From positions 551,001-615,000 of the forward strand of contig CAJNDT010005001.1 of NCBI GenBank assembly GCA_905221615.1: a stretch of DNA of 64,000 nucleotides, written 5' to 3'. The notes below the pieces were generated by a model. That model saw only the letters and a list, made by a program, of their open reading frames with translations. It did not search any database and was not told the DNA's origin. Source of the stretch: Symbiodinium sp. CCMP2592 (taxonomy: Eukaryota; Sar; Dinophyceae; Suessiales; Symbiodiniaceae). Positions 1 through 64,000 of this stretch are shown here, piece by piece (position 1 is the first letter of the stretch; every line of letters begins with the position of its first letter). Both the position numbers and the translations under genes were made by a program.

Positions 1-84
1 TTATAAGTACCTTAACTGGGGTTATATGTAGTTATAAGTATAGCTAATCTAATTACAACACCACTTACTAAGTCCCATGATCCT
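1..84. repeat. Partial palindromic MITE cut by window edge
   Basis: This is one arm of the element family whose arms read CATGGGACTTAGTAAGT (or its complement). The missing half lies outside the window. Further copies are near 28228-28312, 50722-50852, 51140-51261, 55795-55899 and 59307-59428. Confidence 0.6.
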
Positions 85-427
85 TTAAGTTCCCTCTTTA
101 CCCTAAACCACAGTGTTCCAGAACTGAGAACGAGCGGCGATGTGATGGGAACCCGGAAAAATCCCTATTTCCTGCCTGAATCCCAAAAAACCTACCTTTT
201 TAAGGACTTGAAAAACAAGAACTCATCGATAGGGAACCCTACAAAAGGTGGGTTCTTTAGGGTCCAGGTGAACCCTTAACGGCCTTCGGGATTGAACTTG
301 CCAAGTTTTTGCAGGCAAGGGGGCGCTGCAGCTGACATCATTAGCAGCACCTGGGTGGTAAACCAACTGTGCTAGGTTGGAATTTTAGGTAGGGATAGAG
401 GTATCACTAGAAGCGCGGTTTGACAAG

Positions 428-546
428 CACTTGCGGGAAGAGCTACTTTCGTGAGAGCCAGCAAAGACACAGAATGCAAACACGCCGAGAAGGACGTATA
501 CTTCCTCAACACTCAACCCCAAATGTTCAACCGCAAGCCCTCATAG
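428..546 (+). CDS. Coding exon of unknown protein, ends at TAG
   Basis: A plus frame of 38 codons ends at the TAG at 544-546. The peptide is hydrophilic and protein-like (ATFVRASKDTECKHAEKD, then YFLNTQPQMFNRKPS), with no telomere-repeat-derived LNPKP motif. The exon probably starts after the AG at 426-427 or 439-440. A short upstream piece at about 328-356 (GAAADIISSTW before GTGGTA) may be the preceding exon. I do not recognise the protein, and the TAG could be bypassed by a GT at 547. Confidence 0.35.
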
Positions 547-1912
547 TCCTCTTCTAAGATTCACCTTGAAATGGGAGGCTCCTTCCCTGAGGTTTCAGAC
601 TGCAAGGGGTTTGGGGGATCCTTTGGCGCAAAGACAAATTTCGACACATGCCAAAGGCTTCAGCTGAAAGATGTTCTGAGATTTGCTCGTAGATGTGCAT
701 AGAGAGCTACGGATGTATATCGGTATGTATGTAGGCTTGATGGGTGGGAGGTTGGATCGGGAGTGGGAGGAAGGCGTGTGCATCTGCATGTGTATATATA
801 TATATATACATATGTAATTATTATACTTCTGGGAAGTGTGTGTGTATATATATATATACGCATGTAAGTAGATAGAGATGTTGTAAACGAGGACGAGGCA
901 AACCAGCCTGAAAGTCTGGCAGTCCCACGCAAAGCGATCAATAAAGTGAGGTGAGGTTAGGGCTGAAGAACTAAGCAAGAAGCTTAGTTTCTTGTTGCAC
1001 GACCATCTACAAGTGCCCATTTTGACCACAGTGTAGGAATCCCCTGCCAGCGGACTCAAGGATTTCAGTTCAAGGCTTTCAGGCTTAGATATTGAAGTTC
1101 AGGATTTAGAGCTCAAGATTTACAAGCTTGCGGTTTCAGATTAAGGTTGAAGAGGTTACCCGGTCCAATTGCCTAGATTTTCAAATCCATATATAAGCCC
1201 TTTAGAGAGGTGGGTTATTCGGCTGTTCAGGTGTGTGCTGAGAGCCAGACCCATTGAAGGTCTTGGTTGACAGCTGCAAGTTCTGGCGCGAAGGGCAGAA
1301 CAGGAAAGTGGACTTGGGAAGCCATGGATATGGCTGCATTTTACTAATTCACGAAGCTCGACGCCTAAGCCAAAAACACAACTGCTGGCATCTCTAGTGC
1401 TGCGTATTTGCACCAGCTGTGTTATTGCGTGAGGGTTTGTTCTTTGTGTATAGCCACATAGCCAGTATGTGTTTCACGAGAAGGATACATCAAGATGCAT
1501 GCGGCACGGTAGGGAACAAGACTCATGTGAAAACAGAACATCTAAGGCTCTTCGGTTAGTGTATTTAGGATATCATTTAAAAAAGTTGCATTCAAGGCCG
1601 TGCAGAAGCGACTTCGGGTTCTGCAAGGATTGAAAGTGCGCTCTGCTTCCGGATGCTGAAAACCCCTGGCTCGAAATCCGATGCCTGAAGCCTACCCAGA
1701 GGCTCCATAGTAGTTCCTTTTTGGGATTACCTTATAGGATTCTATATATGAACCCCAAAACGGGAACTACTTTGGAGCCTCAGGGTAGACATACCAGTAA
1801 ATGAAACCTCGTGCCCCAATGTAAGAGTAGTCCATTCCAGTAAAGGTAAATGGTATATTAAGGAAGAAGGAGTCTGCTCACTTGTGCCTCGTCTGTAAGA
1901 CCACCTGCCTGC

Positions 1913-1993
<81 letters not shown>

Positions 1994-2177
1994 CGAGCGA
2001 GCGAGCGAGCGAGGAGAGGGAAGTTCGAGGGAGGGCGGGACAGAGCGCCTACTTGTCGGGTATCATGGGGAACTAAAGGCTAACCTTTTTGGTTATATTA
2101 TATAGGGATTATATAGGGACTATACTACCCCAAAAAGGTTAAAGGTTAACTACTCTACTACTAGGAGCGACAGTCAG
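547..2177. other. Repeat-rich stretch with weak exon candidates
   Basis: It holds TA/TATG microsatellite (790-870), a palindromic MITE at 1693-1787 (arms GGCTCCATAGTAGTTCC), a GA run at 1914-1988 and a second MITE at 2050-2165. Weak minus-strand exon candidates lie at about 1000-1050 (AGDSYTVVKMGTC) and 905-965 (SPHFIDRFAWDCQTF). At 1605-1680 both strands are open and I cannot choose. Confidence 0.3.
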
Positions 2178-2280
2178 AGAAAGATCAGCTCTGCCATGAC
2201 CAAATTCGCAGGCGCCTGAGGACTTCGGAACTGTCGCCGCAGATCTTTCTGCCACATCCTTATTCGGCCAAACCCAACTG
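2178..2280 (+). CDS. Coding exon of unknown protein
   Basis: The plus exon lies between a TCAG acceptor (2174-2177) and a G|GTTCTG donor (2281). The peptide is basic, with KDQLCHDQIRRRLRTSEL followed by SPQIFLPHPYSAKPN. The donor falls in the arm of a MITE (2275-2392, arms related to CCCAAAGGGTCC), so the intron begins inside the element. A further piece at about 2430-2497 (KRLGKLTAGHWQAVRRHKDK, then GTTTAG) is likely another exon, but its phase does not join cleanly. Confidence 0.4.
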
Positions 2281-2577
2281 GTTCTGTGTACTGTTATGGG
2301 GAATACCTCCCCAAATCATAATAGTCATTCCTGATATAGAAACCCTACATTCTACTATATCGGTACTTTGGACCCTTTGGGAAAGAGGTATCCGGGGGTA
2401 CCGCGTAGACCCTAAGCCCTAAGAGCACAAGAAGCGCCTGGGCAAGTTGACCGCGGGACATTGGCAAGCCGTCAGAAGACACAAGGACAAGGGTTTAGGG
2501 GTTTAGAGTTTTTGGCGGTAAAGCTAAGGCTGAGTTCCAGAACACCTCAGTTGCGAGCCTAAACCCTAAAACCCTAT

Positions 2578-2700
2578 AGTAGAAGCCAGAAAGTCGGAAA
2601 CATGGCTTTAGGAGGATTCGTGCTAGGATCCCTTTCTACTTTACCTTAAGGGCATGGGGATGATGATGTTCCAACCTTCTGGCTTCTATCATAAACCTCT
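2578..2700. mobile_element. MITE family, arms CCAGAAAGTTGGAA
   Basis: A snap-back element with outer arms CAGTAGAAGCCAGAAAG and CTTTCTGGCTTCTA. Other copies are near 3793-3905, 8152-8255, 17848-17942, 21115-21228, 22227-22335, 27541-27645, 39328-39442 and 45172-45272. The ends appear to carry TA, which suggests a TA target. There is no coding capacity. The 22.3 kb copy lies directly after a splice donor. Confidence 0.7.
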
Positions 2701-2716
2701 GTGACCAGGCTCCTAG

Positions 2717-2936
2717 GATTCGATAGGTCGTCTAAAGCAATCGAAGACTCCCCAGGTTTCCCTGGACCCTAAGAAGCCTACCTTGTTAGGGTTCCTAGCT
2801 ATGGTTTCCTTATATGAGTCTTTGCAAAGGTGTGGTATTCAGGGTTAAAGGTAGTGGTTAGGGATTCTTTCTTGAAGTTCTCCAACACTTTTGGCCTGCA
2901 AGTGGCTCAAACCCCCTGCCAGTGCTGGGCATCCTG
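2717..2936 (+). CDS. Two small coding exons
   Basis: Exon 2717-2755 has acceptor CCTAG|G and donor CAG|GTTTCC (FDRSSKAIEDSP). Exon 2878-2936 has acceptor TTGAAG and donor CTG|GTATGG (FSNTFGLQVAQTPCQCWAS). Both splice contexts are good and the peptides are protein-like. They probably belong with the plus-strand exons on either side, but I could not verify the joins. Confidence 0.3.
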
Positions 2937-3044
2937 GTATGGTATACCTGGTCATAAGCCCCGTATGATTTCGGCGCGGTTTCTGTAGGGACCTTCAGAC
3001 TTAGACGAGGCTTCTGGTATACCCTGAATCCGTACCTGGATCCT

Positions 3045-3125
3045 AAATAACCTACCTTTTTAAGGACTTATATAAGGACTTCATAACAGGGAACCCTAAA
3101 AAGGTAGGTTCTTTAGGGTCCAGGC
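3045..3125. mobile_element. MITE family, arms CCTACCTTTTTAAGG
   Basis: A short palindrome whose arms read AACCTACCTTTTTAGGG and its complement. Copies are near 185-255, 10245-10330, 25742-25840, 31890-31985, 35402-35492 and 40665-40755. Several lie between exons of the same model, for example at 10.25 kb inside the 9.08-10.49 kb gene. Confidence 0.65.
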
Positions 3126-4042
3126 AACCCTAAGCCCCTGAACCTGAACCTGAACCCTTTTTGCATCAGGACTTGTGGGATCGCCTGCACCTCTGAACCC
3201 AAGACCGCTAAACCCCTTAAAAGGCTTACTGTAGGGGTTTAGGGGTAGGGGTTTAGGGATTTAGGGTTAAGGGATCCTAAACCCCCAAACCCTAAAAGTT
3301 TTAGGGGTTTATGATATGGGTTTAGGGTTTAGGGATCCTAAACCCCCAAACCCTACACCCCTAACCCCAAAACCGAAGCCCCTAAACCCGAAGCCATGCT
3401 CTCAAATGCTGCAGACCCAGCGTCCGACAGAAGCAGCAGGAGGGAGTCCATCACCACCTCGTTTTCGGGTCCGGGCCCTAAAAAGAACCTATAAATTTAG
3501 TTCCTGAGTTCACACGCCCCGAAAGTTTATACTTTCAGTTATATAGGGGACGACATTCTCCTAAAACGTGTGCGTGCGCGCACCCAACTACTATACACAA
3601 ACTTCCCTTAACCCCAACCCTAACCGCTGAAAGTCGTCCCATAGTCTTGAGTAGCAGGTGCTTGGATCATATGATGCTAGGTACTGCTGCCGGTTGATGC
3701 TTGAAGAGTCTACGGTTTGGGCTTTTTGGCTCTAGATTTAAGCGCAGGTCGCGATTTTGATAGAAGCCCATACTTCGCCCCTAAGCCCCACAGTAGAAGC
3801 CAGAAAGTTGGAACATGGATTTAGGAGGATTATAATGCTAGGATCCCTTATACTTTACTTTAAGGGCATGCGGATAATGATGTTCCAACTTTCTGGCTTC
3901 TACCTTAGGTACGGCCCCCTTACAGTAAGAGTCTATAATAGGGCTACTATTAAGGTCCTAATATAACTATATTGTGAATATTGTTCAACTATTACTGAGT
4001 GGGGGCCGTACCTAACTTCTACCGTACATTAACCCACCCAAG

Positions 4043-4690
4043 GTTGCGCTGAAAACCCGCCTTGTCGGTCATGGTCTTTGGGGTTAGGGGTTTAGGGGTT
4101 CAGGGGTTAGGGGTTTAGGGGTTTAGGGTTTAGGGTTTAGGGGGTTTAGGGGTTTAGGGTTTAGGGGTTAGGGGTTTAGGGGTTTAGGGTTTTAGGGTTT
4201 TAGGGTTTAGGGGGTTTAGGGGTTTAGGGTTTAGGGGTTTCGGGTTGCGTGTACCATTGCCAGGAGACTTGGCTACTGTAGCTGAGCCGTAAGCCGGCAA
4301 ACCCTGAACCCCAATCTCCAAGCAAGGATTTACAACATCCGGTCTGCTACAACATCTTCATCCTCTACTACTCGGAAACCCGAGCCAAACCAAATTTGAA
4401 CCCGGAACCCGAATCCGTAGCTGAATCACACAGGGTCCGTCACCTTCACAACTGGCTTCGCCCAACAGTCTGAAGCGAGCATGGTGCTGTGGCTTCATAT
4501 ATGGTTCCACACATAAAGGAAGTGCTAATTCTTCCATACGTGTTCGTTTGACGACTTATTTATTTGGGCCGATATTAATATTACCGACTCTGGGAAGGTC
4601 GTTTGCATCCTGGTGCAGCAAACGCCACACACCTCGAAACTATAGAACCCCGAAGAGGACTAACCTGCTACACCAACCAAGCCAAATCAA
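4043..4690 (+). CDS. Multi-exon fragment with a telomere-repeat intron
   Basis: Proposed plus exons are 4043-4082 (VALKTRLVGHGLW), 4264-4288 (DLATVAEP), 4323-4416 (KDLQHPVCYNIFILYYSETR and onward), 4434-4503 (SQLASPNSLKRAWCCGFIY) and 4598 to about 4684 (RLHPGAANATHLETIEPRRG). Phases agree at every join: 1, 2, 0 and 1. The first intron (4083-4263) is almost wholly TTTAGGG-type repeat, starts GTTAGG and ends CCAG. The gap 4417-4433 is only 17 bases, so that step may be wrong; the frame also stays open through it. I do not recognise the product. Confidence 0.45.
4082..4240 (+). repeat. Interstitial telomere array
   Basis: About 160 bases of TTTAGGG and TTTAGGGG variants on the plus strand, the longest such tract here. 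It is internal, flanked by coding-like sequence, and fills a proposed intron. Confidence 0.85.
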
Positions 4691-4874
4691 AAAAACCTAT
4701 ACTGAACTTAGAACCCTAGCAAAAATCATAATTTTAGCTGTTTCTTAGGGATTACAATAACAAAAAAATTCTAAGTAATTACCCCTAAGAAACCTGTAGC
4801 CCTGTAGAAACCTCTGTGTAAGCTCTGTAGAAGAACTCTAATCTAATGCCGCATTCCTAATGCCCCACAAGCAG

Positions 4875-4937
4875 AAAAGTCCGAAACTTCGTGTTGAGCG
4901 TAGGTTGAGTTTCTCCGGCTATCAACCTGACGACAAG
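4875..4937 (+). CDS. Coding exon candidate
   Basis: Twenty-one codons between a GCAG acceptor and an AAG|GTTCAT donor (KLRVERRLSFSGYQPDDK). A second open piece at 4953-5005 (AKTSDFASIDCVIANK) is in another frame. The minus strand is also open across 4857-5010, so the strand is chosen from the neighbouring plus exons. Confidence 0.33.
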
Positions 4938-5436
4938 GTTCATGAAGGTTAGCGCGCCAAAACTTCTGATTTTGCTTCTATCGACTGCGTGATTGCGAAC
5001 AAGTTCGACCCTAAACCCTAGACCCTTAACCCCTAAACTCAACCCTAAATTGCAGCAGAGATGCAGGCGTGGCATCCTCAGCGGCTCGGCACACTTACGA
5101 ATCCCAAAGGGTCCTAAGGACCTATGTAGTTGAAAAGGTGTCTATAGTATCAGGAATTACCATTATGATTTGGGAAAGTAGCCTCCGTAACAACACCTAG
5201 GAGCCTCTAAGCTGCAACGTGGCGTCGAACTGGTTTGGGGTAGGTAGTGGGCTTCTACACCTTACATCGGGGATGTGCGAAGAGCTTGGGCGACTTTCGC
5301 TGTTGCTGTTTTGGTTTAGGGTTCAGAATTTGGGGTTTAGAGTTTAGTTTAGGGTTTAGGGTTTACGGCTAATCGTTGCTATGGAATCGTAATTGCCAGG
5401 TTCGTGGACCTGGGATTAGTGATCTTTGCTATTCAG

Positions 5437-6116
5437 GATGTCGTCTCGCAGGATTCCGCTCCCTCCTTAGGGTCTTCGGGAAGACGGCGGCGGGAAAATA
5501 GGGAAACGAATTGTAGGACCTACCCTAAGGCCCCAAAGTAGTTCCTTTTTGGGATTACCTTATAGAATACTATTTATGAACCCCAAAAACTAGACCCAAG
5601 AGTAAGCTAGGAATAAAAAGGGTGCCCTTTTTGGTTTAAAGGGGCTTATAAGGGAACCTAAACCCTCAAAAAAGGGAATAAGGGCCTACTCTGGGTCCTA
5701 GAAAAGGAACTATGGAGCCTCAGGGTAGTGCCCTACAACTCTTATCTTCAGCTCGGACTTGTGCCGGTTAGGGCGGGGCAGTCTGCGACTACTTGGAGGC
5801 CCTTTTGACTTAGTAAGTAGGGGTTCCTTTAAAGGGGTTCCTAAAAGGGATCTATAGGGGTTCCTTAAAGGAATCTATAGGGTTTAGGGCTTCTTACTTG
5901 GAGGCCCTTTTGACTTAGTAAGTAGCGTTAGTAAGGTGGGCTATGGGGATTATAATGGGGTTTCTAGGGGGATACTAAGTAGACTTACTAAGTCAACAGG
6001 GCCTCCAAGTAGGTTTTAGGGTACACCGGTTTGCAGCTCAGGAATCTGTTTGGGATTCCGGGTCGAGGTTTCAAGGCTTCGGATATTTCCGACACCTAAC
6101 GCCTGTGGACGCTGCA
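5437..6116 (+). CDS. Two exons joined across nested MITEs
   Basis: Exon 5437-5512 follows a strong ATTCAG|G acceptor and reads DVVSQDSAPSLGSSGRRRR, then ENRETN. Exon 6037-6116 follows TTTGCAG and reads QESVWDSGSRFQGFGYFRHL, then TPVDAA, before GTTTAG. The phase is 1 on both sides. The 524-base intron holds the nested element pair at 5521-5727 and a composite palindrome at 5790-6011. The donor of the second exon is a telomere-like GTTTAGGG. Function unknown. Confidence 0.45.
5521..5727. mobile_element. MITE (arms GGCTCCATAGTAGTTCC) carrying a nested MITE
   Basis: The outer palindrome (AGTAGTTCC arms) is interrupted by a second element at 5590-5701 that begins CTAGACCCAAGAG and ends GGGTCCTAG. 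AAAA flanks both sides of the insert. Other copies of the outer family are at 1693-1787, 17477-17570, 36978-37048 (one arm), 40899-40991, 60372-60467 and 63541-63635. Related elements are at 53058-53156 and near 60280-60368. Confidence 0.75.
5790..6011. mobile_element. Composite palindromic MITE, arms TACTTGGAGGCCCTTTTGAC
   Basis: Long form of a family whose simple form is about 115 bases (29181-29294, 39443-39558, 54089-54204, 17049-17162). This copy and 20173-20394 share the same extra internal block with GGTTCCTTTAAAGG-type repeats, so the composite probably moved as one unit. Ends read TACTTGG and CCAAGTA. Confidence 0.75.
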
Positions 6117-6148
6117 GTTTAGGGTAAACGCAAAGTGCATTTGAGCAG

Positions 6149-6225
6149 ATTACGTTGGTGGTGTTGGTAGTGCGGGCGACAAGTTCGTGACCGTAGATCA
6201 TGGTTATACACGCATATACTTCTAG
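6149..6225 (+). CDS. C-terminal exon, ends at TAG
   Basis: A plus frame after a GCAG acceptor reads DYVGGVGSAGDKFVTVDHGY, then TRIYF and TAG (6223-6225). The composition is convincing. Its start phase (1) does not match the phase 0 end at 6116, so either a small exon is missing or one boundary is off. Confidence 0.4.
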
Positions 6226-6311
6226 GCAGAGATCACAGCATGAAGGCGTCCATGCCGCAGATGTGTGAAAGCAACCACATGTGCTCGATTGAACCTGAAC
6301 TTGCATTCTTC

Positions 6312-6355
<44 letters not shown>

Positions 6356-6390
6356 CTCTCTCCCTCTCTCTCTCTCTCTATCTCTCTCTC
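6312..6390. repeat. CT microsatellite
   Basis: CT dinucleotide run with a few T-rich interruptions between two coding-like segments. It would make a strong polypyrimidine tract for a plus-strand acceptor. Confidence 0.9.
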
Positions 6391-6458
6391 CTGTCATCCT
6401 CAAGTGAACTTGCATTGCTTCCTGTGAATGTCCTAGCCCGGAACCCTTAACCGCCAAG

Positions 6459-6551
6459 AAAAATACTGGGGCCCTACTCGTCAGCCAAGCGACTGATGCC
6501 TGCGCCAATAGCAATCGCAGTGGCACAGCCAGGGAAATGTCTGCACCTCGT
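6459..6551 (+). CDS. Coding exon of unknown protein
   Basis: The frame opens after CCAAG and reads KNTGALLVSQATDACANSNR, then SGTAREMSAPR, before GTGAAG. It stays open to 6647, but from about 6560 the DNA resembles a MITE arm (GGGGCCTCAATGATTTCAATAGGG), so I end the exon before that. Another plus frame at about 6655-6730 (AGIVSTELHPSDQATITMHD) may continue the gene. Confidence 0.4.
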
Positions 6552-7594
6552 GTGAAGTACGATAGGGGCCTCAATGATTTCAATAGGGTCCCTCGTAAGG
6601 GCTCAGAGCTATTTGAGTTCTATCACACGGCTGTACATGCGGAATAGCGGCCGGGATTGTTTCAACGGAGCTTCATCCGAGTGACCAAGCTACAATTACA
6701 ATGCATGATACCTACCTTTTGTTGGCTTGCGGGGTTGGGGTTTGGGTACCTTTTAGGGAATTTAGGGGTGCGTACATAGGAGTACAGGAAAGCAAATTTT
6801 AGGATCAGATAGGGTAGAACATGATAGGATTACGGAAGGGCGTAGGGGTGTAGAGGAGTATAGGATTATAGGGAGTCTCGGCCTGGGGTTTAGGTATGGG
6901 TTGACTGGAGATCCTGGGATCGAGTAGGATCCACAAGCTCACCTGCACCAAAGTCAAAGCACTACCTTCGCATATTTGTGGCAAACATGTACCACCCCAA
7001 CATGGCCTAAGCTAGGTTTGACCTGACCTTGATCCGTCCTCCTCCTACACCATGCCAACTTCACGAATCGCCGGCAGCGCTTAGTAGGGTTAAGTGTGAA
7101 AGCTGTACCATGTAAAATGAACACGTCAAACCCAGCCGCCCATGAACCTTCAAGAAGCCCCCACCCCCCCGTCCGTCTGAGGTCCCGGTCATGCTCAAAC
7201 GCTGTTTTCCGGACGGGGATGGAGGAAGGTTCAGGACAAGAGCCAGGGCTTGAGGGCTCCCCTCTAAAGCTGGAAACGGTTTAGGGTTTAGGGTTTAGGG
7301 TTTAGGGTGCGTGGCTTGGGATGAACCTCACCACCTCGATCGGGAACAAATCGAAGGAGAGCCCTTCTATATTTAGGCAATCCGAAGCCCGTGACAGCGG
7401 GGATCCTAAACCCTAAACCCTTAAACCCTGAACGGTGGATCAAGGTCTGGGATTGAGGTGCGCTGCGACTGCTGCCTCGCATTTTTATCGGGTTCGCGGG
7501 GCCCAAATGCTCACTATTAAGGCCCCCAGTACACCAATGCCGAGTCTCTTTCCAAGCTCTCCCGCTCTGGGTCGATGCTCGCAGCAATATAGAT

Positions 7595-7677
7595 AGCTTT
7601 TCGCCCGACCTTCACTCAGGCATTTAAGGTTAGGGTTTAGGGTTTAGCTTTTCGACCGACCTTCACTCATGCATTTA
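7595..7677. repeat. Telomere-repeat insertion flanked by 32-base duplication
   Basis: 7595-7626 and 7646-7677 are direct copies (AGCTTTTCG, then CCGACCTTCACTCA) with two mismatches. Between them lie 19 bases of TTAGGGTTTAGGGTTT. The layout is an insertion with target duplication. Confidence 0.8.
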
Positions 7678-7740
7678 GGGTTAGGGTGGGAACAGTCTAG
7701 GCTGAGAGTGCAGGATTCAGGTTTCGAGTTCGGAGTTAGG

Positions 7741-7923
7741 ATACAATACTACTACCATCTTTCGGTTCCTACCTCCATGCTTCATGTTCGGAGGAGAATG
7801 CACACCAAGACACGAGCAAGCTGCCATCTGACCTACATGGTCCCAGAACCAGAACCTACCCACTGGAAGCTAAACCTTGCTAAACATGTGTCGGCTCCTT
7901 CCATGGATACATTAAACTACTAG
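7741..7923 (+). CDS. Open frame, possible exon
   Basis: A plus frame reads YYYHLSVPTSMLHVRRRMHT and further residues to a TAG at 7921-7923, which is also the edge of a MITE (7920-8030). The segment 7840-7920 looks the most protein-like (VPEPEPTHWKLNLAKHVSAP). It also contains telomere-like LGLG runs upstream, so the start is unknown. Confidence 0.28.
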   Translation: MQYYYHLSVPTSMLHVRRRMHTKTRASCHLTYMVPEPEPTHWKLNLAKHVSAPSMDTLNY

Positions 7924-8437
7924 GTGGGGCTTTTAAAGCTTTTGAAAAATATTAGTAAATAATAAGATCCTCTTAAGCCCAATAAGGGAAAATATAAAAA
8001 TGCCCCCAAAGCCCTACCTAGACTACCATGTAGTCTCTGGCTACACCCTCATGCAGAATCTTTCAGGGCCTTCAAACCCTCCTAAGCACTAAAGCCTGAA
8101 TCCCCAAGCACTAAGCCCTTAAAAGAACCGTAAATCCTGAACCTAGGCCCTACAGTAGAAGCCAGAAAGTTGGAATATCATTATCGTATATAACCCCTTT
8201 AAGGTAAGTTATAGGGGATCCTACCATTAATCCATATTCCAACTTTCTGGAGTTCCCCTATAGATTCCTTTAAAGGAACCCTTAAAGAAACTAGAACCCT
8301 TATAGATTCCTTTAAGGAAGGTCTGGGAACCGTAAATCCTGAACCTAGGCCCTAAACGCTAAATCCCTCAACTGCCCTAAACCTTCAAGGCGCTTACAGA
8401 AGCCCCAAACTTACCTTTGCTTAGTAGGGAAGGGGGG

Positions 8438-8548
8438 CTGGGACACAAATGGGGTTTAGGGTTTAGGGTTTAGGATTTAGGGTTTAGGGTTTAGGGTTTA
8501 GGATTTAGGGTTTAGGGTTTAGGGTTTAGGATTTAGGGTTTAGGGTTT
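8438..8548 (+). repeat. Higher-order telomere-like array
   Basis: Three or more near-identical 28-base units, each of three TTTAGGG copies and one TTTAGGA copy. This indicates tandem duplication of a telomere block, not simple telomerase synthesis. Confidence 0.8.
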
Positions 8549-8880
8549 CCATTACGCCATGCTTCCAATCCCTACTAACCAAAGGTAAGCAAAACCCAAA
8601 GGGTCCAAAGTACCTATATAGTAGAATGTAGGGTTTCTACCTTAAGAATTTCTACTATGATTTGGGGAAGTATCGCCCATAACAGAACCTAGGACCCTTT
8701 GGTAAAGGACCCTTATAGATCCCTTACAGTAACCCTTTATAAGGCCCCTTTCCATGGGTTTAGGGTCTAAAGGCACTGACCAAAGGTAAGCAAAAGGGAT
8801 CCCGGACCTGAGAGCGGGTCAGCGCTCCGAGGTAGATATCCTCGGGTGGGGATCGGCAGAAGATTCGGCGTGCATTTGCT

Positions 8881-8993
8881 TTCCCAAAGGGTCCTATGTA
8901 CTGTTATGGGGAATACCTCCCCAAATCATAATAGTAATTCCGAACATAGAAACCCTACATTCCACTATATCGGTACTTTGGACCCTTTGGGTT
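8881..8993. mobile_element. MITE family, arms CCCAAAGGGTCC
   Basis: A palindrome with arms CCCAAAGGGTCC and GGACCCTTTGGG and a conserved interior (TACTGTTATGGGGAATACC). Other copies are at 2275-2392, 5102-5200, 8597-8702, 12548-12719 (split by telomere repeat), 30095-30200, 36155-36242, about 46217-46330 and 47508-47620. Confidence 0.75.
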
Positions 8994-9078
8994 TAGGGGA
9001 GCAGAGTGTAAGGGTTTACGCTCTCGCAACTCGGACAAGCCTGACGAGGCCTTGAAAAGGACTTGTACAACCCTTAAG

Positions 9079-10491
9079 GGACGGTTGTGGAACCCGCTGA
9101 TTCAAGCGAACCTCAAAGGGATCTTCGATTAATCTCTAGTGCTGTGTGCTTTGAGAGTTTAGGGATTTAGGGTGTAGGGGTTTAGGGTTTAAGGATATCC
9201 TCGGGTGGGGATCGGTAGAAGATCCGGGGTGCTTTTGGTTTCGGGGAGTAGGGTTCAGGGGCTTAGGGTTAAGGGGTTTCGGGGCTCACACTCGGACAAT
9301 CCAGGCGGGGCATATGGTTCGGAGTCTGTTGAGTGAAAAGGGGTTTAGGGTTTAAGGTATTGAACACCTCTTTCCGACCACTGGCTTAGGAGTTTGGGTT
9401 CGGGGCTTTAGTAAGGGCGCCTGAAAGTACATCTTGCTTGGCTCTTCTCTTTCGTAATGTTCTTGATACAGAACGGATTCCAAGAAAGCTGCTACATTCG
9501 GGTCGAGGCAGTTCAAAAAAATGTTAAACCCTAAACCCTAAACCCCTAAACCCTAAACCCCTAAACCTCTAAACCCCTAAACCCCTAAACTCTAGATGTG
9601 TCGGAACTTTGCTTGGAGTTTGAGTTTACGTCTTGGAGAACACTGCGCCCACAATCCCACACCACCTTATGATCCCTAAGCCTTGCACAAATCTTGGCAC
9701 GAAGCCAAAACCTCCCAAGCTGCAAACGCGAAGCACCGACACAACACTCAGAACCCAACACCTTGAACCCCAGCTCCGCAACATAAACTGTCTAAGGTTA
9801 TCTGCCTAATGTACTGGTATAGGAACCTGAGTAAGAAACCCGGGCCCTATAACCCCACAAAAGTAGGATTCATATAAAGAACCCAAATAGAGGCCCAAGG
9901 TTTCTTAATCAGATTTCTACATTACATGCCCCGGTCAAAGAACTGAGAAGCTGAACCATCCGGCACAAATCCGTAGAATACCAAGATCAAAACGCCCTGT
10001 ATCCTGCCAAGAACAAGTCGTAAATTGCTATAGAGACCTTAATGATTGGAATGCCGTTTTGGGGCATACGTACTGTAGGATCATTATATGTGGGACTTCT
10101 AAGGAATACTCTTACTCACTATAAGGCCCTAAACCCTAAAGCTCTAAAACTGGCAAGCATAGTGGCTATGGCGCGGCTGCGCAGGAGCGCTCGCAGGTGT
10201 CTGCCCTCAGGTCAACAATCCCTCCAGTGTTGGGGCATGGTCTACTTTAACCCTGAATAACCTACCTTTTCAGGGTTCCTTATTATGATTTCTTGTATAA
10301 GTCCTTAAAAAGCTAGGTTATTCGGGTTAAGGTATGCCTATGCTTTGAGACATGAGGGTTTAGCGGGGCTTCTGTTCTACATAGGTTCTGACTAATTAAG
10401 GTTCACAGGTCAGCTCAAGCTTAGGGTTTAGGGCCTAGCGTATGAAGTTTTACTGTAGGAGTTTCGGGCGCCAAAGGATGGCCTGATCTAG
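9079..10491 (+). CDS. Multi-exon gene, unknown product, complete 3' end
   Basis: Proposed exons are 9079-9156, 9194-9247, 9409-9510, 9639-9796, 9941-10019, 10158-10239, 10364-10384, 10409-10425 and 10459-10491 (stop TAG). Phases agree at all eight joins. Marker peptides are VVEPADSSEPQRDLRLISSA, a hydrophobic stretch LKVHLAWLFSFVMFLI with NGFQESCYIRVEA, KPPKLQTRSTDTTLRT, NHPAQIRRIPRSKRPVSCQE and GYGAAAQERSQVSALRSTIP. The hydrophobic stretch could be one membrane helix. The 37-base intron 9157-9193 is pure telomere-like repeat. The introns at 9797-9940, 10020-10157 and 10240-10363 each contain a MITE. The tiny exons at 10364-10425 are the least certain. The 5' end is not identified; a near-copy of the second exon lies at 8836-8882. 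Confidence 0.55.
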
Positions 10492-10517
10492 GGCTAGGGC
10501 CTTGCAAGACTTGACAA

Positions 10518-10627
10518 CTTCCTACTTGTCGGGTATCACGGGGAACTAAAGGTTAACCTTTTCGGTTATAAAGGGATTATGTAGGGACTACACTACCCAA
10601 AAAAGGTTAAAGGTTACCTCCTCGACT
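10518..10627. mobile_element. MITE family, arms AACTAAAGGTTAACC
   Basis: A palindrome beginning CTACTTGTCGGGTATC with arms GGTTAACCTTTT and AAAGGTTACCTCC. Copies are near 2050-2165, 11165-11310 and 18455-18575; single arms are near 32595 and 40380. This one sits between the plus-strand gene ending at 10491 and the minus-strand genes that begin near 10.86 kb. Confidence 0.65.
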
Positions 10628-10861
10628 GCTAGGACTTCAGAACAAGAAGACACGACCACTTTGTGAACTAGGGGCGGTAGGAATTTCGTTAGTTGGCTCC
10701 TCCATGCGGGGCGTCGGGTTCAGCCTGTTTTGGGCGTCCGCATTTGCAGATGAAGGTTTCGGCGTTGCTGGCCTGCTGGCTTCAGGGACTACAGAAGACT
10801 GAAACCCCACACCCTGAGCCCTAAACCCTAAACCCCTAAACTCTAAACTGAACTCTAAGAC

Positions 10862-10938
10862 TTTTCTTGACAGCTTTTGTAATTGACGGCAACGCTTTTG
10901 CGAAGGCTCGTCGCCTTTCCAGCCCTTGACTCAGGAGC
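10862..10938 (-). CDS. Basic coding exon
   Basis: The minus frame reads LSQGLERRRAFAKALPSIT, then KAVKKS, rich in Lys and Arg as in many C-terminal or nucleic-acid-contact segments. It is open from about 10945 to 10848. Further open minus frames lie at 11040-11150, but two frames compete there. It likely belongs to the minus-strand run above it. Confidence 0.35.
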
Positions 10939-11350
10939 TTTGTATATGTGTAGCTGTGCATACAGACGTCCATCCATCCATTCATCCATCCATCCACCCA
11001 TGCAAGAAACTCTTGGTTATGGATAATTATGATAGCCCTAAGGGCTACATGCCGTATCATCATCTGTTTTCGGCATTCTGGCGGGTTAAGCGCCGACGAT
11101 TCGATAACCTCCACCCCCAACGCTTCGTCGCAGCTACCACACCGGGGTTCTCGCAGTTCTGATACCTGTCCTTCTTGGCCAGTACCCTGGGGAACTAAAG
11201 GTTAACCGTCGGAACTCTATTGGGATATAGTATATATAGATATAGAGGGAGCATCGTAGTACCCCCCCCAAAAAAGTTTACGTAAAGGTTACCTCCACTA
11301 CTAGGATATTAGAGGAACGTTCACGCCCAACCCGACAGGCCCTCGCTCAC

Positions 11351-12155
11351 TGCCGCTGGCGCGCTCCCAGCTTCACGTCTGCCTTGTCCTTCTCAACGCG
11401 CCGAAGCCACCGGACACCAATGCTCTTGGCCTTGTGCAAACGTGGCATTCGTCATAGGGTTTGAAGGCACAAGCTTTGGGAGTTTCCGAACATAGGGGAC
11501 CCTGATATAATACCCTAAATAGTACGATCCTTATTGCAGGGACCCCAAAATAAGGTACCCCCAAATTTCGGAAACTCCCATTTCGAACCCCACAGAGGTT
11601 TCGCAAGCCTATCCTGCTCCCATAGCACCCTGGAAGGTGAACCCGGCCTTCAAGTCAACCGCAGACTTTAGAAGCTGCCCCCACCCTGTAATAGTGACTA
11701 TAAGGATTATATGAATATTATATTAGGGCCCGATTATATTCCTATTATACCACTATTACAGGGTGGGGGCAGCTTCTAACGCAGACTGCAAAACATAGCG
11801 ACATCGACAATTTTGTGAGTCGCAGCCTGGCAACTGCAGTACCTACAAAAGTCCACAACCCTGATAGTAGATACCGCCCTAAGGGTCCAAGTACCTAATA
11901 ATCATGTTTTGGCTCCCACTTGGCTGATCCGATAATCATATACTCTTTTATATAATTTTGAGGTGCACTTCTCTATCCTAAGCCCAAGTACCCAATTATT
12001 TGGTTTTTTTGGACCCTAAGGGCTGTGCCTAGGACCCCACCCACTCTTTGCGGGCTCTCAGTACCAATTCCTCGGCGTTGATTTCCTGGAAGCTGGCTTT
12101 GATGCGGCAGGCCTTGCTCAGGGCTTCCGCCGTCACCCGAGAACGGTTAAGGGCC
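11351..12155 (-). CDS. Two exons of a basic, helical protein
   Basis: Exon 12041 to about 12155 (minus) reads VTAEALSKACRIKASFQEIN, then AEELVLRARKEW, before GTGGGG. Exon 11351-11430 reads AKSIGVRWLRRVEKDKADVK, then LGARQR, with acceptor CAAG|G and a consensus donor GTGAGC. Phase 0 joins phase 0. Amphipathic, charged sequence suggests alpha-helix. The intron between them holds three MITEs (11477-11580, 11676-11780, 11876-12028). The 5' boundary of the first exon is unclear because the upstream 40 bases are telomere repeat. Confidence 0.5.
11477..11580. mobile_element. MITE family, arms TGGGAGTTTCCGAAAAT
   Basis: A palindrome with arms TGGGAGTTTCCGAA and TTCGGAAACTCCCA and an interior with ATAGTAGGATCCTTAT. 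This is the most frequent family here. Further copies are near 17586-17670, 32340-32463, 37685-37876 (two), 39001-39115, 41540 (one arm), 42297-42407, 43615-43712, 49773-49878 and 61060-61172. At 42.3 kb it fills most of an intron. Confidence 0.75.
11876..12028. mobile_element. MITE family, arms CCCTAAGGGTCCAAGTACC
   Basis: Palindromic arms CTAAGGGTCCAAGTACC and GGACCCTAAGGG. Related copies are near 21712-21805, 23440-23550 and 28893-29000. A variant with GGGTCCATGTACCC arms occurs near 15715-15838, 38405-38508 and 40120-40230. Confidence 0.65.
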
Positions 12156-12589
12156 ACGGTTTAGGGGTTTAGGGTTTAGGGTTTAGGGTTTAGGTTTTGG
12201 GCTTGGCTCATATAGGCGTCGTAGGCGACAATACGCCGATGCTTGCTTGAAATTGCTGGCTTCACGGTGTATCGGAAGATGATTATTCGTGTGCTCGTCC
12301 CAGCATGGATAGTAATTCGCATGCCTACCAGCAGTTCGAGGTGCAACGGCCAGCTGTTCCATTTCTGGATGGAAAGCTATGTTTCGCGAGGAGTTCTGAT
12401 TTGCCGACAAATAATTCTAATGGGGGAAGTTTCGGACAGCGAACAACTGGCCCTCAATAAGAGGAATCAAGGTGGGCCCCTGAAAGCAGGCATAGAAAAG
12501 CCCGTACCATGCCTTACACAACCGCATCTATCAAAAGACTCACCTGCCCAAAGGGTCCTGTGTACTGTTATGGGGGATACTTCCCTAAG

Positions 12590-12669
12590 TCATTATAGTT
12601 ATTCCCTAAACCCTAAACCCTAAACCCTAAATCCTAAACCCTAAACCCTAAACTCATTATAGTTATTCC
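12590..12669. repeat. Telomere-repeat insertion with exact 16-base duplication
   Basis: TCATTATAGTTATTCC occurs at 12590-12605 and again, identical, at 12654-12669. Between them are 48 bases of CCCTAAA repeat with one variant unit. The insertion interrupts a MITE (12548-12719) whose uninterrupted relatives show the empty site. Confidence 0.9.
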
Positions 12670-13126
12670 TAATATGGAAACCCTACATTCTACTATATCG
12701 GTACATGGGACCCTTGGGGCTGTAGATCCCTGGAAAATGTCGGGTCTGAGGAGCTTCTGGGGCTCTCCCTGATTGGCTCTTGGATTCCTACTTCCCCTAA
12801 ATACCCATAGGCTTCAAACCGCAGACTTTGAGAATGAGACTACCACACAAAAGCCCCAAAAGTTGAAAAGTTTGGGTTTTGGACCAAGAAGTCTGAGTCT
12901 TGGCTGCTTGAAGATCTTGGGCTGCGAGAGTCTGTTGTCTGCACAGGCAAATCCTACAATCCTGTTGCAATCGTCTGGGCCCCCTTCATAAGCTGCTCGG
13001 CTGTGAATTCTTCGAGGGCTTGGGAAGAACGGAACGCCGCCAAAAAAACAAAAGCCCCTTTACGAACCCTACGCAGCCCTTATGGAGCTCTCCAGAAACC
13101 CTGATCCTAAACCCTAAACCCCAAAC

Positions 13127-13232
13127 CCAGAGAACCCAATACCCCTTAATTAAGGAATATGGCTTAAATTATATAGGGTTTCATATTATGATTTAAGCCA
13201 TATTCCTTATTAAGGGGTATTGGGCTCTCTGG
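13127..13232. mobile_element. MITE family, arms CCCTTAATTAAGGAATAT
   Basis: Palindromic arms CCCAATACCCCTTAATTAAGG or CCAGACCTTCCAAAATCCC with a shared TTAATTAAGGAATATACC core. Copies are near 16486-16582, 37066-37160, 45050-45170, 45785-45890, 48955-49062 and 55950-56060, plus a diverged one at 15242-15318. Confidence 0.7.
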
Positions 13233-13436
13233 ACCCCTACCCTAAACTCTGTAAGCCCCAAGCCAAAAACCGCAGGACCCGAACCGCCCCCGTCCCATTG
13301 CCTCGTGCTCAAAGCATTTGACCAACTCCTGTGCAAGCAGCTGGCTCATTGGGTATCGGGTTTGTTCGACGGTTCGTCGGAAGGTGTAAAGTCTATGAAA
13401 ACTTCTGTCGGGTCGGTGAAGTTTTATTGGGTTCAC

Positions 13437-16428
13437 AAGCTGTTATCGTAGCTGTCTTCTGGTTGCAGTAAGTGTACCCGACCCGGATTAGTGCTAGCCG
13501 TTGATTCTGTGCCACGGCGCCTGCAAGACCGCCAGCTGAAGACATCGAAGCTTACCAGGAAGTTGGTGTCTACATGATTAGATCGGGCCAATGCTCTGAG
13601 GAGCTTCTCTGGGCAGTTATACAGTAAGACTATATGCAACACCCGAATAACACCCGAATCCCCCCCAAAGACTCATGGCAACAGCCTCGAGGCTTTAGCA
13701 TTTTTTGAGACTGAAGAAACAAAGGAAAAGGAGTCTAGACCCAAGAGTAAGCTAGGAATAAAAAGGGTGCCCTTTTTGGTTTAAAGGGGCTTATAAGGGA
13801 ACCTAAACCCTCAAAAAAAGGGAATAAGGGCCTACTCTGGGTCCTAGGAGTAAACCCTAAATAAGGACCCTGAACTCAGCGGAGCGACAAAATCGAAGGA
13901 GCTCAGGAGCGGAAAAGGAGGATTGTCATCGGGGGCTTCGAGAGACTAATTGGAAGATGATGGTATATTTATTTACTAGGTTGGCCCTTCAAAGCCTCTG
14001 AAAAATATTCGTACATAGGGTCCTATTATGCCCAATAAGGGAAAATATAAAATGTCCCAAAGGCCTACCTAGTTTACAATAAGGAAACCTAAGGAATAAT
14101 CATGGTAATTGTTGAGGCTTCTACAGTAGGGAGCTTCGAAAGACTGGGGCTAGGCTCCATGGTTTGAGGATCCTGATACCAAGTAGCCGATTATGCAGCC
14201 TTTCCGTCAGGAGCCACTTAGCTTTTTTCTTTTATTACTCGTTCGTGGAGTAATGGATACTCTTGTGCTACGACGGTATGCACAAAGATAATGTATACTC
14301 ACTGGCCCAACACCCAAGGAACAAAAGTTGCAACTTTCAGAATCGACTACCTTATAACATGCCCAATAGTTGAAAAGTTGAGATTATCTGTGTAACAGGT
14401 TTTGGAGGTATTTTATGGCGTTCGTACTTGCTGAGGTCTGTATAGTTCACCATGCAGGCGTTTTGGAGCAGTGTGTGAAGAGTATGCATGAGGTTTCAAG
14501 GTATGCGCTGTGGTTCTATGCGAAGTTCGGGGGCCAGGTGCAAGGCATACCTGTTGCTTCATGAACTGCTCATAGGCTTGTTGGCTGATCCGGATGCTAG
14601 TAGCTGCCTCGTCTGTCCACTTGTCCTCCTCGGGGTTCAGCTCAGAGGCGAGCCTTGCGTGAGCTGTTGATGTGGAGTATTGCATGTGCCGAGGTTTTCT
14701 GGGACGCTGCGGAGTTAACTACAGACGTGACTACACGGTACGTACAAGCATACAGCATGTTAACCAACATGTACCTAGACCAAATCTTGAGAAGTATGGC
14801 GTTGAGGATCGTAGCGGTTTGTGCTTTCGGCGATGTTAGATCCAGGACCGGAAGCAGGGAACTGAAGTGCTGACAAAGACAGGAGCGATTGGCACAGCCC
14901 CACGTGTGATTGGAGCTGTAAGCTTGAACTGCGGACGTCAAGCATGAGCTTATTAAAAAACAAGAAGAGGTAGGTTCCGGGGTAATATATATTTCACAGT
15001 AGTTATAAGTTATAAGAAGCAACCCCCAGATAGCTTTGGCGAATACTCCCCCCCACATTAGGGTTTGGAGTTCCAGGAAACGGTAAGAAGCGAATCTGCA
15101 GCAACACTGCTCGAGTGTTGGAGGTTGCAGCTAAAGCGAACTCAGAATGAAATTCACCGCCAAGGCAGCAACAACAACAAAATGCACCAACCCATAAAAA
15201 CCGGAACCGACAAGAGACGACCGAACAGCAAACCGATTCGTCTCGTACCCAGGCCTTGCAATACCCCTTAATTGAGGAAGATATACATTAAGTTATGGCA
15301 AGATCCCGGGTACGAGTTGGGATAGGTTCATTCCTGAATTCAAGCCATATTCGAAGTCCCTGGTCCGCTAATCCTACGATTGTAGAGGGCGGCTCGTCCA
15401 AAACATAACATTGCCCAGACCTGCTCGCATACTGTACGCAAGTATAAAAGAGTCACTCTAATATCTAAACCCCAAACCCCCAAGCCCTAAACAACTTAAA
15501 AAAAAAAAAACTATGCGCAAAACTGAAACCCCCAAACCCTAAACAACTAAGAAAACCCTATACCCTAAACTGAAGAATCCGAGAGAGTCGGCAAACCGGG
15601 TAAAAGCTTGAGAAATAGGCTGTAATGAAAGTATTGTAGTCAGGTGGAAGCTGTACTAATCCCTAAGGGTAATAGGCTGTAATGAAAGTATTGTAGTCAG
15701 GTGGAAGCTGTACTAATCCCTAAGGGTCCATGCACCCATATAGAGATACATGAGCCCCAAAGTACCTATATACGGACTTGACTACATTAAGGCCAATGTA
15801 TATGCTATATGAGTACATGGACCCTCAGGGAACCCTAAACCATAAAGCCTAAACCGTGTTTACCGCAACCAGTTCAGGACTCCCCCGGTAGCACAGTTGG
15901 AACAAACAGGACTGGACCTCTCGGCTGCATCCTGCAAGTTTCAGGAACATGGGTGGTTGTCAAAATTGGGACCCTTTCTTGGGTACCCTAAATATTAGGT
16001 GCCGTATTATAACTGATGTCCGTTATTAATAATAATAATGATATTATTAGGGACCCAAAAAGGGACCCTAATTTTGACAACCACCCACATGTATAATGCG
16101 TAAGGCTGTAAACGTTGAGAGTTTGTTGGCGAGGTCACGAAGTGTCAAGTCTGCATGTGCGCGTCCTTCGTGGCACGACCACTCCGACGAAGAATCCCTC
16201 AGCCAAAATGCCTGACCCTCAGCATCGCAAACTCTCAGTCCGAAACCCCTACCCTGGGGATCAAAATAGCCCAAAAGCCTTATATAGTATGGTCTTTGGG
16301 CCCACAAGCCTTCATGTATGAGTCCTTAGATCCCTAGGGTTAACCAAAACCCACAGCAGCTACGCCCCAGCCCTGGAACCCTGCATCGATCGGTCAAGCC
16401 GCATATTGGGATCCAGTGTAAACTCTGC
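13437..16428 (-). CDS. Thirteen-exon gene fragment, unknown protein
   Basis: Minus exons are 16428-16380, 16231-16089, 15931-15864, 15619-15571, 15431-15314, 15130-15082, 14928-14781, 14640-14551, 14426-14397, 14228-14180, 13935-13869, 13595-13556 and 13506-13437. The reading phase agrees at all twelve joins. Marker peptides are EFTLDPNMRLDRSMQ, CDAEGQAFWLRDSSSEWSCH, RSSPVCSNCATGGVLNWL, CYVLDEPPSTIVGLADQGLR, SNIAESTNRYDPQRHTSQDL, NPEEDKWTDEAATSIRISQQ, KWLLTERLHNRLL and NQRLALIRVGYTYCNQ. Introns are mostly 120-275 bases and many hold one MITE of a different family (16.3, 16.0, 15.8, 15.3, 14.3, 14.0, 13.8 kb). No start or stop codon is assigned; a further exon may lie near 13300-13410 (RRTVEQTRYPMSQLLAQELV). 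I do not recognise a domain. Splice sites were chosen by eye, so single edges may be wrong. Confidence 0.62.
15614..15727. repeat. Exact 57-base tandem duplication
   Basis: 15614-15670 and 15671-15727 are identical. The unit contains the intron 3' end and first bases of the exon at 15619-15571 (minus strand) plus one end of the MITE at 15717-15838. Confidence 0.92.
15950..16088. mobile_element. MITE, arms TGGGTGGTTGTCAAAATT, at a splice donor
   Basis: Palindromic arms GGGTGGTTGTCAAAATT and AATTTTGACAACCACCC. On the minus strand its terminal GTGGGT is the donor of the 16231-16089 exon. A second copy is at about 60885-60990, with no exon seen next to it. Confidence 0.75.
16252..16342. mobile_element. 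MITE family, ends CCCTGGGGATC / GATCCCTAGGG
   Basis: Shares the interior CAAAATAGCCCAAAAGCC and TGGTCTTTGGGCCC with copies at 21800-21915 and 37268-37362. Here it lies in the first intron of the 13-exon model. Confidence 0.65.
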
Positions 16429-16769
16429 CTGCATATGCAGGGGCGCAAGTACCCCACATTGAGATCTCTAGCCCAGAGCGCCCAATACCCCTTAATTAAG
16501 GAATGTGGCTTAAATTATAAGGGGCTTCATATTATGATTTAAGCTATATTCCTTAATTAAGGAGTATCGGGCTCTCTGGGAGATCAGTCTTCAGTCGAGC
16601 AGATGGCTTTGGTGTACTGGGTCCGTGGGATTCAAAAGCTCAAGTAATGGGGTGTTTTAGGACATGGCGCGACTGCTTGGGATCCAACTTGGTGGCGAAG
16701 TACCTTCCGCACTCAAAGTCCAGTTTTTTTCAAAGGGAGGTCCGCAGCCATTTGTTGTCCACTTCGGCT

Positions 16770-16812
16770 CTCTCTCTCTCTCTCTCTCTCTCTCGCTCGC
16801 TCGCTCGCTCGC

Positions 16813-16888
<76 letters not shown>
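16770..16888. repeat. CT microsatellite with central CTCG block
   Basis: About 119 bases of CT, interrupted by an (GCTC)n tract. Long open frames through it are artefacts of Ser-Leu or Arg-Glu repeats. Confidence 0.95.
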
Positions 16889-16891
<3 letters not shown>

Positions 16892-16971
16892 CTGTACTTA
16901 ACCCACGCTTTCAGAGGTTCCCAAGGGCTCCACAAAGGTCTTATAGAGTTTAGGGCATAAGGTCTCATGGT

Positions 16972-17447
16972 TCAGGGGTTGAAATTAAACAAAGGATTTG
17001 AGCGCTTATTGGTAGAGGCCTTGCCAACTTCAAAGATCATGCACACTTCTTGGAGGCCCTTTTGACTTAGTAAGTAGGGTTAGTAAGGTGGGTTATGGGG
17101 ATTATAATAGGGTTTCTGGGGGATACTAAGTATAGACTTACTAAGTCAAAAGGGCCTCCAAGTTGTGAATGCGATAAAGACAGTTGCCAGTTGAGGCTCT
17201 AACACCTGCGTGCCTACGCACAAGCCGTAACACTGGACTCCCGAAAGGCTAGACCCCTGAACCTAGCAACCAAAAGATTCAGCCCGTACATGGGGAGAAC
17301 ACCTAAACATTGAATCCCAAGCCCGCCTTTTTTAAGCACGGACTAAGCCCCCCAAAACCCTAACCCTAAACCACCAAAGAAGCCTCGGTAGTGGCATTGG
17401 AGAACTTGCAGCCAAGACCGATCGACACGTTGTCGAAGAAGGCCTTT
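16972..17447 (-). CDS. Three-exon 3' gene end, unknown protein
   Basis: Minus exons are 17447-17372 (KAFFDNVSIGLGCKFSNATT, then EASLV), 17256-17206 (SSLSGVQCYGLCVGTQ) and 17019-16972 (STNKRSNPLFNFNP, then TGA). Phase 0 is kept at both joins. The first donor is GTTTAGGG, at the start of a short telomere tract. The second intron holds a MITE (17049-17162). A MITE (17477-17570) also precedes the first exon. Function unknown. Confidence 0.48.
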
Positions 17448-17952
17448 CTGTAGGGTTTTTTCAGTTCGGCAGGGTCTACCCCGAGGCTCCATAGTAGTTC
17501 GTTTTTGGGATTACCTTATAGGATTCTATATATGAACTCCACAAAGCAACTACTATGGAGCCTTAGGGTAGGGCCATCTCTTCTGGGAGTTTCCGGAAAT
17601 TTTTGGGCCGTTATGATAAGGATCCTATAATTCAGGGTACTATGTTAGGGTCCCCTGTTTTCGGAAACCCCTATCTATAAACTCTGAACATCGAGACTCT
17701 GCGGCCTGAGAAACACATACAAAACTGATATAAGGGCCTTGATAGTTAGAACAGGGTTTTTGCGGCCCATTCGACTATAATTACAGTAAGGAACCCACAA
17801 AATAGGGTAGGTAATTATTCAGGCCCGCTATAGTACACCCTGAAGCCTAGAGTAGAAGCCAGAATGTTATGCCCTTAAGGTAAAGTATAAGGGATCCTAG
17901 CACCAATCCTCCTCAACTCATGTTCCAACTTTCTGGGGCTCACGTAGAAATA

Positions 17953-18126
17953 CTAAAATTCAGACGGACGGGGCAGGTTTTGAGGAAGCATCCGCTGAAA
18001 GTTAACCTTTGGAGTTTAAAAACACTAACCCCTTAAACCACGTTAACCACTTAATTGCTGAGTTTCACAAGCGCCGGCAAGTTGACTATAGGGGACAACG
18101 TGTGAAAAACGGTACCCATCCCGCTC
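17953..18126 (-). CDS. Two-exon 3' gene end
   Basis: Minus exons are 18126-18069 (SGMGTVFHTLSPIVNLPAL) and 17994-17953 (RMLPQNLPRPSEF, then TAG). Phase 0 joins phase 0 and the second acceptor is a good TTTCAG. The intron is 74 bases without a MITE. Product unknown. Confidence 0.45.
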
Positions 18127-18283
18127 CTAAGATCTAAGATGACATCACGACTAGAGCACCCTAAAAATATTGAGGATTTCCTTCTCTTAAGCCCTAACTC
18201 CTAAACCCATACTATGAAGGGCCACGAGGACTCTGGGAGTTGCCATGTCTTCCCAGAAGATCGGGCTCAGGGCTGTAGAGTGT

Positions 18284-18425
18284 AAGGTTGGGTTCTGGAG
18301 GTTAAGGGTTTAGGGTTTAAGGTTGGGCTTTGGAGGTTCAGGGTTTAGGGTTTAAGGTTGGAATTGGGAGGTTAAGGGTTTAGGGTTTAAGGTTGGGTTT
18401 TGGAGGTTAAGGGTTAGAGTTTGGG
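18284..18425 (+). repeat. Minisatellite with telomere-like core
   Basis: Four units of about 41 bases with the core GGGTTTAGGGTTTAAGG followed by TTGGG and GGAGGTTAAGG. A short telomere tract has been amplified together with its flank. Confidence 0.8.
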
Positions 18426-18636
18426 GCTAGGGCTTTTCGGGTCCAGTGTTTGAGGGTTTACCTACTTGTCCAGTACCCTGCACGACTAAACGTCAACCCT
18501 TGGGAGTATATTGGAGTTATACAGGGATCATAGTACCCCAACAGGGTTAAAGGTTACCTACTCTATTACTAGGTCAAGGTTAGGGTTTGGGGTTGGGGCT
18601 CTGGGGGTCTAGAGCTTAGGGCACAGGGTCTCCAGT

Positions 18637-19148
18637 CTACCTAGGTTTGTTTTTTTTTTTTTTTTTTTCTGGTGCTTTTTTCGCTCGCCTAGATGGGTCG
18701 CACTCAACGAGCAACACACTAAAGTACAGGAATAACGGGTTTAGGGGTGCCAGCGCTTAGGGCTCATGAACGGGCACGGCTTGCGAATCTGGTTTGTTTG
18801 CCGCTGACTCTCGGCAAAGCCAAGCCATCAGCATGTTAACCAGTGAAGCAAAGCTCCGTGATTTCTGAGGCACGAGGCAACATATCACTCAAAAGCAACA
18901 TGTCCTTCATACCCCAAACCCTAAACCCCCACCCTATTCCCCACACTCTTGCTAGTCGAGTCACGAACATGGCTAACTGTATATCGCGCAGTAGGCTGCC
19001 AGTTCAGCGCATGGCATAGAAGTGCAGCTCCGAACCGCCAAACCCTTTCTGGGTACAACTTTAAGGTTCTATCATGGGGTCTCCCTTGCAAGTCTATGGG
19101 GCCGGCCATTTCAGAGGTGGGTTTTTCGACTGTAACTGCATTCTGCAT
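18637..19148 (-). CDS. Four-exon gene with telomere-like 40-base intron
   Basis: Minus exons are 19148-18945 (from an ATG: MQNAVTVEKPTSEMAGPIDL, later RFGAALLCHALNWQPTARYT), 18904-18841 (MLLLSDMLPRASEITELCFT), 18803-18778 (ANKPDSQA) and 18702-18637 (CDPSRRAKKAPE, then a Lys run encoded by the A tract, then TAG). Phases agree at each join. The intron 18944-18905 is a 40-base G-rich telomere-like tract beginning GTGGGG and ending GAAG. The opposite strand is also open over 18949-19197, which weakens the first exon. The last exon depends on the poly-A tract and is the least certain. Confidence 0.45.
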
Positions 19149-19544
19149 GGTTGGGTGCTATGGCTGCCCGGCCACCTCCATGAGTCAGGCTGTTTGAGGG
19201 CCCTGAGCCCTAAACAGACTCTAGGACCTAAGACCAAAGAGACATTATAATCAAGCCCTGGGCCCTACTCTAAATCCTAAAGCTTAATCAAGCTCAAGGC
19301 TCTTTTTTTGATAAACAGCATAAGATGAGGCAAGCCGGCTATTCAGGGACATACAGTTGCTGTAAAGCATCAAATGCAAGGTACGTGGTGCAAGGTACTA
19401 TATTACTATATGCCTACCACAGTGCAAGTCTCCTGCATCGCAGATCCAGTAGGTCCAACAAGACATGCTTAGATAAAACCCTGGCATCAAGTGCAAGCTG
19501 CTATAAGCTGCGGCATAACAGTATAGTAACCCTAAACCCTAAGC

Positions 19545-19620
19545 CCTGGACAGTAGAGCTTCATAGGGCAAGCCACAGACTAGACGCGACAAGTTCGCTG
19601 CAAGCTCGACGACCTTATAG
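19545..19620 (-). CDS. Coding exon of unknown protein
   Basis: The minus frame after a GTCAG acceptor reads KVVELAANLSRLVCGLPYEA, then LLSR, before GCTTAGGG, a GC-type donor at a telomere-like tract. The plus strand is open over the same bases, but this peptide has the better composition and fits the minus-strand run. Confidence 0.42.
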
Positions 19621-19654
19621 CTGACTCAGCTTGCCCAACATTGTTCCGCAGTAT

Positions 19655-19757
19655 AGGGGCCATAATAATTGGAATGGGGTTTTGGTGCCCAGTATACTAT
19701 AACTATAATAAAGAACCCCCGAAATAGTACTAGTAATTATTTAGGTCCCTATATTAA
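19655..19757. mobile_element. MITE family, arms GGGGCCTTAATNATTNGAATAGGG
   Basis: Palindromic arms end in TATAGGGGCC-type sequence; the interior carries CCCATTATACTATA. Copies are near 10034-10120, 17730-17830, 24361-24470, 24840-24945, 33815-33914, 53815-53925, 57935-58035, 58765-58860, 59750-59865 and 61565-61640. At 33.8 kb its end supplies the acceptor of the next exon. Confidence 0.65.
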
Positions 19758-20446
19758 ACCCTAAACCCTAAAGGTCTAAACAAACGCTGGAACCTCGGAA
19801 TCTTGACCCGTCCCATTCACTTGTCGCCTGTTGCTTGGAGCATCCCGAGCAACCGAAGCCATTAGGAAAACCCCAAACCCTCTAGACCCAAAGCCCCAAC
19901 TTTCATAGCGTAGATCCTAGACCCTAACCTGCAAATCATGGACACTTAATCCCGAACCCTAAACCTCCAGCCGAATGTACAAAATATACGGGAGTACCTA
20001 AAAAAACACCCTAAATAGTAAGATCCTTATAATCAGGATCCCAAAATAAGGTAGCCCTTATTGTCGGGAGCCCCCTTTTCGTGGCCACCGCGGCTTACTT
20101 TGGCGCTGAAGGCTCAACCCGTGATTGGAGACCCACGGCCCCCACAGCTCAGTGCTTTGGGGTGAATGACACTACTTGGAGGCCCTTTTGACTTAGTAAG
20201 GTTAGGGGTTCCTTTAAAGGGGTCCTAAAAGGGATCTATAGGGGTTCCTTAAAGGAATCTATAGGGTTTAGGGCTTCTTACTTGGAGGCCCTTTTGACTT
20301 AGTAAGTAGGGTTAGTAAGGTGGGTTATGGGGATTATAATGGGGTTTCTAGGGGGTACTAAGTAGACTTACTAAGTCAAAAGGGCCTCCAAGTACCAAAC
20401 CGAAATCCTGCATGTTGAATCTTGAAGACCGAATACAAAGTGAAAC

Positions 20447-20545
20447 AATACCCTAAGCCCTTAAGGCACAATACCCTAAGCCCTTAAGAAGCAATACGCT
20501 AAGCCCTTAAGAAACAATACCCTAAGCCCTTAAGAAACAATATCC
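20447..20545. repeat. 23-base tandem repeat
   Basis: Five imperfect units of AATACCCTAAGCCCTTAAG plus a few variable bases. It appears derived from a telomere-like CCCTAAG motif. Confidence 0.8.
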
Positions 20546-21549
20546 TAAGCCCCTAAGTTTCATGTCAAACCTCGACTGCGAAGCCAAAGGACCGACACTT
20601 CAACTCAGCCTGTAGCCCAAGGAGACGACAAGTGAAAGGATGCCCTCAACCCAGGATGATGGCTAATGTCGGATTAGGGCTTAGGCTTTAGGGTAGGTTT
20701 TAGGGTTTAGGGTTTAGGGTTAATGTCGGAACCGGAGAAAAGAAACCCAAGGCCTTTATTTTAGAGTTCGTTTAAAGGTGTCTACAAGGGTTCTTATAAG
20801 GAATCTATAATAAGGCTACTGGAATAGTGTAGGAACCGGATTAAGAAACCCTTGGCCTTTAACCCCCAAAATGGTGTGATTCATAGAGGGAACCCTAATA
20901 AAGAAAGGACCAAGGTCTCTTAATCAGGTTCCTACATTACTATAATACCCTTATAGACCTTTTGTAGCAACCTTTATAGACCCCTTTAAATGAACCCTAA
21001 TAAAGGCCGTGAACCTTAAACCCCAAAATTATAGGGTTTCGGGTTCAGGGCCAATCGACGCCTAAACGCTACTATCAAGGACCCGAAAGGCTCCACTGAA
21101 GGACGGTTTACAGTACACCCCAGAAAGTTGGAAACCGGATTAAGGCCAAATAGTGCTGGGGAGTCCCTATGCATTACTCTTAAGGATCGAAGCTATTGGG
21201 TTTCTAACTTTTGGGCTTCTACTGTAAGGGTTTAGGGTTTAGGATGTCCCCTTCTGACCCCTAAGGTCTAAGCCCCGCCCCCAATTTAGCAAAGACCGCC
21301 AACTTTTGGCAGGTTGCCCCCATGAGTCTAGGGGGCGGGCCTCAACAATGAGAATATGGTTTGGGGTAGATTTTACCATAGTTGTACTATCGGGATCATA
21401 CAGATTAACTATCCTGGCTTGTAGATTATGCTCAGGGTTTAAGGTTGTCTTCAGTTGATATACAGACTAACTCGGCACCGAAGGTGTCAGAATATTGTTG
21501 TGATCAGGTGCACAAAAAACCATGCGAATCTTCTCTGTATCGTTCCAAC

Positions 21550-21624
21550 TATATCGGATAATCCTCGAAGGGTTTGCAAAGGCGCTGTATGATGATAGTA
21601 GAAACGCCTACATACATGACAGCC
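21550..21624 (-). CDS. Coding exon candidate
   Basis: The minus frame after ATATAG|G reads MYVGVSTIIIQRLCKPFEDY, then PI, before GTTGGA. The strand matches the neighbours. A plus frame over 21522-21704 is also open, so confidence is limited. Confidence 0.35.
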
Positions 21625-22337
21625 CTATATTCACGCACAAATGTTTTTTTCACATTGTTTGCATGCTATTAAACCCCAGTACATATCCCAATGGCCACCT
21701 TTAGACCCTAACCCTAAGGGTCCAAGGGCCCGATAGTTGGGTACTTGGGTTTGGGACCCAAGATTCAGGAGAGTATATGATTATTAGGTACTTGGACCCT
21801 TACCCTGGGGCTCAAGATAGCCCAAAAGCCAAAAAATATGTATAGAAAGACATATATACAGAAATATGTGATGGTCTTTGGGCCCAAAATCCTTAATATA
21901 TCAGTCCTTAGAGTCCTAGGGTTAGGGAAACCTCGCAAGCTGCACTCGAACAGAAGCGACTGAGAGCTCAACACCCTTCGGGCACCGCGTGCATCGGAGA
22001 GAACTTACCTGATTCGGGGTTTTAGGGTTTCAGGGTTTAAAGGGTTTTAGGGTTCAGGGTTGGGTTTGGGGTTTTAGGGTTCAGGGTTGGGTTTGGGGTT
22101 TTAGGGTTCTGATTCGTTCACAAGGGATACCCTAAAGCCATAACCCTCTGCTGCATCCAGGCCTATTGCGACTGCCGGGTACCCTGAAGAAAGGAAACCC
22201 TAAACCCTATAAACCCTGAACCCTTACAGTGAACCCCAGAAAGTTGGAACATGGGTTTAGGAGGATTCGTGCTAGGATCCCTTATACTTTACCTTGAGAG
22301 CACGAGGAGAATGATGTTTTAACTTTCTGGCAGCTAC

Positions 22338-22478
22338 ATGGTGACAGCACCCAAACAGCTGAATATACACTGATCTACCATCTACCTTTCGAAGCAAAAC
22401 TTGCGATCCCACCACAAAGCTACAACTGCCAAAAACCTTGGTAAAGGATGACGGAACTTCGGTATGAAGGTTGAACAA
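22338..22478 (-). CDS. 47-codon exon next to a MITE
   Basis: The minus frame after TTAG reads NLHTEVPSSFTKVFGSCSFV, then VGSQVLLRKVDGRSVYIQLF and GCCHH, before GTAGCT. The donor abuts the arm of the MITE at 22227-22335. Phase is 0 at both ends. The peptide resembles a folded-domain beta segment, but I recognise no family. Confidence 0.5.
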
Positions 22479-22529
22479 CTAACACCCGGTAGGGCTTTGT
22501 GTTGGAGGGCTTAGGGTCTCGAATCTTAG

Positions 22530-22720
22530 ATTTGGGGTTTCAGGCTTCGTGATGCTATTCGGGCTTTGGGGTATTTAAATGATTTGCGAAGATATCTGGA
22601 AACCAACTCCCATACTCCCGTCCTCGTTTGGTGCAAGATGTGATTTGCCAAAGCGCCGTTCGTAGCAGAAACCATGGCTTGTCGATTGTATGGTAGCTTA
22701 TGAGTTTTTTGAGTGGCAGT
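22530..22720 (-). CDS. Open region, frame uncertain
   Basis: Two minus frames look coding: NHILHQTRTGVWELVSRYLR and CTKRGREYGSWFPDIFANHL. The second ends at TAG at about 22555. It probably is an exon of the minus-strand run. Above it (22740-23180) is only ATAC/CATA microsatellite. Confidence 0.33.
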
Positions 22721-22849
22721 GAACATACATACAAATGTAAGTTTTTAACAGGTGGATGTACACATAGATATATGTGCATACTGAACCAGGCTCGGATACC
22801 TGCACAAGATACATACACATGCGAGCCCAAAGTTGGGCTTAGACGCATG

Positions 22850-23180
22850 TATGTACACATATAGACATGTACACATGCACACGTGTTTATATACATACAT
22901 GCATGCATATCTACATACACACGATACCATATATTCATGGTGATATGAATACCATACATACACAGATGCATACATGTACTCACATACGTGAACACATCCA
23001 TACATACATACCCAGCCAGCCAGCCAGCCAGCCAGCCAGACATCATACGCACATACATACATACATACATACATATTTACATACATATTTACATACATAC
23101 ATACACATACCGTTTCGTGTGTATCTGTATACATATATATATATATATATATACATGTGTATATTTATTTATGTGATATA
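22850..23180. repeat. ATAC / CAGC microsatellite cluster
   Basis: Runs of CATA, ACATAC, CAGC and AT. Similar clusters are at 27725-27950 and 54210-54420. Long frames rich in Tyr, Ile, Thr and His here are artefacts. Confidence 0.9.
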
Positions 23181-24073
23181 ACATATGTAGGAACGGACTA
23201 GGCCACATGATCAGTAAGACTGTTTGGCCAATGCACATCGCGTGGGGCTAAAGCCGTCTCGACATTCTCCTCCATAAGTGCGGTGTAGTCGCCTCAGTGT
23301 GCACATTTAGGGGTTTACGGTTAATGTTTATGGTTTAGGGTTGTGGCTGGCATCTGGGAAGCGCTGGCGAAAATGCGAGGGAGCTATTTCCCACATCTAC
23401 CTAAGTTTTGGGGTAAACGGTTCAGCAGCTTACCCTAAGGCCCTAAGGGTCCAAACTACCCAATGATTAGGTACTTGGTTTGGGGTAGTAGTTATGTAGC
23501 TCTATATTTTAGGGGAGTATATGATTATGAGGTACTTGGACCCTTACGATTATCTTCGTCTGCCCAAACCAGAGCTCGATCACCACTACGAAGTTGATCA
23601 CCACTAGGAAATCGTTGCAATATTCTGCTGTAGCAAGAAGAGAACCCACCACTCCTGATCGGACGATAGCATCGGGGCCTGCATTGCCTACTAACACCCC
23701 AAGCCCTCAACGATTATACCAGAACTCGCCACAACGCAGCTCGACTCAAGGGCTTAACCAAAGTCCCTTAAATTGAGTGTTCAGAATTCTTAGGGGCAAC
23801 ATCTTCAGGTTTTCTCTCGAATATCTGGTCTAGTACGTGATCAGGAGCACGTCTTATAACCCTAAGCAGAACTACCTTCATGGCCCGAAGCTGAAGTACC
23901 GGACCCCCAAAACAACCTTGCAAGCCGACAGAAAACCTGCAAACACGTAAATCCTACACCCACATCTCTTTTTTTGAGCAGGGACTGCAATGCACCAAGC
24001 CCTGAATCCCTTCAGCATCTCTACACCCTAAAATCCTACCCTTTAACCACCGGAGCTCTCGGTTTTGCATCTC

Positions 24074-27000
24074 TCATCCCTGCCGCTGAAGCTCTTTCGC
24101 TCGCGGCTCATCCATAGAAAACACGGTGTTCGGCTGCAAGATTCTAGGGTTCAGTGTTTAGTGACGATGGGTAAGCTTGACCCTGACACTCCACCGCGGT
24201 GCTTCTCCTGGTGTGGGTTCTTGTAATTTCTTGTTCGGGTTTTCAGTATCGCCCAACAAGGCAAGTTTGGGGTATTGGTGCTGAGCATGCAGAAGTGCGT
24301 CGCCGGCACCATGTCAAGCTGATTGAAAAGGCTACCAAATCGCTCGGGTATGCAAAAAAGGGACCTCAATAATTTCAGCAGTTCATTATTATCTTGGGCC
24401 ATTATACTATAGTCATAATCAGGAACCCCGAAATAGCATTGGTGGTTGTTTCGGCCCCTATAGTACTGCAGTGGCAAGCCACCGCTTGCAGCGCTGCAAC
24501 TCAAACCGAGACAACAACACAAGAACCCCTAAACCATAAACCTCATAAGCCCTATAAGCCCTAGCCTAACCCTGTAAAGTGAAATCTTATCAGGAATCGC
24601 TGTCGGTCATACGGCAAGCAATCGCTCTCAACCGATCACGAACTCGCAGTTGCTGTTTTGGCTGCAGGACCATTTGGACAAGCCGTTGCACTCCTGGGCC
24701 AAAACCCCTAAACTCTAAACCCTATAAACCCTAATTCCCTAAACCCTAAACCCCAAAACCTAAACCAGGTTTGGGCTATGTTGTAGAAGAGCCCATAAAG
24801 AAACCCAAAGGACTGGCATTATTCAGGCCTCTAATATCGGGGCTTTCATGATCAGAATAGGCCCATTATACTATAGCTGCAATAAGGAACCCCCTAAATA
24901 GTTTAGGTGAGTACAGTATTTAGACCCCTATAGCCTATAGTATATTATGCCGAACTGTCAGCGGGGTTCCAAGGAGCCGATGAGATTGAAAGGCTTTGCT
25001 TGGCACTTTCCCCTGTATCCGTATCCACCTTGGGAGCTGTGGGTTTGGGTTTAGGGGTTTAGGGTTTAGGGTCTAGGGTTAGGGGTTTCCGACGCTCACA
25101 CTCGCACAAGGCAGGCACAGGGTTTAGGGGTTTGGGGGTTTATGGGTTAAGGGTTCTTTTAAGGGCTTCTCTGAGGGCTACTTGAAAGGCTCCTCCAAGG
25201 GCGAGCTAAACGGCCCAAGGCTTTGTGAGCTTTATGCGCTGTAGGTTTACGTTTTAGAGCTTCGGTGGTTTTGGATCATTACTTAATCCCACCGGAAACT
25301 GAGGAAAGCATGAGAAGGGTCTATGAGGATAATTATACGGGTTTGTGGAAAAGTTTAAGGATGCGGTGTATATGCCAGGATTTATGCAAGCCTTTATATG
25401 ACACAGGGTATATATAAGGGTTTACAAAGAAGCGTTCAAATGCGGTTTCTGGGTGCGCGTATACAAGGGTTTACGGTCGAGGGGTTGCGTGGATGGGTGT
25501 GGATGGATGAACGGATGCACGGATGCACGGATGCGCGGATGGACGGAGGGACGGACGGACCGACGGATGGATGCATGATGCATGGATGAGTTGACGGGTG
25601 GATGAATGGATGTAGAAGCACGCAACCGGAACAATGGATGGATGGATGGATGGACGGATGGGTGCATGGGATGGGACGGGATGATGTTTGGTGCCACCTC
25701 GCTGCTCCAAGCGATTTCGGGACACTCGCTCTCTAGGCTTACCTGGACCCTTCAAAACCTACCTTTTTAGGCAGAGTTCCTTCCCCTGAATTCCTTCTAG
25801 CAGATAAAAATGGTAGGCTCTTTGGGATCAAGGCAAGGCGTAGTGTTTACCATCTTGAGCCTCACGTTTTACATGGCATGGCGTTGCCTCCACCTCCGGC
25901 GCCGCCGGAACCGGGCTGGCTGCCCTGCATCCAGTCGCAGTTGCTGTTGTGAAGGCAAGAATAGGCGGACAAGCCGTTGCATTCCTGGGAAGAGCGGACC
26001 CGCTCGGGCTTTAGGGGTTGTGGTTTAGGGTCTAGGGTCCCTGAAACGGTTAACTCATGGTTTCAAAATCGGGCCGACAGGACTGATAGCGCAAGCACGG
26101 TTCTGCGCGGCGGTTCTGCCGCAGGTGTCGGTAAATGAAACAGTAAGACGAGGCACCACCATCCCAATTAAGTTCAAAGGCTTTCCTCGGCAAATCCCGC
26201 CGGAATCGCTGGTCGACGGCATGTTGCTCTTCTTGCCACTTTCCTCCGTCAACGCATGTCCTTCTGGAAACCCCGTTCGCAAACACTAAACTCTATAGAA
26301 TGATCCTAAAACGCTGAACACCAAACTCTTGAACAAATCCCGGTATAGGAAACCCATGTAGGCAACAGTCTCAGGAACCCGATCTAACACCCAACCCTAA
26401 ACACCATACTTATAAGCCATGAACTCAAGGCTTGTCCTTCTGGGGTCCGTGAGGCGACCTGGGTCGAGAACCGTAACACAAGAGGTCCGTGTACCCTTTC
26501 AAAAACTGTTTCTGGTATTCCTGGAAGTTTTACAGGGCTGCAAGTTGTTGAAGAGGGCGTTCTAGTGTGTTGTAAAGGCTTTTAGTCAGGATCGGGGGGT
26601 GGGGCCCTCGTAGTCAATGCTGACATCCTTGTGTTCAAGCACCCTTTGCCAGGACCCCTAATTCGGAGAAACCCGTATCAAAAATTAGAACCCATGTACG
26701 ACTCCCGTGTGACACCCTATGAAGCCCTGATGAACTAAGATACCTCAAAGTTGTCAAGCTAAAAACCCGACCTGGAGCAGCTTGACCGCACAGTCAGGAG
26801 TGTCGCAAACATCTTGATCTAGACTTTGAGAAATCCTGGGAAAGGCTTCGTTAATTTACACTGCTCAGCTGTCAAAGAGTTCAGGGTTTATAGAGCCTCG
26901 GACTCAAAAAGCATTTAGGTCGCAGAGTCGGAAAGGTTGTTGGGCATGTGGTGGTTTGGCTACTTGAAAGCGCGTATGAACTGGACATCTTGCGAACCTT

Positions 27001-27121
27001 CCAACGCAAAAAACAAATAGAAACTGCCCCGATGACTACAATTGCAGTCTGGACTCTCGTCTGCATACGTCCGGCAAACAAGAAGCCACAACACAGAGAT
27101 CACGGCGCGAGCTGCCGCCAT
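24074..27121 (-). CDS. Secreted cysteine-rich protein with duplicated exon modules
   Basis: Minus exons are 27121-27037 (ATG; signal peptide MAAARAVISVLWLLVCRTYA, then DESPDC), 26818-26772 (QDVCDTPDCAVKLLQ), 26520-26459 (EYQKQFLKGYTDLLCYGSRP), 26226-26160 (module B: GGICRGKPLNLIGM), 25984-25873 (module A: ECNGLSAYSCLHNSNCDWMQ, then a Gly-rich tail), 25028-24970 (module B: GYRGKCQAKPFNLIG), 24693-24633 (module A: ECNGLSKWSCSQNSNCEF), 24342-24310 (RFGSLFNQLDM), 24280-24182 (NPNKKLQEPTPGEAPRW) and 24133-24074 (FSMDEPRAKELQRQG, then TGA). Phases agree except for one unplaced small exon before 24342. The 24970 junction needs a GA donor. B-A appears twice, so an exon pair was duplicated. The protein is probably exported; the cysteines suggest disulfides. 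Family unknown. Confidence 0.62.
25500..25670. repeat. GGATG-type degenerate microsatellite
   Basis: Imperfect GGATGGACG and ATGG repeats in an intron-like gap of the secreted protein gene. The long Pro-Ser-His frames across it are repeat artefacts. Confidence 0.9.
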
Positions 27122-27977
27122 TTTATAGATGGAATGAGTCTTTTGCTCACTGGCTTGTGCCCACGCTCAGCTCCGGCGACTAAACGATGCAGTCAGCCCA
27201 GTGTACGACAACTGACATGGAAGCAGACTTGCGACCAACGACATTCATGGTTTCTGGCTTCCTTGAAAGTTCGTGAACATTTTTGAATAGGGAATACATA
27301 TTCGCCACAGTCAAGCACTTCCTTCCTCGCTTGGGCTTCCCATTAACATCTACAAAAGAAGTCGGTTCAGGGTTTAAGGAAGTTTACCTGTATCGCTCCC
27401 TGGGAGTTTAGGGGGTGGGTCTAGGGTTTACACTCTCACAACTCGGTCAGGCCAGGCGAGGTCTCACCGCACGTTTGCCGGTTGGAACAGGAGTGTGCTC
27501 TCGTCTTCTCGGACTCCACACAAGAAATGTTCAGGGTTACAGTAGAAGCCAGAAAGTTGGAATATCATTATCGTAACCCCTTTAAGGTAAATTATAGGGG
27601 ATCCTACCATTAATCCATATTCCAACTTTCTGGAGTTCCCTGTAAGGGTACGGGTTGGGAGCCCGAGTTTCACCTAACCCTACGTCTACACACCCCTATA
27701 CCGCGACCTGGGGCTCACAACTTGAAGTGTGCTATAGTATACATACATGCCTGCATGAATGTATGAATGCATACATACGTAGATATAGCTCGAAGGAAGT
27801 ATTAAGTATAGATGTACATACATACATATGTAGATGCACAAATGTATATATATATATACACATACATATGTGTGTATACATATGTATATGTATATATGTA
27901 AAAATGTCTACATATGTGTGGATATGATATGTTTGTTTGCACATTATGTAGAGGCTGTCTAGATTCGGGGTTTAGCA

Positions 27978-28012
27978 AAGAAGAGAAGCAGGCGAGAGCG
28001 AAAGCCGAAACC
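27978..28012 (+). CDS. Small very basic exon
   Basis: After a TTTAG acceptor the frame reads KKRSRRERKPKP before GTAGAC, and the same frame runs on as VDIAVVRILHCLEF to the edge of the CTAG-type MITE at 28057-28170. The basic run would suit a nuclear localisation signal. Confidence 0.3.
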
Positions 28013-28339
28013 TGTAGACATCGCTGTAGTTCGCATTTTGCACTGTTTGGAATTTACTAGACCCAAGAGTAGCCTAGGAATAAAAAGGGTACCCTTTTTG
28101 GGTTAAAGGGGGGTATAAGGGAACCTAAACCCTAAACAAAAATGGAATCAGGGCCTACTCTGGGTCCTAGTTTGGGGCTTGCCCAGACGATCTTCTACCG
28201 AGACGTATCATGGCCTAGCTGATCGACCATACTTGGAGGATCATGGGACTTAGGAAGTAAGGTTATTGAAGCACTTGTAACCTTATGTACTAAGTCCCGT
28301 GATCCTCCAAGTAAACCCGTGACTTTGGGTCCTTTACAG

Positions 28340-28414
28340 CCCGAGCCCTCTGAAGCACGTACCCATTTCATCCAGAACCAAGAGGCCTTGCAAGGACCCC
28401 TCGCAGGAACCTCA
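28340..28414 (+). CDS. 25-codon exon, good splice sites
   Basis: Acceptor CCTTTACAG, donor TCA|GTTAAA. Reads PEPSEARTHFIQNQEALQGP, then LAGTS, phase 0 at both ends. A minus frame is open over the same stretch but includes MITE sequence. The exon lies upstream of, and on the same strand as, the 29.5-30.6 kb gene. Confidence 0.45.
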
Positions 28415-28775
28415 GTTAAAGGAACCCTATAACGAGGTCTAGGATCTTGGCGTGAGACTTCACAGGCAAGGCACAGATTTTTTGGTGCCTGAACCGGGAC
28501 TGAGCTGCATACAGTTAGGTTCAAGGCTTGAAGCTCAAAAAGAGAACCCAAGAAACTGGAGGAGCACTATTGTACTCGCCTTAGGAAATACCGCAGGCCT
28601 GAGGGGTTACGGTTAGGGGTTGGTTCTTGCAAAGGAATGACAGGTAGAGACCGCAGAAATAGGGCCTCTTAATGTGTAAGGGGCATGTCGTGATGGAGGG
28701 TTCAAGGCAAAATGCCTGAAATCCGCCTTAGGTGGGTTCCGAAGTGTTGGCAGCTGTCAGCAAGATGTTATTCAG

Positions 28776-28857
28776 GGAGTATACTTCCCGAAACAGGACA
28801 AGCTCGACAACTTCCTAAACACGCACGCATGCAGAAATCCCTAAACCCTAATCCCTA
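28776..28857 (+). CDS. Coding exon candidate
   Basis: After ATTCAG|G the plus frame reads VYFPKQDKLDNFLNTHACRN. A second frame (EVLAAVSKMLFREYTSRN) overlaps it and also looks coding, so only the strand is fairly clear. Confidence 0.35.
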
Positions 28858-29504
28858 GTAAAGCCACGACCCAAACCCAGAAAGCCCACCAGAAGGGTCC
28901 AAGTACCTAACAATCATATTCTCTCCTAAACATTGAGCTACATAACTACTATCCTAAACCCAAGTTCCTAGTGATTGGGTCCTTTGGACCCTTAGCGCCA
29001 CTCCAAAGCCAATTGCTCCTTCCCAAGACCCGGGCATGCTATGAACACATCTGACTTGGTGTTTTGGCGTTAACTAGGATGCCCAGTTAACTAGGAATAA
29101 AAAGGGTTCCCTTTTTGGTATTGGATAACTTTATAAAGAACCTAGGACTACAAAAAGGGAAAAAGGGTCCACCCGGAGGCCTACTTGGAGGCCCTTTTGA
29201 CTTAGTAAGTAGGGTTAGTAAGGGTTATGGGGATTATAATGGGGTTTCTAGGGGATACTAAGTAGACCTACTAAATCAAAAGGGCCCCCAAGTACAGCTC
29301 CAAAGAGCCAGAGGGGCCATGCCTTCCTTGGGTTCCCTTCTCCTAACGGATCGCCTCCCAGTCTGCGGCACTTGTACTTGTTTGGGTTTATTACTTGAGG
29401 TTCCACAAGGGTTTTAGAAGGGTTTACGGTTTAGGGTTGAGACGGGAGGCCGCTTGAAAAACTGAGGGGGGCTACCCTAAATACTAAACCCTAGCCCTGT
29501 ACAC

Positions 29505-30579
29505 TGTGAAACTTGTTCCACTCCCAAGTCTGCCAAACAGCGCGCCACTGTCATGGCACGTGAGATGGCGTGCCAGAACGGTGTGGAACCTTCAAACTTT
29601 GCACGCAACAAGGAGTACTTCTCACTTCTAAGCATCCTCTAGGCCCATTGTGGTTCTAGACCCAAGAGTAAGCTAGGAATAAAAAGGGTGCCCTTTTTGG
29701 TTTAAAGGGGCTTATAAGGGAACCTAAACCCTCAAAAAAGGGAATAAGGGCCTACTCTGGGTCCTAGTTGAGGCAGATTCCACATTTATTTGGTATTGGG
29801 CTTTGGGAACTTGAGCCAGCAAGAAACAGAACGTGTAAGGCCTTTATGGGAAGCTCTAAGAAACCAATCTGGTGCAGCCAAGTTTGTACAACCAACTATG
29901 CTTGAATTGCATAGGGCCTACCTGCACCCTGTAATTCCCATGTATAATGCCGAAAACAGTAGGTTGCTTCATGGTGTTTTTAGCGTCCAGGTGGCTATCG
30001 TGGCCATGACCCCTAAACCCTAAACCCTAAACATCCATGAACACGTACTTAGAGATCCTAAGTGCCCGTGTAGGGTTTCTATATTAGGAATCCCAAAGGT
30101 CCAAAGCACCTGTATAGTAGAATGTAGGGTTTCTATGGTTACGAATTACTATTATGATCTGGGGAAGTATCCCCCATAACAGTACCTAGGACCCTTTGGG
30201 AATTACTTGCCATTATGATGTGAGGAAGTATTCCCTATAACAGCACCTCGGACCCTTTAAGTTAAGCAGTACCACTCAGTGGCTCAGTACATGAAGAACA
30301 CGCAGTACACGTTCACCAATGGCGCCAGGAGGAGGGCGCCGAGCACCAACTTCGGCATAAAGTCGCAGCACCTGGTCGGTCTTAGGGTTCAGCGGTTTAG
30401 GGCTCCGTGCTTAGGGGTTTAAGGGTTTAGCGGTTTAGGGCTCAGTGTTTATGGGTTTAGGGTTTAGGGGCGAAGGGGTTGAGAAACTAGAACGAAATCC
30501 ATGAGACTGTGTAGGCCGTCAGGGGTTGAGGTCTTATTTCCTCGAAGACTGCGTCATAACTAAGATGTACTTTACTTGA
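29505..30579 (+). CDS. Four-exon 3' gene part, unknown protein
   Basis: Exon 29505-29642 reads CETCSTPKSAKQRATVMARE, then CQNGVEPSNFARNKEYFS, to a TAG. Exon 29777-29990 reads FHIYLVLGFGNLSQQETERV and later MLELHRAYLHPVIPMYNAEN, with donor CAG|GTGGCT. Exon 30267-30374 reads QYHSVAQYMKNTQYTFTNGA, then RRRAPSTNFGIKSQHL. Exon 30523-30579 reads LRSYFLEDCVITKMYFT, then TGA. The last three join in phase 0. The join between the first two spans the CTAG MITE (29656-29767) and is unresolved because the first frame meets TAG just before the only GT. The two MITEs at 30095-30262 are in the next intron. A cysteine pair (CETC) is the only motif I see. Confidence 0.55.
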
Positions 30580-31985
30580 CCTGCCCACGACGAGATGTAG
30601 AATAGTGTACACCCAGAACTAGATGATTCCTACACTAAACTGCACCAATTTCTGACTGGAAAAAATGAACCGAGTTATAAGCACTCCGAAACCCACGCCG
30701 CCAAACCCTCCAGAACCTAAACCCTCAACCCTAAACCTTACACCTCTAAACCAGCAACCTAAACCCCAACATGTGCAACATGGCCTAAGCCCGATTTTAT
30801 TATAGATCCCTTATAGGTCCCTTTAAGAATCCTTTTAAAGGAACTGCCCCTAAACCCTACACCCTAAGATGGAACCAATGGAACCCTATTACAGGGCCCT
30901 TATACAACCCTTTAAGGATCCCTTAAAGGAACCCTATTCTAAATAGAAACCCTAAACCGTGAAACTGGCAACCCCTAAACCCTTAAACCCTTTTGCAACT
31001 GGCCTAACCCTTAAACCCTAAACCCTGAAACCCTTGATCCCTAAACCCACAACCTAAACCCCAACGCTTTTATAAAAGGAACCCTATAACCTAAGCCTTA
31101 AGCCCCACCATCTGCCCCTAAGCCTTTATAGAGCCCTTCCAGAACCCTTTTGGGATGCCTTTGAAGGAACCTAAACCCTACCATCTGCAACAAAGCCCCT
31201 ACCAGTACAAACCCTATTGTGCTATAGATCCCCTGTAGAACCCTTTAAACCACTCCTAAAGGAACCCTATTTAAGCCCTACCATCTGCAACATAGCTCGT
31301 ATAGAACCCTTTAAGGATCCCTTTAAAGGAACCTAAGCCCTACCATCTGCAACATAGCCCGTATAGAACCCTTTAAGGATCTTTTTGAAGGAACCTAAGC
31401 CCTACCATCTGCAACATAGCCCTTATAGAACCCTTTAAGGATCCCTTTAAAGGAACCTAAGCCCTACATCTGCAACATAGCCCTTATAGAACCCTTTAAG
31501 GATCCCTTTTAAGGAACCTAAGCCCTAGCATCTGCAACGCAAGCCGCGGGATCTCCCCGTACTTCGCCCAGCTCCCAGCAACGAAGGCCGCAAGCGCAGC
31601 GACGCAGGGGAAGGTCAGGATGCTAAGCCTCGGCTTAGGGTTTTAGAGCGTTTATTAAAGGCATCCATGAGGGTTCCTTTAATAATCTAAAGGGCTTTAG
31701 GGTTTAGGGTTTAAAGTTTTCGGGCTTGAGAGCTTTAGGGTTTAGGGCTTCAGGGTTTTAGGATTTATAGGGCTTTAGGGCGGGTTTAGGATTTAGTGTT
31801 TTTCGCTTCCTACTTAGCAAGGACGAGGCCGGCATTGCAGGGTTGTCTGATTTAGGGTTCCAGGGCTGAGTGTCACAGGGGGGCTTACCTTAACCCTGAA
31901 CAACCTACCTTTTTACTGCTCCTTACTATGCCATGCTTTCCTTATATATGTCCTTAAACAGGTAGGTTATTCGGGATTACGATAC
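30580..31985. other. Repeat-rich stretch without a clear gene
   Basis: Mostly CCCTAAA-like and TTTAAAGGAACC-type degenerate sequence. At about 31545-31613 both strands give plausible peptides (plus: ISPYFAQLPATKAASAATQG), so a real exon is possible but its strand is not clear. Confidence 0.4.
31265..31530. repeat. 62-base tandem repeat
   Basis: Four to five units containing CATCTGCAACATAGCCC, TATAGAACCCTTTAAGGATC and AAAGGAACCTAAGCCCTAC. More diverged units extend upstream to about 30890. Confidence 0.88.
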
Positions 31986-31988
31986 TGA

Positions 31989-32060
31989 CTAAACAGGCAC
32001 TATATCAGACCCAAGAGGCACTCCGATGTAGACCCGTGGATCGTTGACCTGGGACTTGTG
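31989..32060 (-). CDS. Coding exon, ends at TAG
   Basis: The minus frame reads QVNDPRVYIGVPLGSDIVPV and stops at TAG (31989-31991). It lies just below the MITE at 32070-32175. It could be the true last exon of the gene above, or a separate one. Confidence 0.35.
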   Translation of the reverse strand, partial: HKSQVNDPRVYIGVPLGSDIVPV

Positions 32061-32195
32061 CGCAGTAATGTAGGAACCTGCTTAAGAAACCTTGGGCCTT
32101 TATTAGGGTTCTGCACACGAATCCTAATATGTTGGGGGCTCTAGGGCCAGGGTTTCTTGATCAGGTTCCTGCATTAGGGGTTTAGGCCTAGATGT

Positions 32196-32532
32196 CTATG
32201 CTGAAATCGTTGTGGCGGTGTTGCTGCGATGATCCTGCCTTGTACTTTCGGGTCTCGTGAATATCTGGGGAACAATTTAAGGCATTGAAAACAAACACAC
32301 ACACACACACGCGGAGGGTCTGAGTCCCAACATACCCAAGTAAACCTGAGCTGCTAACCTTTTCGGAAGATAGGGAACGCTGATATAGTGCCTTAAACAC
32401 TAGGGTTCTTATTATAATAAGGACCCCGAAATAACGTACCCATAATTTTCGGCAACTCCCATATGGGCTACAGCTGGTGATCAAATCAACACCGACCCGA
32501 GTGGCGGAGCCGGGTGCATCGAAAGCCATCAC
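32196..32532 (-). CDS. Three-exon gene with a GT-repeat intron
   Basis: Minus exons are 32532-32472 (VMAFDAPGSATRVGVDLITS, with an in-frame ATG at 32527-32529), 32345-32311 (LLGYVGTQTLR) and 32264-32196 (TRPESTRQDHRSNTATTISA, then TAG). Phases 1 and 0 agree. The first intron is GTAGCC plus a MITE plus a short AGCTCAG end. The second (46 bases) starts with a GTGTGT microsatellite that provides the donor, then TTGTTCCCCAG. Product unknown. Confidence 0.5.
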
Positions 32533-32975
32533 CTGAGTTATCCAGCACCGGTGGCTTCAGCTTCACGCTGTGCAAGCTTCTGAAACTTAGTACCTTAGCC
32601 CAAAGAAGGTTAGCCTTTTCAAGTAAGGACCCTGAACTATGAAAATTATGGTATATTCCTTATTATGGGTAATACAGGATTTAAATCATCAACCGTAGAA
32701 TCGGGTTTCGGGGTCCATTGTAGTATCATAATCTAGGGAACTGATAGGAGTAACTGACTATTATGACTTGTCCGACCCTCATACTAACGGGGCACGCTTG
32801 CTGCCTTAGTAGCATGTTGCCCGCCTATGTCCGACTCCTCTCAAAGATCCCACCGCAGGATTATTCCACATTGCGCAGCAGGAGCCACAAGTTCTTTTTT
32901 AAAGTTGATATGCACCCTTTCTCCAAAGCAGCGCCGGCATTTTGCCCTCAACTTAGTGAAACTAGAACTTCCCAG

Positions 32976-33191
32976 AAGATGTAGAACTCACAGAGGTCGA
33001 CGTAGTCGTGCTCACCCCAGACAAAGGATCACCCTCCATCATCGGAACGACACCCGACATCAGTGCAGTCACAGAGCTAGTACCAGTGCTCTGTGACTAC
33101 AAGTTTAGGGTTTAGGGCTTCGGGATCTAAACCATGGCTGCCGCATGGCAGTCTGGACCAGACAAGTCCGTCCGTTTCGCCGGCTCCGTGT
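32976..33191 (+). CDS. Acidic coding exon followed by a small exon
   Basis: Exon 32976-33102 has acceptor CCCAG and reads DVELTEVDVVVLTPDKGSPS, then IIGTTPDISAVTELVPVLCD and Y. Its donor is AA|GTTTAG, where a two-unit telomere tract begins. The next exon 33152-33191 would read LDQTSPSVSPAPC in matching phase. Upstream, 32830-32960 is open in another plus frame (QRRHFALNL), so one more exon joins with uncertain phase. Looks like a beta/alpha segment of a soluble protein; family unknown. Confidence 0.45.
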
Positions 33192-33470
33192 GGTTTTTGG
33201 TTTTAGGGTTTAGGTCCAGGCTTTGGCCCGTTGGGTTTAGGTTTAGGTTTCAGCGAAATCATACACTTGATCGGCTGTCACCACGGCTAGGCTCCGTCAG
33301 TCAGCTGTTCAGCAGGATGGGCTCACAAGGACTTTAACAGCCATTTCCAGAACCTTCTTTTATATGTGTGCGTCAAATTCGGGAAACCTCCGCCCTTAAT
33401 CCTACTTATGGGAGCCCGAAGACACCCAAAGCGTAAACTCTGTCCACAGGAACCAAATGAACAGTTAAAC

Positions 33471-33540
33471 AGCAATCATGTGGTTCAAGTCCCTCTTTAG
33501 GGATGATCGGTGTTTGGTTCAAGCCCCTCTTCCGGATGAT
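33471..33540 (+). CDS. Small exon with internal repeat
   Basis: Reads MWFKSLFRDDRCLVQAPLPD, then DR, before GTTTCT. The DNA contains a near-direct repeat (TGGTTCAAG...CCTCTT) so the coding nature is uncertain. Confidence 0.28.
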
Positions 33541-33914
33541 AGGTTTCTACAGGCCCTAAACCCCAAAAGCCCCATGCCGTAGATAATGGCCGCTCTACTA
33601 TTGGTTCAAAAGTAAAGCGGCCATTGTCTACCTTAACCTATTTGCAGGGTCACTACAAATTCCATATTAGGGTTTATAATAAGAGTAGCTTTCGGCATTT
33701 GAAGGGCCTTTTGATGGTCACCCCGTCCTCAAGGTCTGTAAGCCCCGCGCGAGCATCGGCGCACCAGGGAGAATAAACATACCAGACCTCGGGCTCGCAT
33801 ATTGATTCTCTCTTATGTAGGGGACTTAATAATTAGAAGAGGGTTTTGGGGGTTCCTTATTATAGTGTCATATACCCCCAAGCCCAATTCTAATTATTCA
33901 GGTCTCTACATTAG

Positions 33915-34018
33915 CCTCTCCGCGCGAGGCACATCCCGAGCACAAGATGTGAGACATGTATCAAAGCACCAACCTACACGGCCAGCACTCTCCACATGGT
34001 CCGTCCGTGTGTGTGTGT

Positions 34019-34061
<43 letters not shown>

Positions 34062-34092
34062 TGTGTGGGTGTGTGTGTGTGTGGGGTGTGTG

Positions 34093-34132
<40 letters not shown>

Positions 34133-34234
34133 CTGTGCCTGTGCCTGTGCTAGAAGACCGACTGAGTCAGGCAGTAGCAGTGGTGCGGGGTAGATCCTCC
34201 GAACCCTGTGCATACTACCTAGACCCCCCCCCAA
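33915..34234 (+). CDS. Two exons joined across a GT microsatellite
   Basis: Exon 33915-34006 begins right after a MITE end (ACATTAG) and reads [20 protein letters not shown], then TRPALSTW. Exon 34154-34234 reads [20 protein letters not shown], then [13 protein letters not shown] until GTACCC is reached. Phase 1 matches. The whole intron, 34007-34153, is GT-repeat DNA with a GTGCTAG end. A read-through frame with a Val-Cys repeat also exists but is implausible as protein. Confidence 0.45.
34007..34131. repeat. GT microsatellite
   Basis: Long GT run with GGGT interruptions. It appears to be an intron body (see the flanking exons). Confidence 0.95.
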
Positions 34235-34376
34235 GTACCCTGTACAATAATCCACATGCCCACTATGAAAGACCATAAGGGCTCTATTAGAGGGCCTTGG
34301 GGGGTCCCAAACCCTCATTCCACATCGGGCCGCTCTAGGGAACCCTCTAGGGAACCCCATGTTGGCTTTCGAAATG

Positions 34377-34971
34377 CCCCTCATGAGACGGTGAAGGTTG
34401 TAGTAACCTGCTTCAAGTTTACGAAAAGGCTGGATGGCTGCGGAGGTAAGGTCGCAACTAGCTCACTGAAGTTTAAGCAGAGGAGCTTTGCAGAGATGCT
34501 CGCAAGCATTCATCATCCAGCAGCAGAGTGCAGGGGCCACGAGCTCGCAGGGGCCACGAGCTCCCAGGAAGTCAGTAACCAGCCCCACACATGATAAACT
34601 AGGCCTCCACCCTTCACGGTATCCTCAAAAGATGCTCACCACTTCGCCCTAACTACATCCCCCATAAGACCCACAACCATGCACGCTACACCGTCGCGAT
34701 AGAAAACGATGACCGGCTCATCCGAAACCCTTTTAAAGTTATGCACACTGACGGCCGATTCAAGCCGAAAGCCAGTTGAATTCTAGACCCAAGAGTAGCC
34801 TAGGAATAAAAAGGGTACCCTTTTTGGGTTAAAGGGGGGTATAAGGGAACCTAAACCCTAAAAAAAAGGGAATCAGGGCCTACTCTGGGTCCTAGAATTT
34901 AAGCACCTCGGACCTCGAACCCGAAGAGTATCAAATGCGTCGCCAGTGGCAGCAGCGCGATCACCCCCCAG
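34377..34971 (+). CDS. Three exons; one intron is a whole MITE
   Basis: Segment 34377-34594 reads KVVVTCFKFTKRLDGCGG and SSLKFKQRSFAEMLASIHHP, with a consensus GTAAGG donor inside. Exon 34603-34774 has acceptor CTAG|G and reads STLHGILKRCSPLRPNYIPH, then NHARYTVAIENDDRLIRNPF and KVMHTDGRFKPKA. Exon 34904-34971 reads PRTSNPKSIKCVASGSSAIT before GTAACC. The last join is in phase 1 and spans only the element at 34783-34895. The first join is unresolved. The product is probably a soluble, basic protein; no family recognised. Confidence 0.52.
34783..34895. mobile_element. CTAG-type MITE acting as an intron
   Basis: Begins CTAGACCCAAGAG and ends ACTCTGGGTCCTAG. AATT occurs on both sides (34779-34782 and 34896-34899). 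The proposed intron 34775-34903 is GTTG, AATT, element, AATT, TAAG and nothing else. Other copies: 5590-5701 (AAAA repeated), 13735-13847 (GAGT repeated), 28057-28170, 29656-29767 and 47821-47931. Diverged relatives are near 29085-29172 and 50868-50990. Confidence 0.8.
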
Positions 34972-35146
34972 GTAACCGCCAGGCACCACAACAGCGCGTA
35001 CCTCGGCTCGGGTTAGTGGACTTGTGCGCTTGTTATAATTTTTAATAACAAAGAATTCAAAAATTAATTCCACGTACCCCTAAGTTACCCAAGGGGTGTG
35101 TGCGCGTTTGTTTAAACTGTGGGCTGAAGTGCAGGGGACCTACCAG

Positions 35147-35282
35147 TACTTGGAGGGTCAGGGGACTTAGTAACTGGTTATTTTAGGGACTTATAAGTAC
35201 CATAACCCCAATTAGGGTCCCTTTTAGGGTACTTATAAGTCTACTTACTACCTACTTACTAAGTCCCCCGACCCTCCAAGTA
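35147..35282. mobile_element. MITE family, arms TACTTGGAGGGTCGGGGGAC
   Basis: Palindrome with ACTTAGTAA inner arms. Other copies are 38851-38996 (opposite orientation) and 45975-46110. It is a sister of the GGCCCTTTTGAC and CATGGGACTTAG families, which share TTGGAGG ends and ACTTAGTAAGT. Confidence 0.75.
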
Positions 35283-35654
35283 TATACTACCCCAAACGCC
35301 ACAGATCCTAGATGCCCTACTTACGCGCGGGGCTTAAAGGATCCAAGAAACTAAGCCCAATGTCCCCCAAAAAACTACTGCACCTGAAGTTTCCGAAGCC
35401 TACCTTAACCCTGAATATCCTACCTTTTTAGGGTTCCTTATTCTGATTTCCTTATATAAGTCCTTAAAAAGGTAGGTCCTCCATGGTTAAGGTTAACCCT
35501 ACATCGCCTGCATCCCTGAGATGGTTCTGCTGAGATCAAATTGTGGCGGCTTTGCCCTTACTGTACTAAATCATCGTTTCCTACCCTGTTGTGTTCACAC
35601 CCTACACTACCCGCCGCACTAACAACTATTTCCTGCAAGCCCGCCGAAATCATC

Positions 35655-35695
35655 CCCGCCTTTTGCAACTGCGAGAGCTGTGTCTGTGTGTAGTA
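35655..35695 (+). CDS. Small exon candidate, cysteine-rich
   Basis: After a good acceptor (ATTTCCTGCAAG) the plus frame reads PAEIIPAFCNCESCV before GTGTGT. Two other plus frames are open here, so the frame is uncertain. Confidence 0.3.
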
Positions 35696-35841
35696 GAGCT
35701 AGGTTTTTCGGCTTAGGGTTTCGTGTGTGTGAGTGTCCGCGTGTGAGTTGAGCACAAAGGCTCCGTCTGAGCCTTTGTGTGTTGAGCGGACTGACTGTGA
35801 AGCTTCGACAATGCTTTACTCGTTGTTTCCGTCTCTCTCTC

Positions 35842-35878
<37 letters not shown>

Positions 35879-35900
35879 TTCTTTTTCTCTTTCTCTTAAG

Positions 35901-35964
35901 CAGTCAACATGTGAGAGTAGTACGAAGCTCAAAGGTGACAGTAGTGATAACAACACGTCCTCCT
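35901..35964 (+). CDS. Exon behind a CT-repeat polypyrimidine tract
   Basis: The CT microsatellite at 35829-35895 ends in CTCTTAAG, a near-ideal acceptor. The exon reads STCESSTKLKGDSSDNNTSS and ends at a consensus GTAAGT donor. Upstream, 35733-35820 is open in the same frame (CELSTKAPSEPLCVERTDCE) and is likely the previous exon. A later plus frame at about 35988-36150 (FDAEGKGWLVGSEALNVGRM) may continue the gene up to the MITE at 36155. Confidence 0.45.
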
Positions 35965-36502
35965 GTAAGTGTATGTGTTAAACACACTTGTCCAACGTCC
36001 TTTGGCATCGGCGGGGTGGGGGAGCCTCGTTTGATGCTGAGGGGAAGGGATGGTTAGTAGGTAGTGAAGCCCTGAATGTCGGGCGCATGCCCCTTACAGC
36101 CAAGGGCAAGGAGAAAAATCTCAAGGGCGGTGGTCCCGATCCCGTACTGTTACGTGGATACTTTCCCAACTCATAATAACGTTTTCTAATGTAGAAACCT
36201 AACATTCTATGCGCTACATAGGTACGAAGGACCCTTTGGGTTTCCGGCCTTGCGGCCACCGGAACCCTCGAAATCCTGAACTCGAAGCCCCTTCATGCGA
36301 CATGTTCCAGCACGTAAGCCACCCAAAACCAAAACACCTCCAAAACTCCAAATCCTAAATCCCCAATGCCAAAACACTAAACTTCCCCAAACCCGAAACC
36401 TTGAAAACACCACAACCTGAACCCTAAACTCTGGACATTTAAGCCCGCGGTACCTGTAGCCCTGTTTCGATTTCCCTAAGCATTCGCTCAAAAAGATAGG
36501 TT

Positions 36503-36682
36503 TTAAGTTAGGACATGTAGCCCGACAAATACATTGTGGCAGAATGATACATAATCGGGTAGAGCCCGTATGCAATACGGGGCATGCTCCCCCAGGACCT
36601 TAAATAGCTTCTGAAGGCAGAGATGCATGGGCGTGGAGACCGGCTCCGAGACATTGATGATGCGGCCCTGGACCACAGCTGC
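36503..36682 (-). CDS. 60-codon 3' exon, convincing composition
   Basis: The minus frame opens at GAG|GCA and runs to TAA (36503-36505): VVQGRIINVSEPVSTPMHLC, then LQKLFKVLGEHAPYCIRALP and DYVSFCHNVFVGLHVLT. It lacks an ATG at the start, as expected of an internal or final exon. Two other minus frames are also open over part of it, but this one has the best residue pattern (amphipathic helix, then Cys/His-containing segment). I do not recognise it. Confidence 0.52.
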   Translation of the reverse strand, partial: AAVVQGRIINVSEPVSTPMHLCLQKLFKVLGEHAPYCIRALPDYVSFCHNVFVGLHVLT

Positions 36683-36806
36683 CTCAATTCTTTAGGGTGG
36701 GGAATGCAAGGTTGTCGAAGGCGATGATTAGGAGCCTTCATTTGTAGAATGGGGTGTTGGGGAAGTTTTGGGGGGACATTATACTGTATAGTCTATGACG
36801 ACTGAC

Positions 36807-36905
36807 CGATTCTTCCACGTCTGCCTTCGCTATTGAATGCTGCTTGTAACGGGCCGCTCGGACAATGCAGCTGTTTGGGGCTTAGCAGTTCTGCGCTCAG
36901 CAACA
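36807..36905 (-). CDS. 33-codon exon
   Basis: The minus frame reads VLLSAELLSPKQLHCPSGPL, then QAAFNSEGRRGRI, before a GTCAGT donor. The acceptor would be CAAAG at 36906-36910. It lies upstream of, and on the same strand as, the exon at 36503-36682; the join is not resolved. Confidence 0.42.
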
Positions 36906-38127
36906 CTTTGCCCAATAAACCGACTAAGCCCTAAACCCTAAGCGCCTTGCTATGTTGCAACTGGGCTTGGGGACTAGCTACCCAGAGGCTCCATGGTAGT
37001 TCCTTTTTGGGATTACCTTATAGGATTCTATATATGAACCCCAAAAAAGCGGACCCCGACCTTCCAAAAGCCCCTAAATTGAGGAAGATACCTTAAATCC
37101 TGTTAGGGGCCCTAATATGAGTTAAGGTATATTCCTTAATTAAAGGATTTTGGAAGTTCTGCGTGGGGGGGGGTGCCCTAAAGCCTCAAACCTAAACCCT
37201 TGACCGGAAGCCCTACGCCCCCAAGCCCTCACCCATGCTTCATGATCAGCAGATTTAAGGTTCAGGATCTATCCCTGGGCATCAAAATAGCCCCAAAGCC
37301 TTATCTAATATGGTCTTTGGGCCCGAAAGCATTAATATATGAGTCCTTAGATGCCTAGGGTATGGGGTTTAGGGTTTAGGGCTTTTTCTCTGGGGATAGG
37401 TTTAGGATCTATGGGGTTTTGGGTTCATGGCTTAGGCTTATATGGGGCTATTTTAGGATATGGGTTTAGGATCTATGGGGTTTAGGGTTCAGGGCGTAGG
37501 ACCTATGATGGGGATATAGGGTAGAGGGACATGTTTGGTTTAGCTTCTTCGGAGGGCTCTTTTCCGTCTGCACGTGGCTACGAGCTGCGGAAGCCTCCCT
37601 GAGGCGTGGCTTAGTTTAGAGTTTTTAGGGTTTAGGCTCTATGGGGATATGGGGAAAGGGGCCTAATTTTGGTTCGGTATAGCAAAATAAGGAGTACCTT
37701 ATGTTGGGCTCCTTGAAATAATGATCCTACTATTTAGGGTACTATATATTAGGATCCCATACTTTCGGAAACTCCCATATGGGAATTTCCGAAAACAAAG
37801 GACCCTCATATAGTACCTAAATAGTAGGGTCCTTATTACCAAGACCCCAAAATAAGGTACCCCTAATTTTGGGAAACTCTAAACTCTTACAGTAACCCTT
37901 CAGGAATCCTTATAGTAACCCTGAAAGGGATCCCTTCCGATCCAAACTTTGGCGATCTCAATTATTCTTGTTAGTATTGTTATGACTATGATTATTAATC
38001 TTAGTAGTATTATGAAGACTATTAATACAATTATTAGTCATATTCTGAACATTTTTCATTACTCAAATTATATTGTCGTCTTCGGGCTTTCAAAGCGGCC
38101 CCTCCACACAGAGCCCAAGCCCTAAAC

Positions 38128-38676
38128 TCCTCGACATCCTCCCTCCCTCTTTCCCTCCGTGCCGGCACCTGGATGACATTGCCCTCCTGATTTCGAGGCA
38201 TGCGATGGGCTTAATCTAATAGAAAAACTCGCATAGTCCCTCAAAAAAACTCATACCTATATAAGCTCTTACAGCATAAACCCTTTATGGCTCTAATGTA
38301 GCGCAACCCTCAACTTGGAGCCTGTTTTGCACTTCTGGGGCCCGTGTGCTCTGTGAGGCGGAGTGGTGCACGCACATAGGATGTGAAGGAAAGGGCCGAA
38401 GGGCTAAGGGCCCATGTACAAATAGTATATACATTAGCCCCAATGTACCCAAAAACGGTACGTTAAAGCCAAAGTATATACTATTTGGGTACACGGACCC
38501 TTAGGGTGAAGGGCTAAGGAGGTTGAGATTTTCTGACCTGGGCCTAGACGTCAACCTCGGGATTCAATCATTCTGGTGAGCGGGCTGGGGGATTTGGATG
38601 GTTCTCGAAGCTAGGGCCCCTCCATGACGTCCAGAGAGTAGGGGTGCCGTACTCGTTTGGAGAGTTGCAGAGTGAC
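38128..38676 (-). CDS. Three minus-strand coding segments
   Basis: 38676-38620 follows TTTTTAGATAG|G and reads VTLQLSKRVRHPYSLDVME. 38400-38285 reads HHSASQSTRAPEVQNRLQVE, then GCATLEP and TAG. 38186-38128 reads EGNVIQVPARRERGREDVEE and ends at GTTTAGGG. Between the first two lies the MITE at 38405-38508. They may not all belong to one gene, since the second ends in a stop. Confidence 0.4.
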
Positions 38677-40805
38677 CTATCTAAAAAACAACTACCCGTT
38701 TGGCTCTTAGCCTAAATATCCAAACCTTAGAAGGGGCCCCCACCCTGTAATGGTGGTATAATAGGAATATAATAGGGCCCTTATATATAATCCTTCTAGT
38801 CACTATTACAGGCTGGGGGCAGCCTTGTAATCCAAACCATTCAAGCACCGTACTTGGAGGGTCGGGGGACTTAGTAAGTAGGTAGTAAGTAGACTTATAA
38901 GTACCCTAAAAGGGACCCTATTTGGGGTTATGGTACTTATAAGTCCCTAAAATAACCAGTTACTACGTCCACCGACCCTCCAAGTACGGGCTCTGCGAAA
39001 TGGGAGTTTCCGAAAATAGGGGGTACCTCATTTTGGGGTCCTTATAATAAGGATCCTAGTATTTAGGGTAGTATATTCGGGCCCCCTATTTTCGGAAACC
39101 CCCAAATGGAACTTGGCAGGTTTCTGGTAGACCAGGGTTCAGACCGCTCGGAGAGGCAGGGTTTAGGGTTGAGGGTTTTGGGTTAAGATTTGAGTGTTTA
39201 GGGTTAAGGGTTGAGGGTTAAGGGTTGAGGATTTAGGGTTAAGAGTTGAGGGTCTGAACCCAGGGGTTGAAACCCTCAAAAAGTGCCCAAAGTCTCAAAA
39301 CAAGAACTTAATAAAACCCCTTAGGCTTATAGTAAACCCCATAAAGTTGGAAACCGGATCAAGGCCAAATAGTGCTGGGATTCCCTATACATTACTCTTA
39401 AGGAGTGAGGCTATTAGGTTTCCAACTTTTGGGCTTCTACTGTACTTGGAGGCCCTTTTGACTTTGTAACTAGGATTAGTAAGGTGGGTTATGGGGATTA
39501 TAATAGGGTTTCTAGGGGATACTAAGTAGACTTACTAAGTCAAAAGGGCCTCCAAGTAGGGGTTTAGGGGTTTGAGGAGATTCCTTGGGCTGTGTCCGCA
39601 CCCAGATGTTGCAAAGACATCTCAGTTGGTTCTAGGTGCCCCAGTAGCCCCTTTAAAAATAGCCCTCAAAAATAAGGGTACCATTTGTTGAAGTATATAT
39701 ATATATAAGCCCAAAAAGACAAACAATGAAAGCGGGCTCTACTGGGAGACTTTATGCTCAAGAATAGAGCTGACGCTATGAAAGGGGGCCTCTGGCATGA
39801 TTGAGGCATTATGTTACGCACACCTTCAGACAGTATGACATAAGTAATGCATGAAAGGCAATCTTAGGTTTTTTAGACGTTATCTTTTGAGAAAGACGCC
39901 GCCCAGAAAAGCAAAAGTCTACTACTGGGGGTACCTCATGTAACAACCCTCAAACTCCTAAAAGCATACCAGACCATTTAGGCTATATAGAGCCCTGTAT
40001 TCATCCCGAAACAAAAACCGTAGAAGACCGTACAGAACATGATCTAGACCCCGATCCCTAGCTAAACCCTAAAGGCCCTAAGCAAGCCCAAGCAGAGCTC
40101 CAACAAGCCTGTTAACCCTCAGGGTCCATGTGCCCGAATAGTATATAGAAACATTGGCCCCGTCGTATTTAAATAGGGACTACTTTAAAGCGAAAAAAGT
40201 ATATACGAGTATCGCACATGGACCGACGGAGTAAACCCTCAAAAAGCACGATGTGGGTAGTTGTGGAAATTATAGTCCTTCCGGGAAATCCGATATAATT
40301 TTACTTTGAAGATGCACCCTCAACACTTTGGAACACAAAAACTGACCTCAGGTCTCTATAGCCACGCATGCTTAGGGGCTGAGTACCCTAGCCCAAAAAA
40401 GGTTAACCTTTTCCCAAAAGCTTAAAAGTTACCTACGCAGGCACTAAGTTGGTGTTGCTGCACCCTAGACCGGAAACCAAAAAAACGGACCCTAGTCTTG
40501 ACCACCACACTAATACCTAAACCCTGCACTGTATAGACCTTAAACCCTTATAAACCCTAAACCCTGAACGCTATAAACCCTAAACTCTGAACCCTAAATT
40601 CCGAAAACCCTATGAACCCTAATCAAATTTCTAAATCCCAAACACTGAACCCTAGAAGCCCTACCTTGACCCTGAATAACCTACCTTTTTAGGGTTCCTT
40701 ATTCTGATTTCCTTATACAAGTCCTTAAAAAGATAGATCCTTCAGGGTTAAGGTACACCCAAAATCCCCTAAACCCTAAACCCTAATCAAAAGCCAACAT
40801 CCCAG

Positions 40806-40886
40806 CGCCTCCAGGCTACCGTCCGGTTCCGTGAGAAGCGCATCGACGGTGCCAACAGGGACCATGGCGTCTCTCTACGGCTTTGG
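40806..40886 (+). CDS. 27-codon exon before a MITE intron
   Basis: Acceptor ATCCCAG, donor TGG|GTATAG. Reads RLQATVRFREKRIDGANRDH, then GVSLRLW, phase 0 both ends. The donor is 12 bases before the MITE at 40899-40991, and a telomere-like tract follows. The next exon starts at 41076 in phase 0 (GPELEPQWRAYSCQAP). Confidence 0.5.
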
Positions 40887-41075
40887 GTATAGAGTCTATA
40901 CCCTAAGGCTCCAAAGTAGTTCCTTTTTGGGGTTCATATATAGAATCCTATAAGGTAATCCCCAAAAGGAACTACTATGGAGCCTCTGGGTGGTTTAGGG
41001 TTTAGAGTTTATAGGGTGCAGTTTAGGGCCTAGGGTTTAGGAGTCCAGGGTTTTGGCGGGAGTTTCGGATTGAAG

Positions 41076-41365
41076 GGGCCCGAATTAGAACCTCAATGGA
41101 GGGCTTATTCATGTCAAGCCCCAAAGGGCTTAGGGTTTAGGGTTTAGGGGTTTAGGGTTGTTCATGTCAAGCCCCAACACAGTATCCACAAGTTTCAGAG
41201 TCAAGTTGGTGAGCCGGGTTGCAACCTCTGGCTGGAGACCACCGGCTGATTGCAAGCAGGCGAGAGGAGTGACTCGAAGCGTGGGGCAGCCCAAAAAGAG
41301 CCAACAAATGACGAATGAACGGCTTGCAGTTCCGAAACCTTGATCAACGGCTTCCTTCAGCATAA
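41076..41365. CDS. Coding region split by a telomere insertion; strand of second part unclear
   Basis: Plus frame 41076-41124 reads GPELEPQWRAYSCQAP. The telomere insertion 41125-41160 with its 17-base duplication follows. After it, plus frames read HKFQSQVGEPGCNLWLETT or SRVATSGWRPPADCKQARGV, while the minus strand reads AGGLQPEVATRLTNLTLKLV. Joining the empty-site sequence keeps the first plus frame open (APTQYPQVSESS before GTGAGC). I favour plus, from the neighbours. Confidence 0.35.
41108..41177 (+). repeat. Telomere-repeat insertion with exact 17-base duplication
   Basis: TTCATGTCAAGCCCCAA is present at 41108-41124 and 41161-41177. The 36 bases between are TTAGGGTTTAGGG-type repeat. 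Confidence 0.9.
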
Positions 41366-41726
41366 GCACTGAACCGTGCTAACATACTGTCAAATACACA
41401 GGCGTGACGAGCACAGGACTTCCAGCATGCGGCTTAGAAAACAAAAACTAGCATAATGAAAGAGAAACACTGTATACTTATAGAAGGCAAAAAGGACATG
41501 TTATATACAACTAACCGATTACTGAGCCCTATTTGGGAGTTTCCGAAAATCTAGGACTCTAATACAACACCCTAGAATATACAGATCGAGGCTGCTTTTG
41601 GTAGGGCCTGGGTTCTTCGAACACACGGCCTGAGAGTCATCTCTGCAAGGTTTTTATGGGCTCACGCCCTGAGGGCTACGATTTAGGGTTTAGGGTGCAT
41701 AAGGTTTAGGGTTTAGGGTTAGGCTA

Positions 41727-41868
41727 GGGAAGAACGTCATCCAAACACCAGCTTGCAACAACCTCTGCGCCCCAAGACGAGGAGGCCGCCGACATCAACC
41801 CGAGCATTGGAGCGCATACACAAGAGGGAGGAAGCTCAGGGCTACCAAGATGAAACATCTACTACGGC
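41727..41868 (+). CDS. Coding exon, Thr/Arg/Pro-rich
   Basis: The plus frame after TTAGGCTAG reads EERHPNTSLQQPLRPKTRRP, then TRALERIHKREEAQGYQDET and STTATT, before GTGTCG. Another plus frame (SAPQDEEAADINPSIGAHTQ) is open but has no donor. The acceptor is formed by a telomere-like tract. Confidence 0.42.
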
Positions 41869-42424
41869 TACTACGGTGTCGGGTCTACAGAGCTACTAGG
41901 CCCGATAGTTTTAAGAACCATCATCCTAAAGCCAAGTCTGACTGTAGGAAGAAAGTGCGCGCAGGTAAAAGCTTGCCAACCGAAGAATCCTAAACCCTCA
42001 GCATTGGCTTGGAGCATCCCGCAGATCACTATCTGCAACTAAGCTAGATAGAATTATATGAGATCCTCAACAAGAACGCACCAAACCCCATATTTCCCTG
42101 CACTAGGCTGCCCACTCCATCGAATTCCGGTATAGCCTGAGCCGTTCGAAGGCTTACATCACAGGCTCTTCTAGTGTTTAGGGTACAGTGGGTCAAATGT
42201 CATTGACTCAATGACGTTGTTGACAACCCTGCCATGTGCCTGTGAACCCAAAGCCCTGAACCTTGAACTCTAAGCATGACCATTTGCAAGGTGAAGTGGG
42301 AGTTTTCGAAAATTAGGGGTACCTTATTTGGGGGGTCCTTATAATAAGGATCCTACTATTTATTAGGGTACTATATTAGGGTCCCCTATTTTCAGAAACT
42401 CCCAAGTCTAGCAGCAGCTTTCAG

Positions 42425-43322
42425 AAGCCCTACAGCCTGCCCTTTCTTGCGGACTTTAGAGGGCTTCAAGCAGCTGCTTGACGTTCGTTACAGGATCCAC
42501 TATATAGACTATAAGGCATAATTCCTGGCTCAGAGCTTCGAGTTTAAAACGTCTCTGTGGCGAGGTATCCAGGCATCTCGTATCAACGAGTGTCAGAGCG
42601 CATCATGGTTTGCACATGCTGGCTATACGGTTACACAGCAGAACAAGCTTATCTCAAAGTCGACCCTGTACACAAGAAGATCAATTACAGACCGACACCC
42701 CACACCCTTAACCCTAAAACCGTATAGGTGCAAGTGCAGGGGGACCAGTTGCAGACGTCGGCTATCATGATGCACTTGCAAGCAACGCAAGAGGGACTTT
42801 CCGCGGACTCTCGGGATGTGGCGCAGTTTAGGGTTTAAGGCATCAGGCTTATCAAAGCCTACATCTTAGCAACAATTGCTATCAAATATACCGAGTTATT
42901 CCACGTATCTTTGGACCCCTCGACCCGATAACATCCGTGCAGAACCTTTGGACCTGTCTTTGGCTATGCATGCTGCAGCTGGGTTGCTGGAGGTAGCTGC
43001 TGCTTCGCCAGCTGCAGCGATAGAGGAGCCAATAACGAGCTGCTGTAAAGTCTCCTTCCATAAGTGTTTTTGCTTATGCAATGGCTTCATAAAGGGAGTT
43101 GCGGGTCTGGGGTGCCGATTCCTCGAACTGCGAAATATTTCTCAGACTGCTCACTATCCTCAGGACTTTGGGACATGCATTGGTTTTTGGGCTCTCTCCA
43201 CCATGGGCATTTTGTCCTTGCTAATCACATTGTGTCAATTGTGCTTGTTCTACACCCTTACTCTAGCATGTCAGGAAGGCTGTGGGATTAAGGGTATTGC
43301 AGAATTTAAGGTTGGAGTTTGA
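42425..43322 (+). CDS. Multi-exon gene part, unknown protein
   Basis: Exon 42425-42515 has acceptor CTTTCAG and reads SPTACPFLRTLEGFKQLLDV, then RYRIHYIDYK. Exon 42534 to about 42665 reads SFEFKTSLWRGIQASRINEC, then QSASWFAHAGYTVTQQNKLI. Exon 42728-42825 has acceptor TATAG|G and reads VQVQGDQLQTSAIMMHLQAT, then QEGLSADSRDVA. Exon 42847-42904 reads LIKAYILATIAIKYTELFH in matching phase. A frame at 42943-43322 reads PLDLSLAMHAAAGLLEVAAA and includes a hydrophobic, membrane-like stretch at about 43190-43270. The gaps 42516-42533 (18 bases) and 42826-42846 (21 bases, GTTTAGGG at its start) are unusually short for introns. The intron before 42425 holds the MITE at 42297-42407. Confidence 0.5.
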
Positions 43323-44180
43323 GATGTATAGCATTTTTCCACAGCAAGGACAAGCAACAAGAACTACGCAGGGGTGTTTGGTGTAGACTCTGCTTAGAAG
43401 GAACGGTGAATCCCTATACAACACAAAAACTCTGAACCCAGACACCTCGGGGGTTCAGGAAATCCCTAATTAAACCCTAACCCCTGTGTAGGCTAGTTCA
43501 AGGATGTTCAGGGTTTAGGGAAGGTTCAGGGGTTGGGGGTTTAGGGTGGAGGCTAGTTTAGAGGTTCTGGCTCTCCTTAATGAGGGGCAGGGATACCTTG
43601 AGGTAGCAACTACATGGGAGTTTCCGAAAATAGGGGACCTTAATATAGTACCAATAGGATCCTTAATATAAGGACCCCAAAACAAGGTACCCCCAATTTT
43701 CGGAAACTCCCACATAGGGCTCACCATTGCAGGGACTTGCAGGGGCTTGATGGAGTTGGAGGATGGATAGGGTTTAGGGTTTAGGGTTTAGGGATAGGCA
43801 TTCCGTTTGATTGCAGACCAGTGGTTGGGAAGAGGTTACAGGTTTCAGGCCATGAAGATTAGGGCTTTCCGTCCATTGCTATGTGAAACCACCAGGGCTT
43901 AAGTCGAGACACCCCGAAGCCCAAATTTCCGAAGCCTAAACCAAGGGTTCAGGAACGCCGGCGCCCGGAGCTCTGTTGTTTGCTGGCGATGCCCTGACAT
44001 CTACACCCTTTGACACCCAAAACCCCGAAAAACCCAAACCTCTAAAGGCCTAAACGCCAAAGCCCTGCGACGCGGAGTCCTTGTCTTTGGGAAGACGCAC
44101 CAGCCTGTAGCAATCAGCGTAAAAGAGGCTATACTGTTAAACAACCTTTATACGCCCCCAAACCCTATTCCTAATTAGGA
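43323..44180. other. Intergenic or intronic stretch
   Basis: Contains a MITE at 43615-43712, short telomere tracts near 43510 and 43770, and degenerate CCCTAAA sequence. No exon that I can support. Confidence 0.4.
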
Positions 44181-44185
44181 TGCCC

Positions 44186-44665
44186 CTATAGTATACTCTC
44201 GTCCGGGTGTCGTCGGAGCATGGGTCGGTGTGAGGGGGGTTTAAAGGGCCTAGCAGGGTCCCATGAGTGCTCTTTGAGCGCTTCTTCAAGGTTCGATAAA
44301 GGCTTTAATATCCAGTGGGCTTTTCCGAAAAGCATCTCGCATCGCTCATAATTACGCAAATCAAAAAGCATAAGAACCACCTTAGAATTTCCTACGACGC
44401 CTACACCGCCACGCTTGTCCGTTTTTGCCAACTAGTCTGGGCACCCACTTTGCGATTCTACTGGTGTTCTCCGCCGACCGTCGGCGGACGACCTCATGGC
44501 CGACGCACACCTGGCATCCTTCATTCTCGTGAAGAGCCCGAAAGCGCCCTCGTTGTGGTAAACAGGATCCCACATGCTGTGGCTAGTCCGCGTCCCACGC
44601 AGCAGAGCCAAATGAAGATGCGGTGCCCAACTGTAGAGCGTGGCTGAGACTGTCTTCCCTTCCAC
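44186..44665 (-). CDS. Coding region with one in-frame stop, probable small intron
   Basis: The minus frame 44665-44435 reads LYSWAPHLHLALLRGTRTSH, then SMWDPVYHNEGAFGLFTRMK, then TAG at 44432-44434. The same frame continues 44431-44186 with KVVLMLFDLRNYERCEMLFG, then KAHWILKPLSNLEEALKEHS. A 30-base GTAGAA...ACTAG segment would remove the stop and keep phase. The end lies at a MITE edge with a GTATAC donor. A pseudogene is the alternative. Function unknown. Confidence 0.42.
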
Positions 44666-44999
44666 GACAATGTCCTGTCATTTATGCTCACATCTGTGCT
44701 GGTTTAGGGCTTTGGGGATTTAGTTTGTAGGGCTTTAGATTTGAGGGTTTTGGGCTTAAGAAGTTTGAAGTTTTGCGGTTTTCGGTTTCGGGTGTCCCTA
44801 AAAGCCCTTATAAATCCTCAAGATGTCCTGAGTTGCTGCTTCCGTTGGGAGGCCACGCTTGTCAGCCAACCACCAGAAATCCCGCCAGCAGACGGTCCGA
44901 ACATCCTCCTGTGCAGGGTTTAGGGATCAGAGTCTAGGGTGGATTGTACCTTAAATCGTATAGAAGGATCCGCATTATGGCTCAAGGTCTACGTTGCCT

Positions 45000-47170
45000 T
45001 ATGGGGCTTGTCTTAAACGCTTTAAAGTAGTTTCCTTGTTCCCAGAAACCCAATACCCCTTAATCAAAGAATATACCTTAAATCATAATAGTAACATTAA
45101 AACCCCTATTATTTAAGTCATGATATTAAAACCCCTGTTATTTAAGGTATGTATCCTTAATTAACTGGTACAGTAGAAGCCAGAAAGTTGGAATATCATT
45201 ATCGTAACCCCTTTAAGGTACATTATAGGGGATTCTACCATGAATCCATATTCCAACTTTCTGGAGTTCCCTTTATTGGGATCTTTGGATTACTGGGTTT
45301 GGGAGTCTCTGCCTCTCCGGCGAAGAACCACAAAGGAAGCTTTTCAAGCCTGGCTTCAGGGATTTAGGGGTCATTGGGTTTAGGCTTTCAGAGCTTAGGG
45401 CTTTAGGGTTTTGGGGTCTGGCGTCATTGGGTTTGGGGTTTTAGGGTTTAGGGTTTGGGGGGGACTGGAAGACTCACTAATATTACCCCTTACAGTCGCC
45501 AAAAAGGCTGTACGATGATATACCCCCAAAACCTATTCCGACCTTAACCTACCAAAACCTACTTTTTGATAGGGTCCCTATAAATTCCATTTGAGGGTTC
45601 AAAATCAGAATCCACAAAAAATAGGGTTCGGTAGTTTAAGGTTTTCTGATTATCATAAAGCCAGCCGAGGCGCTCGGCCAAGATGGACTCCTCCTGTTCC
45701 CAGCCGTCCTGGGGCCAAGCGCAGCAAGCAGCCATCGGTGCAACCTTGGTGACGGCTTGAAGTTTACAGAGTCATAGGGCCCAGACCTTCCAAAATCCCT
45801 CAATTAGGGAATATACCTGGGATTATAACAGAATCCCTCTTTTGAACTAAGGTATATTCCTTAATTAAGAGATTTTGGAAGGTCTGGGGGTTCAGGGTTT
45901 AGGGCTTACAGTGTCGAGCCTAGGGTTCCCTTAGGGAAGGCTCGTAAGCCCCAAAACCTCTGAGCCTGACACCCTACTTGGAGGGTCGGGGGACTTAGAA
46001 ACTGGCTATTTTAGGGACTTATAAGTACCATAACCCCAATTAGGGTCCCTTTTAGGGTACTTATAAGTCTACTTACTACCTACTTACTAAGTCCCCCGAC
46101 ACTCCAAGTAATGTAGGGTCTGCAACATGCTCTTACGATTGCTAGGCCCTAGGGTTTAGGGTTTAGGGGTATTAGGGTTTAGGGTTGGGTTACTTCTGCG
46201 TTCACGCATCACTCACTCCCATAGGGTACTAGGTACTTTTATGGGGAATAGCCCCCCAAATCATGAGAGTAGTTCCTAATGGAGACACCTGCATTGTACT
46301 ACGGTTGATGATACAAGTCCTGCATTACCTTAATGCCCCTAGACTATGGGAATTATGGTATATTCCTTATTCTAGGTAGTGCAGGGTTCATACCATCAAC
46401 CGTATATAGATACTCTGGACCTGTATCGGGAACTCTGAACCCTAAACCCCATATAGAACTCTTATAGCTCCCTTTAAGGATCCCTTTGAAGGTACCCCCC
46501 AATTCTCGGAAACTCCCATAGACCCTAGGTCCAAGGGTAAAAGGAGGGACCCTTAATAACGACCCCTTGGTATATACCCTTCATATAGCTATTATATACC
46601 CATTATATAGCCCATTATAGGGTAAGGGTCCCCATTAAGGATCCCTCCTTTTTCTTTGCCCAACCTCAATCAGGTTCCTACAGTATTGTAGTACCCTTAT
46701 AGACCCCTTAAGTATCCCCATATAGATCCCTTTAAAGGAACCCTAGTAAAGGGCCTAGGGTCCCTCGCTTTTCCCCTTTGGGAACCAAGGCGGCGACTGA
46801 GGCCAGGAGTGAGCCATAGCGGGAAGCCAAGGCCCAAGTCGCTTGCCCTCCCATGCTGTAGCCTAGGGTTTAGGGTTTAGGGTGCCGTAGCCTTTGACTT
46901 TTAAGGGTTTAAGGGTTTAGGGTGTAGCCTTTGACGGTTTTAGGGGGGATTAGGGGTTTAGGGTTTAGATTCTATGAAAGCCCATGAGGGTTCAGGGTTT
47001 GAGGCTTTAGAGCTGTAGCCTTTGAGGGTTTAGGGTTTAGGGGGTTAGAGGTACCTGGACCCTGAAAGTATGTAGAACAAAAGCCTTTTACAGGTCTTGG
47101 TCTTGGGCTGTATGTTGCCTACTTCTGGGGTTTAGGTAAGGGTTCGCGAGTTCGGATGTGGGGCTTTAAG
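45000..47170. other. MITE-dense region without a supported gene
   Basis: Holds MITEs near 45050-45170, 45172-45272, 45785-45890, 45975-46110, 46217-46410 and 46528-46670, and telomere-like tracts at 46860-47045. At 45661-45755 both strands read as good protein (plus KMDSSCSQPSWGQAQQAAIG; minus DGWEQEESILAERLGWL), so an exon exists there on one strand. Confidence 0.45.
46528..46670. mobile_element. MITE, arms GGTAAAAGGAGGGACCC
   Basis: Palindromic arms with TCCCTCCTTTTNCCC. A second copy at 57534-57660 begins exactly at a splice donor (CAAGG|GTAAAA). Confidence 0.7.
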
Positions 47171-47180
47171 ACCTGGACTC

Positions 47181-47510
47181 TTGTCAACGTTCAAGGTTGT
47201 AGGGCTTTGGGATTGTGGGGTGGTAGGGACTGTAGGGAATTGGGCTTTTGATTGCTGTCTGTCGGGCTGTAAGTTTTTGAGATGCTTGGGTTCAGGTTGC
47301 TGTAGGGTTTGTGTTCTGGGATACCACAAACATTTAATTAGAGCTGTAGAAGGTTTGACTGTGATACGATTTGAAGAGGTTTTTCTAGGGCTGTGTAGGG
47401 TGTTACCTATCAACCTCCCAGGCGTTCTTGGCCTTGCGAGTTTTGCGGTTGCTTGTAGTTTGATCGGGACTTCGGAGCTCCCAGCGTGGCAGTGTAAGGA
47501 CAGCCCGAAA
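47181..47510 (+). CDS. Long plus frame, uncertain
   Basis: About 110 codons open, including LIRAVEGLTVIRFEEVFLGL and GVLGLASFAVACSLIGTSEL, ending at a MITE (47508). The first third is GTAGGG-like and may be repeat-derived. The second half has better composition, with a possible membrane segment. Confidence 0.3.
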
Positions 47511-47719
47511 GGGTCCTTTGTACTGTTGTGGGGGTTATACTTCCCTAAGTCATAATAGCAATTCCTAAAATGGACACCCTACATTCTACTATATCGGTAC
47601 ATAGGACTCTTTGGGAGCATGCTTGTTATCATATGTTCCTATACGGCGAGTTAAAGTAGGAGAACAAAAAACTCTATGTAAAGCTTACTTACTCTGTGGT
47701 GTTTTCCGGGCATGCATAT

Positions 47720-48320
47720 GACATGATAAGGTTATTCGGTGGTCGCATATGACATTCGAGACGGTCTTTGGTGGCTTGCCACTGCGACCGGTTATCGTCT
47801 TTTTTCGGGGTTCGCATATGCTAGACTTAAGAGTAATCTGGGAAAAAAAGGGGGTCCTTACTGGATTAAGGGGGCTTATACAGGAACCTGAACCCCAAAT
47901 AAAGGAAAAAAGGGCCTACTCTACGTCCTAGCATGACATTGGAGATGGTTCTTTCGCGCTTGCACGACATTGGATACAGGTTTTCACTGCGATGACGTCA
48001 GATGAGGTCTTTTTCGTGTTCACATATGACATTGGATACGGTGTCGGCGTGCAAATGTGACATTGCAAACAGTCTATGTCCGAGTTCGCATGTGGCGTTG
48101 GATGCGGTTTAGGGGTTCGCATATGACATCCGATACGCTTCTACGTGGGTATAACATTGGATGCGGCTCTTGCGGTGTGTTCGCATATGACACTGGATGC
48201 GGTTTTTCCGTGTTCGCATATATCGGTTTTTCGTGGCTATGACTTCGGATACGGTTTGCTGGTGTTCGCATATGACACTGGATACCGTTTATTCCGGTCA
48301 TGACATTGATCACCGTAATT
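47720..48320. repeat. Degenerate TTCGCATATGACATTGGATACGG tandem repeat
   Basis: A dozen or more units of roughly 40-50 bases, each with TTCGCATATGACATTGGA and GCGGTTTTTC-like sequence. One unit is split by the CTAG MITE at 47821-47931. Confidence 0.8.
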
Positions 48321-49094
48321 TCGGTGATACCGAAACACCACTAATATCAGCGAACAGCAAAAACACGGCAAACAAAAAACTGACAGAAGGCCCAGACTAC
48401 AACATCAGATTCAGCTCCCTTTGTCCCTGTCACTCTCGATCTCTTGCTCGCTCGCTCGCTCACTCACTCACTCATTCAGTGCACGACCGACACATGCTGC
48501 ACAGTCTTGCCAACTTGTCCAAACATCGTTAGCCCCGAACCCGAAAACCCTAAACCCTCCTAAACTCTAAACCCTAGCAACAGCCTAGCAGCCCGTGACG
48601 TGCAAACGGGAGAGATCTGCTCTGCTGCCCAGATCGTCCAGAGCCGCAAGGAAGAACTCCCAAAGGATCTCGACAGCAAAACCTGGCTTAGGATTTGGGT
48701 TTTTTTCCCTCCTACCTAGCAAGGACGAAGCCCGCATTGCAGGGTATCTTGGTTGAACAGTGGATAGGCCACAATGTTAGTGGCAATTACAACTACCGAA
48801 CCGATTTGGGGTTTAGGGTTTGGGGTTGGGCAGCAACCTAATGAGTCTTACAGGCGTTATAGGGTTCCTGCAAGGGTTTCGTTAGAAACCTAACATATTC
48901 CGGGTTGAAACAAAAGTAGCATTCATTCCGTTTCTGGTAACTTAGCATCAGCCCAGACCTTCCCAAATCCCTCAATTAGGGGAATATACCTTAAATTATA
49001 ATAGGATCCCTCTTGTGAATTAATGTATATTCCTTAATTAAGGGATTTTGGAAGGTCTGGGAGCTTCCCTAGCAAGAGCCCAGACACACTTTAC

Positions 49095-49594
49095 GTAGGG
49101 CTCCTCAATCTGGAAGCGATTTCTTTTCAGCCACTCGGAAGGATGAACGACAGGCTCTCCAACCGATCCTGGGTTGTGCTTTAAACCCTTTGAAAATTAT
49201 TTATGAATAGGTTCCTTTTGCAAGGAAATGAGGGAAATTAAAAATTATCCCAAAGCACAACCCAGGATCCAAAAGGCGCGACGACAATGAACTCCTCACG
49301 CACCGTCTGGTTGTTTTCCTCACTGGCCCAAAACTCAAGGGAACAAAAGTTGAAACTTTCAACATCGACTACCTTTTAAGAACCCCGAAGGTTGAAAAGT
49401 TGAGTTTACAGCCAATAAGTTTCCAAGAGCTTCTCGATGTCCCACCATAAGGTCTCCGGGTAGATGTACGTGTGGGCACCATGAAGGAAAAGCAGAACTG
49501 GAAGAGGTTTCAGACCGATTGGGTTGTGCAGCAGGTAATGCTGCTCTCGCGAACCGAACCTTACTTCCCAACATATACTAAATCTCATTCTCAA
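49095..49594 (-). CDS. Alpha/beta-hydrolase fold protein, partial (three exons)
   Basis: Minus exons are about 49594-49410, 49322-49270 and 49168-49095. The protein reads HYLLHNPIGLKPLPVLLFLH, then GAHTYIYPETLWWDIEKLLE, then NNQTVREEFIVVAPFGS, then GEPVVHPSEWLKRNRFQIEE. The PLPVLLFLHGA segment is the typical beta-strand plus HG oxyanion motif of alpha/beta hydrolases (esterase or depolymerase type), and FIVVAPFGS fits the next strand. The catalytic G-x-S-x-G, Asp and His are not in these exons. Phases 2 and 1 agree. Both introns are MITEs: 49323-49409 (87 bases, GT-AG) and 49169-49269 (101 bases, best read as GA-AG). The donor after 49095 is GTAAAG. Upstream minus frame 49660-49760 (RSRRSNLSQLLRACSRVF) may be the 5' part. 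Confidence 0.62.
49169..49269. mobile_element. MITE intron with GATC target duplication
   Basis: On the minus strand the element runs CTGGGTTGTGC to GCACAACCCAG and is flanked by GATC on both sides. Removing element plus one GATC restores the hydrolase frame. It is related to elements at 7920-8030 and 13985-14090. Confidence 0.72.
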
Positions 49595-50069
49595 GATTAG
49601 GAGAACAGGAGAACTTTTGTACTATGCAACAGTAAATGTCCCGGATCCGACACCCTGAACCTCAAAGCTAAACCCCAGTCAACAAAAACCCTCGAACATG
49701 CCCGAAGAAGCTGAGAGAGGTTGCTTCTTCGACTACGGAGAACTGTCAGAGTCATCCTCTTCGACACAAAATCTGGGAGTTTCCGAAAAAGGGGTACCCT
49801 ATCTTGGGGTCCTTGTACTAAGGCTCCTACTATTTCGGGTGCTATATTAGGGTCCCCTATTTTCGGAAACTCCCATATAGCAAAAAACAAAACCGATTCC
49901 TAAGCCCAGAGGCTTGATCTTGCGGAAGAGCGAGCTTGGCACACTGGCACATGCCCACTCGTCTTGTGAATGTCCCTGCCTTCGGTCAGTGATTTTTGCG
50001 CAGATACCCTTCTAAACTATCCTCAGCTGCCTCTGGTCGCCGCCTAATTATGGCTTTTTGAACGAAGCA

Positions 50070-50300
50070 CTAAGCTCCCTGCCCTTCTTCGCAGGCTTGA
50101 CAACAATGAGTGTAGCTGTAGTAATGATGCCGCTCCGGGTGGGGGTGCCCACGTCGAACAAGAGCTGTAACCATGCGTTCCTTCGTCGCAGTTTAGGGTT
50201 TAGGGTTAGGGTTCAATTAGGGCTTAAGGGTTCCAACTACGGGCTTATTGTAGCAGCCAGAGTTTGCAAGGCTGAACGGGTTTGGACCGTAGTAAACGCT
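50070..50300 (-). CDS. Two-exon 3' gene end, His/Cys-rich tail
   Basis: Exon about 50294-50241 reads VYYGPNPFSLANSGCYNKP with donor GTAGTT. Exon 50180-50070 reads ERMVTALVRRGHPHPERHHY, then YSYTHCCQACEEGQGA and TAG. Phase 0 matches. The 60-base intron carries CCCTAA telomere-like sequence. An alternative frame of the second exon (WLQLLFDVGTPTRSGIITTA) is also open. Confidence 0.45.
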
Positions 50301-51446
50301 TACATCAACCAGTGAAGCGTGTGAACACGCATGTTAGCACACACACACACACTCACACACACACACACAAACATGAATATATCTAAGTACATATGTCTGT
50401 ATGAGTACACATGCGTTTAAAGCCGAATCAAAAAGCTTAGAGTTTGTAAGCCTGGTGTAAACATGTGTACATACACAAAACTGTGTTTGTATATACACAT
50501 AACCAAGGGTCACAGCCGGCACAAGCAAACCACCTTTCTTGCTGTTCCTCTTCGCGACCCGCGCCCGAATTGATGGACATGTCAACATCCGAATCCATGG
50601 CCGGGACGGTGGGTTAGGGCTTAGTGGCCAAGAGTCGGGAATTTCAGGAACACACCTGTAAAAAAAAACCAAATTTGTAAGGACACACCTTCCCAGGACC
50701 CGTCATAAAACAAACCCTACAGTACCTCGAGCATCATGGGACTGGTGAGTAAGGTTATAAGTACGTCGACTGAGTCATTTATAAGCTGCCGTATATATAT
50801 ATATATATATATATATATCCTTACGTGCTAGGTCCCACTGCCCTCCAAGTAAACCCACTACATCGTGTTGACTAGGTTCCTGAGTAGCCCATGTATAATA
50901 AGGGTGCCCTTTTTCCAAATAGTCGGTTTTTAGCAAAGGGGCCCTCAACATAAAAAAGGGCAAAAGGGTACTAGTCAGGAACCTAGTATACCCTGAGCTG
51001 CCATAGATCCCTTATAGAACCCCCTTGATGAGCCCTTTAAGAACCCCTTTAAGGAGACATGCTGGCCTAGGGTGCCAGGGCGCTGCTCGAGAGTGGTGGT
51101 TGGGCCGCGGTGTAGAATAGAGAGATGTCCCATGAATTTATTTGGAGGTTCATGGGACTTAGTAAGTAAGGTTATAAGTACCTTGATTGGGGTTATACCT
51201 AATTATAAGTATAATTGCCTTATTTATAACCCCACTTACTAAGTCCCATGATCCTTCAAGTAGGGTTTAGAGCCAGATTTCCTATGGGGCTTAGGGCTAT
51301 TAGAGTAAGATGTCCCATTGGGTTTAGGGTTTAGAGTATAGATTACCCCGGATCACTTACCAAAGTTCTAGCATCCCTGAGAGTCCCACATCCATGAAGC
51401 AGGGAGTCCTAGGATTAAAGCCGAAAGTATTTGGAAACAGGGTGCC

Positions 51447-51813
51447 CTAAAGGGTACAGGGGCCAGTAGACCTCCATAGACACCCCTCCCAGTCCCCCAT
51501 GCCTACAGAGCAGGCGCCTCGACCCAGATCGTCGGATGTGCACAAAACCCCCTTGTGGCCTGAGCCCTCGTATGTAACTCTTATTTTGCCATGACTCACG
51601 AACTCCTCACAGCTCACCGCTATGTCTGGGTTGAGGGCTCAGGGGGACTTCAACAAGTTAATAGTTCGAAACCTGAAGTCATCGCAAGTCCCACACCCTG
51701 AAGCGCCAGCCCGAGAAAACACCGCACTCGTCTGTAGAAGCCACCGAAAAAAAGCACCTGCACATAAACGGGTGGTAGGTTGCGTGTTGGCCGCCAACCA
51801 ATCAAAGATGCCA
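51447..51813 (-). CDS. Coding region of unknown protein, one in-frame stop
   Basis: 51813-51650 (minus) reads FDWLAANTQPTTRLCAGAFF and SGCGTCDDFRFRTINLLK. 51626-51450 reads SCEEFVSHGKIRVTYEGSGH, then KGVLCTSDDLGRGACSVGMG and DWEGCLWRSTGP, to TAG. A TGA at about 51640 separates them, so a small intron probably lies there. The plus strand is open over 51622-51819 too, but the long minus reading is stronger. Cys-rich; no family recognised. Confidence 0.45.
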
Positions 51814-52135
51814 CTTTAAAACAGAGAATCAGCTTTGAATCTCCCTTCCGAGCCCTAAACTCGAAACCCTAACCCTGGCTTCAGGCTTTAAGCGGTCACG
51901 GGTATCACGGCCTAGGACTTTGAGAGCTTTTCTTCACTTTTGCGGGTTAGTGGCCAGGACTTAAAGTACCCTTGTATGGAACATTATTCAAAGGCCTATA
52001 TTAAGCGCCTTAAATGGGTTCAACAATGCTGCGGAGGTTTTGGGTCACCCGAAGTAGCGTGACCTAGGAACGGCAAGGGAGACGTTGTTCTTAAATGAAG
52101 ATTCCCACCTCTAGATATGACAGGACCTGTCAGGA

Positions 52136-52363
52136 TCACTGGGCAGCCATGCAATCTATCGCCGAGGTGCCCCCAAGAGCACATAAGCAAATATCGGGGT
52201 AAGGACATCCCATATAAACCCGCTTATAACGAAGAGTGATAAGGTAGTGATATCCATGCAAAATGATCTTTGGGTCTCGAACTCCTAAACCGCAAAACAC
52301 TGTAAACCCAAAAGGCATTTTGAGCTGAGGCCCGGGCTCAGTGAGAGCCGAGTTCTCCTTCAT
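52136..52363 (-). CDS. Open minus frame, possible exon
   Basis: Reads FGFTVFCGLGVRDPKIILHG, then YHYLITLRYKRVYMGCPYPD and ICLCALGGTSAIDCMAAQ. Same strand as the 51.4-51.8 kb region. Exon edges are not determined. Confidence 0.3.
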   Translation of the reverse strand: MKENSALTEPGPQLKMPFGFTVFCGLGVRDPKIILHGYHYLITLRYKRVYMGCPYPDICLCALGGTSAIDCMAAQ

Positions 52364-52958
52364 TGGGCCTGAGCGCAGGGCACTTTTCGGGGGGTGTTTG
52401 TGGACTTGTACATGTGGGGCGTAGGGTGTGGAGGGTTATGAGTTTCAGAGGGGATTGTTGCGTGCCACACTGCTGTACGGCGCAGTGCGATGAATGTCTA
52501 GGCCTGGGCCGCAGGCTTTGATCGTAGCATGTTTTCGATTAACGGTTCTTGTTTCAAGGTTTCGTCGTTTGAGTCGAGCGGCCTTGAAAACAACATAAGT
52601 CGTCGTGGTCACCGTCTGCTCCTGCTCCTGCTCCCACCCACTCCTACACCAGCCCTACTCCTACTCCTGCTGCTGCTGCTACTCGGCCTGTCAGGCCCAC
52701 TACATAGGCGGTGGTAGCAAGCCAAACAAATGTCGAGCAGAAATTTAAACAAACCCCGATTAAACTCTGCGTGAAACATCTGGACTTTCCCCCCTACGCA
52801 TTCTTAAGATCTACGTACGGCGCTCACAACCCAGACCTACACACCCTAATCTCGCCAAAAATACTGCGCACACACACACACGAACGACATCAGAAAAAGA
52901 AAAGCTGTATCCTGACACCGAAGCAGCGGAAAATGAATCGAGGCGTGAACCCACAAAG

Positions 52959-53291
52959 GCTTCCATCTGCGGCGACATTTCCACGATGTGGCCTTGTGCG
53001 TACCGGAAGGGGACGAAGGTTTTTAGGCACTTGGAAGGCGCACTGCTTGAAGTTAACCTATAGTCTCCATTGTAGTTCCTTTTTTTGGTTTAACCAATTT
53101 TATATTAAGGATCCCAAAAGGTAACCCCAAAAAGAAACTACAATGGAGACTATAGGAAGGTTGCGGTTGCAGGGGAAGGCTGCCCTTGAAGGTAAGCTCT
53201 GTGTCTCACCGAAGGTTGTGTAAAGAGTTTCGGGCTTGGGTACCACTGGACGGATATGGTTCCATTAGCTGGGCCGACAAAGGCTCTCTAG
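52959..53291 (+). CDS. Three-exon 3' gene end with a MITE intron
   Basis: Exon 52959-53051 has acceptor CAAAG|G and reads ASICGDISTMWPCAYRKGTK, then VFRHLEGALLEV, before GTTAAC. The intron holds the MITE at 53058-53156. Exon 53173-53191 reads GKAALE before a consensus GTAAGC. Exon 53215-53291 reads CVKSFGLGYHWTDMVPLAGP, then TKAL and TAG. Phases 0 and 1 agree, but the last intron would be only 23 bases. A longer plus frame over 52711-53124 overlaps in another register. Function unknown. Confidence 0.45.
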
Positions 53292-54341
53292 ATCCTCCAG
53301 TTAGCACACAAAGGCGGTCTGAACGCTGAATCCCAGACACCCCTTCAACAACCCTCCAAACAAGCTATACTACAGGAGCCTTCACAACTCGATCGGGGTT
53401 CCTCATTTTAGCTACAGGGGCAATTGTGTTGTACCCCAAAACCTTTCTAATCATTAAAAACCTGAGCCCATTATAGCCCTGGAAACCATCACCCATTACC
53501 AACTCGGGTCGGCAGGTTGGTGGCACGTTCTTGTGGCACACGTGTTACCCAAAGCCCCGACAATGGGCATGACCGACCCTCTTCATAACATGCAGGTCAT
53601 GATTTTTAGATACGGGTTTAGGTTTTATGGTTTTTTCCCTCCTTGCTGGCAAGGGCTTAGGGTTTAGGGATTCCTAAACCACAAAAACCCGCTGATAAGC
53701 AGCACCAGCAACAGCACCAAGACCCGAGCCATGGTTAGCCTCCATCGCGGAATCCCACAACCCCATATAGCCAATCCCTAAAGCCTAAACACTACACCCC
53801 GAAACTCTGATATAAGGGCCTTAACTAATCATTAGAAAAGGGTTTTGGGCCCAATATACTAGAACTATTATAAGGCCCCCCCCCCCATTTTTAAGGCCCC
53901 TACAGTATAGTATTACAGTATAGTATATAGCCCCCGGGAGCTCCCCTCTTTCTCCTTTTCGCAAGGCTTCCTGGCTCAGCTTGGCGTTCGAACCCTGAGT
54001 TCGCCCGCGGCGAAGTCGATGACGAGACCCGCCATAGTGCCGTCGGGCGGGGCGTGCCAGGCGAGGCCAACCTGAGTTGGGCAACGCATACTTGGAGGCC
54101 CTTTTGACTTAGTAAGTAGAGTTAGTAAGCTGGGTTATGGGGATTATAATAGGGTTTCTAGGGGATACTAAGTAGACTTACTAAGTCAAAAGGGCCCCCA
54201 AGTACACATAACATACTGGACTTGTGCCTACACAAATACATGCAGACAGACAGGCAGGCAGGCAGACATATACATACACTCGTAAATACACGTGTATATC
54301 TATATCTATATATGTACATACACATGTGCATTCCATGATGC

Positions 54342-54399
<58 letters not shown>

Positions 54400-54832
54400 T
54401 ACATACAAGTACAGATATAAATGCAGTCAGAATCAGGAACACCAACAGCTGCAGGTATGACAGGGGTCATTAAACAGACAAGGCCGGCATGCCAAAAGAG
54501 AGCTGATGATGTGGATGTGCAGTCTACGTTGTTACCATCATGGGTATCTAGCAGGTGCCTCGTGTCGGCTTAGACTTGGTCATGTGCCGGGGGATGTAAA
54601 TACACATCTATGCCTGTATATAAGAGCATATACTTGCGTGTGTGTGTGTATATATATAAACACGTGAATACACATGCTATGTGTATACAGACATGTGTGT
54701 ATATGCATGCACAGGTACATACACCATCTGCGGATGCCTTGAGAGGTCAAGATGCTTCCTCCCAGGGTCTGCTAACCCCTCAGCAGTCCAACTGTGACCG
54801 CCGCTGTTCAGACAAAATGCATAGATGGAAGT

Positions 54833-54997
54833 TCACTGATCCTCAAAGAAAGCATCCAGAATTCTCAATGACACGTTCGGCTCAGGCACAAAAAAGGGGT
54901 CTTCATAATCCGTTCCAAAGAGGGCATGAGCCAAAAAGTAGACTGGGATATCCCGCATAAGTCTTCGTAAATGACACCCCGCAAGGCAGCGATACAA
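54833..54997 (-). CDS. 54-residue 3' exon, convincing
   Basis: The minus frame after TTTGACAG reads LYRCLAGCHLRRLMRDIPVY, then FLAHALFGTDYEDPFFVPEP and NVSLRILDAFFEDQ, then TGA. The composition is clearly protein-like. Two other minus frames are open over part of it but look worse. An upstream minus piece at about 55025-55080 (FTAGKTTIRTPEPEIG) may be the previous exon. Not recognised. Confidence 0.52.
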   Translation of the reverse strand: MYRCLAGCHLRRLMRDIPVYFLAHALFGTDYEDPFFVPEPNVSLRILDAFFEDQ

Positions 54998-55222
54998 CTG
55001 TCAAAGGCTTGTATGACCCCGATTTCCGGTTCTGGGGTTCGAATTGTGGTCTTTCCAGCAGTAAATGCAAGACCCCTTGCCGAATTACATGATTGAAGGA
55101 TGGAAAAAACTGCATCCTAAAACCTAAAACCCTCAAGATCCCGGAGAATAGAACCCTACCAATAATAGCATGTACCCTTAGCACTACACCCGACTTTGCT
55201 CTTTTGAGGGTACTTACCGGTT

Positions 55223-55457
55223 CTAGTAAGCCCCATGATTCGCTTGTCGCGCAGGAGGAACATGCGATTCCAAGTTTAAGGCTTGCTGTAAGGGTTGAAG
55301 GGTATAGCGGTGCAGGATGTAGGTTGCCATCCGCCGCGGCACAGCCATTGCTTCGCGGTCCAACGCCACAGTTTTCCTGAACATTGGCTCACAAAGGGCT
55401 GTCGTTACATAAAGGCCTTCAAAAACTAGAATATCATTCTTTATTTCCACAGGGTGT
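55223..55457 (-). CDS. 78-codon exon of unknown protein
   Basis: Acceptor CTATTTTAG. Reads VEIKNDILVFEGLYVTTALC, then EPMFRKTVALDREAMAVPRR, ATYILHRYTLQPLQQALNLE and so on to TAG. A consensus donor (CG|GTAAGT, 55216) lies just past the stop, reachable in another frame (FLLRDKRIMGLTRT), so the 3' part may be spliced differently. It is on the same strand as the 54.8 kb exon and could be upstream of it in one gene. Confidence 0.48.
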
Positions 55458-56323
55458 CTAAAATAGCTTTTCAGGTAGCAGAATATAGGTCCCGAAACCC
55501 TACTTTAACTGGTAAGGCCCCCAAAGTGATCGACATAGCCGTCCTGAGCCACAAACCCTAAACAGAAAAAAACAACCTAAACCCTAAACCCCTTTTTCCA
55601 CAGGCTTGATTAGTGCTCGCCCGGCCAGGATCCCCAAGCACACCGCACTCGTGGCGAGATGCTGAGGCTAAGTACGCACAATACGCATCCCTAAACCCCT
55701 GAAGCCTAAACCGTGGTCCTAAATCCTAGGCCACGGCCAGACCTAGCCTGGGCAGAGTCCGTCACAAAGGCACTCTCGGGCTTAGGCCAAGGATTCCTTG
55801 GAGGATGATGGGACTTAGTAAGTCAGGTAAACTTCTATTTATAATCCCAGTTAAGGTGCCTATAACGGTACTTACCAAGTCCCATGATGCTCCAAGTAAG
55901 GATAAGGCGCCCAATGGACTAATTTTGACAGTCGTTCTGGCCCATGTTCCCAGAGACTCCAATATCCCTTAATTAAGGAATATACCTTAAATTATAGCAG
56001 GATCCTTAATATGATTTAAGGTATATTCCTTCATTAAGGGATATTGGAGTCTCTGGGTTACAGGACCTGGAGGAAGCCAGGAGCCCGAAAAACGAGCCAC
56101 AAGGAAGCTGCGCAGCGGTTCTCGTGCGCTAGGGTTTAGGGTTCTGGGTTTAGGGTTTAGGGTTCTGGGTTTAGGGTTTAGGGGTTTTGGGTTTAAGGGC
56201 TGACCGTTGACACTGACCTGGGCGCCTCAGTCCTCTAACTTGCGGTTTCTGAAACAGGAGGCAGACATTTGGGTCCAGTTGCGATGGCAGTTACGACGAT
56301 CACCACCCCGAGGGCCCCATACC

Positions 56324-56429
56324 TGTGACTATCGACACTTTTTGAGACACGAGGCAGAACAATAGCAAGTTCCATAGACGACAGCGTCCGGAAACGCCAA
56401 AAAGAGGATTTCCATCGACGAATGGGCAT
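56324..56429 (-). CDS. Exon candidate with GTATGG donor
   Basis: The minus frame reads RWKSSFWRFRTLSSMELAIV, then LPRVSKSVDSH, before CACAG|GTATGG. A longer overlapping minus frame (56580-56332, SMEILFLAFPDAVVYGTCYC) ends at TAG before the donor. The strand is fairly clear, the frame is not. Confidence 0.38.
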
Positions 56430-57154
56430 CGCGAAATTTCATAACCCGCCACCCCTTTTTCCTTTGAACTGGAAGCCGCCTCGCACGCAGTCGGACAAGA
56501 TACGAAAGCCTAATAATCACACAAACCCTACCCCGAAAGCTCTGCAAGCTATCAGGCAAGCATAAACCCCTCAACCCCACGCCCCTGACGCTAAACTCCC
56601 GAAGGCATTAAATTTCAGAAACCCTACATGCTAAACCTACATGGAAACTCATAGTCATGGAAACTTTAATTACGTCAGCACCTGTCTCAAAAACTGCTCG
56701 CTTTGCAACCCGAAACCCTTTTGAACGAGGTCTCCCTGAAGTCTCCAGCCGTATGATTTCATCAGTCTCTCTGCTTCTCTAGAGAGGCAACGGCAAACAT
56801 GTCTAATCGCATAGCTGTGTACTGCTGCCCAACTTTTTCTGAATTCCTTCTATGAATCCTTGAAAAGGTAGGTCATGTCAGCTCAAGGCTCAAGGAAAAC
56901 CGTAACCCGCTTTGCAACCCTGCGGCGGCATCAAGGCGAAAGCATCGGGTCCAAGTTCGTACCAGCCCTCCGCATCCTCGGTACTGCTTCCGTAAGAGTT
57001 TGTTTCTAGGGTAGGGGTTTAAGGCTTTCTGTGGGCTTTAAGGGTCTAAGGGTTTAGGTGCCTTGGGCCAGCACTGAAAAGCCGTATAACAGTCAGGATC
57101 TAGGGTTTCGTCGGAGTGAAGGCACCGGTCTGAAATACTAGGTAGGTGCTGGGG

Positions 57155-57252
57155 TTGATGATATAAATCCTGCATTACCCATAATAAGGAATATACCATA
57201 ATTCCCATAGTTTAGGGTCTTTAAGGTAATGCAGGATTTATATCATCAACCG
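57155..57252. mobile_element. MITE family, arms GGTTGATGATATAAATCCTGC
   Basis: Palindromic arms containing CCTGCATTACC. Relatives are near 32640-32735 and 46300-46410, with one arm at 57868-57900. Confidence 0.65.
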
Positions 57253-57466
57253 TAGTAGTAACATCCCGGAGTAGTGTTCATGCTGCTCGGTTGCTTTAAG
57301 GCAGCTACATGTTCTCATCGGGTTCGCATGCTGGGCTTCGGGCTAATATCGACTAAACAGGCTGGGGCTTTGGGCTTTGGGCTGAAATCGGCTAAAAAGG
57401 TCAGAAGTGCTTCACGCGCTTGCGGCTTCGGTTTCTTAAGGGGTTTCGCGGGTCAGAAAGGTTCAG

Positions 57467-57537
57467 AACAAAACTGCAGAGCGCAAATACATCAGCGTCG
57501 GGTGCCCCGCCATCTTCGACTCTACAACTCTCCAAGG
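57467..57537 (+). CDS. Exon whose donor is a MITE end
   Basis: Acceptor GGTTCAG. Reads NKTAERKYISVGCPAIFDST, then TLQ, up to GG|GTAAAA. The GTAAAAGGAGGG donor is the terminal repeat of the MITE at 57534-57660. A longer plus frame covers 57274-57570 in another register with weaker composition. Confidence 0.45.
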
Positions 57538-57539
57538 GT

Positions 57540-58430
57540 AAAAGGAGGGACCCTTAACAAGGACCCCTAAGTATATATCCTTAACATAGCTATTATATAC
57601 CCATTTTATAGCCCATTCTAGGGTAGGGGTCCCCATTAAGGGTCCCTCCTTTTCCCCTTTGAAACTCTATGTGCAAAATAACAACAGTATATTGGGAAAG
57701 CCGGCCGGCTAGGACCCTATGGCGGGCTCTTTATAGGGCTCCCTCCTGAGGGTTACTTCAGACTTCCGCGAAGCATCCTACGAGTGTGAATCTAGATTGG
57801 GCCTATATGTACGGATGATGGAAGAAGCTTCCCCTTATAATGAAGCCCGATGAGGTAATTAGCGATGCGGTTGATGATATAAATCCTGCATTACCCACAA
57901 TCTAGAAGGGATCCCTACTAGGGTTCTATATTAGGGGCCTTAATAATAAAAAGAAAGGTTTTGGGGCCACTATACCATAATTATAATAAGGAGCCACCAA
58001 AATAGTATTTGTAATTATTTGAGCCCCTTTCGCCTATAGTATATAAACTTTCTATAAACTTACCGTTTTTGAGTCCATGCTGAAATGCATTCGGCAGAAT
58101 CTTAACCTACTTGCTCAATTACTTGGGGGGTCAGAAGGTAAGCCTTTAGTATCTACTCCAAGGCCCTATTCTTAAATATTCGGCCTCTGTATGAATAAAC
58201 ACCCAAAACCAGCATCGAAAAGAGATACCGGTGAGATCTTGGGAACACTTTGCTCCAGCTCTTGCCCCTAATCCAAAACAGGCTAGGAAAGGCAGGTTTA
58301 AAAGGCAGGGATGTGTTCAGGAGTATGTTGCGCCAAGCGGTGCAACTATAATAACGAGGGGTCGGGGTTTTTCAAGACGCCGGGCAGGTGATTAAACACA
58401 TCAAAACACACACACAAGGGAGTACAAGCG
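57540..58430. other. MITE-rich gap
   Basis: MITEs at 57534-57660 and 57935-58035 and one arm near 57868. No supported exon. Confidence 0.4.
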
Positions 58431-58706
58431 TCTACAATGTCTGATATGACACCTGAATATAAGGACACCTCGTGTGCCCAAACTACCCAAGCTCTAACCC
58501 GCTTGCGAAGAGGCGGGCTCTGCCACCGGCTTCTCTGCATCCTCCTGCTAAACTCAAGTTTAGTAGCGGTTTTGGGGTTTGGCCTTGAGGAACAAGGCTA
58601 TGCCTGCAGGGCAAGTGTAGTCGCCCTCGTTCTGCACATGGGTAGTTCTCCAAACCAGGCTTCGCTTTTAGGTCCCACAAATTCAAATAGTGTGGCACCC
58701 CTTTAG
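58346..58706. CDS. Coding region, strand ambiguous
   Basis: Plus frame 58437-58706 starts at ATG and reads MSDMTPEYKDTSCAQTTQAL, then a hydrophobic CHRLLCILLLNSSLVAVLGF. Minus frames over 58540-58346 (SGVISDIVDACTPLCVCFDV, then HLPGVLKNPDPSLL) and 58698-58483 are also open. I cannot separate them by eye. Confidence 0.3.
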
Positions 58707-58859
58707 CACAGGACCCTCAGCATATGAAAAGCACCCTATATTCTTTATGATTTATAGAACCAATACAGGGGTCTTAATGATTCGAATAGGGTTTTGCTGC
58801 CCATTATACTAGAATTTTCATCCAACACGGTATAGGCAACTAAGGCCCCTATAGTACCC

Positions 58860-60370
58860 CCATGACTAAGCCCAAGGCTCTTGGACCATGAATTCTTGTG
58901 CAGACGTTTTCGAGCCTGGTTGCCGCAGCCCTAAACTACAAAATCCTTAACCCTACACCCTAAAACCTTTTCGGCATGGGCTTGGGTTGTGCCACAGCAG
59001 GGCCTTCCCGTTTGACGAGGGACCACCTGAAAGCTAAACCCTTCAATCCTAAACTCTGAACTCGCCGGAAGAACCCTAAACCTTCTTTGAAAAGCCTGCA
59101 GAACTCTGGTAACACCTCGGAGTTCAGTGTGCAACTCTACGGATCCGTTTTGAAACCCTTGTAAGCACCCTTCACCCCAACATCTGAACTCTAAACTCGT
59201 TTCGCGGAGAGACTCTTCCCCGAAACCCTTAAAACCCTAAACCCTAAAACCCGAAAACCCTGAACACCTAAACCCCAAGCCCTAAACCCTAAAACCACAA
59301 ACCCCACTCAAAGGATCATGGGACTTAGTAAGTGGGGTTATAACTGAGGTAACTATATTTAGAAGTACTTATAACCCCAATTAAGGCAGTTATAACCCTA
59401 CTTGCTAAGTCCCATGATCCTCCTAGCAGCCAGGAGCCCTAAGCTCCTCGAAAGACTTGCCGGACAGGTCCGGATCCGCTTCGCTGCTCGTCCTTCCACG
59501 GGTTCAGGGCTTGGGGTTTGGGATTTTGGGGTTTAGGGATTGGGGGCTTAGTGTTTGGGGCTTACGCTCTCACAACTCGGACACAGCCAGGCGAGGTTCT
59601 TAGGTTCGGAGTCGGTGTGAAAAAGAACAAATTTGGATTCTCACATGTGCCAGTTCACCGTGTTTGGGGCTTAAGGGTTTTGGGGTTTTGGGTTTAGGGG
59701 CTTAGGGTTTGGGGAGTGCACGGATTCTGTGGAATCAATGGCTCGGGGGGCCCCGGGGTCCTTAATTCATTGCCTATACTATTTTGGGGATGCTTATTAC
59801 AATTATAGGAAAAAAAAGGTTCCCAAACCCTATTCTAATTGTTAAGGCCCCTATATTATGTGCATTTCTGGTCTTCCAGCACAACATCGGAGCCCAGCTT
59901 GGCTTTACTTGGGGTGTAGGTAGCAGAAGGGCGAACAAATCAGTATGAGTAGATATAATAGTAGATATACAACATAAGTTGCATCATACAACAATCGAAG
60001 TGTTGATACCAAAAGCAATATAGATAGTAATAACAAGCGTAAAAGCATTAGTCTTTCGGTCATGATAGGGTGTCTTTCTCGAAAGGAAAATACGACATGC
60101 GCGAAAGTTCGATACTGTGAGAGTTTGAAAATGTGGTCTTCGGGTGAGTAGGTTTGGCGCCAATGCTTAGAACCCTAGATCTCATGACCATGAGCTCCAC
60201 TCCGTTCCCCCGGAAACCGAAACCTTGAAAACCCTAAACCATTCCAGGGAACTCTAAAAGCTGGCCTTACCAGAAGTCTCCCTTGTAGTTCCTTGTTTTG
60301 GGTTACCTTGTAGGATCCTAGATATGTAAACCTGGTTGAACTAGGAAAGAAACTACAACGGAGACCACAG
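58860..60370. other. Telomere-like and MITE sequence, one weak exon
   Basis: Contains telomere tracts near 59225-59300 and 59500-59560, MITEs at 59307-59428, 59750-59865 and 60280-60368, and a dispersed motif at 59560-59630. The minus frame near 59040-58968 (FSFQVVPRQTGRPCCGTTQA) is a weak exon candidate. Confidence 0.35.
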
Positions 60371-60479
60371 GTACCCGAAGGCTCCAAAGTAGTTCCTTTT
60401 GGGGGTTCATATACAGAACCCTATAAGGCAATCCCAAAAAGAAACTACTATGGAGCCTCTGGGTAAACCGGAAATGCCT

Positions 60480-60720
60480 GCTAAAAGGATTGACACACGT
60501 CCGCAATCCGTCAATTCGAGAAGCTGCGGGCCAATATTCAGTGCATCTCTGAACTATAAGCCCGAAAGGACCTCTGTAAATCTTCGGTGATCAGGGTCGC
60601 AGCTTCAAGGGTGGCAACAGCATCCACCTGCAATGCTGAGGCGCAATGCCGCGGTTTCTTTAAGCCGACCCTTGGGGCCCCTTACAGTTTGCAGCTCTAT
60701 AGAAGCCTAGTAGACCTCTT
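60480..60720 (+). CDS. Coding region, frame uncertain
   Basis: Plus pieces read KRIDTRPQSVNSRSCGPIFS, then, after ATCAG|G at about 60596, either SQLQGWQQHPPAMLRRNAAV or VATASTCNAEAQCRGFFKPT. It follows the MITE at 60372-60467. Exon limits are not resolved. Confidence 0.3.
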
Positions 60721-62345
60721 TAAGACTTCTCCAGGGCTTGGGCTTTCAGGGCTTGGGATTTTAAAGCTGTGAAGACTCATTGCCCCAGCTTCGCAAAACC
60801 TCCAAACCCAAAGACCTAAACCCCAAACCGTGAAGGGAAAAGCGGACTCTTCACAAGCTTGGCTTAACTCCTTTACTATATGGGTAGTTGTCAAAAGTAG
60901 GGCCCCCTTTTGGGTACCCTAAAAACTAGGCGCCGTTTTTTTTTTGGGGACCCAAAAAGGGACCACAATTTTGACAACCACCCATATGGCTGCTTGCTCA
61001 CGTCAGAGCCCGTAATTGAGGAACATTTAACTTGCACCAGGCCTTGGTCGATATAGATCGCTTCGTTAAGGGTTTCGAAATACCTTATTCTGGGATCCTT
61101 ATAATATAAGGATCCTATGATTTAGGGTAATTACTATCTTAGGGTCCCCTATTTTCGGAAACTGCCATATGAGGGATCCTGGATTTTAAGGTCCGCGCTT
61201 TGGGCTGAGTCTTTCATGCAGTCTACAACATAGGGATTTTGAATTAGAACAGATGCGCTTCAGCGACAGAAATCTTTGATTAGAGGTCCTTTAGGGGAAT
61301 TTCGGGTTTTATATAGGTCCCCCTGATTTGCTGCAGTGCAAGTGCACTACATGACATCGGGCTGTGGTGTCATTTGTGGCTCCTGCCAAACCGCCGTTTT
61401 TGACTGGTGAAGAGCGAATGCAGATGGTGAGGTTGTGGCAAACGTAAGTGCGGGCATCGCGTATCGTTTGGAAGCCGTTTGGCCCAGGCTTGTTGGCTCC
61501 GCGCAGCCATAACCAACCCTAAACCCTAAACTGAACCCTCAACCCTGAAGCCCGAAACCCTAATATGGGGGCCCTTAATGTTACAAATCTCATAGTGGGC
61601 CCCAAAACCCTATTCTAATTAGCAAGGCCCCTATATGACACCCCTCACCAGGCGCTGGCCAAAACCCTGACCTGAACGCAAATCTCCGACATCCCTAAAC
61701 CGTGGGCTTCAGTTCCAATGCAGTTCGGGAGCCCTACCTTAAACTACCAAACCCTCTTTCTTGTAGGTTTTTATTATAAACCCTGATATGGAATTTATAG
61801 GGACCGTACAAAAAGTAGGTTTGGCTAGGTTTAGGAACCCAACACATGAAACCCTTACAAAAGCCTTTAAAGGAACCCTATCACAAAACAAGACGAACTC
61901 CTACACATATTACACGAAGACCAATGACAGGATGGAGAGCTTTTCATTCCGACCCGCTCCCCTCTACTGAAGTGTTGCCAGATCTTGGCATTTAAAACCA
62001 CTGACGAATATTCGTACATAAAACCCTTTCGAGACCAACTGCAGCTGAACTCGCTGATGAACACAGCTTGACGCTTAACTATCTTTTGCAGTCATGATAT
62101 ATCGCACTGTCAACCCCACGCCATAAACGTGAGCCACCCGCTCACAAACAATAGCTAAGTTGCACCTGGCGCCAAATGCCAACCAAGCGCCGCCGCTGGT
62201 CTTCCTCCTGGGCCCGCTAACTCACATGCTTCTGCCACAGCTTCGTCTGCAACTTGCAAATCAATGGCTTACCATGCCTCACCTATACAAAGAACCCAGG
62301 CGCCCTTTGCTGGGGAAGATACCTCTTAGCCCTTAGCGGGAAACC

Positions 62346-62798
62346 TTAACATTGCTTACAGTTCCTGGATGAAGGGCTCTTGGGGTTTGTGGGCAACTGC
62401 GCATGCAGCCTGCACGCGGCTATCTCAGGAATGCCGCGTCGGGCTAAAAGCCCATCCTTGTACGCTGACAAGACGAAGCCGCAGTGAGGTCTAGAGCTAG
62501 GGTAATTTTCAGGTCCTGAACGCGACCGGCTTCTCGTTTGCGAATCTTGAACTTCGTGAGACAAGCGACAAGTTTCAAATCGCATGCTTTTCCGACCGGT
62601 GAAAAAGTTTGCAATGTCAGGCAACATGGCCGCAAGTGCCATGATCACACCTGCTATCGGCTACTTGTCATGCTCCCTCCAATTGTAGTAAAACTTACAT
62701 CACATACACCGAAACTCAAGGGTACAAAGGCTTTTGCCCGAAACTCTCGCACCCGAGCCGACTCATTGATTGTGCGCTTGAGCTTCGGCATCCGAACC
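62346..62798 (-). CDS. Two-exon 3' gene end, unknown protein
   Basis: Exon 62798-62699 reads RMPKLKRTINESARVREFRA, then KAFVPLSFGVCD, with a consensus GTAAGT donor. Exon 62660-62346 reads PIAGVIMALAAMLPDIANFF, then TGRKSMRFETCRLSHEVQDS, a Ser/Arg-rich middle and ARRGIPEIAACRLHAQ, ending in TAA. Phase 0 matches across a 38-base intron. A plus frame of similar length overlaps (62538-62984), so the strand rests on the donor and composition. The second exon may contain further small introns. Confidence 0.5.
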
Positions 62799-63274
62799 CT
62801 AAAGGTCCGTGCACCTGTGTTTGTATATCTTGTGTCTTCTGCACCCTATATACAAACAGGTGAACCTAGCGTGACTTTCTACCACCCACTTCAAGGCCAA
62901 AGGTCAATGTCTGAAGCTCCGTTGATAATTGCTGCCTGCCTTGGTTTTGGGTGTTACGGTTTAGGAAGCCAGAGCTTATTATAAGAGCTGTATTGAAGGC
63001 TTTATAAGTATGAGGATTTAGGGCTTTACGATTTTAGGGCGTATGAGGGGTTTATGGTTTTGGTGTGGAGCGTTTAGGACTTCTTCTATGCCAACAGGTT
63101 GCGACACGGGCGTGCGGTTTTCTGTGGTGCGGTCACTTTGGTGATTTGCAGAGGACGAGCCAGCAGGGCACCCCGCTTCGGACCCAGATCCGCCGCTGCA
63201 AATACTACCACCGGTAAAGGGATCTATAAGGATACTATAAAGGTATAGGCACTAGGGGCTACTATACTAGGGTC

Positions 63275-63484
63275 TTGAGTAGCCCCTTTAACTCTTCGGT
63301 AATAGATGGTTTAATAAACGGGGAACCTCAACGGAACCTAGAAAAGTCAAAACAACTGATCACTGCACAAGGGAACAGATGTGGCCGAACAGAAGTCGGA
63401 CAGCCTGCACAAAACAAAGCCTATGGTCGCACTCCCAGCCACACATCACCATCAGGGAGCCTATCGACACCCAGACAGTTTTAA
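63275..63484 (+). CDS. Open plus frame, possible exon
   Basis: Reads SSVIDGLINGEPQRNLEKSK, then ITAQGNRCGRTEVGQPAQNK and a Ser/Pro/Thr-rich end to TAA. Hydrophilic composition is plausible. The minus strand is also partly open (AVRLLFGHICSLVQ). Confidence 0.3.
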   Translation: MSSPFNSSVIDGLINGEPQRNLEKSKQLITAQGNRCGRTEVGQPAQNKAYGRTPSHTSPSGSLSTPRQF

Positions 63485-64000
63485 CCCATCTCGTCATTGC
63501 AAGCTGCAAACTGTGAACGCATGCAGGATAGTGGTCCAAGTACCCTAAGGCTCCAAAGTAGTTCTTTTATGGGGTTCATAGATAGAATCCTTACAAAGTA
63601 GTCCCAAAAAGGAACTACTATGGAGCCTCTGGGTATTGACTCAGCTAGTCTTAAACTCCGCAAGCCTGAACACCCTAGAGCCCTAAACCCCGCCACAGAA
63701 CGTAAGGGACACCGAAGGTAAAGGTCCTAAACTTAACGGTTTAGGGTTTAGGGTTTAGGGTCCTAAACATGTCACCCTGAACTTGAACGCTTGCGAGACT
63801 GGACTTTGAAGTAACCACGGAAAGAAAAGTATAGACTTTTTTCGTAATGGTTCCTTTAACGAACAGCTACCAACAAAAAGTATTCAAGTATGGTACTCCA
63901 AACCCACGGAAATCCATCGGCAGAGTGTTTTCATATCCCAATCTCGAGCTCTAGACTTAGGAATTTAAGCTTTCCAGCCGCAAGTTGTTGCAGCTTCCCG

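Follow-up and report, generated by a model that had tools for sequence, protein, structure and literature searches.

Two adjacent introns of a putative alpha/beta-hydrolase gene in Symbiodinium are very probably introners from unrelated MITE-like families

The window analysed in this work (the whole stretch of 64,000 nucleotides from Symbiodinium sp. CCMP2592) contains on its minus strand a complete gene of 12 exons and 11 introns, which extends from a start ATG at position 50598 to a stop codon ending at 44432. An earlier note on this DNA had referred to a hydrolase fragment, a description which is no longer appropriate given that all 12 exons of the 367-aa gene are located inside the window. 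The homologous protein P0003 matches the window by tblastn along the minus strand from 50601 to 44435, and exon boundaries were assigned by a junction search in which donors were restricted to GT, GC or GA and acceptors to AG. The best-scoring junctions involve five GA, four GC and two GT donors, while the acceptor AG is followed by a G at all 11 junctions, this G not being a requirement of the search. The three in-frame coding pieces described in the earlier note were indeed observed, and the palindromes in the two gaps between them (here designated M2, in intron 4, and M1, in intron 5) belong to unrelated families (Table 1). Its statement that both introns are MITEs holds in the sense that two whole elements belonging to different multi-copy families are present, these representing two introns of the eleven.

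Table 1 Features of the hydrolase gene, its introns and the associated elements (positions are those of the window)
Feature	Position	Strand	Basis
Intron 3, 354 nt, GC-AG	49560-49913	-	junction search
Exon 4 (FGSREQ...KLL), 136 nt	49424..49559	-	junction search, joined frame
Intron 4 (GAAA + M2), 105 nt, GA-AG, acceptor followed by G	49319..49423	-	best-scoring junction
M2 TSD copy GAAA, upstream on gene strand, provides GA donor	49420..49423	-	
M2 element, 101 bp, CTTATTGGC...GCCAGTGAG, imperfect TIR	49319..49419	-	ends and 4-bp TSD common to 30 unique copies
M2 TSD copy GAAA, downstream, provides G after acceptor AG	49315..49318	-	
Exon 5 (ENNQTVREEFIVVAPFG), 49 nt	49270..49318	-	junction search, joined frame
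Intron 5 (GATC + M1), 101 nt, GA-AG, acceptor followed by G	49169..49269	-	best-scoring junction
M1 TSD copy GATC, upstream on gene strand, provides GA donor	49266..49269	-	
M1 element, 97 bp, CTGGGTTGTGCTTT...AAAGCACAACCCAG, perfect 14-bp TIR	49169..49265	-	ends and 4-bp TSD common to 30 unique copies
M1 TSD copy GATC, downstream, provides G after acceptor AG	49165..49168	-	
Exon 6 (SVGEPVV...YVK), 81 nt	49088..49168	-	junction search, joined frame
Intron 6, 405 nt, GT-AG	48683-49087	-	junction search
Exon after intron 6	48593-48682	-	placed by P0003
M3, palindromic, CCCAGACC...GGTCTGGG, 110 bp, 2-bp TSD, inside GT-AG intron 6	48952-49061	-	
Further M3-family copies	45780-45888, 55949-56057, 37054-37161		
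Inverted-repeat element inside GC-AG intron 3, not itself an intron	49771-49878	-	

The joined frame of 367 aa is free of internal stop codons, and its product is identical to P0003 at 320 of 367 residues and to P0004 (from Symbiodinium natans, no closer relative carrying a species name) at 275 of 362 aligned residues. A decaying gene copy, in which the MITE interruptions are not spliced at all, would accord with the stop codons present in all three frames of both elements (stops in all three frames being found in all seven introns examined, M1 and M2 included), and also with a protein search of its own genome, where the three matches obtained all correspond to this locus and no second copy was found. 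Such decay is nevertheless scarcely credible for a gene with 12 of 12 exons open over 367 aa, with the above identities to P0003 and P0004, and with usable splice sites followed by G at each of its 11 acceptors.

With regard to the product, the 367-aa protein contains the sequence GYSMGG, which includes a G-x-S-x-G nucleophile motif (GYSMG), and the relative P0005 exceeds the cut-off of the Pfam Esterase family PF00756 (31.4 bits against a cut-off of 22). Therefore, the name alpha/beta-hydrolase, already used in the earlier note, is a fair one for the full gene, and the encoded protein is a likely esterase. When P0003, P0004, P0006 and P0007 were compared with Pfam, related models were matched, all of them below cut-off; the hydrolase fragment on its own matched no Pfam or NCBIfam family and produced a single, chance-level match (E 0.53) among solved structures. 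A structure model of P0003 was of low confidence (mean pLDDT 45.8) and was not used as evidence.

Introns 4 and 5 both consist, from end to end, of a repeated, many-copy element together with one copy of its target duplication (TSD). On the gene strand, the M1 site reads TTTTG/GATC-CTGGG...CCCAG/GATCGG and the M2 site CTCTTG/GAAA-CTTATTGG...GCCAGTGAG/GAAAAC (slashes marking the splice boundaries). Removal of M1 along with one GATC copy generates APFGSVGEP, as found in the homologues, all nine of which read FGS(V/I)GE across this site, while removal of M2 along with one GAAA copy generates KLLENN, again as in the homologues. The M2 site is covered by seven of the nine homologues, none of which has an extra residue there (the exceptions being P0002, which begins one residue before the site, and P0009, which lacks 18 residues upstream of it). 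The introns defined in this manner, TSD plus element, represent the best-scoring junctions against P0003 and leave the 367-aa frame without a gap at either site. For the first gap, which had been described as 101 bases, the length corresponds to that of the intron, the element itself being 97 bp (49169-49265) with GATC as its TSD.

The second gap had been described as an 87-base GT-AG intron (49323-49409), whose use would retain 18 nt of M2 in the message. This intron is canonical (GTAAAC...CCAG) and in frame with its flanks, though it adds six residues that are missing from all seven homologues covering the M2 site, and its acceptor is AG/T as opposed to the AG/G observed at 11 of 11 best host-gene junctions and, as reported for three Symbiodiniaceae, at 96-97% of acceptors (PMC10666404). 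Splicing of M2 as the 87-nt intron is thus very unlikely and was rejected on account of the six extra residues and the AG/T acceptor, although it is possible as a minor alternative isoform. The 105-nt GA-AG intron, with the element at 49319-49419, is the best-scoring junction at this position.

MITEs are short, high-copy elements with TIRs and a TSD of fixed length. M1 and M2 resemble them in all of these properties, being short (97 and 101 bp) and non-coding, with no coding capacity seen, and having TIRs, a constant TSD length and many copies. The two sequences are unrelated to each other and have only their CT...AG termini and TSD length in common. Both introns are predicted to form hairpins, their folding surpassing that of all 200 dinucleotide-shuffled versions (z -5.13 for M1, z -3.01 for M2), whereas the neighbouring 103-nt intron 2, used as a control, folds no better than its 200 shuffles (z 0.75).

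The assembly used for genome-wide counts comprises 1.1 Gb in 5383 contigs, in which exact matches to the 21-base spliced-leader sequence of dinoflagellates occur 217 times in forward and 212 times in reverse orientation (reversed control 0), which marks the genome as that of a dinoflagellate. A first look at this genome yielded 1088 candidates for M1 and 1471 for M2, and a 30-base end of M1, when allowing up to three mismatches, produced 513 matches (reversed control 0). Forty candidates of each family were scored, resulting in 64 rows for which both ends were found, corresponding to 60 unique copies (30 per family, the window's own included), and this set represents the best-scoring copies rather than a random sample. 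Among these unique best-scoring copies, the window's own again included, a perfect 4-bp TSD is present in 23 of 30 for M1 and 24 of 30 for M2. When all best-scoring rows are considered, flanks are identical at exactly 4 bp in 24 of 31 (M1) and 27 of 33 (M2), as opposed to 1 of 31 and 0 of 33 at 5 bp. A second, partial relative of M2 is located in the window at 14298-14386 (84% identical over 90 aligned positions).

The window was scanned for elements of 90-111 bp with CT...AG termini, the two ends being required to match at 14 or more of 20 positions and the 4-bp flanks to be identical. Eight places, including M1 and M2, were returned, and none in 20 simulated windows having the first-order composition of the real one; a stricter scan returned 21 places, with M1 among them and M2 absent. 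Rfam, searched with the window at gathering score, gave no match. Elements with CTTTTGACTTAGTAAG at 17059-17152, 20291-20382, 39455-39546 and 54101-54192 are each flanked by GGCC, which is probably part of the element rather than a target duplication, since these copies share a longer TIR-like context.

When the flanks of the 64 best-scoring rows are joined with one TSD kept, the median frame spanning the junction is 204 nt, compared with 207 nt for 2176 control positions. As a group, the M1 and M2 copies therefore look non-exonic, most of the 64 being placed outside exons by this equality, while intronic copies are indistinguishable by frame length; the host gene's own copies are likewise unremarkable because its exons are short. 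Five other copies are coding-like. Three of them (L061, L006 and L058) have spanning frames longer than those of at least 97% of controls, with Pfam matches above cut-off (Ion_trans, 2OG-FeII_Oxy_3 and MMR_HSR1) whose domains are located away from the junction. The remaining two are weak by length alone, L044 exceeding about 90% of controls without a Pfam match, and L017 about 66% with RCC1-like matches just below cut-off. All five have the same orientation as in the host gene, their targets (GAAG, GAAT, GTGC, GCGG and GAAC) all begin with GA, GC or GT (GH), and in each case the longest open frame before the junction agrees with that after it, an agreement which is partly circular as long frames were selected.

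Exact matches to the 5' end of the elements are preceded in the genome by GNNN in 82 (M2) and 41 (M1) cases and by DNNC in 52 (M2) and 20 (M1) cases. In a symmetric target set, targets that are G-first only outnumber those that are C-last only by 81 to 52 (p 0.015), or by 72 to 40 with GG excluded (p 0.003); the corresponding figures are 55 to 36 (p 0.059) and 47 to 26 (p 0.019) for M2 alone, and 26 to 16 (p 0.16) and 25 to 14 (p 0.11), not significant, for M1 alone, all p values being rough with duplicate copies counted in. The excess of G-first targets is consistent with retention of intron-capable copies, since G-first and C-last targets should be equally frequent under a target preference that ignores orientation.

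Further palindromic elements occur close to the two introns. M3 belongs to a third, nearly fully palindromic family, in which 16 of 20 listed copies have 2-bp flanks that are identical, and it does not end in AG. Readings of M3 as a third introner, and of the frame following it as a sign of decay, were both abandoned as P0003 positions M3 within the GT-AG intron 6 and identifies 48593-48682 as the next exon. The family of the element in intron 3 (GGGAGTTTYCGAAAA ends) has relatives in the window near 42298-42404, 43614-43711, 39002-39107 and 11477-11579. Thus, four mobile elements are present in 0.9 kb of the host gene, the two that are introns being the only ones with a 4-bp TSD and CT...AG ends. 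Introns 2 (49980-50082) and 11 (44675-44827) have their splice boundaries spanned by direct repeats (7 nt in intron 2, 5 nt in intron 11), with no clear TIR, and may be older, decayed introners.

Two relatives provide information on the state of the locus in which the elements are missing. P0001 and P0002 (121 and 91 aa, on contigs of 46,441 and 2,288 bases, respectively) look, from their sequences, like unspliced open reading frames: P0001 enters exon 4 through WEA, comparable to WEV at the end of host-gene intron 3, and both proteins continue past exon 6 into intron 6 (LWAPV, VWALARE), at which point P0003 joins FAVEIL. The unspliced nature of P0001 is deduced from the intron-derived residues at both of its termini, from intron 3 at one and intron 6 at the other. 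At the protein level, P0001 is uninterrupted at both the M1 and the M2 site, and P0002 at the M1 site, so that presence of the introns in the window is paired with the apparent absence of both in P0001 and of the M1 intron in P0002. P0002 furthermore continues beyond the position of M3 without containing it, and its initial M, where the window has L, is a weak hint that M2 is absent as well. P0003, whose contigs are at most 1221 bases long and which is for that reason probably transcript-derived, may come from a species which itself lacks both introns, and its continuity is therefore no proof of splicing. Since the unspliced frame of P0001 is uninterrupted at both sites, the M1 and M2 introns look like recent gains in a single 266-nt exon. 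Orthologues with the same two introns but without the element, which the earlier note had named in advance as evidence against its introner reading, were not encountered, the frames of P0001 and P0002 being uninterrupted instead.

An older intron at each position, largely replaced or filled by a MITE at a later time, may be envisaged considering that M3 and the palindrome at 49771-49878 do reside inside the larger introns 6 and 3. At the M1 and M2 sites, however, nothing besides TSD and element is present between the exons, the splice boundaries are straddled exactly by the TSDs and the coding sequence of P0001 is continuous, which together make such a history highly improbable. Introns 4 and 5 are thus very probably introners, as the earlier note had proposed, that is, two unrelated, short, non-autonomous TIR elements in what was one ancestral exon of 266 nt. 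Each element would have inserted into this exon, presumably in separate events and moved by a transposase acting in trans, and would have become an intron upon insertion. The insertion would have duplicated a 4-bp target (GAAA for M2, GATC for M1), the duplication thereby supplying the GA donor and the G that follows the acceptor, with the terminal AG of the element serving as the acceptor itself. Splicing of TSD plus element, as presumed for this strain, would then restore the message exactly.

More tentatively, every TIR element that has CT...AG ends and duplicates 4 bp of its target might constitute a ready-made intron wherever it inserts in one orientation into a GA, GC or GT target, an idea which is based on the tolerance of GA and GC donors and AG/G acceptors in this lineage. 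If true, ordinary and largely non-exonic MITE families would continually furnish new introns, and the unusual splice sites of dinoflagellates could be accounted for by these families themselves. The locus illustrates how target duplication can supply both a donor and the G after an acceptor, in agreement with the GA/GC donors and AG/G acceptors of dinoflagellates. Two unrelated elements, 49 nt apart, with GA donors and an open reading frame from a relative running through both sites make it an unusually clean test case for intron birth.

The arrangement may be compared with several published systems. The GA donors and AG/G acceptors of the host gene fit splice-site use in three Symbiodiniaceae, for which GA donors of 17.4-19.8% and AGG acceptors of 96.1-97.1% are given (PMC10666404). 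The introner elements of Amoebophrya are described as hairpin-forming, with inverted repeats at the intron ends and with the exon-intron boundaries spanned by 3-5 nt direct repeats, all of which M1 and M2 share; the splice motifs reported there are highly variable, whereas both introns in the current work are GA-AG followed by G (PMC7789003). Introners of the type found in the dinoflagellate Polarella glacialis (Roy et al. 2023 Curr Biol, via the review PMC11453091) belong to many families and are associated with recent gains, and M1 and M2 would similarly be distinct families making introns in dinoflagellate genes, in this case of another species. Gozashti et al. (2022 PNAS, PMC9860276) report, for 161/175 genomes, introners that are enriched in genes, unlike the 64 best-scoring M1 and M2 rows, which look non-exonic by frame length. 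The closest correspondence is with the introners of S. microadriaticum, for which a 4-bp TSD, TIRs, an element-borne 3' splice site and a TSD-derived 5' splice site are described (PMC9860276), and which M1 and M2 resemble in their 4-bp TSD, TIRs, element AG, TSD donor and predicted exact restoration of the message. The mechanism is consequently one that has already been published for that species, and the M1/M2 pair is of a known introner type rather than of a new kind.
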